Source of the DNA: Caecibacter massiliensis
GTDB lineage: Bacteria > Bacillota > Negativicutes > Veillonellales > Megasphaeraceae
Assembly (NCBI GenBank): GCA_900095875.1
Contig: LT608311.1
Location: 930,001-994,000, forward strand
Direction: 5' to 3'
DNA length: 64,000 nucleotides
Shown: positions 1 through 64,000 of the stretch, piece after piece
Position numbering within the stretch: the first letter of the stretch is position 1
How the letters are laid out: every line of letters begins with the position of its first letter
The notes under the pieces: generated by a model
Told to the model about the DNA's origin: nothing
Seen by the model: the letters and a program-made list of their open reading frames with translations, nothing else
Database searches by the model: none
Made by a program: the position numbers and the translations under genes

Positions 1-122
1 TTTCGTTATCCATAAGAGAGCTAAAAAGAGACTGCAGCAACATAATTCTATATGTATTTTGCTGCAGCCTCCCTTAGCGTTATGCAATTAATCAGAGTGG
101 GATTCTGTCTGCATTACCAATA

Positions 123-1322
123 TTATTTAATCAGATCGAGAGCCTGTTTGAGATCAGCGATGATATCATCAGCATCTTCCAGACCTACGGAGAGACGTAC
201 CAGACCTTCGCTGATGCCGGCAGCTTTCAGTTCTTCCGGTGTATATGTGGAGTGTGTCATGGAAGCAGCATGTTCGATCAATGTTTCAGCATCGCCGAGA
301 GATACAGCCAGGCTGCACAGTTTGACGTTGTTCATGACGATAGCGCCTTCTTCTCTGCCACCTTTGAGTTCGAAGGAAATCATGCCGCCGGGCAGACGCA
401 TCTGTTTTTTAGCCAGTTCATACTGCGGGAAGCTCTTCAGGCCAGGATAGTTGACTTTTGCAACGGCCGGATGGCTTTCGAGGAATTCAGCAACCTTCAT
501 GGCGTTAGCCGAATGTTTTTCCATACGCAGAGCCAGTGTCTTCATGCCGCGGGCGATGAGGAATGCATCAAACGGGCTGAGTACAGAACCCGTCATATCT
601 TTGATACCGAAGAGACGTACGTTGTTGATGTATTCCTGAGTACCAACTACGAAGCCGGCAATAACGTCGCCATGGCCGTTCAGATATTTAGTAGCAGAAT
701 GAACAACTACGTCAGCACCAAGGGATAACGGTTTCTGGATGTACGGCGAGCAGAAGGTGTTATCAACTACGACGGTGATATCGCCCATTTCGTGAGCCAT
801 CTTGCTGATGCCTTCGATATCGGAAATCTTCAGTGTCGGGTTAGCCGGTGTTTCGAGGTAAATAACACGGGTGTTCGGTTTGATAGCTTTTTTAACAGCG
901 TCCATATCAGTGATATCGACGAAGGATACTTCTACACCATAGCGGGTCATGCCGTGGTTCAGGAGAGCGAATGTGCAGCCATAGAGCGTATCGCTGGCTA
1001 CTACATGATCACCTGCATGGAGCAGTGTCCAGAGAGCGGAAGAAATAGCGCCCATACCAGAAGCTGCAGAGCAGCAGGCTTCGCCGCCTTCGAGCATGGC
1101 AACTTTTTCTTCAACCTGCGTATCGGAAGGATTGCCAAGACGGGAATAAATGTAGCCCGGTTCTTTTAAAGCAAAGCGATTACCGCCCTGTTCAGCCGAA
1201 TCAAATACGAATGTAGAAGACTGATAAATCGGGTTGGTCAGAGCACCGAATTCATTTTTCATAGCACCTGCATGAATAGCCTGTGTAGCAAAACCCATTT
1301 TCTTCAACATTTCTTTTTCCAT
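123..1322 (-). CDS. mdeA: Methionine gamma-lyase (PLP enzyme)
   Basis: Cytoplasmic PLP enzyme of the Cys/Met-metabolism family. It most likely cleaves methionine to methanethiol, ammonia and 2-oxobutyrate. The 399-residue length is normal. The PLP lysine sits in SATKYLNGHGD (Lys212), and Cys116 in LYGCTFALL is the cysteine that marks methionine gamma-lyases against cystathionine lyases. The start is set by AGGAGG eight bases before the ATG. It stands alone, with no neighbour of the same pathway. Cystathionine gamma-lyase is the alternative, but Cys116 argues against it. The upstream 240 bases show no SAM riboswitch that I can recognise. Confidence 0.88.
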   Translation of the reverse strand: MEKEMLKKMGFATQAIHAGAMKNEFGALTNPIYQSSTFVFDSAEQGGNRFALKEPGYIYSRLGNPSDTQVEEKVAMLEGGEACCSAASGMGAISSALWTLLHAGDHVVASDTLYGCTFALLNHGMTRYGVEVSFVDITDMDAVKKAIKPNTRVIYLETPANPTLKISDIEGISKMAHEMGDITVVVDNTFCSPYIQKPLSLGADVVVHSATKYLNGHGDVIAGFVVGTQEYINNVRLFGIKDMTGSVLSPFDAFLIARGMKTLALRMEKHSANAMKVAEFLESHPAVAKVNYPGLKSFPQYELAKKQMRLPGGMISFELKGGREEGAIVMNNVKLCSLAVSLGDAETLIEHAASMTHSTYTPEELKAAGISEGLVRLSVGLEDADDIIADLKQALDLIK

Positions 1323-1527
1323 TACAATTTCCTCCTTAAATTATATAGAATGATAATATATAACACTATTCAAAAGCTATGCAGCTTTTAATAAACAAAG
1401 TATGTTTTCTTGTTTTTATTTCGTTTCCTCTTGACAATGTAAGTGTAACATAATGATCATCCTTTGTATAATACGTATCAATCGTGCTATTACATAGTTT
1501 AAAACTATATAAATCCAAGACAAAAAA

Positions 1528-1554
1528 CTGCACTCTCTCATGGCAGAGTGCAGT
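1528..1554 (-). terminator. Intrinsic terminator of the MBL-fold gene
   Basis: A 10-bp perfect stem (ACTGCACTCT with AGAGTGCAGT) is followed on the minus strand by TTTTTTG. It lies 19 bases past the stop codon of the MBL hydrolase. Confidence 0.85.
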
Positions 1555-1572
1555 TAATAGTTGTTTATTACA

Positions 1573-2559
1573 TTATACGGTATAATACCGGTACGTACCA
1601 TCAATTTCCCGACGAATCAGTTGCCCGTGGTGGAGCAGGTATTCAATATGAGCCAGCGTTTCTCCCATGGCAAACCACTTCTGGGTCGGTGGGAATTCGG
1701 CCCACGACCTGCCCCGCATAGACCAGGAAAGGCAGGGGGCTAGTTCAAAGGCCGTCGCTCCTGGATGCGCGGCGGCCGCCTGCAGCACTTCATCGAGACG
1801 GCTGGCATGATGTCTCCTTAGCGCATCGATACGGCTGGCAATAGACGTATCTCCTTTGCGATGTCCCGGCAAGGCCAGCCGTACAGGCAGATCATATACC
1901 TTATCCAGGCTCTGCAGATACCGTTCCAGCGCATCAGGCATATGATACCAGTATTGAATATTCGGCGTAATATCAAAGAGAATATGGTCACTGGTAAATA
2001 TAATTTCTTTGTCCGGTATATACAGGCAGCACAGGCCTTTTGTGTGGCCCGGCGTATGAATGACCTGAAACTCCGTACCAGCCAGCAGTATCCGTTCCCC
2101 ATCGTGCACAGTCTGTACTGTAAAAGACGGGTCCGGCGAATATTTCCGTGCCTGATTGGAAAATTGATTCTTTATATCTTGCGGCGGCATTCCTTCGACC
2201 ATAAATTTTTCCTCCGCATATCGCCAGGTGCTGCCATCAGTCGAATCGACGAGATACTGATAGTCATCATGATGCATGAAAATCCGGCTTCCCGCCCGGG
2301 CAAAATCTCCCACAAGCCCCGTATGATCGGCATGGAGATGCGTCAAAAATAAATCGGTTCGCGCCAGGTCAACACGGAGGCTGTCCAATCCAGTAAACAG
2401 CGCTTCCCGGCATTCCGGCCGGTTAAATCCCGTGTCAATGACTAAAAACCGGTCTCTGCCACGTACGACATAGGAATTCAGATATCGCAGCGGATTGTTT
2501 GGCAGTGGTACTTCAATGCGGTATATATCCGGTTCCGCACATATATGTTCAATCATCAT
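1573..2559 (-). CDS. MBL-fold metallohydrolase
   Basis: Metallo-beta-lactamase-fold hydrolase of 328 residues with the metal-binding HLHADH motif at residues 74-79 and later conserved histidines in HTPGHT (about 168) and LPGH (about 230). The last ~80 residues look like the winged-helix tail found in glyoxalase-II-like and lactonase-like members, so the substrate could be a thioester or lactone, but nothing here fixes it. AAGGAG lies six to seven bases before the ATG. A possible extended -10 (TGTTATAAT, 2589-2597) sits just upstream. The gene appears monocistronic, with its own terminator. Confidence 0.75.
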   Translation of the reverse strand: MMIEHICAEPDIYRIEVPLPNNPLRYLNSYVVRGRDRFLVIDTGFNRPECREALFTGLDSLRVDLARTDLFLTHLHADHTGLVGDFARAGSRIFMHHDDYQYLVDSTDGSTWRYAEEKFMVEGMPPQDIKNQFSNQARKYSPDPSFTVQTVHDGERILLAGTEFQVIHTPGHTKGLCCLYIPDKEIIFTSDHILFDITPNIQYWYHMPDALERYLQSLDKVYDLPVRLALPGHRKGDTSIASRIDALRRHHASRLDEVLQAAAAHPGATAFELAPCLSWSMRGRSWAEFPPTQKWFAMGETLAHIEYLLHHGQLIRREIDGTYRYYTV

Positions 2560-2598
2560 ATAAAGCTCCTTATCTCTGAATATTATTTAATTATAACA

Positions 2599-2651
2599 CA
2601 AAACACCAGAAACACGGATAACCTGCAGCTATCCGCATTTCTGGTGTTTTG
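2599..2651. terminator. Long bidirectional-type hairpin
   Basis: A 14-bp perfect outer stem (CAAAACACCAGAAA with its complement at 2638-2651) encloses an inner CGGATA/TATCCG stem. T-runs flank it on both strands. It separates the T-box leader at 2963-3258 from the MBL gene, so read-through from that leader would stop here. Confidence 0.6.
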
Positions 2652-2962
2652 TCCTGCATAAAAGAGCGTCAACAACTTTACCGTCAGGAATACAAAAAAA
2701 TAATAACACGATGCAAAATACACAACTAATATAAAAATATAAAAAGCTAAAACCTTACCAATCCCCCTACAAAAATACTCCCCCATGCCGCTGTGCGGCA
2801 CTTATCACGAACCGATGTAAATCTACGCATTGTTTCTTTTTCAGGAAGCTTTTGCATACCCCCATATGCCACCATTCTCACTGCCCCCACAGTTTGTCCG
2901 GCCGGCTCCCTGTGCCATTTGATCTCCCCAGATGCAATGGCATCTCTTTCCCTGTCTGCAAT
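2652..2962. other. Geneless stretch behind a T-box
   Basis: About 310 bases lie between the T-box terminator and the hairpin at 2599-2651. Minus-strand reading gives only short open frames with no ribosome-binding site and no recognisable product. This is where the T-box-controlled gene should begin, so it may be the scar of a lost gene. Confidence 0.5.
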
Positions 2963-3258
2963 AAAAAAGGCCCCTGCTGCATGTCCTATGCAACAGGGGC
3001 GAAGTATCGCGGTACCACCCTGATATTATACTCAGTGTCTTACCAGACATTCCCTAACGCGGAATCACGTCTATGCCTCCTGTTTCTCTAGAAAAAAATT
3101 CGACATAGCTGCTCCCGGGCGAAGTCGGATATACGGATCATCTCCCGGCTCTCAGCAACCGCCGGTTCTCTGTCAGAAAATACCAATCATACCCTTTACC
3201 CAATCATAGCATTTTGTGGCATCTATTCTTTAAAATATATGCCTATAGGAAAGATTGA
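2963..3258 (-). promoter_or_regulatory. T-box leader, predicted phenylalanine (UUC) specifier
   Basis: The minus strand carries the T-box element AGGGTGGTACCGCG (3008-3021). It is followed by a GC-rich terminator hairpin (2969-3001) and six Ts. Upstream lie the AGAGAACC... and GCTGAGA distal Stem I elements (about 3150-3175). Folding Stem I by eye puts the specifier loop on GACTTCG, giving codon UUC (Phe) at 3121-3123 followed by a purine. The T-box UGGU would pair with a tRNA having discriminator base A, which suits tRNA-Phe. No gene follows. Confidence 0.8.
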
Positions 3259-3262
3259 ATAC

Positions 3263-3291
3263 ATTATCTATGAAAAATCATTCCCTGTCAA
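3263..3291 (-). promoter_or_regulatory. Promoter of the orphan T-box
   Basis: Minus-strand TTGACA (3286-3291), a 17-base spacer and GATAAT (3263-3268), positioned so the transcript starts just upstream of T-box Stem I. It is close to consensus. Confidence 0.8.
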
Positions 3292-3353
3292 GGCTTTTAT
3301 TTCAGTTTTTCGCCACATTTCTTAAATTAAACGTTTAATCAGTGTGTTTTTTC

Positions 3354-3926
3354 TTATTCTTTTTTCTTCCGGGGATTAAAACGGTTCATTCCCTTATCCA
3401 CGCCCAATTTCAGGCAGCCCAGAATGGCGTCTGCGGCTTTTTTGAGCCCTTCTTCATATTCTGGTACCAATTCGTCTGGAAAAGGCGTCAGAACGTGATC
3501 TACGACATCATGATGGGGCAATGGACGGCCTATGCCTACACGGAACCGGATAAAACGTTCACAGCCATGAGCCAGAAGACTCTTGATTCCATTGTGTCCC
3601 CCGGCACTACCACTGGTCCGGATACGCAGCCGGCCTACGGGCAGATCCATATCGTCATATATGACATATACATCGGTTTCATCCAGTTTGTACCAACGCA
3701 TGAGCGGGCCTACAGCAGCCCCGCTGTTATTCATATACGTCTGCGGTTTGACCAGCAATATCTTTTCACCGTCATCCATCGCCTGGGCTACCAGGGCATC
3801 CATCTGACTCCGCCAGACCGTAACGCCAAGGCGTGATGCCAGTTCGTCAATGACGCGGAACCCCGTATTATGCTTCGATTTTTCATATTCCCGGCCCGGA
3901 TTGCCCAGGCCCACTATCATGTGCAC
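3354..3926 (-). CDS. pth: Peptidyl-tRNA hydrolase
   Basis: Releases peptides from prematurely dropped peptidyl-tRNA so the tRNA can be reused. The 190-residue protein opens with the family signature MIVGLGNPG, has the catalytic histidine in KHNTGF (about residue 20), and contains KPQTYMNNSG and the GGHNG(I)KS segment. The start is GTG at 3926 or the in-frame ATG six bases later; an AGAGGCAGG-like site precedes both. It lies 15 bases behind prs and is the last gene of the glmU-prs-pth operon, an order also known in Bacillus relatives. Confidence 0.95.
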   Translation of the reverse strand: MHMIVGLGNPGREYEKSKHNTGFRVIDELASRLGVTVWRSQMDALVAQAMDDGEKILLVKPQTYMNNSGAAVGPLMRWYKLDETDVYVIYDDMDLPVGRLRIRTSGSAGGHNGIKSLLAHGCERFIRFRVGIGRPLPHHDVVDHVLTPFPDELVPEYEEGLKKAADAILGCLKLGVDKGMNRFNPRKKKE

Positions 3927-3941
3927 CTTCGTACCTGCCTC

Positions 3942-4907
3942 TTATTTGTCAAACAGACGGCTGACCGATACATCGTGGAAAATACGCATGATTGCTTCGC
4001 CGAGAAGCGGTGCCACAGAGAGAACTTTGATTTTATCAATCTGTTTTTCTTCCGGAAGAGGAATCGTATTCGTAATAATCAGTTCCGTAATAACCGAATT
4101 CTTAATGCGGTCCACCGCCGGATCCGTAAGGACGGCATGGGCACAGGCTGCATACACACGGGCAGCACCCATTTCTTTCAGTGCCTTGGCACCACCGCAC
4201 AAGGAACCTGCCGTATCGACGATATCATCGACGAGAATACAAGTCTTGCCTTTGATGTCACCGATGACATTCATGACTTCGGCAACACCCGGACGGGGGC
4301 GGCGTTTTTCAATGATTGCAATAGGCGCATTGACGCGGTCAGCCAGGTCACGGGCACGGGTTACCCCGCCAAGGTCCGGAGAAACGACGACGATATCGCC
4401 CATATCACATTCTGCTTTCTTTTGATTGATATATTTAGCAATGATAGAAGCAGAGCCGAGATGATCGACAGGAATATCGAAGAATCCCTGAATCTGTCCG
4501 GCATGAAGATCCATCGTAACCACCCGGGTAATGCCGGCAGTCGTCATCAGGTCAGCAACCAGTTTGGACGTAATCGGTTCGCGGCCACGGGTCTTGCGGT
4601 CCTGACGGGCATATCCATAATACGGCACAACTGCCGTAATGTGACGGGCCGAAGCACGTTTCAGCGCATCTGCCATAATCAGCAATTCCATCAGCGTATC
4701 ATTGGCAGGCTGACATGTCGGCTGAATGACGAAAACATCCTTGCCGCGGACACTTTCATCAATCATAACCTGAATTTCACCGTTGTTGAATTTGCCGACA
4801 AAAGCCTTGCCCAATTCCAGGCCAAGGTAGTCTGCAATTTCTTTTGCCAGTTTCGGATTGGCATTACCTGTAAAAATTTTCAGCTTTTTCCCGTCTTCGT
4901 AACTCAT
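3942..4907 (-). CDS. prs: Ribose-phosphate pyrophosphokinase
   Basis: Makes PRPP from ribose 5-phosphate and ATP for nucleotide, histidine and tryptophan synthesis. The 321-residue length is normal for class I enzymes. It shows the N-terminal [10 protein letters not shown] segment, the catalytic flexible-loop motif YARQDRK (about residue 100) and the PRPP-binding signature [12 protein letters not shown] (about residues 220-231). AGGAGG stands seven bases before the ATG. It sits between glmU and pth on the same strand with short gaps. Confidence 0.96.
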
Positions 4908-4967
4908 GGTGAGCCTCCTAATTAAGTAGTGAAATATAATAACAGCAGTACCGATGGAACTTACTGA

Positions 4968-6341
4968 TTATTTCTTATATGTATCGTCTTTTACCCAGCC
5001 TTCGATATTACGCTGTCTGGCCCGGCCCACAGAAAGAGCTTTGGCCGGAACATCTTTGGTAATCGTCGAACCAGCGCCGACATAAGCATAAGCACCAATC
5101 GAAACAGGCGCTACGAGATTGCTGTTGCATCCCACAAAGGCGTGATCGGCAATCGTCGTGCGATGTTTGATTTTGCCATCATAATTGACGGTAATCGTTC
5201 CGCAGCCGATATTGACGCCACTACCGACATCACTGTCACCAATATAGCTCAGGTGCGGCAGTTTGGTACCATCGCCGACGTTTGAATTCTTTACTTCCAT
5301 ATAGTTGCCAACCTTGACATGATTGCCGATCACCGTATTGGGACGGAAATGGACAAAGGGCCCGATTTCACATCCATCCTTGATCTGACAATCATGGGCA
5401 TAGGTAAACTGTAAATGATCGTGGGACCCCATTTGTACGTTCGTCATGCGGACGTACGGCCCAATCTGGCAATCTTCACCGATAACGGTATTTCCTTCCA
5501 GAATTGTTCCCGGATACAAGACTGTATCCCGGCCCACTACTACCGTCGTATCTACATAGGTATTGGCCGGGTCGATAATAGAAACGCCTTCAGTCATCAG
5601 CTCATCAAGTTTACGGCTGCGCAGGACCTGTTCGGCCGCTGCCAGCTGTTGACGGGAATTGACACCCAGCGTTTCCCGATAATCGGGAGCAGCAAATGCG
5701 CTGACTACCCTTCCTGCACTGACCAGCATGCCAATAATATCTGTCAGATAATATTCGCCCTGGGCGTTGTTATTATTCACGTTGTGCAGCATCTGCCAGA
5801 GTAAAGACAAATCAAAGCAGTATATACCGGCATTGACTTCATCGACGGCCAGTTCTTCCGGAGTTCCATCTTTCTGTTCGACAATTTTCACTACCTGGCC
5901 GGCTTCATCGCGGATTATCCGCCCATAACCAGTAGGGTCCGGCATATGAGCTGTGAGGATCGTAGCCGCAGCCCCGCTCTTTTCATGCCAGTCCAGAAGG
6001 GATGTAAACGTATCTTTCGTAACCAGCGGCGTATCACCACAAGTAACCAGCAGCGTTCCCTGTGCATCTTTCAGCAGGGCTTCCGCCTGCAGGACAGCAT
6101 GCCCGGTTCCGAGTTGTTCTTTCTGCATCACTGTTTCTGCTTCATTGCCCAGATATTCCTGTACCATTTCGCCACCGAAACCAACTACGACAATCTGCCG
6201 CAGTGTGCCCGCCGCTTTTACGGTTCGCAGGACTTGTTCTACCATCGGCACTCCACCGACTTTATGCAGAACTTTGGGAAGACGGGATTTCATTCTCGTT
6301 CCCTTGCCTGCTGCCAAGATAAGTGCAATCGTGTCTTTCAT
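4968..6341 (-). CDS. glmU: Bifunctional GlmU (UDP-GlcNAc synthesis)
   Basis: Bifunctional enzyme that acetylates glucosamine 1-phosphate and then couples it to UTP, giving UDP-GlcNAc for peptidoglycan and lipopolysaccharide. The N-terminal uridyltransferase half has LAAGKGTRM (residues 9-17). The C-terminal half, from about residue 250, is a left-handed beta-helix of hexapeptide repeats with the acetyltransferase region NYDGKIKHRT and the GCNSNLVAPV segment. At 457 residues it is full length. GGGAGG lies ten bases upstream of the ATG. First gene of the glmU-prs-pth operon. Confidence 0.96.
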   Translation of the reverse strand: MKDTIALILAAGKGTRMKSRLPKVLHKVGGVPMVEQVLRTVKAAGTLRQIVVVGFGGEMVQEYLGNEAETVMQKEQLGTGHAVLQAEALLKDAQGTLLVTCGDTPLVTKDTFTSLLDWHEKSGAAATILTAHMPDPTGYGRIIRDEAGQVVKIVEQKDGTPEELAVDEVNAGIYCFDLSLLWQMLHNVNNNNAQGEYYLTDIIGMLVSAGRVVSAFAAPDYRETLGVNSRQQLAAAEQVLRSRKLDELMTEGVSIIDPANTYVDTTVVVGRDTVLYPGTILEGNTVIGEDCQIGPYVRMTNVQMGSHDHLQFTYAHDCQIKDGCEIGPFVHFRPNTVIGNHVKVGNYMEVKNSNVGDGTKLPHLSYIGDSDVGSGVNIGCGTITVNYDGKIKHRTTIADHAFVGCNSNLVAPVSIGAYAYVGAGSTITKDVPAKALSVGRARQRNIEGWVKDDTYKK

Positions 6342-6476
6342 TCAGCCTTAGCCTCCCTGGTGTCAAATAACTTTACCATGTCTTTTTAGAATAACACAAA
6401 CACTGCCTAAAATACATAGTAAATTTACAAAAAATTGCCACAAATTGGTAAATTCTCTTATGCTTCTTTGACATGC

Positions 6477-6504
6477 AAAAAGGAGAGGGGGCTCCTCTCC
6501 TTTT
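6477..6504 (-). terminator. Terminator of the 3D-domain protein gene
   Basis: AAAAGGAGAGG pairs with CCTCTCCTTTT around a short loop and is followed on the minus strand by a T-run. It lies 15 bases past the stop of the gene at 6519-7097. Confidence 0.85.
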
Positions 6505-6518
6505 CTGACTCTGCTATT

Positions 6519-7097
6519 TTATAAAACATGGACAACGACATTCTGTCTGCCAAAATTCAAAGCTTCATCGCGGTCGTCCATTCCCAGATCGATGCGGTTG
6601 CCAACAATGGCTCCGCCCGTATCATCGGCAATAGCGTCCCCGTATCCTTCAATATACAGCCGCGTTCCCAACGGAATAACATCGGGATCGACAGAAACGA
6701 GGCCATGCGTCAGCCGGTGACCACCTGCGGTGATACCGCTGTTTCCCGGATCATCTGCCGTATAGGCCGTAGCATCCATCACCATACTGTACTGGTAAGA
6801 ACCACTTTCTTCAGGCACTTCACGCCCGCTGGCATCAGCCAGAGCCTGCATTGTCTGTGTTCCGACAACTCCGTCGGCGTCTAATCCATGATCTGCTTGA
6901 AAGCGACGCACAGCACTTTGTGTACCACTGCCAAACACACCATCTGCTCCATCAGATAAATATCCAGTATCAATGAGCATATATTGCACACTCTGTACAA
7001 CAGAGCCGGTCATCCCCATTTCTACGTTCGCAGACGCAAGCGAAGAAAATGCAAAAACAAATAAAGCTGTGAGTAAGAAGACTATTCGTTTCTTCAA
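6519..7097 (-). CDS. Secreted peptidoglycan-binding 3D-domain protein
   Basis: Small secreted cell-wall protein of 192 residues, predicted to bind or cut peptidoglycan. Residues 1-23 are a signal peptide. Residues about 28-90 are a PG_binding_1 domain (GxxGxxVxxxQ...GVFG..T..AV..FQ). Residues about 108-190 are a 3D domain, named for its three conserved aspartates, with DATAYTADD, GLVSVDPDVIPLGT and DDTGGAI. This resembles the MltA/YocH-like lytic fold. The start is placed at MKKRIVF, with a typical purine-rich site. It is followed by its own terminator. Confidence 0.85.
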   Translation of the reverse strand: MKKRIVFLLTALFVFAFSSLASANVEMGMTGSVVQSVQYMLIDTGYLSDGADGVFGSGTQSAVRRFQADHGLDADGVVGTQTMQALADASGREVPEESGSYQYSMVMDATAYTADDPGNSGITAGGHRLTHGLVSVDPDVIPLGTRLYIEGYGDAIADDTGGAIVGNRIDLGMDDRDEALNFGRQNVVVHVL

Positions 7098-7298
7098 AAA
7101 ACCACCTCTTTGCTAACATCAAAAAATCACATCGACAAAATTATAGCAAAAATGACACCATAAGTCAAAAAAATACGTATTTATGCATCGGTTTTCGTCT
7201 ATTTATACTCTATTCTCTTTGTGCTCGTTCTTTATTATCCTCTATTTGTCACACTTTAATCATAAATTTTTATTACCAGGTACTAATTTTAATAATTA

Positions 7299-8870
7299 TT
7301 ATGCATTTTCGTGTTCCACCAAGTTCCTGACTTTTTCTGCTGCTTCGACGGAATCTGTCAGGACATACAGGTAATCTCCGGCACATAAACGGGTATGATA
7401 ATCGGGAATAATTTCTTCTGTTCCCCGTTTGATATCGACTAAGGCAACATGATCCGGCCAGTCAATCCGCCCAATATATTTTCCATCAACGACGCTGCCG
7501 CTGCTGATAGTCAGCTCCAGAATATTACGTCGTTCTTCTGCAGGAAGCACTTTTTGTCTCGTCGCAAGAGACCGTTTAAGCAGTGTATCATAAATAGGCT
7601 GCCCTCCCAGAAGCTGTGCCGTCGCCAAAGCAATCATAGACGCCGTGCAAAGTACAAGCAGATGTTCATATGACGCCGTCATTTCCATGATCAGAATCGT
7701 ACCCGTAACGGGAGAATGAACAGACGCTGCAAAAAACGCCGCCATGGAAATGACAATGATATTCGTCAGGTAATACGAGGAAATCACTCCCATTTGTACG
7801 AGAAGAATACCTATGCTGCCACCGCATAATGCTCCCAGTACCAGCATGGGAAGAAAAAATCCGCCCGGCGTGCCACATCCATAGCTAATCAGTGTAAACA
7901 CGAATTTACCACAAAGCAGTGTCAGAAACAGAGTCAGCGACAACGGCAGTTGATACAGGCTGTTGATGAGGTCATTGCCCCCACCGAGAACCTGAGGAAA
8001 TCCATATCCCAATATACCCGCCGTTACCAGGGCAAAGGCAATGCGCATATAATCATTGCGGAATACAGGCAATGCGTAGAATCGGCCAATATTGAGAAGC
8101 CCTTTATTAAAAATAATTCCCGCTACACCAATAATGATTCCCAATACAACAGCCAGCCACATGTAACGTAACGGAAACGGTGGCAGCATGCCAAAATGAA
8201 AAATCGGGTCCCGGCCAAATACTACGCGGCTGACCATGGTTGCAACCAGAGCTGCTGCCATAGCCGGAGCCAGCACGACACTGGAAAAATTGCGATGAAG
8301 TTCTTCCAGAGCAAAAATCGCCCCTGCCAGCGGTGCATTGAATGCGGCCGCCAGACCGGCGCTGGCTCCCGCCGTGATTAAGTAGCGCTCTTCCATCCTC
8401 GTCCGCCCCAGTGCGCGGCTCATCCCCTGTGCGGTTACCGCACCAAGCTGAATAGACGGCCCTTCCCGTCCCAGGGACAGGCCCAGCCCAATCCCCAGGA
8501 TACCGCCAGCCAGCTTGACCCAGAGGACACGCAGCCATCGCAAACGCACGACGCCGAGAATGATTCCTTTTACTTGCGGAATGCCACTGCCGGATGCTTC
8601 CGGTTCATGCTGTTTCAGCCGGTACAGTACATACGATGCTAACAGTAAAAACACAAACCATAATATATTTTCCATCCATCCCGCCTGCATGAGCAGGACG
8701 TATATCTGTTCGCGCAGCCGGGTACCCGCTTCGAGACACCAGCGGAAAAAGCTTATGACAATACCGCTCAAGAGCCCCACCCACGCGCCTTCTGCAAACA
8801 AGCGCAGGCGGAAGCGGGGCCAGTGGTTTAAATTCCGTATAACCGGAATAATATCTATTTTACTTTGCAT
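7299..8870 (-). CDS. ClC-type chloride/proton antiporter with RCK_C tail
   Basis: Inner-membrane ClC family protein of 523 residues. It has the selectivity motifs GSGIPQ, GREGPSIQLG (carrying the gating glutamate) and GTPGGFFLPML. FALEEL holds the inner glutamate typical of H+/Cl- exchangers rather than channels. The last ~75 residues form a TrkA_C/RCK_C domain (KYIGRIDWP...GDYLYVLTD), usually a ligand-binding regulatory module. GGGAGG precedes the ATG by nine bases. It is divergent from the amidohydrolase at 9073. The transported anion could be chloride or fluoride; the GREGP form favours chloride or nitrate. Confidence 0.9.
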   Translation of the reverse strand: MQSKIDIIPVIRNLNHWPRFRLRLFAEGAWVGLLSGIVISFFRWCLEAGTRLREQIYVLLMQAGWMENILWFVFLLLASYVLYRLKQHEPEASGSGIPQVKGIILGVVRLRWLRVLWVKLAGGILGIGLGLSLGREGPSIQLGAVTAQGMSRALGRTRMEERYLITAGASAGLAAAFNAPLAGAIFALEELHRNFSSVVLAPAMAAALVATMVSRVVFGRDPIFHFGMLPPFPLRYMWLAVVLGIIIGVAGIIFNKGLLNIGRFYALPVFRNDYMRIAFALVTAGILGYGFPQVLGGGNDLINSLYQLPLSLTLFLTLLCGKFVFTLISYGCGTPGGFFLPMLVLGALCGGSIGILLVQMGVISSYYLTNIIVISMAAFFAASVHSPVTGTILIMEMTASYEHLLVLCTASMIALATAQLLGGQPIYDTLLKRSLATRQKVLPAEERRNILELTISSGSVVDGKYIGRIDWPDHVALVDIKRGTEEIIPDYHTRLCAGDYLYVLTDSVEAAEKVRNLVEHENA

Positions 8871-9057
8871 GATGCCAACCTCCCTATATATGGTCAGTAT
8901 ATCATATTTTTTATATTTTGATTATTTTATGACGTTTCTCATGATATAATAAACGGCATAGAGTACATCATCGTATAAAAAACGCAATATATTATAGTAT
9001 ATATAATATAAGAAACAAGTGAATTAAACGATGGATAAACATAACATTTTTTATGGC

Positions 9058-9075
9058 AAGGAGGCCTATACAGTG
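9058..9075 (+). promoter_or_regulatory. Ribosome-binding site that selects a GTG start
   Basis: AAGGAGG at 9058-9064 with an eight-base gap to GTG at 9073 lies inside the longer open frame that begins at ATG 9031. It argues for the shorter product. Confidence 0.75.
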
Positions 9076-10257
9076 CATACGTACCAGCCCGATTTTGATA
9101 TTGAATCTGCTGTTTTGCATGAATTATCTTATATGATCCATATGCGTGAACAGTTCCACGCCCACCCGGAATTGAGCGGCCGGGAACACGAAACTAGTCA
9201 GACAGTCCTTCACGAACTCCAGAAAGCAGGCATAGAAGATGCCCGCATCATCGCTGATACGGGAGTCACCGGTCTCATCCGGGGGGCACTGCCCGGCCCG
9301 GTCTTACTGCTCCGCGCCGACATGGATGCACTGCCCCTGACAGAGCAATATAGTTGTTCCTATACCTCCCAGACGCCCGGTGTCATGCATGCCTGCGGCC
9401 ACGACGGACATACGGCCAATCTTCTCGGCGTCGCCCGCATCCTCCAGGCTCACCGGAACTGCCTGCGTGGCACAATCCGCCTCGCCTTCCAGCCTGCGGA
9501 AGAAGGAGACGGCGGCGCTGCCCGCATGATAGAAGCAGGGATATTACATAATCCTCATGTCGATTACGCTCTGGGACTGCATGTCGCCGGCGGACTTCCC
9601 CAGGGATACATCGGTCTTCGCCATGGAGAATGTTCTGCTTCTTGTGACGATTTCACCATCACAATCCATGGAAAAGGCGGACACGGATCGCGGCCATCGG
9701 ATTGCATCAGCCCCATTCAGATGGGCGTATCCATTATTTCCCAGATTCAGGACTATGTATACCATAAACGGGCCGATGGCGACGGCGTCGTCCTCACCTT
9801 TGGCCAGTTCCAGTCCGGCCATAATCCCAACGTCATTCCCGATACAGCAGAACTCAAGGGAACGCTGCGCACATATAATGAAAAAAAACGTCAGGATATA
9901 CTGGAAACATTGCAGCATATCCTGACCGCTTCGGAAATCATTTATGGTGGTACCTGCCAGCTTCATGTCGTTCCCTTCTCCCCAGTATGCATAAACGATG
10001 ATGCCGTCACATCCCGCGTCGAATCCATCCTGCGCCACCACATGGCTGACCGCATCCAGTTGATTACCATGGAACGCGGCTCCGGTTCTGAAGATTTTGC
10101 CTACTTTAGTGCCGCTGTTCCTTCCTGTTTTTATTACACAGGCATCTATGACAAAGAACCTGTATTCGGCCACAACCCGGATTTTCACTGGGATAGCCAT
10201 GCATTACAGTACATGGCAGAAAGTATGCTAACCCTTGTGTATTACTTCGCCGGCTGA
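9073..10257 (+). CDS. M20 family metal-dependent amidohydrolase
   Basis: Cytoplasmic zinc-dependent amidohydrolase (M20D, like IAA-amino-acid or N-acyl-amino-acid hydrolases), 394 residues. Visible metal-site motifs are MHACGHDGHT and FQPAEEGDGGA, with the dimerisation domain after GHGSRPSD. The start is taken as GTG at 9073 because AAGGAGG (9058-9064) lies eight bases before it; the in-frame ATG at 9031 has no such site. Its 3' end overlaps the convergent LysR gene by 30 bases. The substrate is not determined. Confidence 0.85.
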   Translation: MHTYQPDFDIESAVLHELSYMIHMREQFHAHPELSGREHETSQTVLHELQKAGIEDARIIADTGVTGLIRGALPGPVLLLRADMDALPLTEQYSCSYTSQTPGVMHACGHDGHTANLLGVARILQAHRNCLRGTIRLAFQPAEEGDGGAARMIEAGILHNPHVDYALGLHVAGGLPQGYIGLRHGECSASCDDFTITIHGKGGHGSRPSDCISPIQMGVSIISQIQDYVYHKRADGDGVVLTFGQFQSGHNPNVIPDTAELKGTLRTYNEKKRQDILETLQHILTASEIIYGGTCQLHVVPFSPVCINDDAVTSRVESILRHHMADRIQLITMERGSGSEDFAYFSAAVPSCFYYTGIYDKEPVFGHNPDFHWDSHALQYMAESMLTLVYYFAG

Positions 10258-11142
10258 TTCTTCCTGACCGGCAAAAGATTGCAGACACGGCCGCAATACT
10301 GATAAAATATGTGCTGCTGTCTGCGTCGGATGCAGATGCGTGACCAGATAATACACACGATCTGGCGGCGGGTTAGTCAGTTTCTGTATAACATACTGTC
10401 CCGTCGCCGCTAATTGCCGGGCCATGGAAATCTGCATAACAGACCACTGTCCCGGCTTATTCAGCATCAGAGGAACCAGGCTTGCATTATCCAGGCTGAC
10501 ATAACTGTTATTGACCGATGCCCACCATTGATCATGCCATGCCTGGAACCCAATGCCACTGTAATTATAAATTTCCATTTCCTGTGGCAGATCCCGGGGA
10601 CTGCAGACAGGTCCGGAAATCTCGGTCCCGATTGGTCGGACTACGACCATGGGCTCACTGAACCATTTTTCTACTAGCGTATTCTGATATTCTCTGGCAA
10701 TGAGAGAAAATCCCAGATCTGCCTGATGGCGTTCAACCAAATCATAAATCAATCCCGAATGAGAGGTCATCACCTGCAGATGTGTCGCCGGCGCATGTCC
10801 GTGCAGATAATCCACTATCGTTGGGATTACCTGGATATTCAGGCTGCTCAGAGAGGCAATCGTAAAAGACGACTGCCAGCGCCCTCTTCCCAGATGACAG
10901 GCATCCTTCCACAGAGACAGCATTTCATTGGCGATAGGGAGAAAATTCTCGCCTGCCAGTGTCAGTCGGAGAGATTTCATGCCCTGCCCCCGCTCTATCA
11001 AAATGACCTGCAATGCTGTCTCCAGATCTTTTATCCGTTTACTCACCGTCGATTGAGACAAATGGAGATTTCGTGCCGTCTGAGAAAAGCTGAGTGTCTG
11101 GGATAAATCAACAAAAATCTGTAAATCTTCATTCGTATACAT
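10228..11142 (-). CDS. LysR-type regulator (divergent to AEC carrier)
   Basis: LysR-family transcription factor of 304 residues. The N-terminal helix-turn-helix is clear (FSQTARNLHLSQSTVSKRI, about residues 18-36), followed by LysR_substrate. The start MYTNEDL at 11142 fits AGAGGG six bases upstream better than the ATG 30 bases earlier. It is divergent from the AEC carrier at 11330 and convergent with the amidohydrolase. The carrier is the likeliest target, by the usual LysR layout. Its effector domain shares an unusual WH(D)xxW...W(S)V pattern with the LysR protein at 18471. Confidence 0.88.
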   Translation of the reverse strand: MYTNEDLQIFVDLSQTLSFSQTARNLHLSQSTVSKRIKDLETALQVILIERGQGMKSLRLTLAGENFLPIANEMLSLWKDACHLGRGRWQSSFTIASLSSLNIQVIPTIVDYLHGHAPATHLQVMTSHSGLIYDLVERHQADLGFSLIAREYQNTLVEKWFSEPMVVVRPIGTEISGPVCSPRDLPQEMEIYNYSGIGFQAWHDQWWASVNNSYVSLDNASLVPLMLNKPGQWSVMQISMARQLAATGQYVIQKLTNPPPDRVYYLVTHLHPTQTAAHILSVLRPCLQSFAGQEESAGEVIHKG

Positions 11143-11252
11143 CCTTTTCCCTCTCTTCGTTTCATATTCCATAAATCAATATTATCAGTACATATTAGAC
11201 TCTGTTTCTATACCTATTCCAAATCGCGATACATTCATTTGATATTTACTAT

Positions 11253-11281
11253 TTTACAAAATCAATAAAGTTTCGTATAGT
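11253..11281 (+). promoter_or_regulatory. Promoter of the AEC carrier gene
   Basis: TTTACA (11253-11258), 17-base spacer, TATAGT (11276-11281), in the divergent gap shared with the LysR gene. Confidence 0.65.
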
Positions 11282-11329
11282 AGAAAATCATATGGTTCCA
11301 AATATTTTTACCCGAAGTGAGGTCCTACC

Positions 11330-12304
11330 ATGGTTTTCCTTTACATTCTTGAACATACGATGCTGCCCCTGTTTACACTGGTACTTATCGGTTACCTTGT
11401 AGACAGAAAATTTCACATTGCTGTCAAGTCATTGTCTAAATTGCTCTTTTTCCTCATCATTCCCAGCTTTATTTTCACTAACATTTATAAAACAAATTTT
11501 CCCAGCAACAGTATAAATATCCTGCTCTGTGTGTTTGTCCTGCTCTTCATCTCTTTTGTTATTGCCAATATTATCAGCCGGTGGAAGCATTATGACGCCG
11601 GAATGACTGAATCATGCCGCAATGCGCTGATGTTCAATAATACTGGCAACCTTGGCGTCGCATTAATTATCCTGGTCTTTTCTCATGAACCATTTATTGT
11701 AAATGGCCAGACACCGTATCTGGATGAAGCGATGGTCGTCTGGATTATAATTTATGTAGTTCAGAGTGTCGGCCTCAATACGCTGGGACTCTATCAGGCC
11801 GGACGCGGGAGACTTACTGCACGGGACACACTGAAAATAATGTTCCAAATGCCAATTATTTATTTGTTTGCAGCAGCGGTCCTGACCCGGTATCTCGGCT
11901 TACATGCAGAAAACTTTTATTTCTGGCCTATTATGGAAATGTCAAGTCAAGCCATCACACCAGTCGCTATGTTTACCATTGGCGTGCAGCTTTCACAAAC
12001 GAAAATCGAGTGGCTGAATCCCGATGTCTGGATAATCAGCATCTTAAAATTCTTCATAATGCCCGTCATCGGCCTGGCTATCATTTTTACCGCCAATGTT
12101 TTCATGCCTGGCACTTTTACAGCGGTCGGGGCCATCGTCTTCCTCATCTATTGTGCCATTCCAACTGCCGTCAACACGGCTATGTTTGCCATGGAATTTG
12201 ATAATAATCCCAATTATGCCACCCAGGTCGTCATGAATACGACGGCACTCAGTGCCATTTCACTGACATTAGTCATATTCGTCGGCCACCTTATATTTGT
12301 GTAA
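11330..12304 (+). CDS. AEC family transporter (auxin-efflux-carrier type)
   Basis: Inner-membrane carrier of 324 residues with about ten hydrophobic segments in the two-fold arrangement of the AEC/Mem_trans family. Bacterial members move malate, malonate or other small organic acids. Family features are the N-terminal PLFTLVLIGYLVDRK segment, FNNTGNLGVAL in the first half and AIPTAVNTAMFAMEF in the second. GTGAGG precedes the ATG. It is divergently transcribed from a LysR gene, suggesting substrate-induced expression. A strong terminator follows. The substrate is inference only. Confidence 0.82.
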   Translation: MVFLYILEHTMLPLFTLVLIGYLVDRKFHIAVKSLSKLLFFLIIPSFIFTNIYKTNFPSNSINILLCVFVLLFISFVIANIISRWKHYDAGMTESCRNALMFNNTGNLGVALIILVFSHEPFIVNGQTPYLDEAMVVWIIIYVVQSVGLNTLGLYQAGRGRLTARDTLKIMFQMPIIYLFAAAVLTRYLGLHAENFYFWPIMEMSSQAITPVAMFTIGVQLSQTKIEWLNPDVWIISILKFFIMPVIGLAIIFTANVFMPGTFTAVGAIVFLIYCAIPTAVNTAMFAMEFDNNPNYATQVVMNTTALSAISLTLVIFVGHLIFV

Positions 12305-12335
12305 TTTTCTATAATATTATACCTTTTATAAAATC

Positions 12336-12383
12336 AGAGATGCCAGATAATACATACCCTCGTATGCATTATCTGGCATCTCT
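12336..12383 (+). terminator. Terminator after the AEC carrier
   Basis: A 16-bp perfect stem (AGAGATGCCAGATAAT with its complement at 12368-12383) is followed by TTTATT. Confidence 0.9.
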
Positions 12384-12420
12384 TTATTCGTTATTGATAA
12401 TCATTTCTTTTAAACATATG

Positions 12421-12450
12421 TTGTAAATGTAACAGAAATCCTGTTATAAT
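12421..12450 (+). promoter_or_regulatory. Promoter with internal palindrome before the flavodoxin gene
   Basis: TTGTAA (12421-12426), 18-base spacer and TATAAT (12445-12450). The inverted repeat TAACAG-AAATC-CTGTTA fills the spacer and touches the -10, which is where a repressor would sit. Confidence 0.55.
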
Positions 12451-12511
12451 CATGATATAGTAATCATAGAAAAAAACAAATGACCGATATACAAGAAAGG
12501 AGACATCCATC

Positions 12512-12961
12512 ATGAAGGCTCTCGTACTCTACTCATCCCAAACTGGCAGAACGAAAAAATTTGCCGAAGCAATCCGTTCCGTACTCCCCGAAAACACGGA
12601 TTTCCTGCCCATGGAACAAGCCCCGGAACACTTTGACGACTATGACATCGTCTTTGCCGGCATCTGGTTTTTAGATTACAAATTGGATAGCGTATCCCGG
12701 TCCGTATTACAGCGGCTGAATGCAAAAAAAGTAGCTATTTTTGCGACTATGCACCGCGACTTATATTCCGATGAAATCTCAAAAAACCTGCGCCAGGCCG
12801 TCGATCTGCTGCCGCCCCATGTGTGGGTTGCCGGTACGCACGTCAGCTACGTAGACGAATCCATCGCCAGAACGCCCCTGGGCAAGCAGGAATCGCTCCG
12901 TCTGGATACACTCCAAGACTTTGCAGCCAACACCTATGAACGGGTTCTGACAGCAGCATAG
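12512..12961 (+). CDS. Flavodoxin-family protein
   Basis: Small FMN-binding electron-transfer protein of 149 residues. The flavodoxin phosphate loop is visible at YSSQTGRTKKFA (about residues 7-18), then a GIWFLDYKLD segment and a C-terminal Rossmann-like half. The family includes flavodoxin-like partners of reductases such as bilirubin reductase (BilS), but nothing nearby names a partner, so the role stays open. AAGGAG lies about ten bases before the ATG. Single gene between its own promoter and a terminator. Confidence 0.8.
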   Translation: MKALVLYSSQTGRTKKFAEAIRSVLPENTDFLPMEQAPEHFDDYDIVFAGIWFLDYKLDSVSRSVLQRLNAKKVAIFATMHRDLYSDEISKNLRQAVDLLPPHVWVAGTHVSYVDESIARTPLGKQESLRLDTLQDFAANTYERVLTAA

Positions 12962-12980
12962 CAGGATAGTACGATAAAAA

Positions 12981-13025
12981 ACCGGAACAGAATGAGAAGA
13001 AAATTTCTCATCTCTGTTCCGGCTT
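12981..13025. terminator. Bidirectional terminator
   Basis: Outer stem CCGGAACAG/CTGTTCCGG and inner ATGAGAA/TTCTCAT. T-runs follow on both strands, so it can serve the flavodoxin gene and the convergent gene at 13040. Confidence 0.88.
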
Positions 13026-13039
13026 TTTCATTGCTTACT

Positions 13040-13546
13040 TTATTTTCTCATATCTTTTTCAAAGACATACTCTGTCTGATTTTCCATGTGAAACCGATGA
13101 AGCATATCGATAAATTCTTTTTCTTTATGACGGATATAATGAATAATTCTCCATTTAAATAGCGTGATTTCACGGCGCTTCATTTTTTCCATCTGCGTAT
13201 CGGTAATCATATACATATCCCGCGAAGGAGTCTGCACAGCCAGTCCGGAGATATAGCAGTCTTCCCGTTTACGGAGTTCCAGGCATATGCTATAAGGAGC
13301 AAAGAACCACGTCGTATCATCGAGCAAATCAAACGCTATCTTAGCCGTATCTACAGAAAATTTCGGCATGATGTAAGATGGAAAATACAAACTATGCCAA
13401 TGGACATAATCTGCCCCCCAGTTGATATATATCTGCTTCCTGCCATCCAGATCAGACGGCATCAGGACAGTTTTATTATGTATTTTATGCCGGCTTACTA
13501 CCATCAGGGTTTCGGAATGAATCTTCCGGACCCTGATATGGGGCAC
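13040..13546 (-). CDS. Hypothetical protein, possibly 5'-truncated
   Basis: I do not recognise this 168-residue protein. It is basic and aromatic-rich (INWGADYVHWHSLYFP) with a charged helical tail and no signal peptide or membrane segment. GTG at 13546 is the first usable start but has only a weak purine site. The same frame stays open upstream to about 13615 with protein-like composition (a VRLHVLDIGFPLREQR stretch), then meets the truncated MFS gene. I infer that the original N-terminus was lost at a rearrangement junction. Confidence 0.5.
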   Translation of the reverse strand: MPHIRVRKIHSETLMVVSRHKIHNKTVLMPSDLDGRKQIYINWGADYVHWHSLYFPSYIMPKFSVDTAKIAFDLLDDTTWFFAPYSICLELRKREDCYISGLAVQTPSRDMYMITDTQMEKMKRREITLFKWRIIHYIRHKEKEFIDMLHRFHMENQTEYVFEKDMRK

Positions 13547-13616
13547 CCGTTGTTCCCGCAGAGGAAATCCAATATCCAGTACATGGAGCCGTACCTGTTC
13601 ATATATTTCATTTGAA

Positions 13617-14468
13617 TTTGGCTGGCGGACTGTGTTTTACGTGTTTGCCATTCCCGGTATTTTCCTTGCAGTGCTTTGGTGGTTATTTGTTCGCGATAAC
13701 CCTCGTGACAGCAGACATGTCAATGAAGCAGAAATTCACTATATCGAACATCCTACTGTCACACTGGAAGATACCAAAAAAAGCACATCCTCCAATGCAA
13801 AACATCCTGAAGGAGTTATTGATAAGATTATTCGTACAAAACTAGTAACTCCCTTAAAATCCAATAAAGAAATCCTGAAATCGTGGAATGTATGGGCGGA
13901 TGCGGCTGGCTATTTCTGCCTTGTAGCCATTACCTACACCATTATGACATGGATTCCTACATATCTCGTGCAAGTAAAGCAATTTGCCATTATGAAAGTG
14001 GGATTAGTTGCTTCCGCTCCATGGATTGGCGCCGTCTTGGGCAATGTTATTGGTGGAACACTATCAGATAAAGTATTTCATAGCCGCAGAAAACCCGTTA
14101 TGCTGATTACCGCTATCAGTACTGTTTTTCTGATGTATTCTCTAAAATATGCCCCTAATGATATGACCATTCTTGGTTTGCTTCTTTTACTGGCCGGTAC
14201 TTTCCTGAATCTTGGATATTCCATGTTCTTAGCCTATCCTATGGGCATTGCCACCAAAGATAAAGTGCCATTTGCTGCAGCTATCGTAAATACTGCTGGT
14301 TCATTAGGCGGAGCATTTGGTCCTTTTGCCGTAGGGCTGATACTCGACATGTTTGGCTGGGATCATGTCTTTACCTTCCTTGCTGGTATTTCGTTATTAG
14401 TTGTTTTCCTTCTTATTACCATGATAGAGCCGATTCAAAAAACCGATTCTGTTCCAAATAATAATTAG
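13617..14468 (+). pseudogene. MFS transporter missing its N-terminal half
   Basis: The reading frame enters at an MFS sequence that normally sits near transmembrane segment 6 (FGWRTVFYVFAIPGI) and runs through the central loop and segments 7-12 to a normal stop. It resembles the anion:cation-symporter (ACS) subfamily of organic-acid carriers. The first five segments, about 150-180 residues, and the promoter are absent. The best internal start, GTG at 13632, has no convincing ribosome-binding site. The break is at about 13612-13622, directly against the 5' end of the hypothetical gene on the other strand. Probably non-functional. Confidence 0.75.
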
Positions 14469-14497
14469 TTTTCCACCTGTTAGAGGAGATGCTTTTG

Positions 14498-15442
14498 ATG
14501 AAAACATATATTTTTGATCCTATTTCTGACGATGCACTGGCATATGCACGTAAACATCTGGACGTTGTGACGTGGAAGGATGATAAAATCAATTCTCCCT
14601 CCGATGCAGAAGCATGCATTGTCCGTACTTACAAAATTGGTAAAGAAGAAATAGATGCCATGCCAAAACTCCGAATTATCGCTAAGCATGGTGTCGGTAC
14701 AGATAACATCGATATTCCATATGCTAAAAGCAAAGGCATCCTCGTAACCAATACACCGACTGCCAATTCTAATTCCGTAGCCGAACAAGCCGTTGCACTG
14801 ATTTTTGATTGTGCCCGAAAAATCACACAGGCCCATATAGATAACGAAAAAGGGCTGGAACGCAATCAGCCAATGTATCTCAAAGGATATGAAATCACAG
14901 GAAAAAGATTAGGCCTCATCGGAATCGGTCACATTGGCTATCTCGTCGGGAAGAAGTTAAAATCCGGCTTTAATATGGATGTCTACGCCTATGATCCATT
15001 TATTTCCACAGAAAAATGCGAATCGATGGGATTTCATCATACAAAAGATATGGACGATATCATTAAAACCTGTGATGTTATTTCTATCTCTGTTCCCTTA
15101 AACGATGCTACACGCAATCTCATCAGTAAACGTGAATTGGGAATGATGAAACCGACAACCATCTTAATCAACACATCGCGTGGCGGTATCGTCAATGAAA
15201 CCGATTTGTATGAAGCTCTGCAAAACAAGAAAATATGGGGTGCCGGTTTTGATGCTTTTGTCTCAGAACCACTTCCCCCACATGATAAACTCTTTAATTG
15301 CTTCAATTTCGTCGGCACGCCCCATAACGGCGCGAATACGTACGAAGCCCTGACCCGTATGGGCACAGGTGCCGTCGATGAAATCATCCGCGTAAGTGAA
15401 AACAAACCTACTCTTACAAATCTCGGAGCTAAAATTCATTAA
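14498..15442 (+). CDS. D-isomer-specific 2-hydroxyacid dehydrogenase
   Basis: NAD-dependent 2-hydroxyacid dehydrogenase of 314 residues, related to phosphoglycerate dehydrogenase. The Rossmann motif is GLIGIGHIG (about residue 148). NTSRGGIVNE (about 230) and the catalytic-histidine region GTPHNGANT (about 280) are present. The start is ATG at 14498, nine bases after GAGGAG; the ATG at 14489 touches that site. It lies 29 bases behind the headless MFS gene and was probably co-transcribed with it, so it may now lack its own promoter. It could be paired with the organic-acid genes at 16.7-18.3 kb. Confidence 0.85.
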   Translation: MKTYIFDPISDDALAYARKHLDVVTWKDDKINSPSDAEACIVRTYKIGKEEIDAMPKLRIIAKHGVGTDNIDIPYAKSKGILVTNTPTANSNSVAEQAVALIFDCARKITQAHIDNEKGLERNQPMYLKGYEITGKRLGLIGIGHIGYLVGKKLKSGFNMDVYAYDPFISTEKCESMGFHHTKDMDDIIKTCDVISISVPLNDATRNLISKRELGMMKPTTILINTSRGGIVNETDLYEALQNKKIWGAGFDAFVSEPLPPHDKLFNCFNFVGTPHNGANTYEALTRMGTGAVDEIIRVSENKPTLTNLGAKIH

Positions 15443-15452
15443 AATCATCTTT

Positions 15453-15508
15453 AAATAAATAATAGAAGCGCTGGCAATATCTTTCACTGTCAGCGCTTCT
15501 ATTATTTA
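15453..15508. terminator. Bidirectional terminator
   Basis: A long near-perfect stem (AATAATAGAAGCGCTG with CAGCGCTTCTATTATT) lies between convergent genes. Confidence 0.85.
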
Positions 15509-15515
15509 TACTATA

Positions 15516-16442
15516 TCAAATTCCATACTTATTATACAATTCACTGCGGAATGCCTCATCCTGTACTGCACGCCGGGCGTCGTCCAATTTATGCTCGTCC
15601 ATCAGGTATTGAATCAATGTGCCAAGCCGTTTCTCCCCTTTTTTAATCCCCTTTTCTTCTCCTTTTTCAAAGGCTTCCCTAGTATTTGTATTGTAATCTA
15701 TGATAGCCATTTCCCGGTTAATATAGGCTCTTCGTTCTGCTGTATTCTGCATGAATTCCCGGGCCGCTTTCATGGCATCATGAATCGCTGCATCACTCAT
15801 GATCAGTTCCCCCTTTTCCTCTGCATTCAGTTTGTTGGCAAAAAACGCCAGCCACCGCTCCATTTTCGTCATATGCGACACAGGCATTTTGACAAATTTT
15901 GGGATTTCCAGAAAATGTAATACCAAATCCTTGTTCAGCCGATCGTCCGTCTGTTTATTATACACGCTCCACAGCGAATGAGCCTCTTCCTGGGGTAATA
16001 TATTGAACCGTAACAGGTTGACCATAATACAGGGTTTTACGTCTCTATAGTCCCCTCCTGGAGGCAGAGACATGAGGTACATTCTGGCCCAGTAGCACAA
16101 GGTACGTCGTTGCATATTTTTCTGATTGATGACCTGTACCTCAATATCTACCTGTTCCCCCGTATCTAGTGTACAGGCCACATCCAGCCGCGATAATTTT
16201 TCGTCATACCTATCCGGTATCAATTCCGTTGGGGCAAATACAATGTCACAAATTGGATGACCCAAATCTTCAGAAACAACGGCATTGAGAAAATCCATGG
16301 TGATTTGTTTCCGCTCCGGTTTTCCAAATACAAACTTAAACAGGACATCATTCATAGGATTGAAATTATGCTCACTTAGTTGTGAATCCAGCATATCATA
16401 CCGGGCTTTCCTGTTCATTTCATACATAGTCAATACACTCAT
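15516..16442 (-). CDS. Rpn-family PD-(D/E)XK nuclease / putative transposase-like protein
   Basis: A 308-residue member of the Rpn/PDDEXK_2 family, whose studied relatives are Mg-dependent DNases that promote RecA-independent recombination. The nuclease core is visible: FKFVFGKPER (about 35-44), LDVAC and the D...E-x-Q strand VDIEVQ (about 100-118). The C-terminus is a charged EKGEEKGIKKGEKR stretch. Such genes are common, often multicopy, in Negativicutes. The ribosome-binding site is weak (AAAGAAAAG). No inverted repeats or target duplication flank it, so it is not an insertion sequence. Confidence 0.8.
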   Translation of the reverse strand: MSVLTMYEMNRKARYDMLDSQLSEHNFNPMNDVLFKFVFGKPERKQITMDFLNAVVSEDLGHPICDIVFAPTELIPDRYDEKLSRLDVACTLDTGEQVDIEVQVINQKNMQRRTLCYWARMYLMSLPPGGDYRDVKPCIMVNLLRFNILPQEEAHSLWSVYNKQTDDRLNKDLVLHFLEIPKFVKMPVSHMTKMERWLAFFANKLNAEEKGELIMSDAAIHDAMKAAREFMQNTAERRAYINREMAIIDYNTNTREAFEKGEEKGIKKGEKRLGTLIQYLMDEHKLDDARRAVQDEAFRSELYNKYGI

Positions 16443-16476
16443 CTTTTCTTTATTATATCATGAAAAAAACAAAAAA

Positions 16477-16519
16477 AGGTCCACACAACTGCGCCAAAAA
16501 GCGCTAATCGTGTGAACCT
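16477..16519 (-). terminator. Terminator of the RraA/dehydrogenase operon
   Basis: AGGTTCACAC pairs with GTGTGGACCT, with an inner GCGC stem, and is followed on the minus strand by TTTTTTTG. It lies about 180 bases past the dehydrogenase stop; the bases between hold nothing I recognise. Confidence 0.75.
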
Positions 16520-16701
16520 GAAGTTCCATACCGTCAAATTTTACATTCTGCAGCCACCATCAATTATTGCATATTTCACCCCCATTTCCTATGTAATTTA
16601 TAAAATATTATTCTCATTTATATCATAACAAAAATATAACGCATGTGCAAATTCTCATTTTGCTAAATATATTCTGACAAAAATGTGAATGATATGCACA
16701 G

Positions 16702-17589
16702 CTACTTTTCTTCCCGCACTTTATCCCAAAGTACAGCTACGTCCTGCCAGTTTTCTGGTCGTTTTTCATTAAAATAGGTATGTGCATCGAGATCACGGAA
16801 CCATTCCAGTCGTTTTTCTGTAGCCTGCGTCATAATCGGTGCCACACCAATGTCTTCCAGCATCTTCATGACGTCACTCATTTCATGAGCCTGCCGGGCT
16901 CCATGCCATGCACTGGCTACAACAAGGTAATTATTGTTGAAATCAAATGATTTCCCATCCAGTGTGTTGCCAATCGAATCAATTACCAGTTTATCTACGC
17001 CCAGTACGTTGGCAGCTTCCAGCATTTCTGCTCCCAATGCCGCAATGCCTTTCATGTAGATACTGCGGACAAATTTTACTGCGATGGCATCACCAGGTTT
17101 TTCCGTAATCTGTTTGATATTCATGCCATACGGGACTAACGCGTCGATAAAAGGCTGACAATTTGCGCCCGAAACCAAAATAGGTACTTTATAATGAGCC
17201 TGACTCAGGCTGGCCATAAGCGCCCCGTCAATGAAATCCCCGCCGTTTTCACTAATCAACTGATTTTCTGTCCGTTTGACACTGGGCAGACTGGTTGATA
17301 AATCAACGAGAAGTTTCCCCGGTGTCACACTGCCCAGCAATCCTTTCGTCGTATCCAGTGCAAATGCACCGGGTACGACCATCAGAATCATATCGCATTT
17401 TTCTACCACATCATTGTCAGAATCCAGAAGGGTTACCCCTGCTTTTTCCGCCTTATCTTTTACAATATATCCCTTTTCCGGATGATTCTGCATCACATCA
17501 TAAGCATAAATTTCTTTTAAGCCCTGTTCTACCAGCCCACTGCTGATTTCGTATCCTACTTCACCAAACCCAATGAATCCTAATTTCAC
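16702..17589 (-). CDS. NAD(P)-dependent dehydrogenase, 3-hydroxyisobutyrate-dehydrogenase-like
   Basis: A beta-hydroxyacid dehydrogenase relative of 295 residues. The N-terminal Rossmann motif is GFIGFGEVG, and an all-helical C-terminal domain of the DUF1932 type includes FVRSIYMKG around the usual catalytic lysine region. The start is taken as GTG at 17589, ten bases after GGAG; the GTG at 17598 is too close to that site. It lies 31 bases behind the RraA-family gene, so the two form an operon. Together they suggest oxidation of a hydroxy-acid that feeds or drains an aldolase reaction. Confidence 0.78.
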   Translation of the reverse strand: MKLGFIGFGEVGYEISSGLVEQGLKEIYAYDVMQNHPEKGYIVKDKAEKAGVTLLDSDNDVVEKCDMILMVVPGAFALDTTKGLLGSVTPGKLLVDLSTSLPSVKRTENQLISENGGDFIDGALMASLSQAHYKVPILVSGANCQPFIDALVPYGMNIKQITEKPGDAIAVKFVRSIYMKGIAALGAEMLEAANVLGVDKLVIDSIGNTLDGKSFDFNNNYLVVASAWHGARQAHEMSDVMKMLEDIGVAPIMTQATEKRLEWFRDLDAHTYFNEKRPENWQDVAVLWDKVREEK

Positions 17590-17620
17590 AATACTCACAC
17601 TCCATACATCATTATTTGAT

Positions 17621-18298
17621 TTACTCTATTATTTCTGCACCGATTTCTTTGACTTTATCTGCTACCCAGGGACGGATATAGGTGCCATCTTCTACAATAT
17701 GCTTCATGATTCCCGCTTCTTTTTCCATGACCTTCTTCGTCGCCGCTGCAATATCTGCTGCTTCTTCCGGTTTGATGACGACAATACCATCACCATCACC
17801 AACGATGATATCACCAGGGCGGACGATTTTTCCTCCAAAGGAAATGACCGTATTGATTTCTCCCGGGCCATTTTTATACGGGCCATTGGGAATCGCCGCC
17901 TTGGCATATACAGGGAAATCCATGGCTGCTATTTCATCGGAATCACGGATAGCTCCATCTACGATGACACCGGCAAGGCCCCGTTTCTGACAATAGGTAA
18001 TCATCAATTCCCCAAAGATAGCACGGTTCGGATCACCGCCGGCATCGATAACGATGACATCACCCGGCTGTGCCATATCCATAGCCACATGGAACATCAG
18101 ATTATCGCCTTCCGGTACTTTGACTGTAAACGCCGTTCCCAGCAGAGGAGCCTTATTCAACGGGCAGATATCCGACCGCACCGCTGCCGTGCGGTTCATG
18201 CAGTCATCAATATTGGCTACAGGCATTCCCTTGAACGCTTCTACTAATGCTCTATCTGGTCTTTCAATCGTTTTGATAATTTTGCATCCTACACTCAT
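17621..18298 (-). CDS. RraA-family aldolase / oxaloacetate decarboxylase-like protein
   Basis: A 225-residue RraA-fold protein that looks like the class II 4-carboxy-4-hydroxy-2-oxoadipate or HMG aldolase branch, not the RNase E inhibitor. It has the metal/pyruvate-site segments DAGGDPNRAIFGEL and VDGAIRDSDE and the C-terminal helical extension seen in the aldolases. The start at 18298 follows GGAAAGAGAAG; the upstream in-frame ATGs lack a site. First gene of a two-gene operon with the dehydrogenase and divergent from a LysR gene, a normal layout for catabolic aldolases. Confidence 0.75.
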   Translation of the reverse strand: MSVGCKIIKTIERPDRALVEAFKGMPVANIDDCMNRTAAVRSDICPLNKAPLLGTAFTVKVPEGDNLMFHVAMDMAQPGDVIVIDAGGDPNRAIFGELMITYCQKRGLAGVIVDGAIRDSDEIAAMDFPVYAKAAIPNGPYKNGPGEINTVISFGGKIVRPGDIIVGDGDGIVVIKPEEAADIAAATKKVMEKEAGIMKHIVEDGTYIRPWVADKVKEIGAEIIE

Positions 18299-18373
18299 TC
18301 TTCTCTTTCCGCCTTTCATGTATATAAATGATGACATTCATGTTTAATGCTTTACCGGTATAAGCTTCATGTC

Positions 18374-18402
18374 TTGATATCATTTTATATCCAGGCTATA
18401 AT
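18374..18402 (+). promoter_or_regulatory. Promoter of the LysR gene at 18471
   Basis: TTGATA (18374-18379), 17-base spacer, TATAAT (18397-18402), in the divergent gap with the RraA operon. Confidence 0.7.
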
Positions 18403-18470
18403 AAAGTAAAATGAATAAATAGGCAATTAATAATCAATTATTTTCATATTTACTAAAAGGAGTATCACAC

Positions 18471-19385
18471 ATGCATATACACGACATCGAAGCCTTCCTG
18501 ACCGTCGTTCAGACCCGCAATATCAGCCGGGCGGCCGAACAGCTCTACGTATCCCAGACGGCTATTACCCACCGTCTGCAGAATCTGGAAGCCGAACTAG
18601 GCGTTACTCTGTTGGAACGGGGCCGGGGCATCAAAGAAATTTCACTTACTCCTTCAGGACAGGATTTTATGCCTATCGCCCACCGTTGGGCTGCTTTATG
18701 GAAAGAGCTGGATCACTTCAAAGAAGAAGGAGAAAAACTTTCTCTTTCCTTTGGCTCTGTCCAATACCTGAATGATTTTATCTTTCCACCATTATTTCAA
18801 AAATTGCTGAATCATCAGCCAAAAATTCATTTATCCCTGCACACTGAGCATACGGCAGAATTATATCCACTGCTCGAACGCAGGGAAATCGACGTAGCCA
18901 TTGCCTGGCGGAACATCAAATATCCTGATATTCTCTGCACTCCCTGGAAAAAAACGCCTTTAGTCGTATTAAAATCCAGTACCACATCTGACAAAGGCAT
19001 TTCGACCATTGACAATACCGATTTAAATCCCCAGGACGAAATCTATGTTCCCTGGACACCGGAATTCAAAAACTGGCATGATGACCACTGGCCCAGTGAT
19101 ATTTACAGCAGTCCTACACTTCTTACAGGAGCACCTCTCACATTGCAAGTATTGAAAAACAGCGGCCGTTGGTCAATCGTTCCTTTGGGAATGGCACAGT
19201 ATGCTTTTTCGCTGGGTGGATTCACCTATTCGTATTTATCCGATTCTCCCGCGCCCCTGACCGCCTATATTATCCAGCACAAAAAACCTCGTCCCACCAC
19301 GCAGAGGTCTCTTTCTATTTTTTTCAAATACTTGCAGGAATTTTCGTTGAATATTGACAGACAAGCATTAGCTTATAAAGTGTAA
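18471..19385 (+). CDS. LysR-type regulator (divergent to RraA operon)
   Basis: LysR-family regulator of 304 residues. The DNA-binding helix-turn-helix is ISRAAEQLYVSQTAITHRL (about 18-36) and the C-terminal part is the effector domain. AAAGGAG stands nine bases before the ATG. It is divergent from the RraA/dehydrogenase operon and is the obvious candidate to control it. Its effector domain resembles that of the LysR protein at 10228 (FKNWHDDHW... SGRWSIVPLGMA against FQAWHDQWW... PGQWSVMQISMA), so the two are paralogues that may sense related acids. Confidence 0.88.
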   Translation: MHIHDIEAFLTVVQTRNISRAAEQLYVSQTAITHRLQNLEAELGVTLLERGRGIKEISLTPSGQDFMPIAHRWAALWKELDHFKEEGEKLSLSFGSVQYLNDFIFPPLFQKLLNHQPKIHLSLHTEHTAELYPLLERREIDVAIAWRNIKYPDILCTPWKKTPLVVLKSSTTSDKGISTIDNTDLNPQDEIYVPWTPEFKNWHDDHWPSDIYSSPTLLTGAPLTLQVLKNSGRWSIVPLGMAQYAFSLGGFTYSYLSDSPAPLTAYIIQHKKPRPTTQRSLSIFFKYLQEFSLNIDRQALAYKV

Positions 19386-19413
19386 CACATTGTTTACAAT
19401 ACATCGGCAGGGC

Positions 19414-19443
19414 TTTACATTAAATCTGGCTTATTGGTATAAT
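19414..19443 (+). promoter_or_regulatory. Promoter of the kinase pair
   Basis: TTTACA (19414-19419), 18-base spacer, TATAAT (19438-19443). The transcript would start near 19450, which rules out the upstream ATG at 19446 and supports the start at 19485. Confidence 0.72.
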
Positions 19444-19484
19444 ATATGCATAATACTCATAATTATAAAAAGAAGGTCGTGCCT

Positions 19485-20813
19485 ATGCATTCTTCGTCTC
19501 TGGCAGTCGGTCTCCTTCTTCTTGCCCTGCTGCCATCTATTTTCGTCCAATACAGAGTCTTTGTCCCACTCCTGACACCTTACGAGTCACACCGTCTGGC
19601 AAAGGCATTTATCTTAATGTATGTTGTTATTACTCTCTGTGTTGTTCTGGTTTTCTCACAGGGCATCATCGGCATCGCCTGGATTTCATTCAAGGACATC
19701 ATATCCTTGCACGCGATTCCTTACCTGATTCTCGGACTGCTGTTTGTGCCTGCGTACCGTCTGCAATATATATTCGTCCTGGGGATGCAGGGTCTGTATA
19801 TTGTGGCACTTCTCACGCTCATTATGAACGTAGAGCTCCTGTTCATTCCTCCCAGTATATTTTTCCAACATATTACTCCGTTTCTCCTGGCATACATGCT
19901 GTCCTATATCATCCTTGCACCACTGCTGCTAAAATTTTTCCGTTCCTTGTTCATCCCCTATCATATGGTCGATATGCTGTCGTTCTGGAAATACACCGCC
20001 TGGATTCCAGTCTCACTGATCCTATATTCTGCCATTCTGGCCCATACCAATGAACCAATAGCCCGCGAATACCTCATTCCGCGCGTACTGCAGGCCTTGT
20101 TTGGGATTTGTATTGCCATTACGATGTATCTGGGCACGCGGAAAATGCATTATGCCATCGAACTCAAGCGTGAAAATGCGGCCCTGCTGACACAGATGGA
20201 AATGTTCGCCGACTATACGCGGATGCTTCAGTCCGCTCAGCGGCGCATGTCCATATACCGCCATGACACACGGCATCAGCTGCGCCTTCTGTCCAAATTA
20301 ATCCAAGAAAAAGACGATACAGCTTCACTGGCCTTACTGAAAACGCTCACGCAGGAACTGGCTCAGACCCGTCCCTATCACTGGGGAGAAAACACCTGTA
20401 TCCGGAAGACACTGCTTCCGCTCATCGAGAAAGCCCGGGAAAACGGTATCCCCGTCATGGCAGACCTCTCGCTGGCGCCGCATCTTCCCTTTGAACAGGA
20501 ACTGGCTCAGGCGGCCGCCCGTCTGGTAAACGCCGCGATTGCCGTCAGCCGCTCTCAGGATAAAAGCAAGCAGTCTATCACAATCATTGCCCGTCAGACA
20601 GAAACGACAATCATGCTTCTCATCGGCAACCGTCAGACCGGCCCGGTATTGATGGATGCTGAAGGGCATCCACAAAACGGCCCATATGCCGAAGTGATAC
20701 CGGCCCTGCATCAGTTTATAATAAATCATCAGGGAGTCGGCCGATATACCTGCAAGAAGGGATGGGTTATCGCCAACGTGCGTATTCCCTGTAAGGGAGG
20801 TGCGGCCGTATGA
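19485..20813 (+). CDS. Sensor-kinase-like protein A: keeps phospho-acceptor His, degenerate ATP site
   Basis: Integral-membrane GHKL-type sensor (AgrC/LytS-like) of 442 residues. Residues 1-230 carry about six or seven membrane segments, followed by a coiled linker. The dimerisation helix holds a good H-box, YRHDTRHQ, with His260 (codon 20262-20264). The ATPase half is damaged: the N-box reads RLVNAAIAV, so the usual Glu before Asn is Val, and no GxG G-box can be found where QNGPYAEV stands. The start at 19485 is eight bases behind GAAGG. It overlaps the next gene by ATGA, implying coupled translation and a 1:1 product ratio. It probably cannot bind or hydrolyse ATP alone. Confidence 0.8.
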   Translation: MHSSSLAVGLLLLALLPSIFVQYRVFVPLLTPYESHRLAKAFILMYVVITLCVVLVFSQGIIGIAWISFKDIISLHAIPYLILGLLFVPAYRLQYIFVLGMQGLYIVALLTLIMNVELLFIPPSIFFQHITPFLLAYMLSYIILAPLLLKFFRSLFIPYHMVDMLSFWKYTAWIPVSLILYSAILAHTNEPIAREYLIPRVLQALFGICIAITMYLGTRKMHYAIELKRENAALLTQMEMFADYTRMLQSAQRRMSIYRHDTRHQLRLLSKLIQEKDDTASLALLKTLTQELAQTRPYHWGENTCIRKTLLPLIEKARENGIPVMADLSLAPHLPFEQELAQAAARLVNAAIAVSRSQDKSKQSITIIARQTETTIMLLIGNRQTGPVLMDAEGHPQNGPYAEVIPALHQFIINHQGVGRYTCKKGWVIANVRIPCKGGAAV

Positions 20814-22159
20814 TATGGATACTCATTACTACCTGTCTGCTCACCCTGTCCATTGTACCGCCGGCCTATCTGCAGTATGCTTCTTTTGCCCCCTTGCTAT
20901 CCATAACGCAAAAAAAATGGGTGTGTGCCGGATACGCTGTCTGTTTCATGGCAGAAACACTGGTCCTGATCTATCTCTTTCTCGGCGGGCAGTGGTCCCA
21001 CTCTATTTTCATGTTCAAAAAGCTGTATTCCCTTTTATGGATTCCCTATTTTATCTGGGCCGTCATCATCATCCGTCCCTATTTTTTCCGGCATATCTAC
21101 GTATTTGCCCTGCGCACCATATTCATGCTGATGCTCCATACCTTCATCTATTACGTATTCTATGTATTCATTCATCTGGGCATCTTACCTGTCGGCGAAA
21201 GCTCCCTGCTCTACCCACTCGAACTGTTTGTTTACACCATCAGTTATATACTCTGTCTGCCTTTCCTAATCCGGTATTTCAATGAAATATTCCGCAATGA
21301 CCATGCGCTGAGCACACGGGTTTACTGGAAATATATCTGTGTCCTTCCCTGCCTGCTCCTGGCAGAATCTCTGTTTTTTGTCACCCAGTCTATCCCCAAT
21401 GTAATCTATTTCGAAATGCTGGTGCCACGAATCATCATTTCCTGCGCTACCCTGCTCGTCGCCCTGAGCGTACGGGCCGGCATCAATCAGGCTGATGCCA
21501 TTTATTTGACGCACGAACGCAATGACGCCCTGGCCGCTCAGATCCAGTCCAATCAGAATTACGCCCAGTCGCTGAATGAATCACAGACATTGATGGAACA
21601 GTTTTACGAAAAAAGACGGGAATATTTACAGAAATTGACAACCCTCATATCGGATCACGACTATGATAAAGCCCTGGCCCTGATTGAACACATAGGTCTG
21701 AAGCTCAATCAGACCAAACGGCAGCAGTATTGTAAAAACGCGGTCGTCAATGCCGCCCTTACGACTTATCTCAGTGCGGCCATACGCAAAGGTATCGCCG
21801 TCACGGCCCAGGCCGATATCCCGGACTGCAGTCCGGCCTTCAGCACGGACCTGTCCATGGTCTTTTCCAATCTCATTGAAAACGCTGTCCATGCCAGTGA
21901 AAAACAGGCAGAAGGCAGGCGCGTCCTGACGCTTCTCGTCGTTCGTCAGGAAGATATGCTGAACATTCTCATAAAGAACCGCTTCGATGGCACGGTCATA
22001 TTTAACGAAGACGGGCTGCCAACGACCGATGCCCCGGGCCACGGCATCGGCATGAAATCCTTGGCCCGCTTCCGGGACGAATACCATGCCAATATCATCT
22101 GTACCTGCGAAAAGGGCTGGTTCAGCACCTACATCCGGCTGGCACTGCCAGACACATAA
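20810..22159 (+). CDS. Sensor-kinase-like protein B: intact ATP site, no phospho-acceptor His
   Basis: Tandem paralogue of the preceding gene, 449 residues with the same layout of six or seven membrane segments, linker and GHKL ATPase. Here the ATP site is complete: N-box SNLIENAVHAS (Glu357, Asn358) and G-box GHGIGMKSL (410-414). At the H-box position the sequence reads FYEKRREYL, so Glu267 (codon 21608-21610) replaces histidine. It is the mirror image of the defect in protein A. The start overlaps the upstream stop by four bases. By family logic B would phosphorylate His260 of A in a heterodimer, and A would pass the phosphate to a response regulator, most simply the LytTR gene at 29126. 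Confidence 0.8.
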   Translation: MIWILITTCLLTLSIVPPAYLQYASFAPLLSITQKKWVCAGYAVCFMAETLVLIYLFLGGQWSHSIFMFKKLYSLLWIPYFIWAVIIIRPYFFRHIYVFALRTIFMLMLHTFIYYVFYVFIHLGILPVGESSLLYPLELFVYTISYILCLPFLIRYFNEIFRNDHALSTRVYWKYICVLPCLLLAESLFFVTQSIPNVIYFEMLVPRIIISCATLLVALSVRAGINQADAIYLTHERNDALAAQIQSNQNYAQSLNESQTLMEQFYEKRREYLQKLTTLISDHDYDKALALIEHIGLKLNQTKRQQYCKNAVVNAALTTYLSAAIRKGIAVTAQADIPDCSPAFSTDLSMVFSNLIENAVHASEKQAEGRRVLTLLVVRQEDMLNILIKNRFDGTVIFNEDGLPTTDAPGHGIGMKSLARFRDEYHANIICTCEKGWFSTYIRLALPDT

Positions 22160-22177
22160 CATCTTCTAAGAAACAAC

Positions 22178-22230
22178 AAACAGGCTGTCGCAATGTAAGC
22201 TACGAAAGCTATTTTGCGATAGTCTGTTTT
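22178..22230 (+). terminator. Terminator of the kinase pair
   Basis: An imperfect stem (AACAGgCTgTCGCAA with TTGCGAtAGtCTGTT) is followed by TTTAG. It lies about 20 bases past the kinase B stop. Confidence 0.7.
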
Positions 22231-22234
22231 AGTT

Positions 22235-22258
22235 TGCCAAAGGGGCGTCCCTTTGGCA
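22235..22258. repeat. Perfect small hairpin
   Basis: TGCCAAAGGG-GCGT-CCCTTTGGCA, a 10-bp perfect stem with a four-base loop right after the terminator. It has no T-run and its function is unknown. Confidence 0.6.
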
Positions 22259-22333
22259 GATACATCATGCTGCAGATGGAGAAATCTCATGTATGACCCA
22301 TCGCTTATTGACAATATCTCACCAAATAACAAG

Positions 22334-22370
22334 ACTGCCGCATCCTGAATGAAATTCAGGATGCGGCAGT
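22334..22370 (-). terminator. Terminator of the autotransporter gene
   Basis: A perfect 17-bp stem (ACTGCCGCATCCTGAAT) with a three-base loop, 50 bases past the stop codon. The T-run on the minus strand is short (CTTGTT). Confidence 0.75.
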
Positions 22371-22420
22371 TCGTCATGCCTTTTGCTTCCGCCTCTGACG
22401 ATGCAGGGATTCAGCGTTTG

Positions 22421-25400
22421 TTATGCCTTGTTCTGGGCAGCCATAGCTTTCAGTTCTGGTTTAAATTCTTCTACCAGTTTCGCTTCTGCTTTGGCGCCTT
22501 TCTGCAGGGCTTTGTAAATGATTTCTGCCATTTCATAGCGGGTCATCGTGCGTTCGCCATGATACTTGCCATCTTCATACCCCTGGATGATGCCGTTGCC
22601 AGCCAGGCGGGATACGGCTTCATATGCCCAGTGGTTTTCCGGTACATCGGGGAATTCCTTGGACAGGTTCGGATTGAGGACGGACAGGAGGGCATCCATC
22701 TGATGCTGCAGGGTATTGACCTGGGATTCGAGATTCTTGACGTATTTTGCGCTTTCCGCCATCTGTTTATTCCGTGCTTTGTTGCCGCCGCGGCCGATGC
22801 GGACCGCTACGCCGCCGCCGATCATATTGTCATCCGAGCCGACTGTACCGGACAGGTTGACCATGACGTCTTCATTGGGGCGATAGAAGAGGCCCAGAGC
22901 CGTAGCCGTTTCGTTCTTGTAATTACCAACGGCTGCTGCCACATTGAACTTGGAATCGGCGTCAAATTCGAGAGGATGGAGGTTGGCCATAGCTGCTGCG
23001 TTAGCACCAACTTCGTTGATGCGGCTGTCCATCTTGCTGACGCGGCGGTTGGTTTCATAGAGCTGTGATCCATTGACCGCATCCAGGCTGTTGGCCGAAA
23101 GTTCTCCCGCTGCCACGTTGGTGATCTTCTGATTATTGGCGTTGATGCCATTATCATCAATATAGGTCTTGTCGCCAACTTTGTACGAAGAAGCTGTCAT
23201 GCTGCCCGATACGCTGGCATTGCCGCCTACGCTGAGGTCTTTGGCAACGGTGACCGTATCCTGGAAGTTTGCGGCTCCGGTTACATCGAGGGTGCCATCA
23301 ATAGTCGCGTTGTTGGTCACATGCAGGTCTTTCGTAGTAGTCGTGCCACCGACCGTGAGGTCTTTCATGACTTCAGCATAATCCATAGTCGCTTTGCCCG
23401 TTTCGAGGGTATTGCCGGAAATGGTCGTCTTCGTAATCGAACCGTCGCCGATTGCCGTGTTGTGGTCCGTATTTTCGAAAGTCGTGCCATCCGTCGTCGT
23501 AGTCACGGTGCTCTTGCCTACCGTATCTTTGATGCTGGTAGTTGCCGTGTTTTCAATTTCTGCCGCACTGTTGGACAGTTTTTCTTCCGCCTTGTTCACC
23601 AAGTTCTTGGCATCGTTGGTAATCGTTCCCTGTTTTGCCGTATTGGTGATATCCGCGCTTCCCTGACTTACGCTGGTGCTGGAAGTTCCATCGCTTGTGC
23701 TGACAGTCGTATTGACAAATCCATTGTCGGCATCTTTCAGGATATCGATGATGCTGCCGCTGACCAGTTTTTCCGTCGAAGTCGTTGCCGTCTTAACAGA
23801 AGCATTGTACTGACTATCGCTGGCTTTGATCAGCTGTTCCGATTTGTCTACGGTGTTGTTGGTGTTGTTGGACTTGGTCCCGTCGGTGATGGAAGAGGCA
23901 AGGCTCTTTGCATCCTGGTTCACAACGGTGGTATTGGTGCCGTCCGTTACGGAGGAAGCGATCTGATCTGCTTTCTGCAAGTCGTTGGATGTATTGGTTC
24001 CGTCCGTAATGTTGGTATTGGTCTGACCGGCAATGGTGTCGATAGTAGTCTTGTTGCTACCATCAATCAGCTGGGATTTTTCTTCCGCTGCACCGCGGAG
24101 ATAGGAAGCGGTCTTGCCATCGGCCTGGCTCATTTCTTCCGTAGTCTGATAAGACAGCTGGGTAGAAGTATTGGAACCGGCATCGTTCGTCACTTTCTGT
24201 ACGATGGAGCTGGTAGCATCGGTTTCTACATCGATAGCTTTGTTGGTAATCTTGTTCTTCGCTTCGTTGGTGATGTTTTCTGCCGTCAGGCTGCTGTCAC
24301 CAGTTACGGTCGTGGTCTGGTTTCCGCCTACCGTGGTGCTCAGGTTAGCTTTATAGTCTTCCGTCACATCGCCGGTCACAGTAGTAGACTGTTTTCCAGT
24401 GATGGTATTGGTCTGGTCACCAGTGATATTATTGATTTGATTGCCATTGACTGTGTGCTTTTCTTCACCGGTAATGGTGGTTTCCAGTCCGCCATTGTAG
24501 TTTTCCGTAGCTTTTCCAGTTACGGTTTCAGTCAAAGTACCGCCCACCTTGGTATCCAGGTCGGACTTGTAGTCTTCTGTGACTTTGCCGGTGACGGTGG
24601 TCTTCATTTCGCCGCCGACAGTCGTGGTCAGGTCTTTGCCAACCGTGTTGGTCATGTTTTCCGTAGCGTTGTTGATGATATCCTTGGCATCATTGGCGAT
24701 CGTACCGTTCTTAGCCGTGTTGGTGATATCTTTTGCCGTCTGGGTGACGCCAGTGCTGTTGGTGCCATCCGTTACGGCGCTGCTGATGAACGGGTTGGCT
24801 GCATCGTCGAGGTTCTTGATGACGTCGATGATGCTGCTGCCGCTTACCAGGGCATCTTCCATCTTAGTAGCTGTCTTAGACGTAGCACTGTACTGGGTAT
24901 CGCTGGCTTTGATCAGCTGTTCCGATTTATCCACGGTGTTGTTGGTATTGTTGGACTTGGTCCCGTCGGTGATGGAGGAGGCAAGGCTCTTTGCATCCTG
25001 GTTCACAACAGTGGTATTGGTGCCGTCCGTTACGGAGGAAGCGATCTGATCTGCTTTCTGCAAGTCGTTGGATGTATTGGTTCCGTCCGTAATGTTGGTA
25101 TTGGTCTGGCCGGCAACCGTGTCGATGGTGGTCTTCTTGTCACCATCAATCAGCTGGGATTTTTCTTCCGCTGCACCGCGGAGATAGGAAGCGGTCTTGC
25201 CATCGGCCTGGCTCATTTCTTCCTTGGTCTGATAGGACAGCTGGGTGGAAGTATTGGAACCGGCATCGTTCGTCACTTTCTGTACGATGGAGCTGGTAGC
25301 ATCGGTTTCTACATCGATAGCTTTGTTGGTAATCTTGTTCTTCGCTTCGTTAGTGATGTTTTCTGCCGTCAGGCTGCTGTCACCAGTTACCGTCGTGGTC

Positions 25401-28400
25401 TGGTTTCCGCCTACCGTGGTGCTCAGGTTAGCTTTGTAGTCTTCCGTCACATCACCAGTTACGGTTTCCGTCAGAGTTCCTTTTACGGTATTGCTCTGGT
25501 TGCCATTGACCGTAGTGCTCTGGCTGCCATAAGTTTCTGTCACAGCTCCTTTGACGCTTTCCGTCTTGCTGCCACTGATGGTATTGGTCTGGTCTCCTGC
25601 TACCACATTAAACTGATTTCCGCCTACATTGGTGCTCTGGTCACCGTCAACCGTAGTTGCCTGGCTGCCGTATTTTTCCGTGACACTACCTTTGACCGTT
25701 TCCGTCTTGCTTCCACTTACCGTATTCTGCTGATTGCCAGCTACGATATTGGTCTGGTTTCCGCCTACAGAAGTTCTCTGGTCTGTCTTAACGTTGGTAA
25801 CCTGGGCGTTGAAGTTTTCTGTTTCCGTTCCTTTTACACTGACCGTACGGTCTCCGGACACGGTATTGGTCTGATTACCTGCCACATAATGGGTTTCATT
25901 TCCGCCCACCTTGGTGTCCAGGTCGGACTTGTAGTCTTCTGTGACTTTGCCGGTGACGGTGGTCGTCATTTCGCCACCAACAGTGGTCGTCAGGTCTTTG
26001 CCAACGGTGTTAGTCATGTTTTCCGTAGCGTTGTTGATGATATCCTTGGCTTCGTTAGTAATAGTACCTTGTTTCGCCGTATTGGTAATATCCGTCGTAG
26101 TCTGGGTGGAAGAAGTCGTGTTAGTTCCATCGGTGACTTCACTGGAGATGTTATCTACCTTCTGATCTACCTTGGAGAATACCGTATCAGACGAATTAAT
26201 CTGATTCAGGATTTCATCGACACGCTGTTGGAACGTCGAGGTCTTACCTTCCTTATCTTGGAGGACACTACTGGATTCCGTTGCACTCTGAGTTGCTGTA
26301 TTGGTGTTACTATCTTTATCCTTCAGTGTGCTCTGTGACTGAGTAGATGTCTGTGTAGACAGGTTGCTGTTCTTTTCAGAATCGATAACCTTGGACGTTA
26401 CATCGTTGCCTTCTACAGTCAAAGTACTCTTGTTCCAGTTACCATCTGCATCGGTAGATTTCGCCCAGGTGGAAGTCCCATTTTCATCATAATCGATGGC
26501 GCTTTCTTTTTCACTGCCATCTTTGGTGCTGGTGGCTTTCTTGTAGCCCGTGATTTCACCGGCTGCCACTTTCGTGCTGGCCGTTACGTTGTTGTCCCCT
26601 ACAATGCCGTTCTTGGTCAGGTCGATTTCATCCACATTCAGCTTGCCGTTGACCGTCAGGTCGCCGCCGATGGTGGCATCACCGCTGGTGGTAATGGTTT
26701 CAGCGCTCAGGTTCTTCACACCAGTGAGGTTGCCATTTTGCATGGTTGCCGTGCCATCAGAGATGCTCTTACCCTGGATAGCACCGCCGGCGGTCAGGTC
26801 ACCGGTAATGGTGGCACTGCCTGCTGTGAGAGCGCCCTGGATGGAAGCGCTGGCCCCTGTAATGGCACCGCCTGCGTGAATGTCACCCAATGCGGAGATG
26901 TTGCCCGTAGAAGTTACGGTGCCGCCGGTAATGGTACCGCTGGTGTTGATGTTGCCATTGGTGATGGTAGCAATCCCATCGGTCAGGGTCTTGCCGGTTA
27001 CCGTTCCGTTGCTCATGGAAGCACCCTTACCGTCGGTTACGGTTTCGCCGGTGATGGTTGCCCTAGAAGTGACATTTCCATTTTCATCTACGGTGAAAGC
27101 CCCGTTGGCCCCTTTGATCTTGCCGTCAGCGCTCATAGCTGCCTTGGCTTCGCTATAGGTATCGCCGCCGGTGTAGACGCCGTCTTTATCCACCACCGTG
27201 CTGTTAGTGCCAACCTTGATTCCATTTTCGTTCATGGTGATCTGGTTGTCCTTGCCCTTGTTCAGGATCATTTCATTGGCATCGGTCTTGGAAGTGGTCA
27301 CGTTGCCCTGGGCGTCAATGGTAGTGGTGTTCTTTTGCAACACATTGTCGTTGCTCAGACTCAGTCCGCTGTTGACGGCTTCCACCAGTTTGGTATCTGC
27401 TGCCACACGGGCCGAAGTTTCTGCCGTAATCTTATCATCCAGTACCGTATCGGCTGCTTTACGTTCTGCGGCTTCGTTGTCGATATTAGTCTGCAGGGTC
27501 GCATCGGCTGCTTCCCGGGCAGCAGCTTCATTGGCATCTGCCTGGTTCAGGGCCGTGAATCCATCAGCCATATTCTTGTTGATGGTATTGAACCCATCCA
27601 CCATATTCTGGTTAACCTGTTCAATGACCTTGTCTTGGGCTGCATCAGCCCCGATCCGGGCGGCGGTTTCTTTGGCCAGAGCAGCGTCCAGGTTGGTGAC
27701 GTTTTCGCCAATGGTGTTGGCCGCTTTCACAACGGCCCCATCCTGTACGGCCGCATCAGCCTTGCTTACATAATTATCAGATGTCTGTTTTTCCAGATAT
27801 TCCTTCACATTGGTGATGCGTTCGTTCAGAGCCGTATCGCCAGCTTCACGGGCCGTTGCTTCGGCAGTGATAGCATCAGCATTAGATTTAACCTGGGTAT
27901 CGAGAGCGGAAAGGTTAGCCCCTACACTATTGGTTTGGACCACATAGTTTCCGGTCTTCGTTGTATCATCGTAAACAGCTTCCGCTTCTACTTTCCCTGC
28001 TACCGATACATCACCACTAGAGGTGATATCACCAGTGGAAATACTTCCAGATGTCAATTGCCCACGGATCTTCAGATCTTTGACGGTCTGATTTTCTTTG
28101 GTCCCTACAATCAGATTGCCATCCTTGGAAACATGCAGGGCCGTGCTGGTCTTATCCGTTGTAAACTGATCCGCATTGGCTTTGACCTGTGTATCCAGTG
28201 CAACAATATTTTCACCTACCGTATTGCCGGCCGTTACATAATTACCGCTGGTAAGGGTATTATCCACGACGCCCTGCATGCCTACGACTTTATTTTTAGC
28301 AGTAATATTGGTCTGGGAAACGATTTCCTTAGCACCTACCGTCGCCTGAGACGAAATATTTCCTGTTGCCGCAATGGTTCCTTGAGAAATAATGCTATTC

Positions 28401-29032
28401 GTGCCAATCAGGTCTTTCCCTTTTATGGTACCAGTAGCCGTAACCGTCTGACCAGCAATGGTTCCTACGGCTGTAATATTTCCCCGGCTATTAACACTTC
28501 CTGCATTCACAGCACCACCGGCACTCAGCGTTCCCGAAATGCTAGCTGATTTTGCAGAAACCGGACCAGCAACCTTCAATCCCGTTACATCCGTCGTCGT
28601 TGTGGTTTTTGTAGCGCTGTCATATGTTTCTTTCTGTAATGTATTGTCCGAAGAAAGAGTCAGTTTATCCGTTCCCAAGTTATCGATGACGCTCTGATGC
28701 TGGGCTAATTCAGTTTCGACGCTCTGCATAGCGGTTTTCAAATCTCCGATATCTCTTGCATTATTGGTAGCTTTCATCACAGTACCACTGATATTATCAG
28801 CATCTTTTTGAGTTCCTGTGATAACACTAGTACCATTAATCGTCGCAGAATTTATAGCCGCATAGCTAAATCCTCCGACCGGGAGGAGCATGAGGGCTGT
28901 GATGGCGGCCAGGGCCAGGCGTTTGGCTTTATCTCCTGTGCTGGCGGCTTTGGTGCGGCCTTTGGCTAATTCCGAGGCTACGACGTAGCAATTTCTTGAT
29001 TTACTCCAGATGACTTTAAATATTTTATTCAT
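22421..29032 (-). CDS. Giant trimeric autotransporter adhesin with C-terminal SLH domain
   Basis: YadA/Hag-like trimeric surface protein of 2203 residues. Residues 1-58 are an ESPR extended signal peptide (MNKIFKVIWSKSRNCYVVAS...). A head of short beta-repeats, coiled-coil stretches rich in AAREAAD-type repeats, and a Thr/Asn/Gly-rich stalk follow to about 1960. A neck (SLDAVNGSQLYETN, about 1980-1995) leads to the YadA membrane anchor at about 2013-2083. Unlike classical YadA the chain continues: a coiled coil (about 2084-2125) and one SLH domain (FPDVPENHWAYEAV..., 2126-2185) that would lie in the periplasm and grip peptidoglycan. GGGAG precedes the ATG. The LytTR gene lies 93 bases upstream on the same strand. 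Confidence 0.92.
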   Translation of the reverse strand: MNKIFKVIWSKSRNCYVVASELAKGRTKAASTGDKAKRLALAAITALMLLPVGGFSYAAINSATINGTSVITGTQKDADNISGTVMKATNNARDIGDLKTAMQSVETELAQHQSVIDNLGTDKLTLSSDNTLQKETYDSATKTTTTTDVTGLKVAGPVSAKSASISGTLSAGGAVNAGSVNSRGNITAVGTIAGQTVTATGTIKGKDLIGTNSIISQGTIAATGNISSQATVGAKEIVSQTNITAKNKVVGMQGVVDNTLTSGNYVTAGNTVGENIVALDTQVKANADQFTTDKTSTALHVSKDGNLIVGTKENQTVKDLKIRGQLTSGSISTGDITSSGDVSVAGKVEAEAVYDDTTKTGNYVVQTNSVGANLSALDTQVKSNADAITAEATAREAGDTALNERITNVKEYLEKQTSDNYVSKADAAVQDGAVVKAANTIGENVTNLDAALAKETAARIGADAAQDKVIEQVNQNMVDGFNTINKNMADGFTALNQADANEAAAREAADATLQTNIDNEAAERKAADTVLDDKITAETSARVAADTKLVEAVNSGLSLSNDNVLQKNTTTIDAQGNVTTSKTDANEMILNKGKDNQITMNENGIKVGTNSTVVDKDGVYTGGDTYSEAKAAMSADGKIKGANGAFTVDENGNVTSRATITGETVTDGKGASMSNGTVTGKTLTDGIATITNGNINTSGTITGGTVTSTGNISALGDIHAGGAITGASASIQGALTAGSATITGDLTAGGAIQGKSISDGTATMQNGNLTGVKNLSAETITTSGDATIGGDLTVNGKLNVDEIDLTKNGIVGDNNVTASTKVAAGEITGYKKATSTKDGSEKESAIDYDENGTSTWAKSTDADGNWNKSTLTVEGNDVTSKVIDSEKNSNLSTQTSTQSQSTLKDKDSNTNTATQSATESSSVLQDKEGKTSTFQQRVDEILNQINSSDTVFSKVDQKVDNISSEVTDGTNTTSSTQTTTDITNTAKQGTITNEAKDIINNATENMTNTVGKDLTTTVGGEMTTTVTGKVTEDYKSDLDTKVGGNETHYVAGNQTNTVSGDRTVSVKGTETENFNAQVTNVKTDQRTSVGGNQTNIVAGNQQNTVSGSKTETVKGSVTEKYGSQATTVDGDQSTNVGGNQFNVVAGDQTNTISGSKTESVKGAVTETYGSQSTTVNGNQSNTVKGTLTETVTGDVTEDYKANLSTTVGGNQTTTVTGDSSLTAENITNEAKNKITNKAIDVETDATSSIVQKVTNDAGSNTSTQLSYQTKEEMSQADGKTASYLRGAAEEKSQLIDGDKKTTIDTVAGQTNTNITDGTNTSNDLQKADQIASSVTDGTNTTVVNQDAKSLASSITDGTKSNNTNNTVDKSEQLIKASDTQYSATSKTATKMEDALVSGSSIIDVIKNLDDAANPFISSAVTDGTNSTGVTQTAKDITNTAKNGTIANDAKDIINNATENMTNTVGKDLTTTVGGEMKTTVTGKVTEDYKSDLDTKVGGTLTETVTGKATENYNGGLETTITGEEKHTVNGNQINNITGDQTNTITGKQSTTVTGDVTEDYKANLSTTVGGNQTTTVTGDSSLTAENITNEAKNKITNKAIDVETDATSSIVQKVTNDAGSNTSTQLSYQTTEEMSQADGKTASYLRGAAEEKSQLIDGSNKTTIDTIAGQTNTNITDGTNTSNDLQKADQIASSVTDGTNTTVVNQDAKSLASSITDGTKSNNTNNTVDKSEQLIKASDSQYNASVKTATTSTEKLVSGSIIDILKDADNGFVNTTVSTSDGTSSTSVSQGSADITNTAKQGTITNDAKNLVNKAEEKLSNSAAEIENTATTSIKDTVGKSTVTTTTDGTTFENTDHNTAIGDGSITKTTISGNTLETGKATMDYAEVMKDLTVGGTTTTKDLHVTNNATIDGTLDVTGAANFQDTVTVAKDLSVGGNASVSGSMTASSYKVGDKTYIDDNGINANNQKITNVAAGELSANSLDAVNGSQLYETNRRVSKMDSRINEVGANAAAMANLHPLEFDADSKFNVAAAVGNYKNETATALGLFYRPNEDVMVNLSGTVGSDDNMIGGGVAVRIGRGGNKARNKQMAESAKYVKNLESQVNTLQHQMDALLSVLNPNLSKEFPDVPENHWAYEAVSRLAGNGIIQGYEDGKYHGERTMTRYEMAEIIYKALQKGAKAEAKLVEEFKPELKAMAAQNKA
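23800..25430 (-). repeat. Internal duplication in the adhesin stalk
   Basis: About 545 bases at 23800-24345 recur nearly identically at 24883-25428, an offset of 1083 bases (361 codons). Both encode the ENITNEAKNKITNKAIDVE... to TVDKSEQLIKASD block. A second repeated block (ITNTAK...DLDTKVGG) appears near 24546-24760 and 25909-26125, offset about 1362 bases. Copies differ mostly at third positions. They invite recombination and stalk-length variation. Confidence 0.85.
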
Positions 29033-29125
29033 GTTTTCGCTCCCTTTCTGTATAAAAATTCATCTATAACCCTAAATTTGCGTACAAAAATAAGACCTCA
29101 CAAAAAATCTGTTCTTTCAGAATTT

Positions 29126-29857
29126 TTATGCTTCTTTTTTAAAAATAAACTTGAAATATTCTTCCTGGAATTGGCGGTATTTCCGTTTTGCCAGCGGAAT
29201 CTGATATCCCTGGATTTCGATATAATCGCTTTTGATGACATGAATGGCCGCCTGATTTACGATATACCCTTTGCCCGGTGAAATAAACTGGCCGGGAGAA
29301 ATGGAATCCAGTGTCGCAAGCAGCTGTGCCAGGGCCTGGCGCGTCTCCAGAACCGCCCCATCGTGGGTATATACCTTCTGGATATGGCCTTTACTTTCTA
29401 CAAACAGGATATCGTTGATTTCTTCCACTTGTATGCCGCCCCCGACAAGACGGAAAATGATTTTTTTGCTATGCCGCTGCCGGATGCTTTCCATGACCCG
29501 GTTCATAGCCTGATCAAACTGTTTTTGTGTAAACGGTTTGACGAGGTAATGCGCGGCCTGGACACCGAAGGCATCGACTGCAAACTCATCGCTCGTCGAA
29601 AGAAAGATGATTTCCGCCCGGCTTTTCTGGTTTCGCATTTCGGTTGCGACATCGGTTCCCAGCATACCAGGCATACAGATATCGAGCAGTACAATATCAA
29701 AATTCATTTCTTCTTCAAAGGCATCCAGAAACAGCATGGCATTATCATACCGGGAAATTTTGATTTCATACGTGCTGTCTGCAAAATAAGTACGCACGGC
29801 TTTTTCCATGATATCCAGCTGTTCCGGTATATCGTCACAAAGGGCAATCCTCAGCAT
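29126..29857 (-). CDS. LytTR-family response regulator
   Basis: DNA-binding response regulator of 243 residues, AgrA/LytR type. The receiver domain has the acidic pair LCDD (residues 6-9), the phospho-acceptor aspartate in VLLDICMPG (about residue 56), the switch Thr/Ser region FLSTSDE and the conserved lysine in LVKPF. The LytTR domain occupies the last ~100 residues (VEEINDILFVESKGH...). The start is ATG at 29857 with AAAGGAGG about eight bases upstream; the earlier ATG has none. No cognate kinase is adjacent; the nearest are the two kinase-like genes beyond the adhesin. It sits just upstream of the adhesin gene on the same strand, so it may be both its operon partner and its activator. Confidence 0.9.
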   Translation of the reverse strand: MLRIALCDDIPEQLDIMEKAVRTYFADSTYEIKISRYDNAMLFLDAFEEEMNFDIVLLDICMPGMLGTDVATEMRNQKSRAEIIFLSTSDEFAVDAFGVQAAHYLVKPFTQKQFDQAMNRVMESIRQRHSKKIIFRLVGGGIQVEEINDILFVESKGHIQKVYTHDGAVLETRQALAQLLATLDSISPGQFISPGKGYIVNQAAIHVIKSDYIEIQGYQIPLAKRKYRQFQEEYFKFIFKKEA

Positions 29858-29890
29858 AGTATACCTCCTTTCAATATATGATATGAGCAT

Positions 29891-30523
29891 CCGTCATTTC
29901 TCATTGCACTTGCATTATATCATGTACTTTTCCTTCGAAAGGCCTTCGTGTCATTAAAAGTGCATTTTTTGTCACAAGTGGGATTTACTCATATTCACTC
30001 AGGTAAATTTACCGTTTCTTTTCATTTCTTCCGTCCCGATATGGACAGGAGATAGATTTCAACGTTCTTCCCCTTTTATAATTTTAGTATATAACAAAAC
30101 ATGTTCTGCCGATAGTATACTTTTGTATATACTTATGGGACGTGGGACGGGAAAGCCACAAAAAATAGAACCAACTGACGCGTTTTTGTCAGGCCGGTTC
30201 ATACCAGGAAATTCCCGGTTCTCTTCCAGACTCCCCCACATGTAGTATATAATGCAGAACTTTTTTCTAATCCTTCTGCCAGAAATAGAGCAGCCGTCTG
30301 CTATCTGACAGCCAGACCGTTGGAGACATACTACGCCAGAAACTTGTCCTGACCGTAATACAAAGTGATTACCAGTTGACAGTTCAACATTTGCAGCAGA
30401 AAAGAAACTCCGGCGTCTGGCGGGAAACAGGGAACAAAGCCGGTCTGCTGCCCTAGTTGACCGGACAGCCAGTTCATTTCACGATAAAACTATCAAAAAG
30501 TTGGTTGCTTCCATAAAAATTTA
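29891..30523. other. Long intergenic stretch without a recognisable gene
   Basis: About 630 bases between the response regulator and the amt promoter. I see no credible coding frame. A TATAAT-like element near 29920 on the minus strand could serve the response regulator. At about 30170-30202 GAACC-AA-CTGAC pairs with GTCAG-GCC-GGTTC, and on the minus strand it is followed by TATTTTTTG, like the end of a short minus-strand transcript. A small RNA or a decayed gene is possible. Confidence 0.4.
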
Positions 30524-30552
30524 TTGACAATCCCTGTATTTACAACTATAAT
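30524..30552 (+). promoter_or_regulatory. Promoter of the amt leader
   Basis: TTGACA (30524-30529), 17-base spacer, TATAAT (30547-30552), full consensus. It is followed by a 240-base leader with two terminators. Confidence 0.88.
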
Positions 30553-30570
30553 GAATGTCATCAATAGAAC

Positions 30571-30635
30571 ACAGGGCGATGAAGCCCGGCTATGCACACA
30601 CCGTAGTGTGTCATAGCCGGGCTTTTCTGTTTTTC
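30571..30635 (+). promoter_or_regulatory. Tandem-hairpin antitermination element, ANTAR-like, with terminator 1
   Basis: A small hairpin, GGGC-GATGAA-GCCC (30574-30587), shares its right arm with a long terminator stem (AAGCCCGGCTATG with CATAGCCGGGCTT, then TTCTGTTTTT). The top of the terminator is CACAC-ACCGTA-GTGTG, a hexaloop with A at position 1 and G at position 4. Two closely spaced hexaloop hairpins of which one overlaps a terminator is the layout bound by ANTAR antiterminators. The first loop has G, not A, at position 1, so the match is partial. Confidence 0.5.
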
Positions 30636-30724
30636 TATTGGTAATTATTTATTCGTACTGCAATAGAATAAGAGCAGGCAGGTCATTTCGAGGGGAAGTA
30701 ACAGGCTTGTCTGTATGAGGGGAC

Positions 30725-30777
30725 AAAGAGGTCCTGCCAGCACCAACCTCCACGTGCTGTGCAGGACCTCTTTCTTT
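30725..30777 (+). terminator. Second leader terminator before amt
   Basis: AAAGAGGTCCTGC and AGCAC pair with GTGCT and GCAGGACCTCTTT, followed by CTTTTG. It lies about 30 bases before the amt start, so amt expression must depend on read-through of two terminators. Confidence 0.75.
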
Positions 30778-30803
30778 TGCAGTCAACCAGAGGGGTGACA
30801 GGT

Positions 30804-32105
30804 ATGAAAAAATTTTGGTGTTTGTTTTCCTGGTTCATGCTCATAGCGCCTACTGCACTGGCTGCTGACGGGAGCGGAACCATCGACACGGGGGATACGG
30901 CCTGGGTACTGATTTCCGCTGCACTGGTCTTCATCATGACCCCGGGTCTTGGCTTTTTCTATGGCGGTATGGTCCGCAGTAAAAACGTACTGACGACGAT
31001 CATGCAGAGTTTCTTCATCGTCGCCATGATTTCTGTCGAATGGATTATTCTGGGATATGCCATGACATTCGGCACCGATATCCACGGCTTTATCGGAAGC
31101 CTTGACAAAATCGGGCTGGCCGGTGTGGGCATGCAGTGCCTTTCCAGCGGTACGATTCCCGAACTGGCCTTTGTCGCATTCCAGTGCATGTTCGCCGTCA
31201 TTACACCGGCTCTGATCACCGGTGCCTTTGCTGAACGGGTCAAATTCCGTGCTTTCTGCATTTTTATCCTTTTATGGGCTATCTTCATTTACAACCCCAT
31301 GGCTCACTGGGTCTGGGGTGGCGGTTTCCTGGCCCAGCTCGGCGCACTTGATTTTGCCGGTGGCCTCGTCATCCACATTCTTTCTGGTGTATCGGGACTC
31401 ACACTCTGCCTGCTCGTCGGCAAGCGCCGCGGTCTTGGCAAATATCCTATTATTCCGCACAATATGCCCATGGTCGTCCTGGGCGCAACACTCTTATGGT
31501 TTGGCTGGTTCGGCTTTAATGCCGGCAGTGCTCTCGGTGCCAACGCACTGGCAGCCAACGCCTTTATCTGTTCCCAGGCCGCAGCGGCTGCTGCCACCGT
31601 TTCCTGGGTCCTCATTGAATGGTTCATCAATGGCAAACCGACCGTCCTGGGAGCCGCATCGGGCTGCATCGCCGGTCTCGTAGCCATTACGCCGGCTGCC
31701 GGCTTCGTCGCCCCCCTTCCGGCTCTCTATATCGGTGCTATCAGCGGTATCGTCTGCTATCTGGCCGTCGCCGTCTGCAAGAGCCGCCTGGGCTATGACG
31801 ACGCCCTCGATGCCTTCGGCATCCACGGTGTAGGCGGCACGTGGGGTTCCATCGCCACTGGCCTCTGGGCTACGGTAGAAGTCAATCCGGACGGGGCCAA
31901 CGGCCTTTTCTATGGCGATGCCCATCTTTTGATGGCACAGGTCATTTCGACAGTCGTTGCGTACGCGCTGGCTATTATCGGATCCATTATACTCTATAAA
32001 ATCATCAGCCTCTTCACGAATTTCCGCGTCGACGCCGATGAAGAAGTGGTCGGACTCGATATCAACGAACACGGCGAACGCGGCTATACGCAGCAGACAT
32101 TATAA
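30804..32105 (+). CDS. amt: Ammonium transporter
   Basis: Inner-membrane Amt/Rh channel-type ammonium transporter of 433 residues, with a cleavable N-terminal signal (MKKFWCLFSWFMLIAPTALA) and eleven membrane segments. The twin-histidine pore is seen in DFAGGLVIHILSG and DAFGIHGVGGTWGS, and the signature DxxAxxxxGG region is intact. The start at 30804 follows GAGGGGTGACAGGT; the upstream in-frame ATG overlaps the leader terminator. It lies upstream of glnK, whose product plugs the channel when nitrogen is sufficient. It is controlled by the leader at 30553-30803. Confidence 0.95.
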   Translation: MKKFWCLFSWFMLIAPTALAADGSGTIDTGDTAWVLISAALVFIMTPGLGFFYGGMVRSKNVLTTIMQSFFIVAMISVEWIILGYAMTFGTDIHGFIGSLDKIGLAGVGMQCLSSGTIPELAFVAFQCMFAVITPALITGAFAERVKFRAFCIFILLWAIFIYNPMAHWVWGGGFLAQLGALDFAGGLVIHILSGVSGLTLCLLVGKRRGLGKYPIIPHNMPMVVLGATLLWFGWFGFNAGSALGANALAANAFICSQAAAAAATVSWVLIEWFINGKPTVLGAASGCIAGLVAITPAAGFVAPLPALYIGAISGIVCYLAVAVCKSRLGYDDALDAFGIHGVGGTWGSIATGLWATVEVNPDGANGLFYGDAHLLMAQVISTVVAYALAIIGSIILYKIISLFTNFRVDADEEVVGLDINEHGERGYTQQTL

Positions 32106-32157
32106 TATGGACAGCAACGGCCAGTGTCACACCCTTACCCAAGCACTGGTCTTTGCC

Positions 32158-32236
32158 GCATCAGCTGCGGGATTGGCATGACGATCCCAAGACGTGTTAC
32201 ATGTATCTCCTTAACAAACAATCCCGCAGCTGATGC
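32158..32236 (+). repeat. Perfect 18-bp inverted repeat between amt and glnK
   Basis: GCATCAGCTGCGGGATTG (32158-32175) pairs perfectly with 32219-32236 around a 43-base loop. No T-run follows, so it is not a plain terminator. It may stall or stabilise the mRNA and set the amt:glnK ratio. TATAAT at 32238-32243 directly follows and might be a -10 for glnK. Confidence 0.6.
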
Positions 32237-32274
32237 TATAATAGATATATATCCCAATGCAGGAGTGATTATAT

Positions 32275-32649
32275 ATGAGAAAAATTACAAAAATAGACAT
32301 CGTGACCCGTCCGAGCAAGCTGGATGAACTCAAAGCCGCCCTAAACGCTATCGGCGTCATGGGCATTACCGTCAGTCAGGTCTATGGCTGTGGTACACAG
32401 AAAGGCCATATCGAAGTATACCGGGGCAAGGAATACCAGGTAAACCTCCTCCCTCATATTAAAGTAGAAACGGTCGTCTGCGAAGTCCCTGTCGATGATG
32501 TCATCGAAACGGCCATGCGCATCTGCCAGACGGGTGAACCGGGCGATGGCAAAATCTTCGTGTTCAACGTCGAAGATGCCGTCCGTATCCGTACGGGAGA
32601 CCGCGGAGCCGAAGCCATTATGGATGAAAAAGAACCTCCTACAACGTAA
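32275..32649 (+). CDS. glnK: Nitrogen regulatory protein PII
   Basis: Trimeric PII signal protein of 124 residues. The T-loop region CGTQKGHIEVYRGKEY carries the tyrosine that is uridylylated in many bacteria. The B-loop TGEPGDGKIFV and C-loop IRTGDRGAEAI bind ATP/ADP and 2-oxoglutarate. AGGAG stands about nine bases before the ATG. Linked to amt, so the GlnK name is justified: it should block Amt on nitrogen upshift. It is 10-12 residues longer than E. coli GlnK through an acidic tail (MDEKEPPTT). Confidence 0.94.
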   Translation: MRKITKIDIVTRPSKLDELKAALNAIGVMGITVSQVYGCGTQKGHIEVYRGKEYQVNLLPHIKVETVVCEVPVDDVIETAMRICQTGEPGDGKIFVFNVEDAVRIRTGDRGAEAIMDEKEPPTT

Positions 32650-32663
32650 TTTCTGATACGACG

Positions 32664-32712
32664 AAGAGGCCGCTCCACGAAGCGAAATGCTTCATGGGGC
32701 GGCCTCTTTTTC
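32664..32712 (+). terminator. Terminator of amt-glnK
   Basis: AAGAGGCCGC(T)CC pairs with GG(G)GCGGCCTCTT, followed by TTTTT. It also lies past the convergent aminotransferase gene. Confidence 0.85.
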
Positions 32713-32737
32713 CGTATGGAATCCTATGGGAGTTTTC

Positions 32738-33982
32738 TTATCCGTCTACCGATTCCAGTGCTTTTTTGATTTTGGATGCCACACCGGTCATTTTATAGGC
32801 CGGGATGGAGCAGACACCGAGGCGGATGCCCCGTGCCAGAGGAGCAGCAAAAATGAGGTCTTCCTGAAGTTTTGCACAGGCCTGAGCCGATTTCAGCGTC
32901 GGGACAGAAATGAAAAATCCCGCCTTATAGGGAACAAAATCGAGATTGCAGGCCTGGGCTTCTTCCATGAAAATATCTGCACGGCGGCGGATATTCTGGA
33001 AATAGTTATTTTCTTCTGTTTCCAGTTCTTTCAGCAGTGCCGGGTCTCTGCGTACAATAGATAACAGGGTCATGGCCGCCCGGTTGATATTGGACCAGGC
33101 CGTACGGGCCGAATATTTCCCCACTTCCTGAAATTCATCGATGACATCCTTGCTGGAAGACAGGCCTACGAGAGCGCCTGCCCGCTGGCCGTAGAGGGTA
33201 AATCCTTTAGACATGCTGTAGGCAAACATGACGAAGATGTGTTCCGGCAGATGGCTGAACTGCTTCATGAACGTACGGACTTTGTTCTTATCCCCCGTAT
33301 AGGCGATATATGCGATATCGACGAGGATACTGATGCGTTTTCCATTCTTTTCGTGGAACCGGCACACATCGAGCACTTCTTCCCAGTCCCGGTCCGACAG
33401 GGCAAATCCTGTCGGGTTATTGGCCGGCGTGTTGAGCATGATGAGCAGAGAGTCCTGCTGGCGCAGAATGGCTGCTACAGCCGAAGAAAAAGAATCAATA
33501 TTGAAGGAATGGCTGTCATCGAGCATAGCAAAAGTCGTAAGATGGCGGCCCACTTCGTCACAGAGATTGTCGTAGACCGACCAGCGCCAGTCCGTCGTCA
33601 GAACCTGGTCACCTACTTCCGAATAGTTAGTAATGGCGATATGAACGGCCCCGGTACCACCGGCCGTCGCTATGGCAGCCGTATAGCCATCGGGCCGCTG
33701 GTCTTCAAAGGTCGCATCGATGACATCACTGCGGTAATCGGCCAGTCCGACCGGCGGCGCATAGGTAATAAAATCACTCATAGGCAGTGATTTATATACT
33801 TTTTCGACGACAGGAAGACAGGCTACTTTTTCATCGTCTCCAGCATAACAACCTACGGTAGCATTGACTACGTTTTTAATTCCGTATTTTTTTATTGCCT
33901 CTTTGGCTGCCGCGCTGGACGAAAATACGACATCATTTATTTTTTTCCCTTCCCGGCTGGCAGCCGCCATACATGTTGACAT
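32738..33982 (-). CDS. Class I aminotransferase (aspartate/aromatic type)
   Basis: Cytoplasmic PLP aminotransferase of fold type I, 414 residues, resembling the AspC/TyrB branch. The Schiff-base lysine is in YSMSKGFTLYGQRAG (about residue 245), the PLP-phosphate asparagine region is NTPANNPTG (about 180), and the C-terminal substrate arginine lies in ARGIRLGVCS. The start at 33982 follows GGAGGGGG by seven bases; the ATG ten codons earlier overlaps that site. It is convergent with glnK. Glutamate-linked amino-acid synthesis is likely, but aspartate and aromatic substrates cannot be told apart here. Confidence 0.85.
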   Translation of the reverse strand: MSTCMAAASREGKKINDVVFSSSAAAKEAIKKYGIKNVVNATVGCYAGDDEKVACLPVVEKVYKSLPMSDFITYAPPVGLADYRSDVIDATFEDQRPDGYTAAIATAGGTGAVHIAITNYSEVGDQVLTTDWRWSVYDNLCDEVGRHLTTFAMLDDSHSFNIDSFSSAVAAILRQQDSLLIMLNTPANNPTGFALSDRDWEEVLDVCRFHEKNGKRISILVDIAYIAYTGDKNKVRTFMKQFSHLPEHIFVMFAYSMSKGFTLYGQRAGALVGLSSSKDVIDEFQEVGKYSARTAWSNINRAAMTLLSIVRRDPALLKELETEENNYFQNIRRRADIFMEEAQACNLDFVPYKAGFFISVPTLKSAQACAKLQEDLIFAAPLARGIRLGVCSIPAYKMTGVASKIKKALESVDG

Positions 33983-34067
33983 AACAGGACCCCCTCCAAA
34001 GCAAAAAAGCAATGATTCCTTTTTATTATACCACGCAATGCTCGGTTTACATATACTTTAATGCAAT

Positions 34068-34781
34068 TCAATCTTTTTCTTTCTGTTCTTTTGGTTCTGT
34101 TACGGTGGCCTGTTTTATTCCTTTTATTCCCAGAAGGTCTGAAAGGAGTTCGCTCTGACTCAGTTCTTCTCCTACGTGTACCGTCAATTCCAGTTCGACA
34201 TTTTCCTCTTCTTCTCCAGAAAGAGTGCGAAAGGAAAGAAGTGCCAGCTGATGGTGCTGCAGATATTCCGACAGGCGGCGGGACTGTCCCACCGTATTGC
34301 GCATCGTCAGGTGCAATACGTAAGAATGGCGTCCCCGTTTCCGCATCATCTTATCCAGACGGACAAAGACGGTAAGTACGATAAATATGAGCACCGTCGC
34401 GGCCGCCGCTGTCACCAGATAGCCGGCACCGACGACCAGCCCGACGGCAGCCACACCCCAGATGCTGGCCGCCGTTGTCAGGCCCTTGACACTGTGTCCC
34501 TTCTGATTAGCCAGAATCGTGCCGGCTCCGAGAAACCCTACACCAGAAATGACCTGGGCTGCGATCCGTTCGGGATCCGAACGGGTATAGCCATAGACAG
34601 AATAGAAATCGAGGGCGATATTAATAGAAATAATCATGCACAGGCAGGCGCCGAGGCATACGAGGATATGAGTACGCAGACCGGCAGATTGGCTCCGGGC
34701 CTCCCGTTCATACCCGATCAGGCCTCCCAGGATAATAGCCACGATGAGCCGTATGATACTGTCACTGGTACTAATCATCAT
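34068..34781 (-). CDS. MgtC/SapB-family membrane protein
   Basis: Inner-membrane protein of 237 residues with about five N-terminal transmembrane segments, the family signature GYERE and RTHILVCLGA (about 25-50), and the GVGFLGAGTI segment. A soluble C-terminal ACT-like domain follows from about residue 150. MgtC proteins are tied to magnesium limitation and ATP-synthase or membrane-potential control in pathogens; the role in this organism is unknown. The start is ATG at 34781, eight bases from AGGAG. Confidence 0.85.
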   Translation of the reverse strand: MMISTSDSIIRLIVAIILGGLIGYEREARSQSAGLRTHILVCLGACLCMIISINIALDFYSVYGYTRSDPERIAAQVISGVGFLGAGTILANQKGHSVKGLTTAASIWGVAAVGLVVGAGYLVTAAAATVLIFIVLTVFVRLDKMMRKRGRHSYVLHLTMRNTVGQSRRLSEYLQHHQLALLSFRTLSGEEEENVELELTVHVGEELSQSELLSDLLGIKGIKQATVTEPKEQKEKD

Positions 34782-34935
34782 GGGCATCACTCCTATTCAT
34801 CAAAAAAGCAAAATCTTCACTTTTTCTTTATATTAGTTATAGTATAATATACGTCGGAAGGAAAATCTACGCTCAGCGTTTATACTGTATGTCTATATTC
34901 CTTATACACCATGTTTACAGAAAGGAGTCTTCCTG

Positions 34936-36027
34936 ATGGGTAAACATATATTTTATCTCGATAATCTGCGCACGTTTGTCATTTTTCTGGGTATTCTCTG
35001 CCTGGCAGCCGGTTCATTCCTGCCGGCTCCGTTTATGCCACCTCATTACGTCTTTGCCGGCCAGCCGGGTACTATCACCCCTTTTTATTATCTCTTTTAT
35101 GAATTTGCCATGACACTGGTCATTCCGGTCCTCTTTTTTATCAGCGGCTATTTTAGCGCGTCGAATCTGCGGATCCGCCTGTTCCAGCCATATTTCAAAG
35201 GACGCTGGCTGCGTCTGGGCTGGCCTTTGCTGTTTGCTATAATCATCATGATGCCGGAAATAGCCTGGATCAGCGCCCGCAGCACGGGATACAGCGCGGG
35301 ATTTTTCACTTTCCTTACGCAACGCTTCCTGGGCCGGGGATTCACGTTGGGAGTATACGGATTTCTGGCAGTGCTCCTGCTGTTCATCCTGCTGCTCATG
35401 GCAGCCAAAAAGCTCAATCATCAGGCCCTTCGCCATACGGAAATTTCGTCTCCATCCCCGCTCTTCCTCATTCTCTTCGTTGGCGTTCATCTCATTTTAG
35501 CCCTGGCCGTCTACTTCGGGCTGCTCGGCCTGTCACCGCAAAGTCTTTCCGCCGTCCAGGCATTTTTTGCCGGTCTGGGTTTTCAGCCGAGCTGGCTTAT
35601 CACGGCGGCCTTATACTTTCTCCTCGGCATCTACGCAGCCAAACACCGCTGGTTCATCCAGGGAGGTTACGTCCCAGGAAATGTCTGGATTGCTGCGGCC
35701 ATTGGCTTTTCTATTATATACAATGTATTTCCCTATTATCACGCCATCACCCTCGCCTTCCTGTCTCTTTCGGGGACACTCGGTCTGATTGCTGTCTTTG
35801 CCCGCTGGGGAGATCAGAGTTCGCAGACGCTGCTCACCTTGTCCCATATGGCCTACCCCGTCTGGTATCTGAGCGAACCGGTATTGGAAAACATCATGTA
35901 CTTTCTCCTGCCCCTTACAATTGCCGCTCCGCTCAAACTGATACTGGCTCTGGGCCTGACCTTGTTCTACGGATATTTCGTCTACAAATATGCCTTATGC
36001 CATCTGGGCTGCTTTAAAACGCGGTGA
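34936..36027 (+). CDS. Acyltransferase-3-family membrane protein
   Basis: Integral-membrane protein of 363 residues with about ten segments. The N-terminal YLDNLRTFVIFLGI motif is typical of acyltransferase 3 proteins, which O-acylate glycans or antibiotics using cytoplasmic acyl donors. The usual catalytic histidine after the first segment is not obvious (the region reads LRTFVIFLGIL), so enzymatic activity is uncertain. AAAGGAG lies before the ATG. It stands near dedA and an ArnT-like gene, consistent with cell-envelope modification. Confidence 0.7.
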   Translation: MGKHIFYLDNLRTFVIFLGILCLAAGSFLPAPFMPPHYVFAGQPGTITPFYYLFYEFAMTLVIPVLFFISGYFSASNLRIRLFQPYFKGRWLRLGWPLLFAIIIMMPEIAWISARSTGYSAGFFTFLTQRFLGRGFTLGVYGFLAVLLLFILLLMAAKKLNHQALRHTEISSPSPLFLILFVGVHLILALAVYFGLLGLSPQSLSAVQAFFAGLGFQPSWLITAALYFLLGIYAAKHRWFIQGGYVPGNVWIAAAIGFSIIYNVFPYYHAITLAFLSLSGTLGLIAVFARWGDQSSQTLLTLSHMAYPVWYLSEPVLENIMYFLLPLTIAAPLKLILALGLTLFYGYFVYKYALCHLGCFKTR

Positions 36028-36140
36028 CAGGGATTTAAATAATTCCTTAATTTTCGCCCCCCTACTGGCACAAAGGCTCCTATCTATGCTATGATAGGAT
36101 AAGTCAGTTATATACTTTCTTTTTTCACCTAAGGAGTTGG

Positions 36141-36752
36141 ATGAATTCTATGGATACATTGCTGCAATTAATGGAAGTCTATGGATATGCAGCCATGTTC
36201 GTGGCCATGGTAGCCGAAAATGCCAATATTCCCGTTCCCAGCGAAGTCGTCCTCGGTTTTGCGGGATTTCTCATTTCACAACATATTTTCGATTTCTGGA
36301 CGACCTTTATCATCGCCTGTGCAGCCGGCGTGACCGGCTCAATTCTGAGTTACTGGCTCGGTTCGTATGGCGGCCGTCCTCTGCTCTTGAAATACGGCAA
36401 ATATATCTTCTTCAATGAAAAAAAGTTCAATATGGCCGAAAAGATGTTCAATAAGTACGGTGGTATTGCCGTCATCATCTGCCGCTGCCTGCCCGGCGTA
36501 CGGACATTCATTTCCTTTCCGGCCGGCGTCGCCCGTTATCCCTTCGGCCGGTTCGTACTGTTTACGATTATCGGCACCATTCCCTGGACACTGCTGCTCG
36601 TCTGGGCCGGCTCCGTACTGGGCAGTCATTGGCGTGACCTGATTCAGTATAATCATCAGCTGCTCATCGGAATGGGCATCGTCTGCGCCGTCATTGCCGT
36701 CGTCGGTCTCTGGAAATACCGCCGCAGCCGCAACCGCCGCCAGACGGAATAA
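36141..36752 (+). CDS. DedA-family membrane protein
   Basis: DedA/VTT-domain protein of 203 residues; family members flip undecaprenyl phosphate or other lipids and support envelope integrity. Visible features are ENANIPVPSEVVLGFAGF (about 27-45), the re-entrant loop acidic residues, and the arginine-rich CRCLPGVRTFISFPAGVARY (about 113-132), which is the family signature. AAGGAG is four bases before ATG 36141; ATG 36150 is an alternative start. A terminator follows. Confidence 0.9.
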   Translation: MNSMDTLLQLMEVYGYAAMFVAMVAENANIPVPSEVVLGFAGFLISQHIFDFWTTFIIACAAGVTGSILSYWLGSYGGRPLLLKYGKYIFFNEKKFNMAEKMFNKYGGIAVIICRCLPGVRTFISFPAGVARYPFGRFVLFTIIGTIPWTLLLVWAGSVLGSHWRDLIQYNHQLLIGMGIVCAVIAVVGLWKYRRSRNRRQTE

Positions 36753-36765
36753 TCTGTGCCATCTG

Positions 36766-36797
36766 CTGCCGCATACCTCATCGTGCGGCAGTTTTTT
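36766..36797 (+). terminator. Terminator of dedA
   Basis: CTGCCGCA pairs with TGCGGCAG, followed by TTTTTT. Confidence 0.88.
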
Positions 36798-36832
36798 TCT
36801 GTCACATACGGCCCACTGGAAAGGAGTCTTAC

Positions 36833-38458
36833 ATGAAAGCCCGCAGTCTCTTACTCGCTATCGCCATTGTCAGCCTTTTATTTTTCCTTACAGGCAATGC
36901 GTCTCTGCCCATCACCGATCCGGTAGAATCAAATTACGCACTGACAGCAAAGGAAATGGTCTTGTCCGGCGATTGGATTTCTCCCCGGATTTTCGATACA
37001 TTCTGGTATGATAAGCCGATTTTCATCTATTGGATGCTCAGCCTGTCTTATACGCTGCTGGGATTCAGCGATTTTGCTTCCCGCCTGCCGGGAGCCGTGT
37101 TCGGCATGGGATCGGTCGTCCTGTTTTCCTGGTATCTGCTGCACCGTGGCACCCGGCGGGAACTGGCTGTCCTGGGAGCCGCCGTCATGGCCACCAGTCT
37201 GGAGGTCTGGGCCGTATCCCATTCTATCATTACTGATCAGATTCTCTTCTTCTTTACAGAAGCCACCCTGTTTTTTGCCTATATCGGCCTGACAGAAAAT
37301 CGGAGCCCCTACATGACGGCCGCCTATGCCATGGCCGCCCTGGCCGTCCTTACCAAAGGCCCGGTCGGCATCGTCCTGCCCGGTACGTTTTTGTTGGTCT
37401 TTGCCGCCCTGCGCCGTGATGCATCACTGCTGCGCCGGATTTTCCAGCCTCAGGGCATCGCCTTGTTTCTCCTACTCTGTCTGCCCTGGTACGGAATCAT
37501 GTATCAGCTCCACGGAAACGATTTTATCGACGGATTCCTGGGACTGCACAATGTAGCCAGAGCCACCGCATCGGAACACCCGGAAGTCAACGTCTGGTAT
37601 TATTATCTGGTGCTCGTCCCCGTCAGTCTGCTTCCCTGGACCGGGCCCGCACTTTACGGAGCATGGCATCGCCGTCATGATGGCGCCGAATATCAGTTCA
37701 TGATGATCTGGGCACTGGGAACGATATTGTTCTATACTCTCGTTGCAACGAAATATCCCACATATGCTTATATTGCCAATATTCCGCTTCTCCTGTTTGC
37801 CATATTGGGCATAGGGGATTTATATGAAAAAAACAAGGCCCGGCTCTGGACGATTCTTACCGCTCCAGTCATCATCTGGTGGCTACTCTTCGCCGCTGCT
37901 CCCTTATTATTCAAAAAGGCGGCCTTCGTTCCCGGAAGCTGGACCGGATTGTACATATTCATTTTCCTCTCTATCGTCCTGCTCCTGGCTGCCCAGAAGA
38001 CTCATGCCTTCCCGGCACTGCCTGTCATGACTGCCATCGGCACGGCTGTCATCTATATTCTGGTCCTCTATCAGGGCCTGGTACCGTTCTATGATTATCG
38101 GTCGGCATCGGCATTTCTCCATCAGGAAGAAGCCTTACAGGGGCAGCTCTACTTCTTTGAAGAGTACCGCACATCCTTTGCCTATTACACGGGCCGTACC
38201 GCTTTGTATACAGAGCCGGCCGGATACGATGAAAATGCCCGGCTGCACCGTTCTTCTGTCTGGGCTGGCAAACACCCCTTCCCGGAAGAAGACAGCCCGC
38301 GTCTCATGGCGCGCCTTTCGGCAGGGGAAAGGGTAACCATCCTCGTGCCACGGGGCCGTTATAGCGATTATGTCCAGTCAGAATTTTATCCCCTTACCAG
38401 AGAAGCCGGAAAGATAGGCGCTTGTTACCTGTTTTACACAAAGGAGGCTTTGCCATGA
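36833..38458 (+). CDS. ArnT/PMT-family membrane glycosyltransferase
   Basis: Multi-pass GT-C glycosyltransferase of 541 residues, of the ArnT-like branch that moves sugars from undecaprenyl-phosphate donors onto lipid A or other glycans at the periplasmic face. The first extracytoplasmic loop holds the acidic catalytic region ITDPVESNYALTAKEM (about 26-42). Then come WYDKPIFIYWMLS and the GPVGIVLPG segment, with a soluble C-terminal part after about residue 440. AAAGGAG precedes the ATG. The stop overlaps the next start (ATGA). The target glycan is unknown; lipid A modification is an inference from the family. Confidence 0.82.
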   Translation: MKARSLLLAIAIVSLLFFLTGNASLPITDPVESNYALTAKEMVLSGDWISPRIFDTFWYDKPIFIYWMLSLSYTLLGFSDFASRLPGAVFGMGSVVLFSWYLLHRGTRRELAVLGAAVMATSLEVWAVSHSIITDQILFFFTEATLFFAYIGLTENRSPYMTAAYAMAALAVLTKGPVGIVLPGTFLLVFAALRRDASLLRRIFQPQGIALFLLLCLPWYGIMYQLHGNDFIDGFLGLHNVARATASEHPEVNVWYYYLVLVPVSLLPWTGPALYGAWHRRHDGAEYQFMMIWALGTILFYTLVATKYPTYAYIANIPLLLFAILGIGDLYEKNKARLWTILTAPVIIWWLLFAAAPLLFKKAAFVPGSWTGLYIFIFLSIVLLLAAQKTHAFPALPVMTAIGTAVIYILVLYQGLVPFYDYRSASAFLHQEEALQGQLYFFEEYRTSFAYYTGRTALYTEPAGYDENARLHRSSVWAGKHPFPEEDSPRLMARLSAGERVTILVPRGRYSDYVQSEFYPLTREAGKIGACYLFYTKEALP

Positions 38459-39147
38459 CCATAGAAGATTTCATTCACTCTCTCCAGACGTATACCAGCC
38501 CGGCTGTATGCAACCCCTGGCGGGACTATGACCGTACGTGCGATCTGGGACCACAGGCACCGGAAATCCGCCGTCACCAGCTGCAGGAGTATCTGGCCCA
38601 GCGTATCGGGCAGGCCCGTTACCTCTTTGTCGCCGAAGCCGCGGGATATCAGGGATGCCGGTTTACGGGCATTGCCATCACATGCGAACGGATGCTCCTC
38701 GACGCCCACAAACAAGTGACCAGTGCCATGGTCCTGGGCCATGCAGGACAGCGCACGAGCCGTCCCGACTCTCCGTATATGACCAGCCGCCCCCAGAGAG
38801 ATCACGGCATGAATGAACCGACAGATACGTACGTATGGGGTGCCATCCTGGACAACGGTCTCAATCCGCGGGACGTCCTGCTCTGGAATATTTTTCCCTT
38901 TCATCCCCACAAGGATTCGCCCTTTTCCAACCGCACACCGACGGATGAAGAATTATCGGCAGGCCTCGCGTACACCCGCCAGCTCCTCGCGCTCTGTCAA
39001 CAGCCCCTGCGTATCGGTGCCATCGGCCGCAAGGCAGCAGAGACACTGCAAAGCGCCGGCATTGATGCCATTGCTACTCGTCATCCGGCCAACGGCGGAG
39101 CCGGCCTGTTCCGGAAACAATTTGCCGATCTGATTAAAACTGTATAA
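38455..39147 (+). CDS. Uracil-DNA-glycosylase-superfamily protein
   Basis: A 230-residue protein that looks like a family 4/5-type or divergent uracil-DNA glycosylase. VAEAAGYQGCRFTGIAIT (about 60-77) occupies the place of catalytic motif 1, and RHPANGGAG (about 209-217) that of the DNA-intercalating HP(S) motif. LLWNIFPFHPHKD in the middle is typical. AAAGGAGG is seven bases before ATG 38455. Start and upstream stop overlap by four bases, so it is translationally coupled to the glycosyltransferase although the functions look unrelated. Substrate range is unproven. Confidence 0.75.
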   Translation: MTIEDFIHSLQTYTSPAVCNPWRDYDRTCDLGPQAPEIRRHQLQEYLAQRIGQARYLFVAEAAGYQGCRFTGIAITCERMLLDAHKQVTSAMVLGHAGQRTSRPDSPYMTSRPQRDHGMNEPTDTYVWGAILDNGLNPRDVLLWNIFPFHPHKDSPFSNRTPTDEELSAGLAYTRQLLALCQQPLRIGAIGRKAAETLQSAGIDAIATRHPANGGAGLFRKQFADLIKTV

Positions 39148-39172
39148 AACGAATTCTATTGCCTATCCTGAT

Positions 39173-39221
39173 AAGACCGTATTGCCATGAACCCAAGGCT
39201 CATGGTGTGCGGTCTTTTTTT
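39173..39221 (+). terminator. Terminator after the UDG-like gene
   Basis: AAGACCG and a GCCATGA/TCATGGT inner stem pair with CGGTCTT, followed by a run of Ts. Confidence 0.85.
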
Positions 39222-39393
39222 GCATATTCTATACAGGTACAGAAATCACCGGCATCATCGACGCTCTCATTTTATGATTATTTATCATAGTTAAAATGAT
39301 TTTATTTTATCGCAAATTCAATAAAAGGTAAACTATTTTAGCTGTATGTCTTTATTTTTATCAATGTATACAATATTATTTTTGAATTTTTTA

Positions 39394-39422
39394 TTGACAC
39401 AACGACATTTCACCTTTATAAT
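39394..39422 (+). promoter_or_regulatory. Promoter of gltB with structured 5' UTR
   Basis: TTGACA (39394-39399), 17-base spacer, TATAAT (39417-39422). The roughly 80-base leader contains GTACAACG (39436-39443) and its complement CGTTGTAC (39472-39479), which can fold just before the ribosome-binding site. The rest of the gap 39222-39393 is AT-rich with nothing recognised. Confidence 0.8.
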
Positions 39423-39508
39423 AAATTCCAATCTGTACAACGTTTATTGTATGCGTTATAAAAATACATCTGCGTTGTACCGGGGGGATATGAAGAGGGG
39501 GAATCGAT

Positions 39509-42500
39509 ATGTATAAAAAATTACGTGATCTGCCGGCACCGCAGGGGCTGTACGATCCGGCATTCGAACACGATGCATGTGGCATTGGCTTCGTCGTCAA
39601 TATGAAGGGGAAAAAATCTTATGATATCATCGACCAGGCTCTAACCATCCTGGAAAATCTGAAGCACCGCGGCGCTGAAGGCGCCGATGCCCAGAGCGGT
39701 GACGGTGCAGGAATCCTCGTACAGATACCGCATCAGTTCTTCTGCCGGGAATGTGAAGTCCTGGGCTTTACCCTGCCGCCAGAAGGAGAATATGGTGTCG
39801 GCATGATTTTTGCCCATCGCTACGAAACATTCCGCAAGAAGCAGATGGAAGAATTTGAAAAGATTGTCAAAGAAGAAGGCCTGTCCATCCTCGGCTGGCG
39901 TGACGTACCGGTCGATGAAAGCCTCATCGGGAGCATCGCCAAGACAATCCGTCCTCATTTTCTGCAGGTCTTTATCCGCAAAGATCCCTCTATGACCAAC
40001 CCGATGGATTTTGAACGCAAGTTATATGTCATCCGCAAGATGGCGGAAAAGAAGATTATCCCGGCCAGTCAGGAAAAGGGCTCCGATTTCTACATTGCCA
40101 GTCTGTCTTCGCGGACCATTGTCTATAAAGGCATGCTGACTTCTATCCAGCTGCGCCATTTTTATCTGGACCTGTCCGACCTGGATTTTACGACCTCCAT
40201 GGCACTCGTCCACTCCCGGTTCAGCACCAATACATTCCCCAGCTGGGCCCGGGCCCATCCGAACCGTTATATCGTCCACAACGGAGAAATCAACACCATC
40301 CAGGGGAATGTAAACTGGCTCAATGCCCGGGAAAGCAAATCCAAATCCAGTGATTTTCCAGATCTGGAAAAGGTCTTTCCCGTCGTCGATGACAGCGGCA
40401 GTGATTCGGCTATGTTCGACAACTGCCTGGAATATCTGTATATGACAGGACACTCCCTTCCCCATGCCATGATGATGATGATTCCCGAACCGTGGGAAAA
40501 AGATCCGCTCATGAGCAAGGAAAAACGGGATTTCTACCGCTATCATAACTTCATGATTGAACCGTGGGACGGCCCTGCCGCTATCGGATTCTGTGACGGC
40601 ATCGTCATCGGCGGCATGCTCGACCGCAACGGCCTGCGTCCTGCCCGCTATTATGTCACCCGCGACGACCGGGTCATCGCCAGTTCGGAAGTAGGGGCAC
40701 TCTCCATTCCGCCGGAAGATGTTCTTTATAAAGGCCGTCTTCAGCCAGGGAAAATGCTCCTCGTCGATACGCAGCAGCAGCGCATCATCGACGATGAAGA
40801 AATCAAGCAGCAGATTGCTACGGAATTTCCCTATGGGGAATGGTATAAAAAGCACGTCATCGATCTGGACGATCTCATGTCCCGCCAGAATCTCATCGGC
40901 AGTGACAAGACGATACCATACGATTTGAAAGAACAGGAAATGGTCTTTGGCTATACGCAGGAAGACATGGATAAAATCATCCTGCCAATGGCCCGCGATG
41001 GCAAGCAGCCCATTGACTCGATGGGGATGGACGTATCCCTGCCCGTTCTGTCGGACCGTCCCCAGCTGCTGTATGATTATTTCCAGGAAAACTTCGCCCA
41101 GGTCACCAATCCGCCCATCGACGGCGTACGGGAAAACATCGTCATGAGTTCACTCGTCATGGCAGGGAACGTCGCCAATATCATGGATCCCGATGACGAA
41201 AACACGGCCGCTCTCTACCTGAAACGACCTATTCTCACCAATGAAGAAATGGCCGTCATCAAATCACTCATGACAGATAAGCTCCACACATCGGTCATTT
41301 CTATGCTGTATCCCGTAGGCGGCGGCCCCGACGCTATGGAAACGGCTATCGAATCACTCTGTATCGACGCGCTGAAAGCTATCCGCAACGGTGCCAATAT
41401 CCTGATTCTGTCCGACCGGGGCATCAATTCCCGCATGGCTGCCATCCCGGCCCTGCTGGCTACGGCTGCACTCCATCATTTCCTCATCCGCAAGACCGTC
41501 CGTTCCGATGTCGGTCTCATCCTGGAATCAGGGGAACCACGGGAAATCCATCACTTCTGCACCCTCGTCGGCTATGGCATCACCGCCGTCAATCCGTATG
41601 TAGCACTGGAATCCATCAAAGAACTGGCTGCAAAGAAGAAACTGGGGAAAATCTCCTGTGAAGAAGCTCGGGAAAACTATATCCAGGCCTCGGTCAACGG
41701 CATGCTGGCCGTCATGTCCAAAATGGGCATTTCCACCATACACAGCTACCACGGCGCCCAGATTTTTGAAGCCGTCGGTATCAGCCGCGATCTGATCCAG
41801 AAGTATTTTGTCAATACGCCCAGCCCCATTGGCGGCATCGGCCTGAAAGAAATAGCCAAAGAAAACGCCCTGCGTCATGAAGCTGCTTTTTCTGGCGGTG
41901 ATACCCTGCCAAAGGGAGATATCTATCAGTACCGCAAAGGCGGACAGGCTCATATCATCGATCCCCAGGCAGTCCAGCTTCTGCAAAAAGCCTGCCGTAC
42001 AAATGATTATGACCTCTACCGCGAATATGCCGAACGGGTCAATACGTCGTCTACGTACCGCCTGCGCGATTTGCTGGACTTCGTCTATCCTGCCGGTTGC
42101 AGCATCCCCATCGAAGAAGTCGAATCGGAAGATAATATCGTCAAACGGTTCCGTACCGGTGCCATGAGTTACGGCGCCCTCAGCAAGGAAGCCCACGAAT
42201 GTGTGGCCCGGGCCATGAACCGTCTCGGCGGCATGAGCAATACTGGCGAAGGCGGCGAAGACGCAGCCCGGTTTGATACCGATACCAATGATAAGATCAA
42301 ACAGGTCGCTTCGGCCCGTTTCGGTGTAACCAGCAACTATCTGGTCCATGCGGCAGAACTACAGATTAAGTGCGCCCAGGGTGCCAAGCCCGGCGAAGGC
42401 GGCCATCTGCCCGGCAGCAAGGTCTATCCCGACATCGCCAAAACCCGCCATGCCACGACTGGCGTCGCCCTCATTTCACCGCCACCGCATCACGACGTTT

Positions 42501-44059
42501 ATTCCATCGAAGATCTGGCAGAACTCATTTTCGACCTGAAGAATGCCAACCGCAACGCCCGTATCGGCGTCAAACTGACCAGTGGCGCCGGCATCGGTAC
42601 CATTGCCGCCGGCGTCGTCAAAGCCAAAGCCGATGAATTGACCATCAGCGGCTTCGATGGCGGTACCGGGGCATCTCCGCGGACCAGTCTGCGCCATGCC
42701 GGACTTCCCTGGGAAATCGGCCTTTCGGAAGTACAGCAGACACTGCTCCTCAATCAGCTCCGCGACCGGGTACGCGTCGAGGTAGATGGCAAACTGCTCA
42801 CGGGCCGCGACGTAGCCATTGCCGCTCTGTTCGGCGCTGAACTCTTCGGCTTCGGCACGGCGCCCCTCATGGCCATCGGCTGCCATATGCTCCGCGTATG
42901 CCACCTCAATACCTGCCCGTACGGCGTGTGCACACAGAACGAAAAACTGCGGAAGAATTTCAAGGGCAAGCCGGAATATATCATCAATTTCATGCATTTC
43001 ATCGCCCGGGACCTGCGGGAAATCATGGCCCGTCTGGGATTCCACAAAATCGACGACATGGTGGGCCGTTATGATCTGTTGAAGCAGAAAGATGCGGCAC
43101 CGAACTGGAAGGCTTCCACAGTCAATCTGAAGCAGCTCCTCTATCGTCCATACACGGATATCCGCATCGGTCATCACTTCACGACACCCCAGGACCATGA
43201 AATTTCCAAGACACTGGACATGTCGAAACTGGTGCGCATGTGCCGCCCTGCCCTGGAACAGAAAAAACACATCCGTGCCCGCCTGCGCATCAAAAACACG
43301 GACCGCGTGACAGGTACTCTCCTGGGCAGTGAAATTACACGGCGCTACGGAGAAGAAGGTCTGGCCGAAGATACAATCAAGCTCTGCTTCGTCGGATCGG
43401 CCGGTCAGAGCTTCGGCGCATTCATCCCCAAGGGACTGACACTGGAACTGGAAGGTGACGCCAATGACTATCTCGGTAAAGGGTTGTCGGGCGGCAAGAT
43501 TATCGTCTATCCACCGGTAGAATCAGTATTCCCGGCAGAAGACAACATCATCATCGGCAACGTGGCTTTTTACGGCGCTACCAGCGGGGAAGCCTATATC
43601 AACGGCATTGCCGGTGAACGGTTCTGCGTCCGTAACAGCGGTATTACGGCCGTCGTCGAAAGCGTAGGCAATCACGGCTGTGAATACATGACCGGTGGCC
43701 GCGTCCTCGTTCTGGGACGTACGGGCCGGAATTTCGCGGCCGGCATGTCCGGCGGTATCGCCTATGTCTACGACCTGGAGCCGACAAACTGCAACCAGGA
43801 TCTGGTACATCTGGGAGACCTCACCGATGAAGGCGAAATCGCCATCGTCAAAGCTATGCTCGCCCGCCACGTCCAGTACACTGGCAGCGAACTGGGCCGC
43901 CGGCTCCTGGAAAACTGGGAAGACACACAGGGCCGGATTACCCGCATCATCCCGACAGCTTATGAAGAAATGCTGGCTCTCATCGAAAAGGCAAAGGCCG
44001 AAGGCCACACCGATAAAGAAGCCCATATGATTGCATTCCAGACAAAACACGGAAAATAA
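39509..44059 (+). CDS. gltB: Glutamate synthase large subunit
   Basis: Amidotransferase-synthase that converts glutamine plus 2-oxoglutarate to two glutamates; 1516 residues, full length. A 23-residue propeptide precedes the nucleophile Cys24 (HDACGIGFV), which starts the class II glutaminase domain (to about 420). The central domain, the FMN/synthase domain with LTSGAGIGTIAAG and GFDGGTGASPRTS, and the 3Fe-4S cysteines (C-x5-C-x4-C in CHMLRVCHLNTC, about 1128-1139) follow, then the GXGXG beta-helix. GAGGGG precedes the ATG. No small subunit gltD lies beside it, so the electron donor is elsewhere or is ferredoxin. Confidence 0.96.
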   Translation: MYKKLRDLPAPQGLYDPAFEHDACGIGFVVNMKGKKSYDIIDQALTILENLKHRGAEGADAQSGDGAGILVQIPHQFFCRECEVLGFTLPPEGEYGVGMIFAHRYETFRKKQMEEFEKIVKEEGLSILGWRDVPVDESLIGSIAKTIRPHFLQVFIRKDPSMTNPMDFERKLYVIRKMAEKKIIPASQEKGSDFYIASLSSRTIVYKGMLTSIQLRHFYLDLSDLDFTTSMALVHSRFSTNTFPSWARAHPNRYIVHNGEINTIQGNVNWLNARESKSKSSDFPDLEKVFPVVDDSGSDSAMFDNCLEYLYMTGHSLPHAMMMMIPEPWEKDPLMSKEKRDFYRYHNFMIEPWDGPAAIGFCDGIVIGGMLDRNGLRPARYYVTRDDRVIASSEVGALSIPPEDVLYKGRLQPGKMLLVDTQQQRIIDDEEIKQQIATEFPYGEWYKKHVIDLDDLMSRQNLIGSDKTIPYDLKEQEMVFGYTQEDMDKIILPMARDGKQPIDSMGMDVSLPVLSDRPQLLYDYFQENFAQVTNPPIDGVRENIVMSSLVMAGNVANIMDPDDENTAALYLKRPILTNEEMAVIKSLMTDKLHTSVISMLYPVGGGPDAMETAIESLCIDALKAIRNGANILILSDRGINSRMAAIPALLATAALHHFLIRKTVRSDVGLILESGEPREIHHFCTLVGYGITAVNPYVALESIKELAAKKKLGKISCEEARENYIQASVNGMLAVMSKMGISTIHSYHGAQIFEAVGISRDLIQKYFVNTPSPIGGIGLKEIAKENALRHEAAFSGGDTLPKGDIYQYRKGGQAHIIDPQAVQLLQKACRTNDYDLYREYAERVNTSSTYRLRDLLDFVYPAGCSIPIEEVESEDNIVKRFRTGAMSYGALSKEAHECVARAMNRLGGMSNTGEGGEDAARFDTDTNDKIKQVASARFGVTSNYLVHAAELQIKCAQGAKPGEGGHLPGSKVYPDIAKTRHATTGVALISPPPHHDVYSIEDLAELIFDLKNANRNARIGVKLTSGAGIGTIAAGVVKAKADELTISGFDGGTGASPRTSLRHAGLPWEIGLSEVQQTLLLNQLRDRVRVEVDGKLLTGRDVAIAALFGAELFGFGTAPLMAIGCHMLRVCHLNTCPYGVCTQNEKLRKNFKGKPEYIINFMHFIARDLREIMARLGFHKIDDMVGRYDLLKQKDAAPNWKASTVNLKQLLYRPYTDIRIGHHFTTPQDHEISKTLDMSKLVRMCRPALEQKKHIRARLRIKNTDRVTGTLLGSEITRRYGEEGLAEDTIKLCFVGSAGQSFGAFIPKGLTLELEGDANDYLGKGLSGGKIIVYPPVESVFPAEDNIIIGNVAFYGATSGEAYINGIAGERFCVRNSGITAVVESVGNHGCEYMTGGRVLVLGRTGRNFAAGMSGGIAYVYDLEPTNCNQDLVHLGDLTDEGEIAIVKAMLARHVQYTGSELGRRLLENWEDTQGRITRIIPTAYEEMLALIEKAKAEGHTDKEAHMIAFQTKHGK

Positions 44060-44073
44060 TAGTCACACCGGCA

Positions 44074-44127
44074 AAAAAAACGGCAGCAGCCGCGCAGTTT
44101 TCACTGCACAGCTGCTGCCGTTTTTTT
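44074..44127. terminator. Bidirectional terminator
   Basis: ACGGCAGCAGC...GCAGTTTTCACTGC...GCTGCTGCCGT with A/T runs on both sides, between convergent gltB and the ars operon. Confidence 0.9.
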
Positions 44128-44134
44128 CTGGGCC

Positions 44135-44368
44135 CTATTTCAGGAGTGATTCTATCTGACCGGCTTTGAGTACTCTGCCTGCCGATACCACTTTTTCGTC
44201 TACGACAAGGGCCGGTGTGCTCATGACGCCATACCGGGCAATCTGGGCAAAATCCGTTACGTACTCAATCCTGGCATCAATACCGAGGTGCTGGACGGCT
44301 TCTTTCGTCGCTGCCAGCAGGGCTTCGCATTTGCTGCATCCGCTTCCTAATACTTTGATTTTCATCAT
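44135..44368 (-). CDS. Small thioredoxin-like protein with CSKC motif
   Basis: Redox protein of 77 residues with the minimal thioredoxin/glutaredoxin fold (MTH895/TM0996 type). The active site is GSGCSKCEAL (Cys10 and Cys13) and the cis-proline is in STPALVV. The start overlaps the arsC stop by four bases, so it is the last gene of the ars operon. It may reduce ArsC after each turnover or handle thiol-bound arsenic; that role is inference from position. Confidence 0.82.
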   Translation of the reverse strand: MMKIKVLGSGCSKCEALLAATKEAVQHLGIDARIEYVTDFAQIARYGVMSTPALVVDEKVVSAGRVLKAGQIESLLK

Positions 44369-44805
44369 ACATCATCCTCCTGTTTTATCTTTTCTTTCAA
44401 CCCGGCAATATAACGCCGGATTTGTTCCATGACATCAATATAAACTGCATCATTTTTCCCTGTCGGATCTTCCAGCCCCCAGTCTTCATGATGCCTGCCC
44501 TGGACAGCCGGGCATTGTACACCACATCCCATGGTAATGACCCAGTCTGCACGGGGAAGTTCTGAAATCATCTTGGGCCTCTGTCCGTTTTTTATAACAT
44601 CTATACCATATTTTTCCGCCATCAGCCGCACGACATCGGGGTTGATGGCGTCTTTACTATGCGTACCGGCAGAATAACTGGTAAAAACATCTCCTGCCAT
44701 CACTCTCCCGAAAGCCTCGGCAATCTGACTGCGGCAGGCATTATGGGTACAAATAAAGACGACAACGGGTTTACGTTTTTTTATTCCCGATTCTTTACGA
44801 TTCAT
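44365..44805 (-). CDS. arsC: Arsenate reductase, thioredoxin-coupled type
   Basis: Low-molecular-weight-phosphatase-fold arsenate reductase of 146 residues that turns arsenate into arsenite. The phosphate loop is CTHNACRSQ (C-x5-R, about residues 20-28), with the second cysteine pair in MGCGVQCP (about 93-100) and the general acid Asp in EDPTGK. The start ATG 44805 is eight bases after GTGAGG. It follows arsR by 27 bases. Confidence 0.92.
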   Translation of the reverse strand: MNRKESGIKKRKPVVVFICTHNACRSQIAEAFGRVMAGDVFTSYSAGTHSKDAINPDVVRLMAEKYGIDVIKNGQRPKMISELPRADWVITMGCGVQCPAVQGRHHEDWGLEDPTGKNDAVYIDVMEQIRRYIAGLKEKIKQEDDV

Positions 44806-44832
44806 ACGATTCACCTCACGCCTTATGTGATA

Positions 44833-45165
44833 TTACCGGTCTGCGCCGTTTCCGTCCTTATCGGAACAGGGCTCCGCCTTCCGGTAACAGGCAGGGCCGC
44901 AATTCAGGGAATCAATAAAGGAACGGAATGCCGTAAGGACATCACAATTAAGGGAATAGTATGTATTCTTCCATTCTTTACGGCTTTTTACCAACCCGCA
45001 TTCTGTCAGTATTTTCATATGATGAGATAACGTGGGCTGGGTAATCTGAAAATGTTCCAATAACTTACAGGCGCACATTTCTCCCTTTGTCAACAGACCG
45101 ACAATCTGCAGACGGTTAGAATCCCCCAGCGCCTTACATATGAGGGACACATCCATAGCATTCAT
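44833..45165 (-). CDS. arsR: ArsR-family arsenic-responsive repressor
   Basis: Winged-helix metalloregulator of 110 residues. MCACKLL (about residues 30-36) corresponds to the ELCVCDL metal-binding motif in the recognition helix region, and QPTLSHHMKILTECGLV is the DNA-reading helix. A second cysteine cluster sits at the C-terminus (CGPACYRKAEPC). It lies ten bases behind arsP and should repress the operon from the operator at 46227-46248. Confidence 0.93.
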   Translation of the reverse strand: MNAMDVSLICKALGDSNRLQIVGLLTKGEMCACKLLEHFQITQPTLSHHMKILTECGLVKSRKEWKNTYYSLNCDVLTAFRSFIDSLNCGPACYRKAEPCSDKDGNGADR

Positions 45166-45174
45166 CTTACCACC

Positions 45175-46173
45175 TCACAATAATACATATCGCAGAGCAT
45201 TGAAACCATATCCGACCAGGATGATTCCCACAACACAAATAGCTACAAAGACGCCCAGCAATTTCGGCTTTACCGCCTTGCGCAGGAGAATCAGGGACGG
45301 CAGGCTGAGTGTCGTCACGGCCATCATGAAACTGAGGACGGCACCAAGGAGAGCACCTTTTCCCAGCAGTGCTTCGGCAATGGGAATGGTTCCAAAAATA
45401 TCTGCATACATAGGAACGCCTACCAGCGTCGCAAGGATGACGCCCCACTGATTCTGACTGCCAAGCACCGTTTCGACCATAGTTTCCGGAATCCAGTTAT
45501 GAATCAGCGCTCCTATACCTACGCCGATCAGGATATAGGGAAATACTTTTTTAAATGTTCCAGTCATCTGGTCTCTGGCGAATTCCAGCCTGTCCCATAC
45601 GGTCAGTTCAGCCGGTTCTATATCCGGGCCTGCAACAGCCTGACGGATAAAATCTTCGACCTCATTTTCCAGATGTATCCGTTCTATGATCGAGCCCCCT
45701 ATGACGGCAATGATAAGTCCAAACACGACATAAGCCGCTGCAATCTTGTAACCAAAAATACTAATCAGCAGGACGAGACTCCCCAGATCTACCATAGGCG
45801 ACGAAATGAGGAACGAAAAGGTAACTCCCAGCGGAAGACCGGCACTGGTAAATCCCATAAACAGCGGAATGGATGAGCATGAACAAAAGGGAGTGACCGT
45901 TCCCAGCAAAGCTCCCATGATATTCGCCCCGATTCCATGGAACCGTCCCATAATTTTCCGGCTCCGCTCGGGAGGGAAAAAGCTCTGGATATACGAAATA
46001 GCAAAAATCAGGACACAGAGCAGCAAGGTAATCTTGATGACATCATATAAAAAGAACTGCAGACTGCCGCCAAGCCGGCTTTCTATATCTACACCGGCCC
46101 GAATTAATCCATCAGAAATCAGTCCGTTCAACCATTGCATCCCTAAGATCTGATTTTGAATAAACAGCCACAT
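45175..46173 (-). CDS. arsP: ArsP-type permease
   Basis: Membrane permease of the DUF318/ArsP_1 family, 332 residues with eight or more segments. The conserved TPFCSCSSIPLF segment (about 95-106) carries the cysteine pair found in ArsP, an efflux protein for trivalent organoarsenicals; GVPMYADIFGTIPIAEAL is also typical. The start ATG 46173 has AAGGAGG eight bases upstream; the longer frame overlaps the promoter. It is the first gene of the operon. Arsenite itself may also be a substrate, since no ArsB or Acr3 is present. Confidence 0.88.
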   Translation of the reverse strand: MWLFIQNQILGMQWLNGLISDGLIRAGVDIESRLGGSLQFFLYDVIKITLLLCVLIFAISYIQSFFPPERSRKIMGRFHGIGANIMGALLGTVTPFCSCSSIPLFMGFTSAGLPLGVTFSFLISSPMVDLGSLVLLISIFGYKIAAAYVVFGLIIAVIGGSIIERIHLENEVEDFIRQAVAGPDIEPAELTVWDRLEFARDQMTGTFKKVFPYILIGVGIGALIHNWIPETMVETVLGSQNQWGVILATLVGVPMYADIFGTIPIAEALLGKGALLGAVLSFMMAVTTLSLPSLILLRKAVKPKLLGVFVAICVVGIILVGYGFNALRYVLL

Positions 46174-46215
46174 CTGGTACGCCTCCTTGTCACATTTATT
46201 TTCATCTATGTGATA

Positions 46216-46248
46216 AGAATAGCACTCACATTGATATTTGTCAATATG
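46216..46248 (-). promoter_or_regulatory. Promoter and ArsR-type operator of the ars operon
   Basis: Minus-strand TTGACA (46239-46244), 17-base spacer, TATTCT (46216-46221). The inverted repeat CATATTGA-caaata-TCAATGTG (46227-46248, 7 of 8 positions paired) covers the -35, like known ArsR sites. Confidence 0.82.
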
Positions 46249-46292
46249 AATGGTTAATCTATCCAGAATCACCTGCCGGTTGCACAAATCTT

Positions 46293-46322
46293 TTTACTAT
46301 AAGATATAAAGTATAGTATAAT
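46293..46322 (+). promoter_or_regulatory. Candidate promoter of the radical SAM gene
   Basis: TTTACT (46293-46298), 18-base spacer, TATAAT (46317-46322). Confidence 0.5.
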
Positions 46323-46353
46323 AGTACCATTCTCCCATGAAAGGATGATAGAT

Positions 46354-47241
46354 ATGTATATTGATGACGCTGAAGGCATGGTATTTCGTCCCCCCAGCGA
46401 AGCCTATAGTTTCATATTGCGTGCCACCATCGGCTGTTCCCACAATACGTGCACATTCTGCCCGATGTATAAGGAATCGCGGTTCCGGATCCGTCCCCTG
46501 GAAGAAATCGACGGTATCATTGAACGCGGTGCCGCCGCTTACCCCTATGTGCGCCGTGTCTTTATCGCTGACGGCGACGCCCTGGTCCTGAAAACCAAAG
46601 ACCTGCTGCACATCATAAAAAAATGCTATGACCTGTTCCCCCGCCTGACCCGCGTCGGCGCCTATGCGACTCCGGCTGACATCGACCGCAAGACACCGGA
46701 AGAACTGACTGCACTTCACGAAGCAGGTCTTGGAATTCTCTATACGGGAATCGAAAGCGGCGACGATGCGGTCCTCACCCGGGTCCATAAGGGTACGACG
46801 GCGGAACTCACCGTGCGGGCCGGCCAGAAAGCGCTGGCTGCGGGGTTTAAATTATCTGCCATGATTCTTCTCGGCCTGGGTGGTCAGGAACGGACCCATG
46901 AACACGCCCTGCACACGGCGGAAGTCGTGTCTGCCATCAATCCCACCATGCTCAGCGCCCTGTCCCTGATCATTCCCGAATTCGTTCCCCTGTACAAGGA
47001 AGTGCAAGACGGCACCTTTACGCCTCTGACGGCCCGGGGATTTATCCGGGAACTGGACGAACTCCTGCGCCATACGGAAATGACAGAGTCCTGCATTTTC
47101 CGCAGCAATCACGTTTCCAATCTCTATCCCGTAGGCGGCACACTGCCCAAAGACAAAGAAGCCATGCTCCGGGCATTAGAGCAGATGATGCCCCATATGG
47201 ACGATACGACACCCATTCTGGGCGACGTAACTCATTTCTAA
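46354..47241 (+). CDS. Radical SAM protein
   Basis: Radical SAM enzyme of 295 residues, with the [4Fe-4S]/SAM site in GCSHNTCTFCPMY (a C-x4-C-x2-C variant, about residues 28-40, typical of the Elp3-like subgroup of small anaerobe proteins). YTGIESGDD and LLGLGGQE mark the barrel. ATG 46354 is preferred because AAAGG abuts the earlier ATG. The reaction is unknown; such proteins are often annotated only by superfamily. Confidence 0.8.
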   Translation: MYIDDAEGMVFRPPSEAYSFILRATIGCSHNTCTFCPMYKESRFRIRPLEEIDGIIERGAAAYPYVRRVFIADGDALVLKTKDLLHIIKKCYDLFPRLTRVGAYATPADIDRKTPEELTALHEAGLGILYTGIESGDDAVLTRVHKGTTAELTVRAGQKALAAGFKLSAMILLGLGGQERTHEHALHTAEVVSAINPTMLSALSLIIPEFVPLYKEVQDGTFTPLTARGFIRELDELLRHTEMTESCIFRSNHVSNLYPVGGTLPKDKEAMLRALEQMMPHMDDTTPILGDVTHF

Positions 47242-47248
47242 AACTAAA

Positions 47249-47305
47249 AAAACAGAGGATGCTGCACTACAGGCTTTTAAAGCCATTCTGCGCATCCTCT
47301 GTTTT
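47249..47305. terminator. Bidirectional terminator
   Basis: AAAACAGAGGATG pairs with CATCCTCTGTTTT, with an inner GGCTTTTAAAGCC stem, between convergent genes. Confidence 0.85.
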
Positions 47306-47324
47306 ACTTTATTGTATTCTCTTT

Positions 47325-48317
47325 TTAATGCTGTGCCGGAACGGTGATGGTTTCGCGCTGTTTTTCTGCATCCCGGGCTTCTATCTTATCCATGTTGCGG
47401 GCAAAAATCCCGGCCAGGATGGACCCGGTGACCTGATGGATAGCAGCACCGACAGCGGCCGGAATGGCTACAGCCGGAGCGAAGAAGACGGAAACAAGGG
47501 AAATAGCCAGGGCATCGTTCTGCATGCCAACTTCCAGCGTGACGGAATGCTGCTGTTTCTTACCCAGTCCTAATTTACCTGTAACGAAGTAGCCAATGAG
47601 GAAACCGCCCAGATTATGGATGAGTACCATGAGGATAATGAAGAATCCCATTTCCAGGATTTTGACACCATTGATAGCAATAACGCCACCGACGATGACC
47701 AATACGCCAAAAGCAGAAACGAGTACCAGTACTTTCGACAAGGAAGCGACGTGCTTTTCACCCATGATGCGATGAACGATGAGTCCCAGAACCAAAGGAA
47801 CCAGAATAACTTTCATAACCGTCATGGCCATGGCAAAGAAAGAAACTTCAACCCACTGGCCAGCCAGTCCCCAGACGATGAAGGGCATCATGATGGGTGC
47901 CAGCAGAGTCGAACAGGTCGTAATGGATACGGACAGCGGTACATCGGCTTTCGCCAGGAAGCCCATGACGTTGGATGCTGTGCCGCTCGGACAGGACCCC
48001 AGCAGAATCATGCCGACAGCCATTTCCGGTGGCATCTGAAAAGCCATTACCAGTCCATAGGCCAGGAGCGGCATAATCGTGTAGTGAGCCGTGCAGCCGA
48101 TGAGGACTTCTTTTGGCCGCTGCAGGATGAGTCTGAAGTCTTTGGCATGCAGCGTCATCCCCATACCAAACATGATGACCCCCAGAAGCAATACCGTATG
48201 CGGTACGGCCCATAAAAATGCGCCCGGCATAAAGTATGCCCAGATAACGACAAGAAATACGATGTACGTCAGGTTCTTTCCGACAAAACCACTTAATTTC
48301 CCGATTAAATCCATCAT
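47325..48317 (-). CDS. BASS-family sodium symporter under T-box control
   Basis: Bile acid:sodium symporter (BASS) family protein of 330 residues with ten segments. The hallmark SCPSGTASNVMGFLAKAD (about 108-125) and the second sodium-site region EVGMQNDALA (about 260) are present. Bacterial and plastid BASS members carry pyruvate, pantothenate precursors or other 2-oxo acids. GGGGGG lies six bases before ATG 48317. A T-box leader with predicted valine specifier lies directly upstream, pointing to a substrate linked to valine supply, such as a branched-chain 2-oxo acid. The substrate is inference. Confidence 0.85.
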   Translation of the reverse strand: MMDLIGKLSGFVGKNLTYIVFLVVIWAYFMPGAFLWAVPHTVLLLGVIMFGMGMTLHAKDFRLILQRPKEVLIGCTAHYTIMPLLAYGLVMAFQMPPEMAVGMILLGSCPSGTASNVMGFLAKADVPLSVSITTCSTLLAPIMMPFIVWGLAGQWVEVSFFAMAMTVMKVILVPLVLGLIVHRIMGEKHVASLSKVLVLVSAFGVLVIVGGVIAINGVKILEMGFFIILMVLIHNLGGFLIGYFVTGKLGLGKKQQHSVTLEVGMQNDALAISLVSVFFAPAVAIPAAVGAAIHQVTGSILAGIFARNMDKIEARDAEKQRETITVPAQH

Positions 48318-48412
48318 ATGAATCCCCCCGATGATGCGTGTACGAATAATAAATATAAATAAAATATACCCCAGTAACAAATCCTGATGACTATCCCGCT
48401 TTTTGTGTAAAA

Positions 48413-48699
48413 AAACGCTTTGTCTCTTTTAAAAGAGACAAAGCGTTCAGCTCTGCGGTACCACTCTTATTGTCGTAACGACCCCTCTGTGCATCTCCGG
48501 AACCCCCGTTCCTTGCAATGCCTGACCCGCTAACGGTGGTCTTCCGGCTGCGTCTACTTGCAAAGCGTTCGGGCAGCTGCTCATGGGTGACTTCACGGTA
48601 TCTGCCCATCCCGTCTCTCAGCCTGCAACGGTTCTCTGTCATGGGGGATTACCCTTACTACTCCCAGTCAACACGGTGTCTGTGGATTTGTTGATGCTT
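48413..48699 (-). promoter_or_regulatory. T-box leader, predicted valine (GUC) specifier
   Basis: The minus strand shows Stem I with GGGAGTAGTAA on the 5' side and AGAGAACCG...GCTGAGAGACGG distally. The 3' specifier loop reads GTGAAGTCACCC, giving GUC (Val) at 48589-48591 followed by A. The T-box element AGTGGTACCGC follows at about 48453-48466, then a terminator (CGCTTTGTCTCTTTT with AAAAGAGACAAAGCG, seven Ts, about 48412-48447). UGGU matches a tRNA with discriminator A, as for tRNA-Val. The codon call is by hand folding. Confidence 0.85.
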
Positions 48700-48728
48700 A
48701 TTATACGCACGGTGTATGAGAAAGTCAA
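48700..48728 (-). promoter_or_regulatory. Promoter of the BASS T-box leader
   Basis: Minus-strand TTGACT (48723-48728), 17-base spacer, TATAAT (48700-48705). Confidence 0.85.
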
Positions 48729-48957
48729 GAAGTTTTTTTCTTCGCATCTTAAAAAAAACATGCATTAAAACGTTAAACTTAAAATTATTAACATTGATTT
48801 TCCAGGCATTCTCATTAATAATTAACGCAATCTATCTATAGAATTTTAGAATTGAAGTGCATTCTTTCTCGCTATTTCAAATTTCATTTTGTCTTACTTT
48901 TGCTGAAAATTGTAGTATAATGTAGAAAAATCCCGTAAATCAAGGAGGTTCTGCCTT

Positions 48958-49563
48958 ATGAAAAAGATATGTCTCTTCCTCATTCTGCTCGTTACCATAG
49001 CCGGTGCATCCTTTGCTGCAGACACGGCCGGATCATCCCCTGCCACTACTCCGCCCGTCACGGCCAGCCAGCCGGCAGATGATACCGCACGGTTCGACAA
49101 CGAACGGACAATCCTTCTGGTCCGTACGACCCAGGGCGGTTACCCTGCCCATTTCATGGAACAGCGTCTGCGCCAGCCCTTCCGCCTTCCCTACTGGGAC
49201 CGCCAGTATGCAGCGGAAACGATTTCCCCGGAAGACATAACAGAAGATACGATGCAAAGACTGGCCGCATCCTACAAAGCCGATGTCGTCCTCGTCCCGG
49301 TCGTACGGACCTGGATCTGGCGGCAGTATCACGCATATCGCGGCTGGTATGATGACGACGAATTTTTCACAGAATGCTGGTATGACCTGCGGGTATATGC
49401 CTACAATGTCAAAGATCAGACACTGAAGAGTTATAGTTCCCGCGGCTCAGAACGGGATGAATCCTCTATCCTCAATGATCCCAATGAAATTCTGGGACGG
49501 GCCATGGACCAGATTCTGGAAAAATTGCCATATAAACGCATCCCGACGGACATTGAACGGTAA
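48958..49563 (+). CDS. Secreted hypothetical protein
   Basis: Not recognised. The 201 residues begin with a clear signal peptide (cut near ASFAA-DTA, about residue 21), then a Pro/Thr/Ser-rich linker and a domain from about 45 with RTILLVRTTQGG, VVLVPVVRTWIWRQY and a Trp/Tyr-rich acidic patch (RGWYDDDEFF). The alternating hydrophobic strands and the conserved-looking YNVKDQTLKSYSSRGSE segment suggest a periplasmic or outer-membrane-associated beta protein. AAGGAGG is eight bases before the ATG. It is convergent with aspA. Confidence 0.75.
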   Translation: MKKICLFLILLVTIAGASFAADTAGSSPATTPPVTASQPADDTARFDNERTILLVRTTQGGYPAHFMEQRLRQPFRLPYWDRQYAAETISPEDITEDTMQRLAASYKADVVLVPVVRTWIWRQYHAYRGWYDDDEFFTECWYDLRVYAYNVKDQTLKSYSSRGSERDESSILNDPNEILGRAMDQILEKLPYKRIPTDIER

Positions 49564-50991
49564 TCAGCCGCTGATTTTACGCTGTGAAGCTTCCATCCAG
49601 GCCGCACCGGCAATGCCCGGAGTCGTCATTTCCCAGGGAGACAGGATGTGTTCCATCTGTTCCTCCGTCAGGATACGATGTTCCCGGATAATATCCCGTA
49701 CGGGCTGTTTGGTTGCATAGGCTTCCCGTGCCAGGAACGAAGCCTTTTCATAGCCGATATGCGGCAGCAGTGCCGTAATGATGCCGACACTGTGATCAAC
49801 CCAGTACTGGCATTGACTGCGATTGGCTTCCAGTCCCTTCAGCAGTTTATCGATGAACGCGTAAATCGCATTCGTCAGGCACTGCATGGCACTAAAAAGA
49901 TTATACGCCATGACCGGCTTCATGACATTGAGTTCGAATTGGCCGTTTTCCGAAGCAAAGGTGACGGCCAGGTCGTTGCCAATGACCTGATAGCAGGCCT
50001 GGTCGAGTACTTCTGCCATGACGGGATTGACTTTACCCGGCATGATAGATGAACCGGGCTGACGGGCCGGCAGTTTCAGTTCATTGAGGCCACAGCGCGG
50101 GCCCGATGCCATGAGACGGAAATCGTTTGCCATTTTAATCAGCACCAGAGCCGTGCATTTCATGGCTGACGATACTTCAGCAAAGCCGTCCGTATTATTA
50201 GTCATGTCAATGAGATTGCTGGCCGTCGTAAACAGTTCCCCCGTAAGTCCGGACAATTCTTTGGCAACGCCCCGGATGTACTGAGGTTCGGCATTAAGAC
50301 CTGTGCCGACGGCAGTACCGCCCATATTGATAGTATGTACACCTTCAAGAGACCGCTTGATCCGTTTGCGACCCCGGTGTACAGCCGATGCATAGGCCCC
50401 CATTTCCTGTCCCAGTGTCACCGGTACGGCATCCTGCAGGTGGGTCCGCCCCATCTTGATGACATCTTTAAAGTCTTCTTCTTTATCGAGAAGAGCCGCT
50501 TCCAAAGCCCGCAATGCTTCGTTCAGTTTCTTTCCTTTGAGGATGAGGCAGACCTTCATACTCGTAGGAAATACATCGTTCGTGGACTGGGCCATATTTG
50601 CATGATTATTCGGTGATACGAGATCATACCGTCCTTTGGGCTGCCCCAGGATTTCCAGTGCGCGGTTGCAGAGCACTTCGTTCATATTCATATTGACCGA
50701 TGTACCGGCACCACCCTGGATTGGATCGACCGGGAATTGGTCAAGCCATTTCCCGGCCAGGATTTCATCGGCTGCCTGTACCAGAGCCGTACCGATTTTC
50801 TTCGGCAGACGGCCTGTTTTCATATTTGCCAGCGCGGCTGCTTTTTTGACCAGCGCCATGGCATGAATGAAATCCGGGTCGAGATGATTGCCTGTAATAT
50901 GGAAATTTTCCAAAGCACGCATGGTCTGTACGCCATAATATACATCATCTGGCACATTCATTTCTCCCAAAAAATCATGTTCTGTTCTCAT
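49564..50991 (-). CDS. aspA: Aspartate ammonia-lyase
   Basis: Aspartase of the fumarase/aspartase superfamily, 475 residues, which deaminates aspartate to fumarate for anaerobic respiration or catabolism. It shows GAGTSVNMNMNEV, the SPNNHANMAQSTND region, TNNTDGF and the superfamily signature GSSIMPGKVNP (about 316-326) with its catalytic serine loop. The N-terminal MRTEHDFLGE is standard for AspA. The start ATG 50991 follows AGGAGGGG; the longer frame has no site. Expressed from a promoter about 190 bases upstream, across a leader hairpin. Confidence 0.93.
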   Translation of the reverse strand: MRTEHDFLGEMNVPDDVYYGVQTMRALENFHITGNHLDPDFIHAMALVKKAAALANMKTGRLPKKIGTALVQAADEILAGKWLDQFPVDPIQGGAGTSVNMNMNEVLCNRALEILGQPKGRYDLVSPNNHANMAQSTNDVFPTSMKVCLILKGKKLNEALRALEAALLDKEEDFKDVIKMGRTHLQDAVPVTLGQEMGAYASAVHRGRKRIKRSLEGVHTINMGGTAVGTGLNAEPQYIRGVAKELSGLTGELFTTASNLIDMTNNTDGFAEVSSAMKCTALVLIKMANDFRLMASGPRCGLNELKLPARQPGSSIMPGKVNPVMAEVLDQACYQVIGNDLAVTFASENGQFELNVMKPVMAYNLFSAMQCLTNAIYAFIDKLLKGLEANRSQCQYWVDHSVGIITALLPHIGYEKASFLAREAYATKQPVRDIIREHRILTEEQMEHILSPWEMTTPGIAGAAWMEASQRKISG

Positions 50992-51096
50992 GATACCCCT
51001 CCTGGCCACGCACTGTTGTATACAGTATGCAATGTTTGTGATAAAGAAATTAATGAAAATTTACAAATCCATATTTCATGGGAACTGGTACAGTAA

Positions 51097-51134
51097 AAGG
51101 CGCTGCCGGATCTATGTCCAACAGCGCCTTTGCC
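51097..51134 (-). promoter_or_regulatory. Terminator-like hairpin in the aspA leader
   Basis: On the minus strand AAAGGCGCTG pairs with CAGCGCCTTTT about 100 bases before the aspA start and downstream of its promoter. It reads as an attenuator or a processing signal; what would relieve it is unknown. Confidence 0.55.
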
Positions 51135-51158
51135 GCACGTCCTATGAAATTTAGCTAT

Positions 51159-51187
51159 ATCTTAACGCTATTTGAAATGGTTGTCAA
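51159..51187 (-). promoter_or_regulatory. Promoter of aspA
   Basis: Minus-strand TTGACA (51182-51187), 17-base spacer, TAAGAT (51159-51164). Confidence 0.78.
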
Positions 51188-51269
51188 GATATACCGATAC
51201 ATCGTACGAACTCCCTGCAAGCCATTGCATGGTGATATTTATTGAATATGATTCTAAATACTTTAAACA

Positions 51270-51322
51270 TTTACATTGTCTCCCGATTGCCTTATAATTT
51301 TATTAAGATACGTCTATCTTAA
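51270..51322 (+). promoter_or_regulatory. cyuA promoter with palindromic operator
   Basis: TTTACA (51270-51275), 17-base spacer, TATAAT (51293-51298). The perfect inverted repeat TTAAGATA-CGTC-TATCTTAA (51303-51322) lies at the expected transcription start, a natural repressor position. Confidence 0.7.
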
Positions 51323-51352
51323 AATTTTGTTTTTATAAAGGAGACGATTTGC

Positions 51353-52657
51353 ATGGAATTAGAAGAAATGTGGGAAAAGATGGTTGATTGTCTGCACAAA
51401 GAAGTAAAACCCGCCACGGGGTGTACGGAGCCGATATCGCTTGCCTACGCATCGGCTGTAGCTGCCGAAAAGCTGGGACAGCCCGTAGAAAAAATTGAAG
51501 CAAGGGTATCGGCTAACATGATGAAAAACGGGATGGCCGTCATCGTGCCGGGAACGGAAACACCGGGGCTGTACATCGCGGCAGCCGTCGGTGCACTGGG
51601 CGGTGACCCCAAAGGCGGTCTGCAAGTACTGAAACGCTTGTCTCCCGACGTCGTACGGAAGGGCAAAAAGATGGTCGCTGACAAGCTCGTATCGGTCGAT
51701 ATCGCCGACGTTCCCAATGTACTGTATTCCGAAGCCAAAGTCTATGGTGGCGGCCATACGGCACGGGTCTGCATTGCCGACGATCACACCAATGTCGTGC
51801 GCATCGAAAAAGACGATGCCGTCCTCTTTGAAGCACCGCCGATGAGCCGGGACGAAATCTCTCCGGAAGAACAGTTCCTGAACAACCTGACATTAAAGGA
51901 TGTCTATCAATTTGCAACCGAATGTCCCATTGACGATATCCGCTTCATGGAAGAAGCCGCTAAATTAAATGAAGAATTATCCAAAGTCGGTCTTTCAGAA
52001 AAATACGGCCACTGCATCGGTTATACGATGAAATCAGAAATCCATACGGGATTCCTTAGTAACGCCCTGCAGGACATGATTATCATGAAGACAGCCGGAG
52101 CTTCTGATGCCCGCATGGGAGGGGCCCCGCTTCCGGCCATGACCAATTCCGGTTCTGGCAACCAGGGAATCACGGCTACCATTCCCGTCGTCGTAACGGC
52201 ACAGAAAGTAAAGGCATCCAAGGAACAGCTCATCCGGGCCCTTACCATGTCTCATATGACGGCCATTTACATTCACAGCTTCCTTCCCAAACTCTCCGCG
52301 CTCTGCGCCTGCGGCACGGCCGCTATGGGAGCTGCTACTGGCATGGTCTGGCTCCTGGGAGGCAAATTCCAGGACGTACAGGATACCATTTCTAACATGA
52401 CCGGTGACCATATCGGTATGGTATGTGATGGCGCCGGCAACAGCTGCACCCTGAAAGTCGCCACAGCCTGCGACGCCGCCTGCCGGGCAGTCATGCTCAG
52501 CCTGCACAATATCCGCGTAACCGGCAGTGAAGGCCTGGTCAGTAACAATCCCGATGAATCCATCCGCAATATTGGCGAACTGGCCAAAAAAGGTATGGAA
52601 CAGACCGATAAGGAAATCCTGCAGATCATGCTCCATAAAAATAAACTCGATGCGTGA
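51353..52657 (+). CDS. cyuA: L-cysteine desulfidase (CyuA/UPF0597 family)
   Basis: Iron-sulfur enzyme of 434 residues of the CyuA (YhaM/CdsB) family, which breaks cysteine down to pyruvate, ammonia and sulfide. VKPATGCTEPISLAYA (about 18-33) holds the first cluster cysteine, and further cysteines lie in DGAGNSCTLKVATACDAAC (about 364-382). An L-serine dehydratase alpha-like annotation is common because the folds are related. AAAGGAG stands before the ATG. It is a single gene with its own operator, with no cysteine transporter next to it. Confidence 0.88.
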   Translation: MELEEMWEKMVDCLHKEVKPATGCTEPISLAYASAVAAEKLGQPVEKIEARVSANMMKNGMAVIVPGTETPGLYIAAAVGALGGDPKGGLQVLKRLSPDVVRKGKKMVADKLVSVDIADVPNVLYSEAKVYGGGHTARVCIADDHTNVVRIEKDDAVLFEAPPMSRDEISPEEQFLNNLTLKDVYQFATECPIDDIRFMEEAAKLNEELSKVGLSEKYGHCIGYTMKSEIHTGFLSNALQDMIIMKTAGASDARMGGAPLPAMTNSGSGNQGITATIPVVVTAQKVKASKEQLIRALTMSHMTAIYIHSFLPKLSALCACGTAAMGAATGMVWLLGGKFQDVQDTISNMTGDHIGMVCDGAGNSCTLKVATACDAACRAVMLSLHNIRVTGSEGLVSNNPDESIRNIGELAKKGMEQTDKEILQIMLHKNKLDA

Positions 52658-52730
52658 AAGCAAGAGAACTATCTAAAAATCTTATAGATAGTTGTCCAAG
52701 CATCTCATGAAAAACAACTCACATACATGT

Positions 52731-52772
52731 AAAGCCGCAACAAATGGGCAGCTGCTCATTTGTTGCGGCTTT
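52731..52772. terminator. Bidirectional terminator
   Basis: AAAGCCGCAACAAATG pairs with CATTTGTTGCGGCTTT between convergent cyuA and the GNAT gene. A second small hairpin, AACTATCTA/TAGATAGTT, precedes it at 52667-52694. Confidence 0.85.
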
Positions 52773-52777
52773 CGTCT

Positions 52778-53239
52778 TTACAAATCTTTTTTCAGATAAA
52801 TCACATTGGGCATGGGATTATGATAATACGCCGGGATTTCGGTAAATCCGAATCGTTCATACGTATGAATGGCGCTTTTCATCGTATCGGTAAACGAATC
52901 CAACACCATTTCCTTATATCCATCTGCACAGGCCTGATTGACAATCTTCTCTACGAGCATACGCCCGGCATGAAGATGACGGTATGCCGGTTTGACATAT
53001 AACCGCTTCATTTCACAGCGCCGGTCATCGTGGCGGTGATAGGCAATACAGCCAATAACCGCTCCGTCATCGGCCACGGCTGCATAGATGCGGCCATAAG
53101 GCGGTACATAACGTTGTTCCAGATGAGCCAGTTCATCTGACAGATTCTGAAAACTTAGATCCATGTGCAGAGAATCGGTATATTCCACAATCAGTTTCTT
53201 TAGTTCAGGCAGCCGCTGAGTTCCATCAATAATTTTCAT
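52778..53239 (-). CDS. GNAT-family N-acetyltransferase
   Basis: Acetyl-CoA-dependent N-acetyltransferase of 153 residues. The GNAT core is visible: strand VIGCIAYHR, then the acetyl-CoA loop region MKRLYVKPAYRHLHAGRML (about 82-100, the Q/RxxGxG/A motif in degenerate form RHLHAG), and LDSFTDTM. The start ATG 53239 is seven bases after GGGAGG. Substrate unknown. Confidence 0.82.
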   Translation of the reverse strand: MKIIDGTQRLPELKKLIVEYTDSLHMDLSFQNLSDELAHLEQRYVPPYGRIYAAVADDGAVIGCIAYHRHDDRRCEMKRLYVKPAYRHLHAGRMLVEKIVNQACADGYKEMVLDSFTDTMKSAIHTYERFGFTEIPAYYHNPMPNVIYLKKDL

Positions 53240-53341
53240 GTCAATGCCTCCCATGCCTTTTCTTTTAGTATACTATAGACACCCCTTTTTTCCTATCGGT
53301 CTTCCGGCTATATATAATACGCATAAAGAACTAAATACAGC

Positions 53342-53370
53342 TTGTATTCATACAACATATCATATACAAT
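53342..53370 (+). promoter_or_regulatory. Candidate promoter of the pyridoxamine kinase gene
   Basis: TTGTAT (53342-53347), 17-base spacer, TACAAT (53365-53370), in an AT-rich gap; other -10-like hexamers are close by. Confidence 0.4.
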
Positions 53371-53403
53371 GGATATAATATATTATTCCAAGAGGTGATA
53401 ATC

Positions 53404-54237
53404 ATGTTTACCAAGCGTGTACTGGCCATTCATGATTTATGCTCTTTTGGCCGCTGCTCGCTGACCGCTGTCGTACCGGTTATTTCTGCTATGGGGTTTC
53501 AAGTCTGTCCCCTGCCGACAACCTTGTCCAGTAATAATATCACATATCAGACATGTTATAGTTCGGATGTATTGTCTGATACATGTTTATTCATGGAAAA
53601 ATGGGAAGAAATCGGCTGTTCCTATCAGGCTATTTACAGTGGATTTTTATCAGATTTCCAACAGATGCAAATTGTCTGGGAAGCTATCCGCCGCTTTTCT
53701 GACGAAAATACCCTTGTCGTAATCGATCCGGTCATGTCATTTGCCGGCCGCCCTCTTCCCGTCTATAGTCAGGATATGATAGAAAAAATGCGCACTCTCA
53801 TACGAAAGGCCACGGTCATTACGCCGACACTGATAGAGGCCTGTATGCTGACCGGGACACCAGTTGTCCCATCTTTTCCTTCCTTAAAAGATGTCCTCCG
53901 GCTCTGCCACCAGCTTTCGTCATTAGGCCCACGGTATGTCGTGATTACCCGAATTCCCGCATCAGATATAAAGATAAAAAATGTCAGTTTTGACGGTACT
54001 ACCCATACCTATGACGAATGCCAGATTTACCGCGTACGGAAACAAGTGGATGGTCTGAGCGATTTATTTGCCAGCGTCCTTACAGGCGCACTGCTCCGGA
54101 ACCACTCTATTCACATGGCCATGCGCCTGTCCCTCGATTTTCTGTCCTATGCCCTCGACTATACCCGCCAGGCCGGTTCAGACGCCCGGGAAGGAATCCA
54201 GATTGAGCCGTGTTTACGACAACTTCTCAAGATTTAA
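53404..54237 (+). CDS. Pyridoxamine/pyridoxal kinase
   Basis: Ribokinase-superfamily kinase of 277 residues resembling the pyridoxamine kinases of anaerobic Firmicutes, which phosphorylate B6 vitamers. HDLCSFGRCSLTAVVPVISAMG at the N-terminus and DPVMSFAGRPLP (about 112-123) are diagnostic. The anion-hole motif, usually GTGDLF, reads GLSDLF here (about 221); the catalytic aspartate is kept. ATG 53404 is seven or eight bases after AGAGGTG. It overlaps the convergent TerC gene by four bases. A PLP-kinase fits an organism with many PLP enzymes. Confidence 0.82.
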   Translation: MFTKRVLAIHDLCSFGRCSLTAVVPVISAMGFQVCPLPTTLSSNNITYQTCYSSDVLSDTCLFMEKWEEIGCSYQAIYSGFLSDFQQMQIVWEAIRRFSDENTLVVIDPVMSFAGRPLPVYSQDMIEKMRTLIRKATVITPTLIEACMLTGTPVVPSFPSLKDVLRLCHQLSSLGPRYVVITRIPASDIKIKNVSFDGTTHTYDECQIYRVRKQVDGLSDLFASVLTGALLRNHSIHMAMRLSLDFLSYALDYTRQAGSDAREGIQIEPCLRQLLKI

Positions 54238-54920
54238 AGAAGTGCTTTTTTATGTCTCGAAAAGATATAACCCGTACTGCAGACAAAAACCGCCAATACC
54301 GCCGGAATGGCGAATTCTGTCCAGCTGCCGGCAATCCTCATGATCAGGCTTCCCACCACAGCGTCATGCATGATCATGGAACCGGCCGTCCAGCCCAGAA
54401 GGCCTGCACCGCCATAAAGTACGACTGGGAAGCGGTCCATAATCCTGCCAATAACCGTGCTGCCCCCGACGATAATCGGGATACTGATGAGAAACCCGCA
54501 GGCGACGAGGATAAAGCTTCCATGAGATGCCCCGGCAATAGCCAGTACATTATCGACACCCATAGCCGCGTCAGCAATGATAATAGTCCGGATGGCACCC
54601 ATCAGCGTGTCCGAAGCGTTAATTTTCTCATCATGCTCTGCCGGCAGCAGTAACTTGATAGCAATAGGCAGCAAAATCAGCCCGCCCAGGACCTGCAGAT
54701 AAGGAATCGACAGGAGCCATACGGCAATCAGTGTCATAACGAGGCGGATGATGACAGCCCCACCAGTGCCGATGAGTATGGCTTTTTTTCGCAAATCCGA
54801 CGGCAGTTTATTGGCCGCCATGGCGATGACGACGGCATTATCACCGCCGAGCAGAATATCCAGCATAATAATGGATGCGAGGGCTGTTATAAAATCCCAG
54901 GAAACCAAGGTCCATTCCAT
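54234..54920 (-). CDS. TerC/YjbE-family membrane protein (probable manganese export)
   Basis: Integral-membrane TerC-family protein of 228 residues with seven or so segments. LDILLGGDNAVVIAMAA (about 20-36) and IIADAAMGVDNVLAIAGA (about 113-130) are the two metal-binding repeats. Members act in manganese efflux or metalation of exoenzymes. A yybP-ykoY manganese riboswitch precedes it, which strongly supports the manganese link. The ribosome-binding site AAAGGAG lies six or seven bases before the ATG. Confidence 0.88.
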   Translation of the reverse strand: MEWTLVSWDFITALASIIMLDILLGGDNAVVIAMAANKLPSDLRKKAILIGTGGAVIIRLVMTLIAVWLLSIPYLQVLGGLILLPIAIKLLLPAEHDEKINASDTLMGAIRTIIIADAAMGVDNVLAIAGASHGSFILVACGFLISIPIIVGGSTVIGRIMDRFPVVLYGGAGLLGWTAGSMIMHDAVVGSLIMRIAGSWTEFAIPAVLAVFVCSTGYIFSRHKKALL

Positions 54921-54944
54921 GATGCATTCTCCTTTACATGAACA

Positions 54945-55098
54945 TATGATAAAAAATGAGACTTTCCCATGCCGTCTGACGGACAGTATGGAAAAGTCTC
55001 ACCTATTGTAAAATGGTTACAACGCTGGCACCAGCCCAATGGGCATGCATGTTGACGCCAGCTAAAAGGTTACTCCCTTTTACTACTATATGTGGTTG
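54945..55098 (-). promoter_or_regulatory. yybP-ykoY manganese riboswitch
   Basis: The minus strand has the conserved AAAAGGGAGTAACC box, the CTGGCGTCAACATGCATGCC... / GGTGCCAGCG arm and the closing TAGGTGAGACTTTT box. The last part forms a terminator (TGAGACTTTtCCAT with ATGGgAAAGTCTCA and six Ts, 54955-55003). Mn2+ binding should open the terminator and turn terC on. Confidence 0.85.
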
Positions 55099-55105
55099 TG
55101 CAATT

Positions 55106-55135
55106 AGTATACCAAATACACCGGCCTTGTGTCAA
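55106..55135 (-). promoter_or_regulatory. Promoter of the riboswitch-terC transcript
   Basis: Minus-strand TTGACA (55130-55135), 18-base spacer, TATACT (55106-55111). Confidence 0.78.
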
Positions 55136-55195
55136 TAGAATTTAGAATGCCGGGAACCATCATCGCAATAACTAAAATCTAAATTTAATTTTATA

Positions 55196-56536
55196 TTACC
55201 AGCCTTTTTTACCGGCCAGAACGGCATCGGGAATGTCTCCTTTTTCAAAATCCGTCATTGCCTGATCCAAAATAGCAAATCCTTTTCTCAAATGGTCGTC
55301 CGATATATTCAGTGGCGGCTGCACCCGCAGGACGTTGGCACCTACATTGATGATCAGCAAATGATTTTCGTATGCCCGGTATAAAATTTTATAGGTGCCC
55401 TCCGGATCGGCTCTGTATTCACCGGTATCTGTTTTTTTTACGATACCAATACCCATAGACATACCGATTCCCCGTACGAAGCCTACTACATCAGGATGCT
55501 TCCGCTGCAACTGTCCGGCTTCTTCCCAAAGGAGCTTAATGGTCCGGGCAAGTTGTTCTTGAAAAGCTCTTCTCTGCAAGATAGTAAAGAGTGCATTTCC
55601 TGCCGCACAGGATACCTGGTTGCCTCCCAATGTAAACAGATGTGCCGGAGCCGGAAGAGAATCCATAATATCAGCCCGTGCCATAAAAGCTCCCAGAGGG
55701 AAACCACCGCCGATGGATTTTCCCATGATAATACCATCAGGGATGACACCATAATGTTCGATAGCAAAAAACTTCCCTGTCCGGTAAAATCCCTGCTGTA
55801 CTTCTTCAGAAATAAATAAGATATGGTATTTTTGACATAAATCATATAGTTTCCGAATGAATATCGGATGAGCCGGCAATATACCACCATCTCCTTGTAT
55901 CGGCTCGATGACAACAGCTGCCACTTCTTCCGGTGATAGATACATAGAAAAGGCATTTTCTATAGCTTGCAGACAGTCCCGCTCTACCTGTTCATCCGGA
56001 AGATTGATGCCAAAATAAGGAAAATGATAAATTTCCGGAAGGAATGGCCCCATCTTTTCCCGCATTCTCGGTGTACAGGCAGTCATACTGCACGAACCGT
56101 AAGTATTTCCATGATACGAGTTCAAAAAGGTAATAATTTTTTTTCGTCCCGTATAGGCCCTGGCAAATTTTACAGCGCAATCGTTGGCATCGGACCCACA
56201 GTTTCCAAAGGCAATCTTAGCCTTCACCCCTCCCGGGTAGACAGAAACCAGATTTTCCGCGTAGGTAATCGTCGCTTCATTGTATGTATATGCCGGAGTA
56301 TACTGCGTGCATTTCTGAAATTGCTCTTGTACGGCAGACATGATTTCCGGATGGCAGCTTCCCAGATTCAGCGATGATGCACTCGTAAGGAAGTCAATAA
56401 AACGGTTGCCATCTTTATCGGTCACAATATCCCCTTGTGCAGATTCTACTACAAGAGGAAAATACGAAAGATGCTGGCAAGTTGCAACAACTTCTGCATC
56501 CCGGTTTACCCATTCCTGACACGCCATTTGTTTCAT
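55196..56536 (-). CDS. Class III (omega) aminotransferase
   Basis: PLP aminotransferase of 446 residues, class III family (GABA, ornithine, beta-alanine or putrescine types). It has the GCDAND-like GNCGSDANDCAVKFAR, SYHGNTYGS, and the lysine motif GKSIGGGFPLGA (about 270). The PLP-ring aspartate motif, normally DEVQTG, reads SEEVQQG here: Glu replaces Asp. AAGGAG is ten bases before the ATG. It lies 36 bases behind a YkvI-like transporter, so the pair probably imports and deaminates one amino compound. Confidence 0.82.
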   Translation of the reverse strand: MKQMACQEWVNRDAEVVATCQHLSYFPLVVESAQGDIVTDKDGNRFIDFLTSASSLNLGSCHPEIMSAVQEQFQKCTQYTPAYTYNEATITYAENLVSVYPGGVKAKIAFGNCGSDANDCAVKFARAYTGRKKIITFLNSYHGNTYGSCSMTACTPRMREKMGPFLPEIYHFPYFGINLPDEQVERDCLQAIENAFSMYLSPEEVAAVVIEPIQGDGGILPAHPIFIRKLYDLCQKYHILFISEEVQQGFYRTGKFFAIEHYGVIPDGIIMGKSIGGGFPLGAFMARADIMDSLPAPAHLFTLGGNQVSCAAGNALFTILQRRAFQEQLARTIKLLWEEAGQLQRKHPDVVGFVRGIGMSMGIGIVKKTDTGEYRADPEGTYKILYRAYENHLLIINVGANVLRVQPPLNISDDHLRKGFAILDQAMTDFEKGDIPDAVLAGKKGW

Positions 56537-56572
56537 ACTCTTTCAGCTCCTTCTCCTCCAAAATCCGGTACG

Positions 56573-57700
56573 TTAATTCTCGTTATACATTTCCGCTTCA
56601 ATTTCAGCATCAGGATCATGACTGTTAATTTTATACAATCCTATGGTGAGCATGGGCAAGGCAAAGAAGAGGAAGAACCCCCAGCATATAATGCCATAGC
56701 CCTGAGCAATAAGTGGAATCAGCCCAAAGGTAGACACAACGACTCCCAGAGCAGTAAGACCCACCGCAATAGCAGGGCGTACCCAGCGGGGTACATAGCC
56801 TTTCGCCCGTTTATATGCAATTTCCACACGGTCATCTACAGCTTTAATAAAACCTGTGCCGGTCGCGATGAGTGTACCCAGGAGCACACTTTCAAAGAGG
56901 ATATAGAGCCACAGCATGTTCAATTCTTCAAAGACGACAGCGACAGGTATTTCTGCCTGGATAGCTGCCGTAAAATTACAGCCCATCACCAGGAGAAGCA
57001 ATACCGCCGGAATAATGCCAAAGATTCCGGAAATAATCCCACACAGGACCGCTTCTTTGCGGGTTTTTAAATCCCGCACCGTGTATAATACCACGGCGAC
57101 AACGACAAGATTATAGAAGGAATACCGCAGGCCGTTGAACCACCAGTCGCCCCCGATTTCTGCCCGGGCGAATTCATTGGCAATAGCTCCTCCGAATTTA
57201 TAGAAAACGACAGCCATAAAGAGGATGTATACGGCATACAGGATATATCCCCACACGGTAAGCGCCTTTTCAATCGTTGCCGTTCCTTTCAAGACCAAAA
57301 TCACCATACCGGCCGAAAGGATGCCGATGCCAAACCATTTGGAAAGCCCGGTAAGACTGTTGAGCATACTGCCGGCACTGGCACAGACGACGCCCATAAT
57401 GATGACCATCATGGCCCAGTAACATACTTCATACAGGATAGCCCCCCGGCCGAGAAGTCGTTTCATGAGAGAACCATAATCATAGGTCTTGAAGATACGA
57501 ACGAATTCAAAAGTAATCACACACATCAGCGTCCAGACAACCATCGTGATCATCTGTGCCAAAAAACCGCCCAATAGTCCCTGCGTCCCAAAAAATTGCG
57601 CAATCTCAGCACCTGTACCATATCCGCCGCCAATGACTACTTGTTGAAAAACAAAACCGGGAATAACATATTTCGTCCAACTCGTCTTCGCCTTTTCCAT
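56573..57700 (-). CDS. YkvI-like LeuT-fold membrane transporter
   Basis: Inner-membrane protein of 375 residues with ten segments. The first segment unwinds at GGGYGTGAEI (about 24-33), as in APC/LeuT-fold amino-acid carriers; the family is usually annotated as YkvI or membrane protein. AAAGGACG precedes the ATG. It heads an operon with the class III aminotransferase and is divergent from the regulator at 58117. An amine or amino acid is the likely cargo; which one is unknown. Confidence 0.78.
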   Translation of the reverse strand: MEKAKTSWTKYVIPGFVFQQVVIGGGYGTGAEIAQFFGTQGLLGGFLAQMITMVVWTLMCVITFEFVRIFKTYDYGSLMKRLLGRGAILYEVCYWAMMVIIMGVVCASAGSMLNSLTGLSKWFGIGILSAGMVILVLKGTATIEKALTVWGYILYAVYILFMAVVFYKFGGAIANEFARAEIGGDWWFNGLRYSFYNLVVVAVVLYTVRDLKTRKEAVLCGIISGIFGIIPAVLLLLVMGCNFTAAIQAEIPVAVVFEELNMLWLYILFESVLLGTLIATGTGFIKAVDDRVEIAYKRAKGYVPRWVRPAIAVGLTALGVVVSTFGLIPLIAQGYGIICWGFFLFFALPMLTIGLYKINSHDPDAEIEAEMYNEN

Positions 57701-58116
57701 ATCGTCACGTCCTTTCTCTAATACATTTTGTCATAAAAAGTGCAAAAGATATCCTGCCAACAGCGCTATCGTGTACAATCATCGCCTCGTTTTAAATCAT
57801 ATTGATATGCACTATGAGAAATGATGAAAAGCCATACTCCGGAATATACGGCATAACTATCTTTTTATCAAATTACATATTCTGTATTTACGCTTTCTGC
57901 AACTTAGTTTACAATACATATATAAGGACAGTTTCGTATACCAGTAAACACGTTTTATATTTTATTGTTTTCTTATTTTTATTCTTTATATTATTCTCTC
58001 TTTTATGCTCATATCATAATTCTTTTCAAGTGTCTTTAACAGGCTATTATTATGACCAAAACTTAAATTTCTTTGTATCTTCCATAATTTTTCTCTATTT
58101 ATAAGGAGGAATGACA
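57701..58116. other. Divergent intergenic region
   Basis: About 400 AT-rich bases between the transporter operon and the regulator gene. It should hold both promoters and the regulator's binding sites. No motif is strong enough to call. A 100-codon open frame at 57802-58104 is AT-driven and lacks a ribosome-binding site. Confidence 0.4.
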
Positions 58117-59421
58117 TTGAAACTTGGTTTTATTGTGCCACAAACCCATGTCCGTCTTTTAACCAAACTTGTCGGACAATTTTCCCAGATAGAAATTACA
58201 CCGATTATCTACGATGCCATTTTTGACATTCCTTTCTGCATTGAAGGGCGACAGCAGGAATTCGATCAGCTTTTATTTTTGGGAGAAACAGCCAAACTCT
58301 ATACGCAGGCCAAGGTCACTCCCAGTATTCCTTGGGAATTTGTCGAACATTCCCACGCAGGATGTCTGAATTATTTGTTTCAGCTTACCCTGCAGGGGCA
58401 TAATATATATCATCTGGTAACCGATATACAGGATCACCAGCTCGTCTTCGACATTTATGAAGAGCTGGGCATTCCCCTCGACCAGACTCACATCGTCTTT
58501 GCTCCTGTATATGATTTTAATGAAGCCTATATTGAAGAGACGCTCCAATTTTTCAAAAACCAATATCGGTTTAATAAAGATATTGCCTGTCTGACCAAAT
58601 TCGCCAAAGTATACGAACCGTTAAAAAAACTGGGCTATCCCGTAGCCTGCGTCGTCCCTACTTTATTAGATATTTACAACAGTCTTCAGAAAGTATATAC
58701 GACGTATTTGTTTACGGTCAGCCGGGAAAGTCAGTTTGTCATCATCTACGTCGGCATTGATGATTTCAAAAACGACAGACTGCCTTATACAGAACGTAAT
58801 GAATATCAGGGTATGCTGGAAAATGTCAACGTTATCAAACACATTTACGATTTATCCGTAGAAATTGAATCTCCTGTTTTCCACGTTACGGAACAGTTAT
58901 TTATGTTTTTTACCTCCCGGGACATCATCGAACGGCGAACAAGGGGATTGGAAGATTTTTCCATGTTCGAAACTATCCGGGAAAATACGGCCAGCACTAT
59001 CAGTGTCAGTATTGGCTTTGGCAAAACGGCCATAGAAGCACAATATCATGCCCGTACCGGATTGAACCGGGCACGTCACGGCGGCGGTAACCGTATTTAT
59101 CTCGTCTATGATCTGCATCACATATACACCCCTATTGATCGGCAGCCGGAACCGCACCCTAATATTTCCAACGAATTTCTGGAAATCAGCCAACGGACCG
59201 GCATTGGCGCACTGACAATCAGTCATCTTCATTCGTTCATCCTTCAGGCCGGGAAAAATGAATTCACAACAGCAGAAATTGCAGATTTCCTGAAAATCAC
59301 GCCCCGGTCGGCAGCCCGCATGATTAATAAACTATTGGAAAAAGGGTATTGTTTTGAAGTAGGAAAAAAGTATCAGCGCAAAACAGGCCGCCCCAGCCGC
59401 ATTTTACAATTCAAGCTATAG
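58117..59421 (+). CDS. Transcriptional regulator with GGDEF-like fold and winged helix
   Basis: A 434-residue protein I cannot place by name. Residues about 1-180 form an N-terminal domain (KLGFIVPQT...). From about 200 to 340 the pattern of a degenerate GGDEF/GTP-cyclohydrolase-III palm appears, ending in SVSIGFGKTAIEAQYHARTGLNRARHGGGNRIY, which matches the C-terminal part of that fold. The last ~60 residues are a winged helix (FTTAEIADFLKITPRSAARMINKLLEKGY). TTG at 58117 is taken as the start because AAGGAGG (58103-58109) is seven bases before it; the ATG at 58111 is too close. It is divergent from, and probably controls, the transporter/aminotransferase operon. Confidence 0.65.
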   Translation: MKLGFIVPQTHVRLLTKLVGQFSQIEITPIIYDAIFDIPFCIEGRQQEFDQLLFLGETAKLYTQAKVTPSIPWEFVEHSHAGCLNYLFQLTLQGHNIYHLVTDIQDHQLVFDIYEELGIPLDQTHIVFAPVYDFNEAYIEETLQFFKNQYRFNKDIACLTKFAKVYEPLKKLGYPVACVVPTLLDIYNSLQKVYTTYLFTVSRESQFVIIYVGIDDFKNDRLPYTERNEYQGMLENVNVIKHIYDLSVEIESPVFHVTEQLFMFFTSRDIIERRTRGLEDFSMFETIRENTASTISVSIGFGKTAIEAQYHARTGLNRARHGGGNRIYLVYDLHHIYTPIDRQPEPHPNISNEFLEISQRTGIGALTISHLHSFILQAGKNEFTTAEIADFLKITPRSAARMINKLLEKGYCFEVGKKYQRKTGRPSRILQFKL

Positions 59422-59575
59422 CATGCAATTTATTAGCCGTATACAGTCCGTTATTTACCGTGACAGGGCAAAACGGCCAGGGCCTTACCGATTTTTACAC
59501 AACCTTTATCTTACCTGTATGTTCACCACCTATGATATATGGGTAAACAAATCACAGGCAAAGGTGGGGATTTTC

Positions 59576-60310
59576 ATGGCAAAGGCGTATGTACTGGATA
59601 CGAATGTCCTGATTCAGGCACCGTATGCATTGCAATGTTTCGAAGAAAATCATCTCGTACTGCCCTTAGTCGTCCTGGAAGAACTGGACGGGCTGAAAAA
59701 AGCAGAGGGCGAGCGGGGTTACAATGCCCGGCAGGCAATCCGCATTCTGGAACGGCTGTCCGGCAATCTGCTCACGGGAGTATCTCTTCCCAACGGCGGT
59801 ACACTCCGCATCGAGACCAACTGTATCCATGAAGAACTCCCCGACTCGCTTCCTGACGACCGGTCCGACAACCGCATCCTGAAAGTATGCTGCCACCTGC
59901 GCAGTCTGGAACAGCTCGTCGATGGCAATGAAGACCTGCGCTATGAAAACGAACAGGAGCTGGCCGAGCGGATCGACGAAATCTTTGACCGGCAGATCAT
60001 CCAGGCAGAAGCCCTCAATTTTATCCGCGGCCGGTCTCTTGAAAAAACCTACCTGATCATCGATGAAGCCCAAAACATGACACCCAATCAGGTCAAAGGC
60101 ATTATTACCCGCGCCGGGAAAGGAACCAAAATCATTCTTCTCGGCGACCCCAACCAGATTGACCGGCCATTTCTCGATGAGCGGACCAACGGCCTCATGT
60201 ATGCGGCAGAAAAAATGAAAGAAAGTCCTCTCTGCTGGCAGGTCACCATGCTGCCGGGAGAATGTGAACGGTCGGAACTGGCCCTCGATGCCATACTGCG
60301 GCTTTCTTAA
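59576..60310 (+). CDS. PIN-PhoH protein lacking its Walker A region (internal deletion)
   Basis: The first ~110 residues are a PIN RNase domain (AYVLDTNVLIQ, DRSDNRIL). The rest is the C-terminal half of a PhoH ATPase: EALNFIRGRS, Walker B YLIIDEAQNMTP, sensor region LLGDPNQID. Full-length YlaK/PhoH2 proteins are about 440 residues; this one has 244. The missing ~170-200 residues include the PIN tail and the P-loop GKxGxGKT, and the frame is unbroken at the join near LRS/LEQL (about 59905). ATG 59576 has AAGGTGGGG six bases upstream. ATPase activity is unlikely. It was probably made by an in-frame deletion. Confidence 0.8.
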   Translation: MAKAYVLDTNVLIQAPYALQCFEENHLVLPLVVLEELDGLKKAEGERGYNARQAIRILERLSGNLLTGVSLPNGGTLRIETNCIHEELPDSLPDDRSDNRILKVCCHLRSLEQLVDGNEDLRYENEQELAERIDEIFDRQIIQAEALNFIRGRSLEKTYLIIDEAQNMTPNQVKGIITRAGKGTKIILLGDPNQIDRPFLDERTNGLMYAAEKMKESPLCWQVTMLPGECERSELALDAILRLS

Positions 60311-60359
60311 TACAAAAAGGAGAAGGAACGGGTGGACCGTTTCCTGTTACACATACTAG

Positions 60360-60563
60360 ATGAAAAAATTTACTTATGAAAATATCACTCACGCGAAAGA
60401 ATTGAACATATATCTGGAACAGGGAAACCGCGTACTGGGAGCCCTGGGTTACACCGATCATTCCAGCAATCATACAGCCAAAGTCGCTATGACGGCAGGC
60501 AAACTACTAAAAGTCCTGGGCCTGCGTTTCAAGATGAAAGCCAACGGCAGCAAAATCAGCTGA
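60360..60563 (+). pseudogene. Miniature remnant of an HD-domain phosphohydrolase
   Basis: This 67-codon frame begins like a ~190-residue HD-domain phosphohydrolase (GNRVLGALGYTDHSSNHTAKVAMTAGKLL...) and ends like the extreme C-terminus of the same family (LGLRFKMKANGSKIS). The metal-binding HD and the remaining helices are missing. The join is in frame around residue 52. A stop precedes the ATG and there is no good ribosome-binding site. I read it as an internal deletion remnant next to the similarly deleted PhoH gene. The family match of both ends is from memory. Confidence 0.6.
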
Positions 60564-60569
60564 TAGTCC

Positions 60570-60617
60570 GTTTCGTCAGGCAGTCCGCGATGAACTGTGT
60601 CTGTATTGTGACGAAAC
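60570..60617. repeat. Inverted repeat after the HD remnant
   Basis: GTTTCGTCA (60570-60578) pairs perfectly with TGACGAAAC (60609-60617) around a 30-base loop; no T-run. Function unknown. Confidence 0.5.
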
Positions 60618-60693
60618 CGCCATCTTTTCTGTGTATACTAAGGTCAATTGATATATATTATTAGTTTTACTTGTCATCAGAAAAGAAGGTTCT

Positions 60694-62004
60694 ATGCAAA
60701 TGAAATGGAAATCCTGGCGCCGGCTGGGCGCCGCTATCATGCTGTGTCTCTCACTGGGCAGCACGTCTTTTGCTGCCAATCATATTACAGAGGCTGAAAC
60801 CATCGGGGAAGTTACAGGAGATGGCGAGCACGTCTCTCATGTCATCGTCCAGTACGATGCGCCGGTTCTTTCATCTTCCCTTTCCCCTTCCGACTATACC
60901 GTCGATGGCCGGACGATTGAAAAAGTCTATACAAACACGGCGGCAGAAAAAACAACTGCCCATACGGAATCAGGGAACTATGTCGTACTCCAGCTCCAGG
61001 CCCTGCCCCTCGTCGATTCCTCTGTCGATCCTCATCCGGAAGACGGCCCCGTCAAAGACCGTCAGAAAAAAGGCCATGGCGGCGGACCCCAGTTGGGAAG
61101 CCACGGTAATCCCAGTCCACTTCCCGTCATGAAGGCGAACGTCAGCCAGACGGGATTTGTAAAAACGGCATCAGGCGCTCTCTATGGGCCGGAGGAAGGG
61201 ATAGAAACTTCCAAATCCAGGGATCTGATTGTCGAAGATTTTATCCAGGGGACCTTTACGGACAGCCAGCAGCAGAATGCTGTATTAAAGTATAATCTCT
61301 ATGTTCCGAAGAACTACGATCCACAAAAGAAATACCCCCTCGTCCTTTTCATGCATGATGCCGGCGTCGTCTCACCGGACGTCAAAGCAACGCTCGTCCA
61401 GGGGCTGGGAGCCGTCACCTTCGCATCGCCCGGATGGCAGGCCAGTCATCCCTGCTTCGTTCTGGCGCCCCAGTACGACACGGTTATCGTCGATGACAAT
61501 TACGACTACGGGCCAGAACTGGATCATACGATCCACCTCATCCAGTCTCTCTGCCAGACTTACTCCATCAATACGCGGCGCATATACAACACAGGCCAGT
61601 CCATGGGCGGCATGACATCGATTGCCATGGATGTTAAATATCCTCACTTCTTTGCCGCATCGTATCTCATCGCCTGCAAATGGAATGCCGCCGTTACGGC
61701 TCCTCTTGCCAGCCAGCCGCTCTGGACGGTCATCTGTGAAGGCGATGCCGGTGCCTACCCGAGCATGACGGAAATATTGGGGAATCTGGAAAAATCCGGT
61801 ACCAAAGTCGATCGCCAGACACTGGATGCCAATGTACCAACCGTACAGCTGCAGGCCGAAGCCGCCTCTCTGATTGAACCAGACTGCAGCCACTATCTTA
61901 CGATTTACAAAGGCGGCAGCCATCGGTACACATGGCTGTATGCATACACGATGAAGCCGGCACTGGAATGGATATTCTCCCAGAGCCTGCCGGAAACACA
62001 CTAA
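60694..62004 (+). CDS. Secreted alpha/beta-hydrolase (esterase/depolymerase-like)
   Basis: Exported hydrolase of 436 residues. A signal peptide ends near residue 28 (SFAAN). An N-terminal beta domain (about 35-110) and a His/Gly/Pro-rich linker precede the hydrolase fold. The nucleophile elbow is NTGQSMGGMTS (about residue 306), the oxyanion strand is YPLVLFMHDAG, and the catalytic His is probably in KGGSHRYTW near the end. It resembles PHB-depolymerase/LpqC-type esterases. AAGG precedes ATG 60694; ATG 60700 is also possible. Substrate unknown. Confidence 0.8.
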   Translation: MQMKWKSWRRLGAAIMLCLSLGSTSFAANHITEAETIGEVTGDGEHVSHVIVQYDAPVLSSSLSPSDYTVDGRTIEKVYTNTAAEKTTAHTESGNYVVLQLQALPLVDSSVDPHPEDGPVKDRQKKGHGGGPQLGSHGNPSPLPVMKANVSQTGFVKTASGALYGPEEGIETSKSRDLIVEDFIQGTFTDSQQQNAVLKYNLYVPKNYDPQKKYPLVLFMHDAGVVSPDVKATLVQGLGAVTFASPGWQASHPCFVLAPQYDTVIVDDNYDYGPELDHTIHLIQSLCQTYSINTRRIYNTGQSMGGMTSIAMDVKYPHFFAASYLIACKWNAAVTAPLASQPLWTVICEGDAGAYPSMTEILGNLEKSGTKVDRQTLDANVPTVQLQAEAASLIEPDCSHYLTIYKGGSHRYTWLYAYTMKPALEWIFSQSLPETH

Positions 62005-62010
62005 TTACCA

Positions 62011-62049
62011 AAAACGTCTTCCTGCCTCATTGACAGGAAGACGTTTTTT
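62011..62049 (+). terminator. Terminator of the esterase gene
   Basis: AAAACGTCTTCCTG pairs with CAGGAAGACGTTTT, followed by Ts. Confidence 0.9.
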
Positions 62050-62097
62050 TCCGTACACTTATTATATACAAGATTTCCATATACAAGGAGGATTTCC

Positions 62098-63609
62098 ATG
62101 AAACAATACGATGTCATTATCATCGGCACGGGAGCAGCCACCATCATTGCTGATGCCGCTATACGGCAGCATAAACAAGTTGCTATCATCGAACGGGGCC
62201 GGTTCGGCGGCACCTGCCTGAACCGTGGATGCATCCCGACAAAAGTCATGGTGACAGCAGCCAATCTGCTCTGTGAAATACGGGAAGGAGCCCGTATCGG
62301 TGTCACAGCGGAAAACGCCACGCTGGACTGGGATACGCTGGCCCGGAGGCTGTGGCAGAAAATAGACGAAAGTCCGGCCATTCAGGCGTATTATGACCAA
62401 TTCCCCAACGTCGATACCTATAACGGCACGGCCTCGTTTACCGGCAAAAAGACGATTGCCGTGACAAAAGCCGACGGTACAGCAGAAGAACTGGAAGGCC
62501 GGCAGATTTTTATCGGTACTGGTGGCCGGACGAATATCCCCGTACTCCCCGGTCTGGAAGAATGCGGTTACATTACGTCAGAAACATTCTTTGGTCCCAA
62601 ATTCCCGGGAAAACCGTATAAGAGCCTGATTGTCATCGGCGGCGGCCCCATAGGCTGTGAATTTTCTCATGTCTTTGAAGCGGCCGGCACCCAGGTCACC
62701 ATCGTCCAGCACAACGTCCGCCTCCTGCCAAAAGAAGAGCCAGAAATCTCGGCATTCATGCTGCGCCAGTTCCAGAACCGTCATATCGATGTCCGCCTGA
62801 ATCAGGACACAATATCCGTGCGGCGCGAAGGCGATGAAAAAGTCCTGACTATCCGCAACCGTACAGACGGGACGACGGCAGAAGTACGGGCCGAAGAAAT
62901 CCTCGTGGCCCCCGGCATCCGCCCTATGACAGAACTGCTGCAGCTGGAACATACGGATGTCCGTCTCGACAGCCGCGGCTATATCGAGACCAATGAGTTT
63001 CTCGAAACCAGCGCAGATGGCATCTGGGCCCTGGGCGATGTCAATGGCAGGGCGCCATTCCGCCATAAAGCCAATTACGAAGCCGAAATCATAGCCCACA
63101 ATCTCTTTTCCCATATGCCCCGCGAAAACTGGCGCTGGGCACAATACGATGCCGTACCGGCCGTAACCTATACCTATCCGGAAACGGCCCATACAGGACT
63201 TACGGAAGAAGGAGCCCGAAAGCAGGGATATGATGTGGAAACGGCAGTCAACCACTACTCTGCCTCAGCCAAAGGCTATGCACTGGGATACGAACCGGGA
63301 GCTTCTGATGACGGATTTATCAAACTCATCATCGACAAAACGAGCAAACAGATTCTCGGCGCCCATATCGTAGGCCACGAAGCGTCCATCCTCATCCAAC
63401 CCTTTGTCAACCTTCTCATGTGCGGTACTCACACAGTACAACCTCTCCGCCCGGATATTGCCTCAGCCGACGCACAGTATCTGCGCGATCTCCCCCTTAC
63501 GCGCACGCTGGATCCGCGCAGTGTCTATACCCTGAGTGAAACCATGACGCCCCACCCGTCCCTTTCGGAAGTTACCATGTGGACACGATACTACTACGAA
63601 AAAAAATAA
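62098..63609 (+). CDS. FAD-dependent disulfide oxidoreductase (Lpd/MerA-like)
   Basis: Class I pyridine-nucleotide-disulfide oxidoreductase of 503 residues. FAD site GTGAATI (residues 10-16), redox disulfide GGTCLNRGCIP (about 37-47), NAD(P) site VIGGGPIGCEF (about 180-190), second FAD motif WALGDVNG (about 305), and the C-terminal HPSLSE (about 482) that carries the catalytic His-Glu pair. It looks like dihydrolipoyl dehydrogenase or a mycothione/mercuric reductase relative; no 2-oxoacid dehydrogenase genes are near, so the partner is unknown. AAGGAGG precedes the ATG. Confidence 0.85.
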   Translation: MKQYDVIIIGTGAATIIADAAIRQHKQVAIIERGRFGGTCLNRGCIPTKVMVTAANLLCEIREGARIGVTAENATLDWDTLARRLWQKIDESPAIQAYYDQFPNVDTYNGTASFTGKKTIAVTKADGTAEELEGRQIFIGTGGRTNIPVLPGLEECGYITSETFFGPKFPGKPYKSLIVIGGGPIGCEFSHVFEAAGTQVTIVQHNVRLLPKEEPEISAFMLRQFQNRHIDVRLNQDTISVRREGDEKVLTIRNRTDGTTAEVRAEEILVAPGIRPMTELLQLEHTDVRLDSRGYIETNEFLETSADGIWALGDVNGRAPFRHKANYEAEIIAHNLFSHMPRENWRWAQYDAVPAVTYTYPETAHTGLTEEGARKQGYDVETAVNHYSASAKGYALGYEPGASDDGFIKLIIDKTSKQILGAHIVGHEASILIQPFVNLLMCGTHTVQPLRPDIASADAQYLRDLPLTRTLDPRSVYTLSETMTPHPSLSEVTMWTRYYYEKK

Positions 63610-63655
63610 GATTTTGTTTAAACCAAATAATCTATGACTTGTAGCGAAAGATAAA

Positions 63656-63710
63656 ACAGAGGCTGCAACGAAACGAACTTTTAAAGCCATTTCATTGCAG
63701 CCTCTGCTTT
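63656..63710. terminator. Terminator between the oxidoreductase and ferredoxin genes
   Basis: CAGAGGCTGCAACGAAA pairs with TTTCATTGCAGCCTCTG (one mismatch) between convergent genes. Confidence 0.8.
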
Positions 63711-63786
63711 GTGTTACGGGAGTCTCACTTTATATCTGCACGATATCAGCACCCTGCCGATGCCGTACGCCTTGTGTATTTCTTTC

Positions 63787-63972
63787 TCAGGCTTCTTCGA
63801 TGGCGCCTGCCGGGCAGTTGTTCATTGCGTCAATAGCGGATTCTTCAACTTCCGGTGCTACATCGTCAGGAATCGCTTCAGCCATACCGGAATCAGCCAT
63901 GTGGAATACTTCCGGACAGGAACCTGCGCACATACCACAAGAGATACAGGAATCATTTACTTTGAATTTCAT
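63787..63972 (-). CDS. Single-cluster [4Fe-4S] ferredoxin
   Basis: Small electron carrier of 61 residues. One cluster is ligated by CISCGMCAGSC (C-x2-C-x2-C-x3-C spacing, residues 9-19) and a distal cysteine in NNCPAGAI (about 53). The acidic surface is typical of clostridial-type ferredoxins. AAAGGAG lies about nine bases before the ATG. No partner enzyme is adjacent on the same strand. Confidence 0.92.
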   Translation of the reverse strand: MKFKVNDSCISCGMCAGSCPEVFHMADSGMAEAIPDDVAPEVEESAIDAMNNCPAGAIEEA

Positions 63973-64000
63973 AAGTCATCGCTCCTTTCGCGATACATAT

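Follow-up and report, generated by a model that had tools for sequence, protein, structure and literature searches.

Histidine kinases are taught as homodimers. The stretch of DNA analysed here, 64,000 nucleotides long and referred to below as the window, comes from the 2.65 Mb genome of a Megasphaera (class Negativicutes) and raises the question of whether two adjacent genes, encoding proteins A and B (Table 1), make up a single kinase between them. Both proteins are polytopic membrane proteins and AgrC-like kinases. A sequence-only reading of the locus had described them as ATGA-overlapping paralogues that can be aligned across the dimerisation and ATPase regions. The gene coordinates agree with this description, as does a BLASTP alignment of A with B (26% identity over 440 columns, E 1e-45), which spans the sensor, DHp and ATPase regions. 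A Pfam search with A matched no family; B matches HATPase_c_5 at 7e-15 and otherwise gives sub-threshold hits. The promoter-like site upstream of A agrees with 11 of 12 consensus positions, with a TG preceding the second hexamer, suggesting that A and B are probably a transcription unit of their own, apart from the upstream LysR gene.

Table 1. Features of the A-B locus, in window coordinates
Feature	Position	Strand	Size or basis
Protein A gene, His partner	19485..20813	+	442 aa
Protein B gene, CA partner	20810..22159	+	449 aa
ATGA start-stop overlap of A and B	20810..20813	+	Sequence
Promoter-like site TTTACA-18-TATAAT	19414..19443	+	Upstream of A; consensus match only
LytTR response regulator (REC + LytTR), probable cognate	29126..29890	-	Pfam; sole LytTR protein in genome
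Trimeric autotransporter adhesin, candidate target	22421..29032	-	Pfam: ESPR, Gp5-type trimerisation repeats, YadA anchor, C-terminal SLH

A and B have lost complementary motifs

Aligned with its relatives, A has an intact H-box, YRHDTRHQ, containing His260. The segment of B that faces RHDTRHQ reads YEKRREY and places Glu267 in the His column. At the other end of the kinase it is B that is complete: its N-box (NLIENAVHAS) and G-box (GHGIGMKS) are both intact and its ATPase domain is canonical. The segments of A facing these two boxes are RLVNAAIAVS and PYAEVIPA. The alignment, together with the HATPase_c_5 match, upholds the earlier assignment of the H-box with His260 to A, which has no G-box, and of the N-box, the G-box and Glu267 to B. 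One detail of that assignment needs correction. The N-box of A is indeed destroyed, but not by a Val at the catalytic Glu: in the ungapped alignment, the column of the catalytic Glu (Glu357 of B) holds Asn349 in A, Val348 lies one column earlier, and the next Asn column holds Ala350.

Domain scores agree with the motifs. On a CA-domain profile built from intact single kinases, A scores 51 bits and B 137, and the lowest intact single kinase scores 143. We looked for a concealed G-box in A and found none. The sole His in the DHp hairpin loop region of B, His283, was rejected as a replacement phosphoacceptor, as it is not conserved in the other kinases that keep the CA domain and have lost the His (CA-partners, as opposed to His partners). 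Thus A has the AgrC-like H-box RHDxRH and B (YEKRREY) does not; B has the N-box, with its catalytic Glu and Mg-binding Asn, as well as the G-box, and A does not; only the pair as a unit has all of them. By motif, by domain score and because one member of many homologous pairs has no CA domain at all (see below), the phosphoacceptor and ATPase functions are assigned to two different proteins.

AlphaFold models of A (pLDDT 88) and B (pLDDT 89) both consist of an N-terminal helix bundle, a long DHp hairpin and a CA fold, the architecture of an AgrC-like receptor kinase. For each, the best PDB match is the AgrC kinase (6e52/6e95), and 4bxi is matched as well. The confident model of A and its match to AgrC suggest that the C-terminal domain of A keeps an ordered, AgrC-like CA fold in spite of the lost nucleotide-binding motifs.

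Split pairs recur across the Negativicutes

The A-B pair is present in 3 of 15 genomes of the genus. The two other Megasphaera pairs show reciprocal loss as well. Their A proteins have RHDSRHQ but neither an N-box nor a G-box; in their B proteins, where N-box and G-box are intact, YKKRKA or YDSRKA takes the place of the H-box. Single proteins that combine the two sets of motifs, which the sequence-only reading had counted as evidence against itself, do occur among the relatives (G007, G008, Anaeroglobus, M. cerevisiae and others), but these are intact single kinases with no adjacent partner, and they look like the unsplit form.

Profile searches of 380 Negativicutes genomes and, in a second round, of 189 genomes from a single family brought up numerous neighbouring kinase pairs. 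We read 53 tandem pairs, consisting of the three Megasphaera pairs and 50 loci that were chosen by adjacency and score and are not exhaustive. The search for co-conserved neighbours with the same reciprocal loss was successful: 45 of the 53 pairs, from at least three bacterial families, show it and 8 do not. A strict rule, by which one member has the His and no working CA domain and the other has no His and an intact CA domain, is satisfied by 39 loci and the three Megasphaera pairs. Three further reciprocal pairs are interrupted, one by a frameshift (L126) and two by a contig end (L160 and L185). The CA domain of the His partner is only partly degenerate in L145 and L146, with Asp for Glu, an altered G-box and scores of 84-97 bits. 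In most pairs the two genes share an overlap of 4, 7 or 13 nt. Both functions are kept by every one of the 37 kinases that have no adjacent partner.

The exceptions are of four kinds. Both members are intact in L141; the CA-partner retains a His in the column in L144, L171 and L140; the His partner retains an N-box in L138; and no clear His partner is present in L139, L143 or L187. At these last three loci, neither member has a clear RHDxRH and one keeps the ATPase motifs. Some of the genomes concerned have additional kinase genes, which might supply a His partner.

The His is lost in 43 of 46 CA-intact kinases that have an adjacent CA-less His partner, versus 3 of 44 others (Fisher 3.5e-18, uncorrected for kinship); this association comprises just 4-5 phylogenetically independent contrasts, too few for a powered paired sign test. 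We regard the reciprocal loss as beyond chance, because two other Megasphaera genomes and 42 more pairs of the class share it. Tandem position alone was rejected as a cause of motif loss: no His loss was found in the tandem AgrC-like kinases read in clostridial genomes, one of which has three tandem kinases, all with the His.

The His partner takes three forms and the split arose repeatedly

In Megasphaera and in some pairs of family f24, the His partner is full length with a degenerate CA domain. In L121-L129 and many f24 pairs it consists of sensor and DHp only, about 290-310 aa. Here the protein terminates inside the DHp hairpin or where the hairpin finishes, and the CA domain is truly absent. 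In seven loci (L158, L188, L189, L190, L194, L195 and L204) it is reduced to the DHp, a protein of ~100 aa.

Trees of the sensor and DHp columns unite the CA-partners from three sources, Megasphaera, family f5 and genus g62 of family f24, in one clade (support 100/99). For the corresponding His partners, a single origin is not rejected (p 0.37). This branch therefore seems to have split once, long ago, the dead CA domain being deleted later outside Megasphaera. In a second branch, the first genes and the second genes of the pairs form two groups, and which of them has lost the His varies. The CA-partner is encoded first in the g57 lineage and L145/L146; most g65 pairs, like L138/L142, encode it second. 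Since the His-losing gene differs between lineages, a single clade of all CA-partners of the second branch is rejected (AU test, p 1e-5; 1e-4 without the H-box columns). A swap of gene order was also rejected as the explanation of the reversed polarity, as the second genes cluster by sequence although both types of partner, His and CA, occur among them. On a 133-row tree the CA-only state needs 9 changes, 6 of which are forced by well-supported branches. The trees of the g65 partners branch alike, as expected for co-inherited genes. As judged from these trees, related bacteria arrived at this division of labour several times.

A LytTR regulator and an adhesin accompany the pair

A LytTR regulator lies 7 kb from A-B in the window, nearby though not adjacent. 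It is 71-76% identical to the regulators near the two other Megasphaera pairs and 55-58% identical to those directly abutting the split pairs L121-L124 and L126-L129. Identity to M. cerevisiae is 52%, and elsewhere 30% or less. We found no AgrC-like kinase in the host genome besides A and B. The remaining PF14501 matches there score far below B and were rejected as partners of the regulator; the one inspected, L002, has a HisKA-type H-box. The three LytS/YesM-type kinases of the host were rejected as well, as they have AraC-type regulators of their own. A and B are therefore the probable partners of this regulator.

Between the pair and the regulator sits an adhesin of 2203 aa. An ESPR-type adhesin gene also adjoins the regulator in the split-pair loci L121-L124 and L126. 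This shared synteny points to pair, regulator and adhesin as a conserved module, in which the adhesin is probably the regulator's target, and it offers a lead on the regulation of trimeric autotransporter adhesins in Negativicutes.

The SLH domain of the adhesin follows the YadA membrane anchor and could anchor the protein to peptidoglycan on its periplasmic face. An open frame of 1005 aa (23321-26338, + strand) runs antisense to the repeats of the adhesin and is probably their compositional by-product. A short gene with a signal peptide was looked for near the regulator in the window, and nothing convincing was seen. Near two split pairs elsewhere, there are small genes resembling those of secreted peptides (L159:2018-2236, - strand; L144:5927-6199, + strand), whose products end in DGDVWVVE and DGGVWVTE, respectively. 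Both are close to a gene for a clostripain-like protease, with Peptidase_C11 confirmed in L144; a peptide signal and its processing enzyme are possible roles for them.

A proposed kinase assembled from two receptors

Based on these observations, we propose that A and B are obligate halves of one AgrC-like kinase, in which B would phosphorylate His260 of A within an A:B complex and phosphorylated A would pass the phosphate to the LytTR regulator. We put the probability of this reading at roughly 80%. Its starting point would be the tandem duplication of a normal single-gene kinase, after which one copy lost the ATPase and the other the phosphoacceptor His. Coupled translation would yield the two membrane proteins at similar levels, and they would associate through their DHp helices, in the simplest form as an A:B heterodimer with a four-helix bundle. 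The ATPase domain of B would then act on His260 across the dimer, and the regulator, once phosphorylated by A, would probably control the adjacent adhesin. Because A:A has no ATPase site and B:B no phosphoacceptor, any activity should need A and B together; both homodimers would be silent and output would require both sensor halves. It is very probable that such receptors function solely in mixed pairs. From the sequences we infer each of these elements: the physical heterodimer, the phosphotransfer, the pairing with the regulator, the signal and the adhesin as target.

On balance, we also favour a broader reading, somewhat less firmly than the one for A and B: that the Negativicutes have a family of obligately heterodimeric receptor kinases with several independent origins in tandem duplication and reciprocal loss, of either polarity, some of them made of a membrane ATPase subunit and a free His subunit of ~100 aa, and each acting as an AND gate of two receptors that feeds a LytTR regulator.

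How the two halves meet is the point on which the main rival differs. Here a B homodimer without the His would phosphorylate a separately dimerising A, which would serve as a phosphotransfer protein, much as CheA4 phosphorylates CheA3 across separate proteins (PMC3591291). The sequences fit an A:B heterodimer and a B dimer phosphorylating an A dimer alike. The DHp-only His partners (L188-L190, L194, L195 and L204) resemble a stand-alone phosphotransfer protein, and such a relay may fit these cases better. Most pairs, however, keep homologous sensors and DHp hairpins in both members and have overlapping genes, which suits two proteins that join directly in one dimer. For AgrC, phosphorylation in trans between the protomers of a dimer has been reported (George Cisar 2009, as cited in PMC6066662), and on the strength of that secondary account an A:B heterodimer is the simplest form. 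We consider it plausible that A and B form a heterodimer rather than a B homodimer with A as its relay substrate, and a relay unlikely, if clearly the strongest of the alternatives.

In a third reading, one member is a regulatory pseudokinase of the DivL or RetS kind that tunes another, complete kinase, the reciprocal loss being coincidental. Histidine kinase pseudokinases and inhibitory heterodimers do exist (ChrS/HrrS, PMC9491836; RetS/GacS, PMC12189002). However, the host offers no other AgrC-like kinase to be tuned and has a single LytTR regulator, 45 of the 53 pairs show complementary loss, and the ATPase domain of the His partner is often wholly deleted; we judge this reading improbable.

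Genes are disrupted in two of the three Megasphaera pairs, by a 1-bp deletion in A (G006) and by a CAA to TAA nonsense mutation in B (NM10). At both loci (L039:9052-10619 and L038:8912-10267) one partner is broken and the other is intact. The system may be dispensable or degenerating there, or the assemblies may be faulty. Between the two other Megasphaera pairs (G002 versus G006), dN/dS is 0.17 for A and 0.23 for its dead CA domain, and 0.19 for B and 0.13 for its H-less DHp. These values point to purifying selection on A and B alike, their non-catalytic parts included. That A and B are decaying duplicated pseudogenes is accordingly the least probable reading: the broken frames in G006 and NM10 and apparent frameshifts in the CA-partners of L125 and L126 speak for it, but the frames in the window are intact, selection is not relaxed, the CA region of A is predicted as an ordered AgrC-like fold, and the pairs, whose partner phylogenies match, have been maintained in different families.

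Relation to known kinases

A division of this kind is reported from Mycobacterium tuberculosis, where the adjacent genes Rv0600c and Rv0601c, of the system with TcrA, are said to separate the ATPase and His-accepting functions. It is one instance, and its domains are divided differently from those of A and B. The closest single-protein relatives are the AgrC-type GHKL kinases (PF14501), which share with A and B the polytopic sensor, the RHDxRH H-box, HATPase_c_5, the LytTR regulator and the best structural match (6e52, 4bxi). In AgrC the His and the ATPase domain are in one protein; in A and B they are divided between two membrane proteins. In the account of AgrC given in PMC6066662, mixed dimers phosphorylate in trans, so that complementary defects could be rescued in principle. 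That kinase is a homodimer from a single gene, unlike the natural two-gene receptor proposed here.

In how their motifs are divided, A and B resemble CheA3 and CheA4 of Rhodobacter sphaeroides, one of which has the His and the other the ATPase; neither of these two autophosphorylates alone, and their complex acts as one kinase (PMC3591291). CheA3 and CheA4 are chemotaxis proteins that belong to a cytoplasmic cluster; they have a separate P1 domain, and their architectures differ (PMC3591291). In contrast, A and B are homologous membrane receptors derived from duplication, each with a sensor and a DHp. The CheA domains P1 (HPt) and P5 were not among the Pfam results for either protein. ChrS/HrrS (PMC9491836) and RetS/GacS (PMC12189002) form heterodimers of histidine kinases, as we propose for A and B, but each includes at least one complete kinase and shows no reciprocal loss.

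The sequence-only reading is well supported, and the phenomenon extends further than that reading had envisaged. It knew of no named system of such a form in this family. That statement has to be qualified, given CheA3/CheA4, but among AgrC-like receptors we found no split kinase, and a literature search for split kinases in Negativicutes also returned none. The division of a kinase between two proteins is thus already known, and what is new is its occurrence in homologous membrane receptors, its repeated origin and its two polarities. These would be natural receptors whose homodimers should be dead and whose signalling must pass through a mixed complex. With the split pairs, direct genetic tests could tell cis from trans phosphorylation and show how sensor halves cooperate, and synthetic biology could use them as ready-made obligate two-input switches. 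They also present a clean case of duplication, degeneration and complementation, with a polarity of loss that flips between lineages.

The His partners of ~100 aa (L158, L188-L190, L194, L195 and L204) are Spo0B-like in layout. These DHp proteins, with the H-box RHDLRHHY, have no membrane sensor, and their genes overlap the 3' end of a gene for an H-less full-length kinase.

Follow-up and report, generated by a model that had tools for sequence, protein, structure and literature searches.

Many bacterial BASS proteins are annotated as bile-acid carriers without any idea of their cargo, and the locus described here raises the question of what such a protein may carry when its gene stands behind a T-box leader. 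The locus lies in the window, the whole stretch of 64,000 nucleotides from Caecibacter massiliensis that was analysed, and the genome of the window (G000) measures 2.65 Mb. A first-pass annotation had read the leader as a valine T-box and had expected the carrier to supply valine or a precursor of it; its coordinates, 47325-48728, were correct and span the BASS stop codon to the -35 box. All elements of the transcript lie on the minus strand. The putative promoter (TTGACT - 17 nt - TATAAT, 48700-48728), proposed from a consensus match only (11 of 12 positions), was the best of five promoter-like sites within 47200-49000. It is followed by the T-box leader (48431-48680), which overlaps an intrinsic terminator (48413-48448), and by the BASS gene (47325-48317), which encodes 330 aa from an ATG at 48317, with GGGGGG located 6 nt ahead of it. 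Beyond the stop codon, an inverted repeat read directly from the sequence, AAACAGAGGATG...CATCCTCTGTTT (47250-47304), separates the gene from a convergent radical-SAM gene. The repeat is likely to act as a two-way terminator, so that the BASS transcript is probably monocistronic.

The leader is a T-box of the RF00230 class, matched by cmscan over the full length of the model (positions 1-219 of 219) with 95.6 bits against a gathering threshold of 93 and an E value of 1e-19 for the 64-kb window. When 30 T-boxes, this leader included, were aligned, a 12-pair Stem I structure had 94.6% of its cells paired and double-sided changes at all 12 pairs; its covariation was 0.834, compared with 0.298 in shuffles (0 of 500 as high) and less than 0.2 when the structure was slid along the alignment, where 38-49% of cells were paired. 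Toward the 3' end, the antiterminator (48433-48468) has a 7-nt bulge, UGGUACC, and folds alone at -10.1 kcal/mol in RNAfold. The terminator has a 16-bp stem followed by a U run, the stretch holding both elements folds at -24.2 kcal/mol, and in RNAfold of the window sequence the two structures are mutually exclusive. By analogy with the known T-box mechanism, the predicted switch would respond to uncharged tRNA. Folded freely and by itself, the leader has an unremarkable energy (z -1.87; 8 of 200 shuffles fold equally well), as might be expected of a decayed relic, but the promoter, antiterminator and terminator are all intact.

Twenty-four full-length T-boxes were found in the genome of the window, together with one 39-nt fragment (27 bits) of the 3' half of a second T-box just downstream of the serC Ser T-box (L023/L025). 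One of them is also in the window, at 2992-3216 on the minus strand (96.3 bits), and reads UUC (Phe) with UGGU; it is followed by an unusually long gap of 432 nt without an obvious gene and then by the next gene of at least 100 aa, at 1573-2559, which by our own reading encodes an MBL-fold-like protein. Elsewhere in the same genome, a Tyr (UAC) T-box precedes an amidohydrolase (TIGR01891) and a membrane protein (L002), and a Cys (UGC) T-box precedes a URO-D-family gene (L019). Two Trp (UGG) T-boxes, those of trpS (L006) and of an ABC/ECF-like gene (L020), both named by our own reading, carry UGGU although tRNA-Trp ends in GCCA, and the trpE T-box has the matching UGGC.

The amino acid to which the BASS leader would respond depends on its specifier. 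Read from the 3' side, in the register fixed by a four-pair helix, the codon at 48591-48589 is GUC (Val), and the cmscan alignment and the T-box alignment gave the same reading. The helix itself covaries: 95.7% of cells were paired and all four pairs were changed on both sides in the 30 T-boxes. Compared with the Rfam consensus, one nucleotide is missing from the loop that joins the GAA motif to the specifier, a shortening shared with the T-boxes of leuA (CUC) and cysK (UGC) in the same genome; a count from the GAA side would give UCA (Ser) instead. Such a misreading, or a leader that is a decayed relic, is extremely improbable. The valS leader of the same genome has a near-identical GUCACCCGUGAGC where the BASS leader has GUCACCCAUGAGC, and, counting this one, eight of the clade's leaders read GUC. 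Furthermore, the UGGU of the T-box bulge (48460-48463) is predicted to pair with the ACCA end of tRNA-Val, whereas it mismatches the GCCA of tRNA-Ser and the CCCA of tRNA-His, which argues against the frame-shifted readings UCA (Ser) and CAC (His). In the Ser T-boxes that we read, the contact is UGGC. In the genome of the window, all tRNA-Val, tRNA-Ile and tRNA-Leu species found end in ACCA, and a tRNA-Val(GAC) with discriminator A73 is present.

The same reading rule was applied to the other T-boxes of the window's genome and fitted the gene in 14 of the 14 cases named by NCBIfam at the thresholds used (ilvC AUC, ilvC GUC, leuA CUC, metY AUG, thrS ACC, metA AUG, cysK UGC, valS GUC, pheS UUC, trpE UGG, cysS UGC, ileS AUC, serC UCC and glyQ GGC), a control in which trpE, ileS and metA were named at scores under the curated cut-off, for trpE and ileS because the locus stops short of the end of the gene, and from which trpS (L006), unnamed at these thresholds, is left out. 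Outside this control, our own covariance model misread one T-box by one base, that of Dielma trpS (L188, named by our own reading), as GGG for UGG. A different specifier had been named as a possible refutation of the first-pass annotation; GUC with its UGGU contact stands.

The downstream gene had been called a BASS carrier, and this was borne out. The protein matches PF01758 (SBF domain) with 141 bits at a cut-off of 24.3, and its AlphaFold model (pLDDT 89.9) was superposed by VIA-align on ASBT_NM from Neisseria meningitidis (8oyf) over 308 residues with Z 47.7 and an rmsd of 1.4, compared with Z 23-30 for NTCP chains and at most 19 for the next families. ASBT_NM (3zux, 8oyf, 8oyg) is also the best solved relative (E 2.5e-73), with 42% identity. 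At 235.6 bits the protein misses the cut-off of NCBIfam TIGR00841 (326.3), and it is therefore filed under the Pfam and fold family, outside that subfamily; we take BASS to be TC 2.A.28. The second-best NCBIfam match is the PanS equivalog NF047939, a ketopantoate/pantoate transporter of the same family (E 3e-65), with 220.7 bits below a cut-off of 400. Equivalents of Glu260, Gln264, Asn115 and Ser114 are kept, and that of Gln77 is His in 16 of 17 Megasphaera/Acidaminococcus proteins; these five are presumably the Na+-binding residues. By analogy with BASS relatives, the carrier may be coupled to Na+.

Whether the leader says something about the carrier depends on how far the two have stayed together. 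A search with the window protein found three BASS genes in its own genome: the one studied here, a paralogue with 70% identity (G000:C2:848523-849512) under an AUC (Ile) T-box, and a third with 34% identity and without a T-box. The two ilvC copies of this genome carry AUC and GUC T-boxes, the same pair as the two BASS genes. Among 61 genomes of the order, 15 BASS places were found at E<=1e-80, all in the genus of the window and in 10 of its 15 genomes; a T-box lies upstream of 14, and the 15th, with 44% identity, is without one. In two genomes of the Megasphaera genus, neighbouring BASS genes differ in their T-boxes, with GUC in front of one gene and AUC in front of the other (G018:C28:114406-119062 and G022:C13:110-3015).

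We then turned to named genomes, taking the best 80 of 478 BASS relatives, among which the closest to the window protein belong to Megasphaera species. Because the Pectinatus leaders escaped a strict regular-expression search for the T-box core, a covariance model was built and all 80 loci were rescanned. A T-box lies directly upstream in 20 of these 80 loci (15 AUC, 4 GUC and 1 CUC), the carriers being Megasphaera, Acidaminococcus, Phascolarctobacterium, two uncultured relatives, three Pectinatus and Dielma fastidiosa. Among the 60 loci without a T-box, three (L094, L112 and L132) have less than 500 nt of upstream sequence. In a class-wide search of 250 genomes, 39 gave a match at E 1e-90, and T-boxes were found at 6 of 6 loci of the Phascolarctobacterium genus, 5 of 5 of the Acidaminococcus genus and the single g89 locus, with 0 in the 8 other loci examined; these 8 do not include another 9 loci that belong to the family of the T-box-free ones. 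From the class search, together with a survey of the T-boxes in four genomes, came four more leaders and a second, distinct BASS gene of Acidaminococcus massiliensis (L166, AUC). In that species, a Leu (CUG) T-box also precedes a MatC_N/CitMHS carboxylate carrier (L170), a second anion carrier under a branched-chain T-box.

In total, 32 distinct BASS-linked T-boxes from Megasphaera, Acidaminococcus, Phascolarctobacterium, Pectinatus and Dielma were read, of which 23 are AUC, 8 GUC and 1 CUC, and none in the surveyed loci falls outside Ile, Val and Leu. The loci had been picked by protein similarity and not by specifier, except L166, which was met through its T-box. Same-genome repeats, judged by coordinates or by sequence identity between loci, were removed before counting (L059, L062, L063, L065, L066, L067, L070, L209, L211-L214, L223, L227 and L228). 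One of the 23 AUC leaders, L210 from the Phascolarctobacterium genus (G214, ~1170-1400), was read by eye: it is without the upper Stem I, the distal half with the AGAGA bulge and apical loop being missing, and keeps the AUC and the antiterminator. Either Stem I is naturally short here or the assembly is wrong.

Orthologues under T-boxes of unrelated amino acids had been named as a finding that would speak against the branched-chain link, and none appeared among these 32 leaders. As the specifiers are only AUC, GUC and CUC, with AUC the commonest, the gene is, by this evidence, tied to branched-chain metabolism and not to valine as such, and the link appears much stronger than the first-pass annotation had it. 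The valine part of that annotation did not survive: paralogues within one genome, tandem and dispersed, carry different specifiers, the specifier has switched at least three times, and a valine-specific carrier was rejected in view of this turnover among Ile, Val and Leu specifiers. Such switching suggests a cargo that would help against shortage of any branched-chain amino acid. On a quick protein tree of 89 rows with several long branches and 28 of the T-box leaders, where the numbers of changes are rough, three changes are required to explain where T-boxes occur and three for the specifier (AUC/GUC/CUC). A segment resembling GGAAACGCGUAUGUUGGUACGUUG is shared by L166, the Pectinatus leaders and the ilvC leader L001; at this place the leaders of the main clade, among them that of Dielma, have another segment. 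This pattern fits separate captures of T-boxes by BASS genes, and ilvC leaders were probably the source.

T-box control of amino-acid transporters (LIVCS BrnQ, ABC, APC, NSS, MFS, NhaC and DAACS) is known, with the same RNA class and the same anatomy of tRNA-dependent antitermination. In Wels 2008, Ile, Val and Leu T-boxes are described on multi-specific carriers, and it is argued that the specifier need not equal the cargo; for BrnQ carriers the paper describes how single amino acids came to control a system of multiple specificities. A T-box thus informs on the timing of expression and not on the substrate, and the switching of specifiers seen here makes the same point. BASS is not among the seven transporter families of that survey, and BASS relatives carry organic anions, not amino acids. 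We found no report of T-box control of a BASS gene in the literature searched, and a mention in Vitreschak 2008 or Gutierrez-Preciado 2009 is possible; the word 'bile' is absent from the main text of Wels 2008, of the 2013 regulon paper and of the TBDB paper.

The substrate pocket points in more than one direction. According to Becker 2023, the main chain of Thr112 and Ala113 binds the carboxylate of pantoate in ASBT_NM, Asn265 and Gly267 bind its 2-hydroxyl, and His294 and Asn295 the other (4-)hydroxyl. In our alignment, whose residue numbers exceed by one those of the protein counted from the Met at 48317, the equivalents of Thr112, Ala113, Asn265 and His294 are kept in the clade, and the window protein shares the carboxylate-binding helix N-termini with ASBT_NM. 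A PanS-like carrier of pantoate or ketopantoate, placed under branched-chain T-boxes since pantoate derives from 2-oxoisovalerate, would agree with the kept Thr112, Asn265 and His294, with the pantoate bound by the closest solved relative (Becker 2023) and with PanS as second-best NCBIfam match. We consider it quite improbable, because the PanS cut-off is missed, because pantoate needs no Ile or Leu tRNA signal while 24 of the 32 leaders read Ile or Leu, and because in the main T-box clade 23 of 23 proteins have Gln in place of Asn295, a position that is Asn in 60 of 62 T-box-free BASS proteins. Regulation by branched-chain tRNAs is a further difference from PanS. The change to Gln suits a cargo without a 4-hydroxyl, such as 2-oxoisovalerate.

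A second difference from ASBT_NM is seen in Megasphaera and Acidaminococcus, where the equivalent of Gly267 is Ala and that of Ser266, Ser in 61 of 62 T-box-free BASS proteins, is Asp in 17 of 17. This Asp is near the 2-position of the substrate and could suit an amino group, and it counts in favour of the main rival explanation, namely that the clade imports valine, isoleucine and leucine themselves, like the T-box-controlled LIVCS and ABC carriers elsewhere; most known T-box transporters are amino-acid carriers (Wels 2008). The Asp is, however, absent in Phascolarctobacterium, Dielma and Pectinatus, and the relatives named in Becker 2023 carry 2-keto acids, pyruvate, glycolate and pantoate, anions without an amino group. 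The need for a further amino-acid importer is also in doubt: of 11 genomes searched, all 11 have BrnQ and 10 a LivJ-type binding protein, and the LivJ-type gene of the window's genome has its own AUC T-box. These carriers keep the amino-acid route open, yet make another amino-acid carrier less needed. All in all, we regard amino-acid import as unlikely. By its residues, the pocket appears to fit a branched 2-substituted carboxylate and does not discriminate between oxo, hydroxy and amino forms.

The metabolic context of the carriers speaks for an acid precursor. Leucine synthesis starts from 2-oxoisovalerate. The genome of the window itself has ilvC and ilvD; ilvC was absent from 6 of 22 genomes searched and ilvD from 5 of 10, and the five genomes without both (RUG072, three Phascolarctobacterium and Dielma) all have a BASS gene under an Ile T-box. 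The six T-box-negative Selenomonas genomes, which are few, all have ilvC. The clearest case is Phascolarctobacterium ET69, whose assembly twin is rated 100% complete: leuA (739 bits, cut-off 455) and leuC (678, cut-off 611) are both under CUC T-boxes, leuB is present (504, cut-off 353), ilvC and ilvD are absent, and an Ile-T-box BASS gene is present. Only valS, ileS and BASS are under Val or Ile T-boxes there, as judged from the 10 readable of its 11 T-boxes, with valS and ileS named by our own reading of their N-termini. In Dielma, leuB and ilvE_II were found. A leucine pathway without ilvC and ilvD, as in ET69 and Dielma, needs 2-oxoisovalerate from elsewhere and not from pyruvate; the sources must be import, imported valine or carboxylation of isobutyryl-CoA. 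In RUG072 (twin rated 99% complete) no leuB was found, and thus no pathway there asks for 2-oxoisovalerate.

Isobutyrate, isovalerate and 2-methylbutyrate are used by rumen bacteria, and a carrier of such branched short-chain fatty acids, followed by reductive carboxylation, would free genomes lacking ilvC and ilvD from outside 2-oxoisovalerate. Short-chain fatty acids, on the other hand, largely cross membranes without a carrier. Import of 2-oxobutyrate or pyruvate belongs to the same explanation, and a plant relative, BASS2, carries pyruvate (Becker 2023), but both would be useless without ilvC and ilvD, the latter being absent from 5 of 10 genomes. To these other feeders we give as small a chance as to pantoate.

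Two simpler arguments were tried and given up. The BASS protein as the sole branched-chain importer of the ilv-less genomes was rejected, since BrnQ and LivJ-type proteins are present. The presence or absence of IlvE was considered as a discriminator between uptake of amino acids and of 2-oxo acids and is not decisive, because no PF01063 class IV (IlvE-type) aminotransferase was found in the genome of the window despite ilvC, ilvD and leuA, so that the branched-chain transaminase of this lineage must belong to another class. Phascolarctobacterium likewise has no IlvE-type aminotransferase, only a D-amino-acid-transaminase-like one, and this counts for amino-acid import.

Considering the leader, its specifier, the terminator and antiterminator, the BASS fold, the conserved link and its restriction to Ile, Val and Leu, all of which are read from sequence, we infer induction by tRNA, inward transport, Na+ coupling and a cargo as follows. 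Uncharged tRNA-Val(GAC) would be sensed through GUC and UGGU, and antitermination would then allow transcription into the single BASS gene, whose product would be one of a clade under Ile, Val or Leu T-boxes in Negativicutes and Dielma. The carrier would import 2-oxoisovalerate, 2-oxo-3-methylvalerate and 2-oxoisocaproate, perhaps with the matching 2-hydroxy acids; the 2-oxo acids would be transaminated, or 2-oxoisovalerate fed into leucine synthesis. Import is the direction favoured, as an exporter induced by starvation would be counter-productive. Import of branched-chain 2-oxo or 2-hydroxy acids by a Na+-type carrier that uncharged branched-chain tRNAs induce is the best single reading, and we consider it about evenly balanced between right and wrong. 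Its main argument is leucine synthesis without ilvC and ilvD in genomes with an Ile-T-box BASS gene, with ET69 as the best support.

Several observations argue against a 2-oxo-acid cargo. Plant 2-oxo-acid BASS carriers exist and are suggested to have Gln at 112 and Ser at 265 (Becker 2023), whereas Thr and Asn are kept in the T-box clade. The Asp266 of Megasphaera and Acidaminococcus could bind an amino group, and Pectinatus and L166 have an unchanged pantoate-type pocket and still an Ile T-box. 2-Oxoisovalerate could be obtained from valine imported by BrnQ and LivJ-type systems, RUG072 is without leuB, and the genome of the window has ilvC and ilvD and is without an IlvE-type aminotransferase.

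A wider proposal, that the Negativicutes clade is a dedicated tRNA-regulated 2-oxo-acid importer that BASS genes acquired branched-chain T-boxes in about three independent captures, and that the carrier allowed gut bacteria such as Phascolarctobacterium to lose ilvC and ilvD, is tentative and rather doubtful. For one BASS clade, a leader that is kept over genera and in every case read here gives Ile, Val or Leu points independently, at the level of sequence, to branched-chain metabolism, and a genome that has the carrier and makes leucine although ilvC and ilvD are absent allows this to be tested. If the proposal is true, leucine would be made from 2-oxoisovalerate scavenged from neighbours, and cross-feeding in gut and rumen communities would proceed in keto acids, not amino acids.
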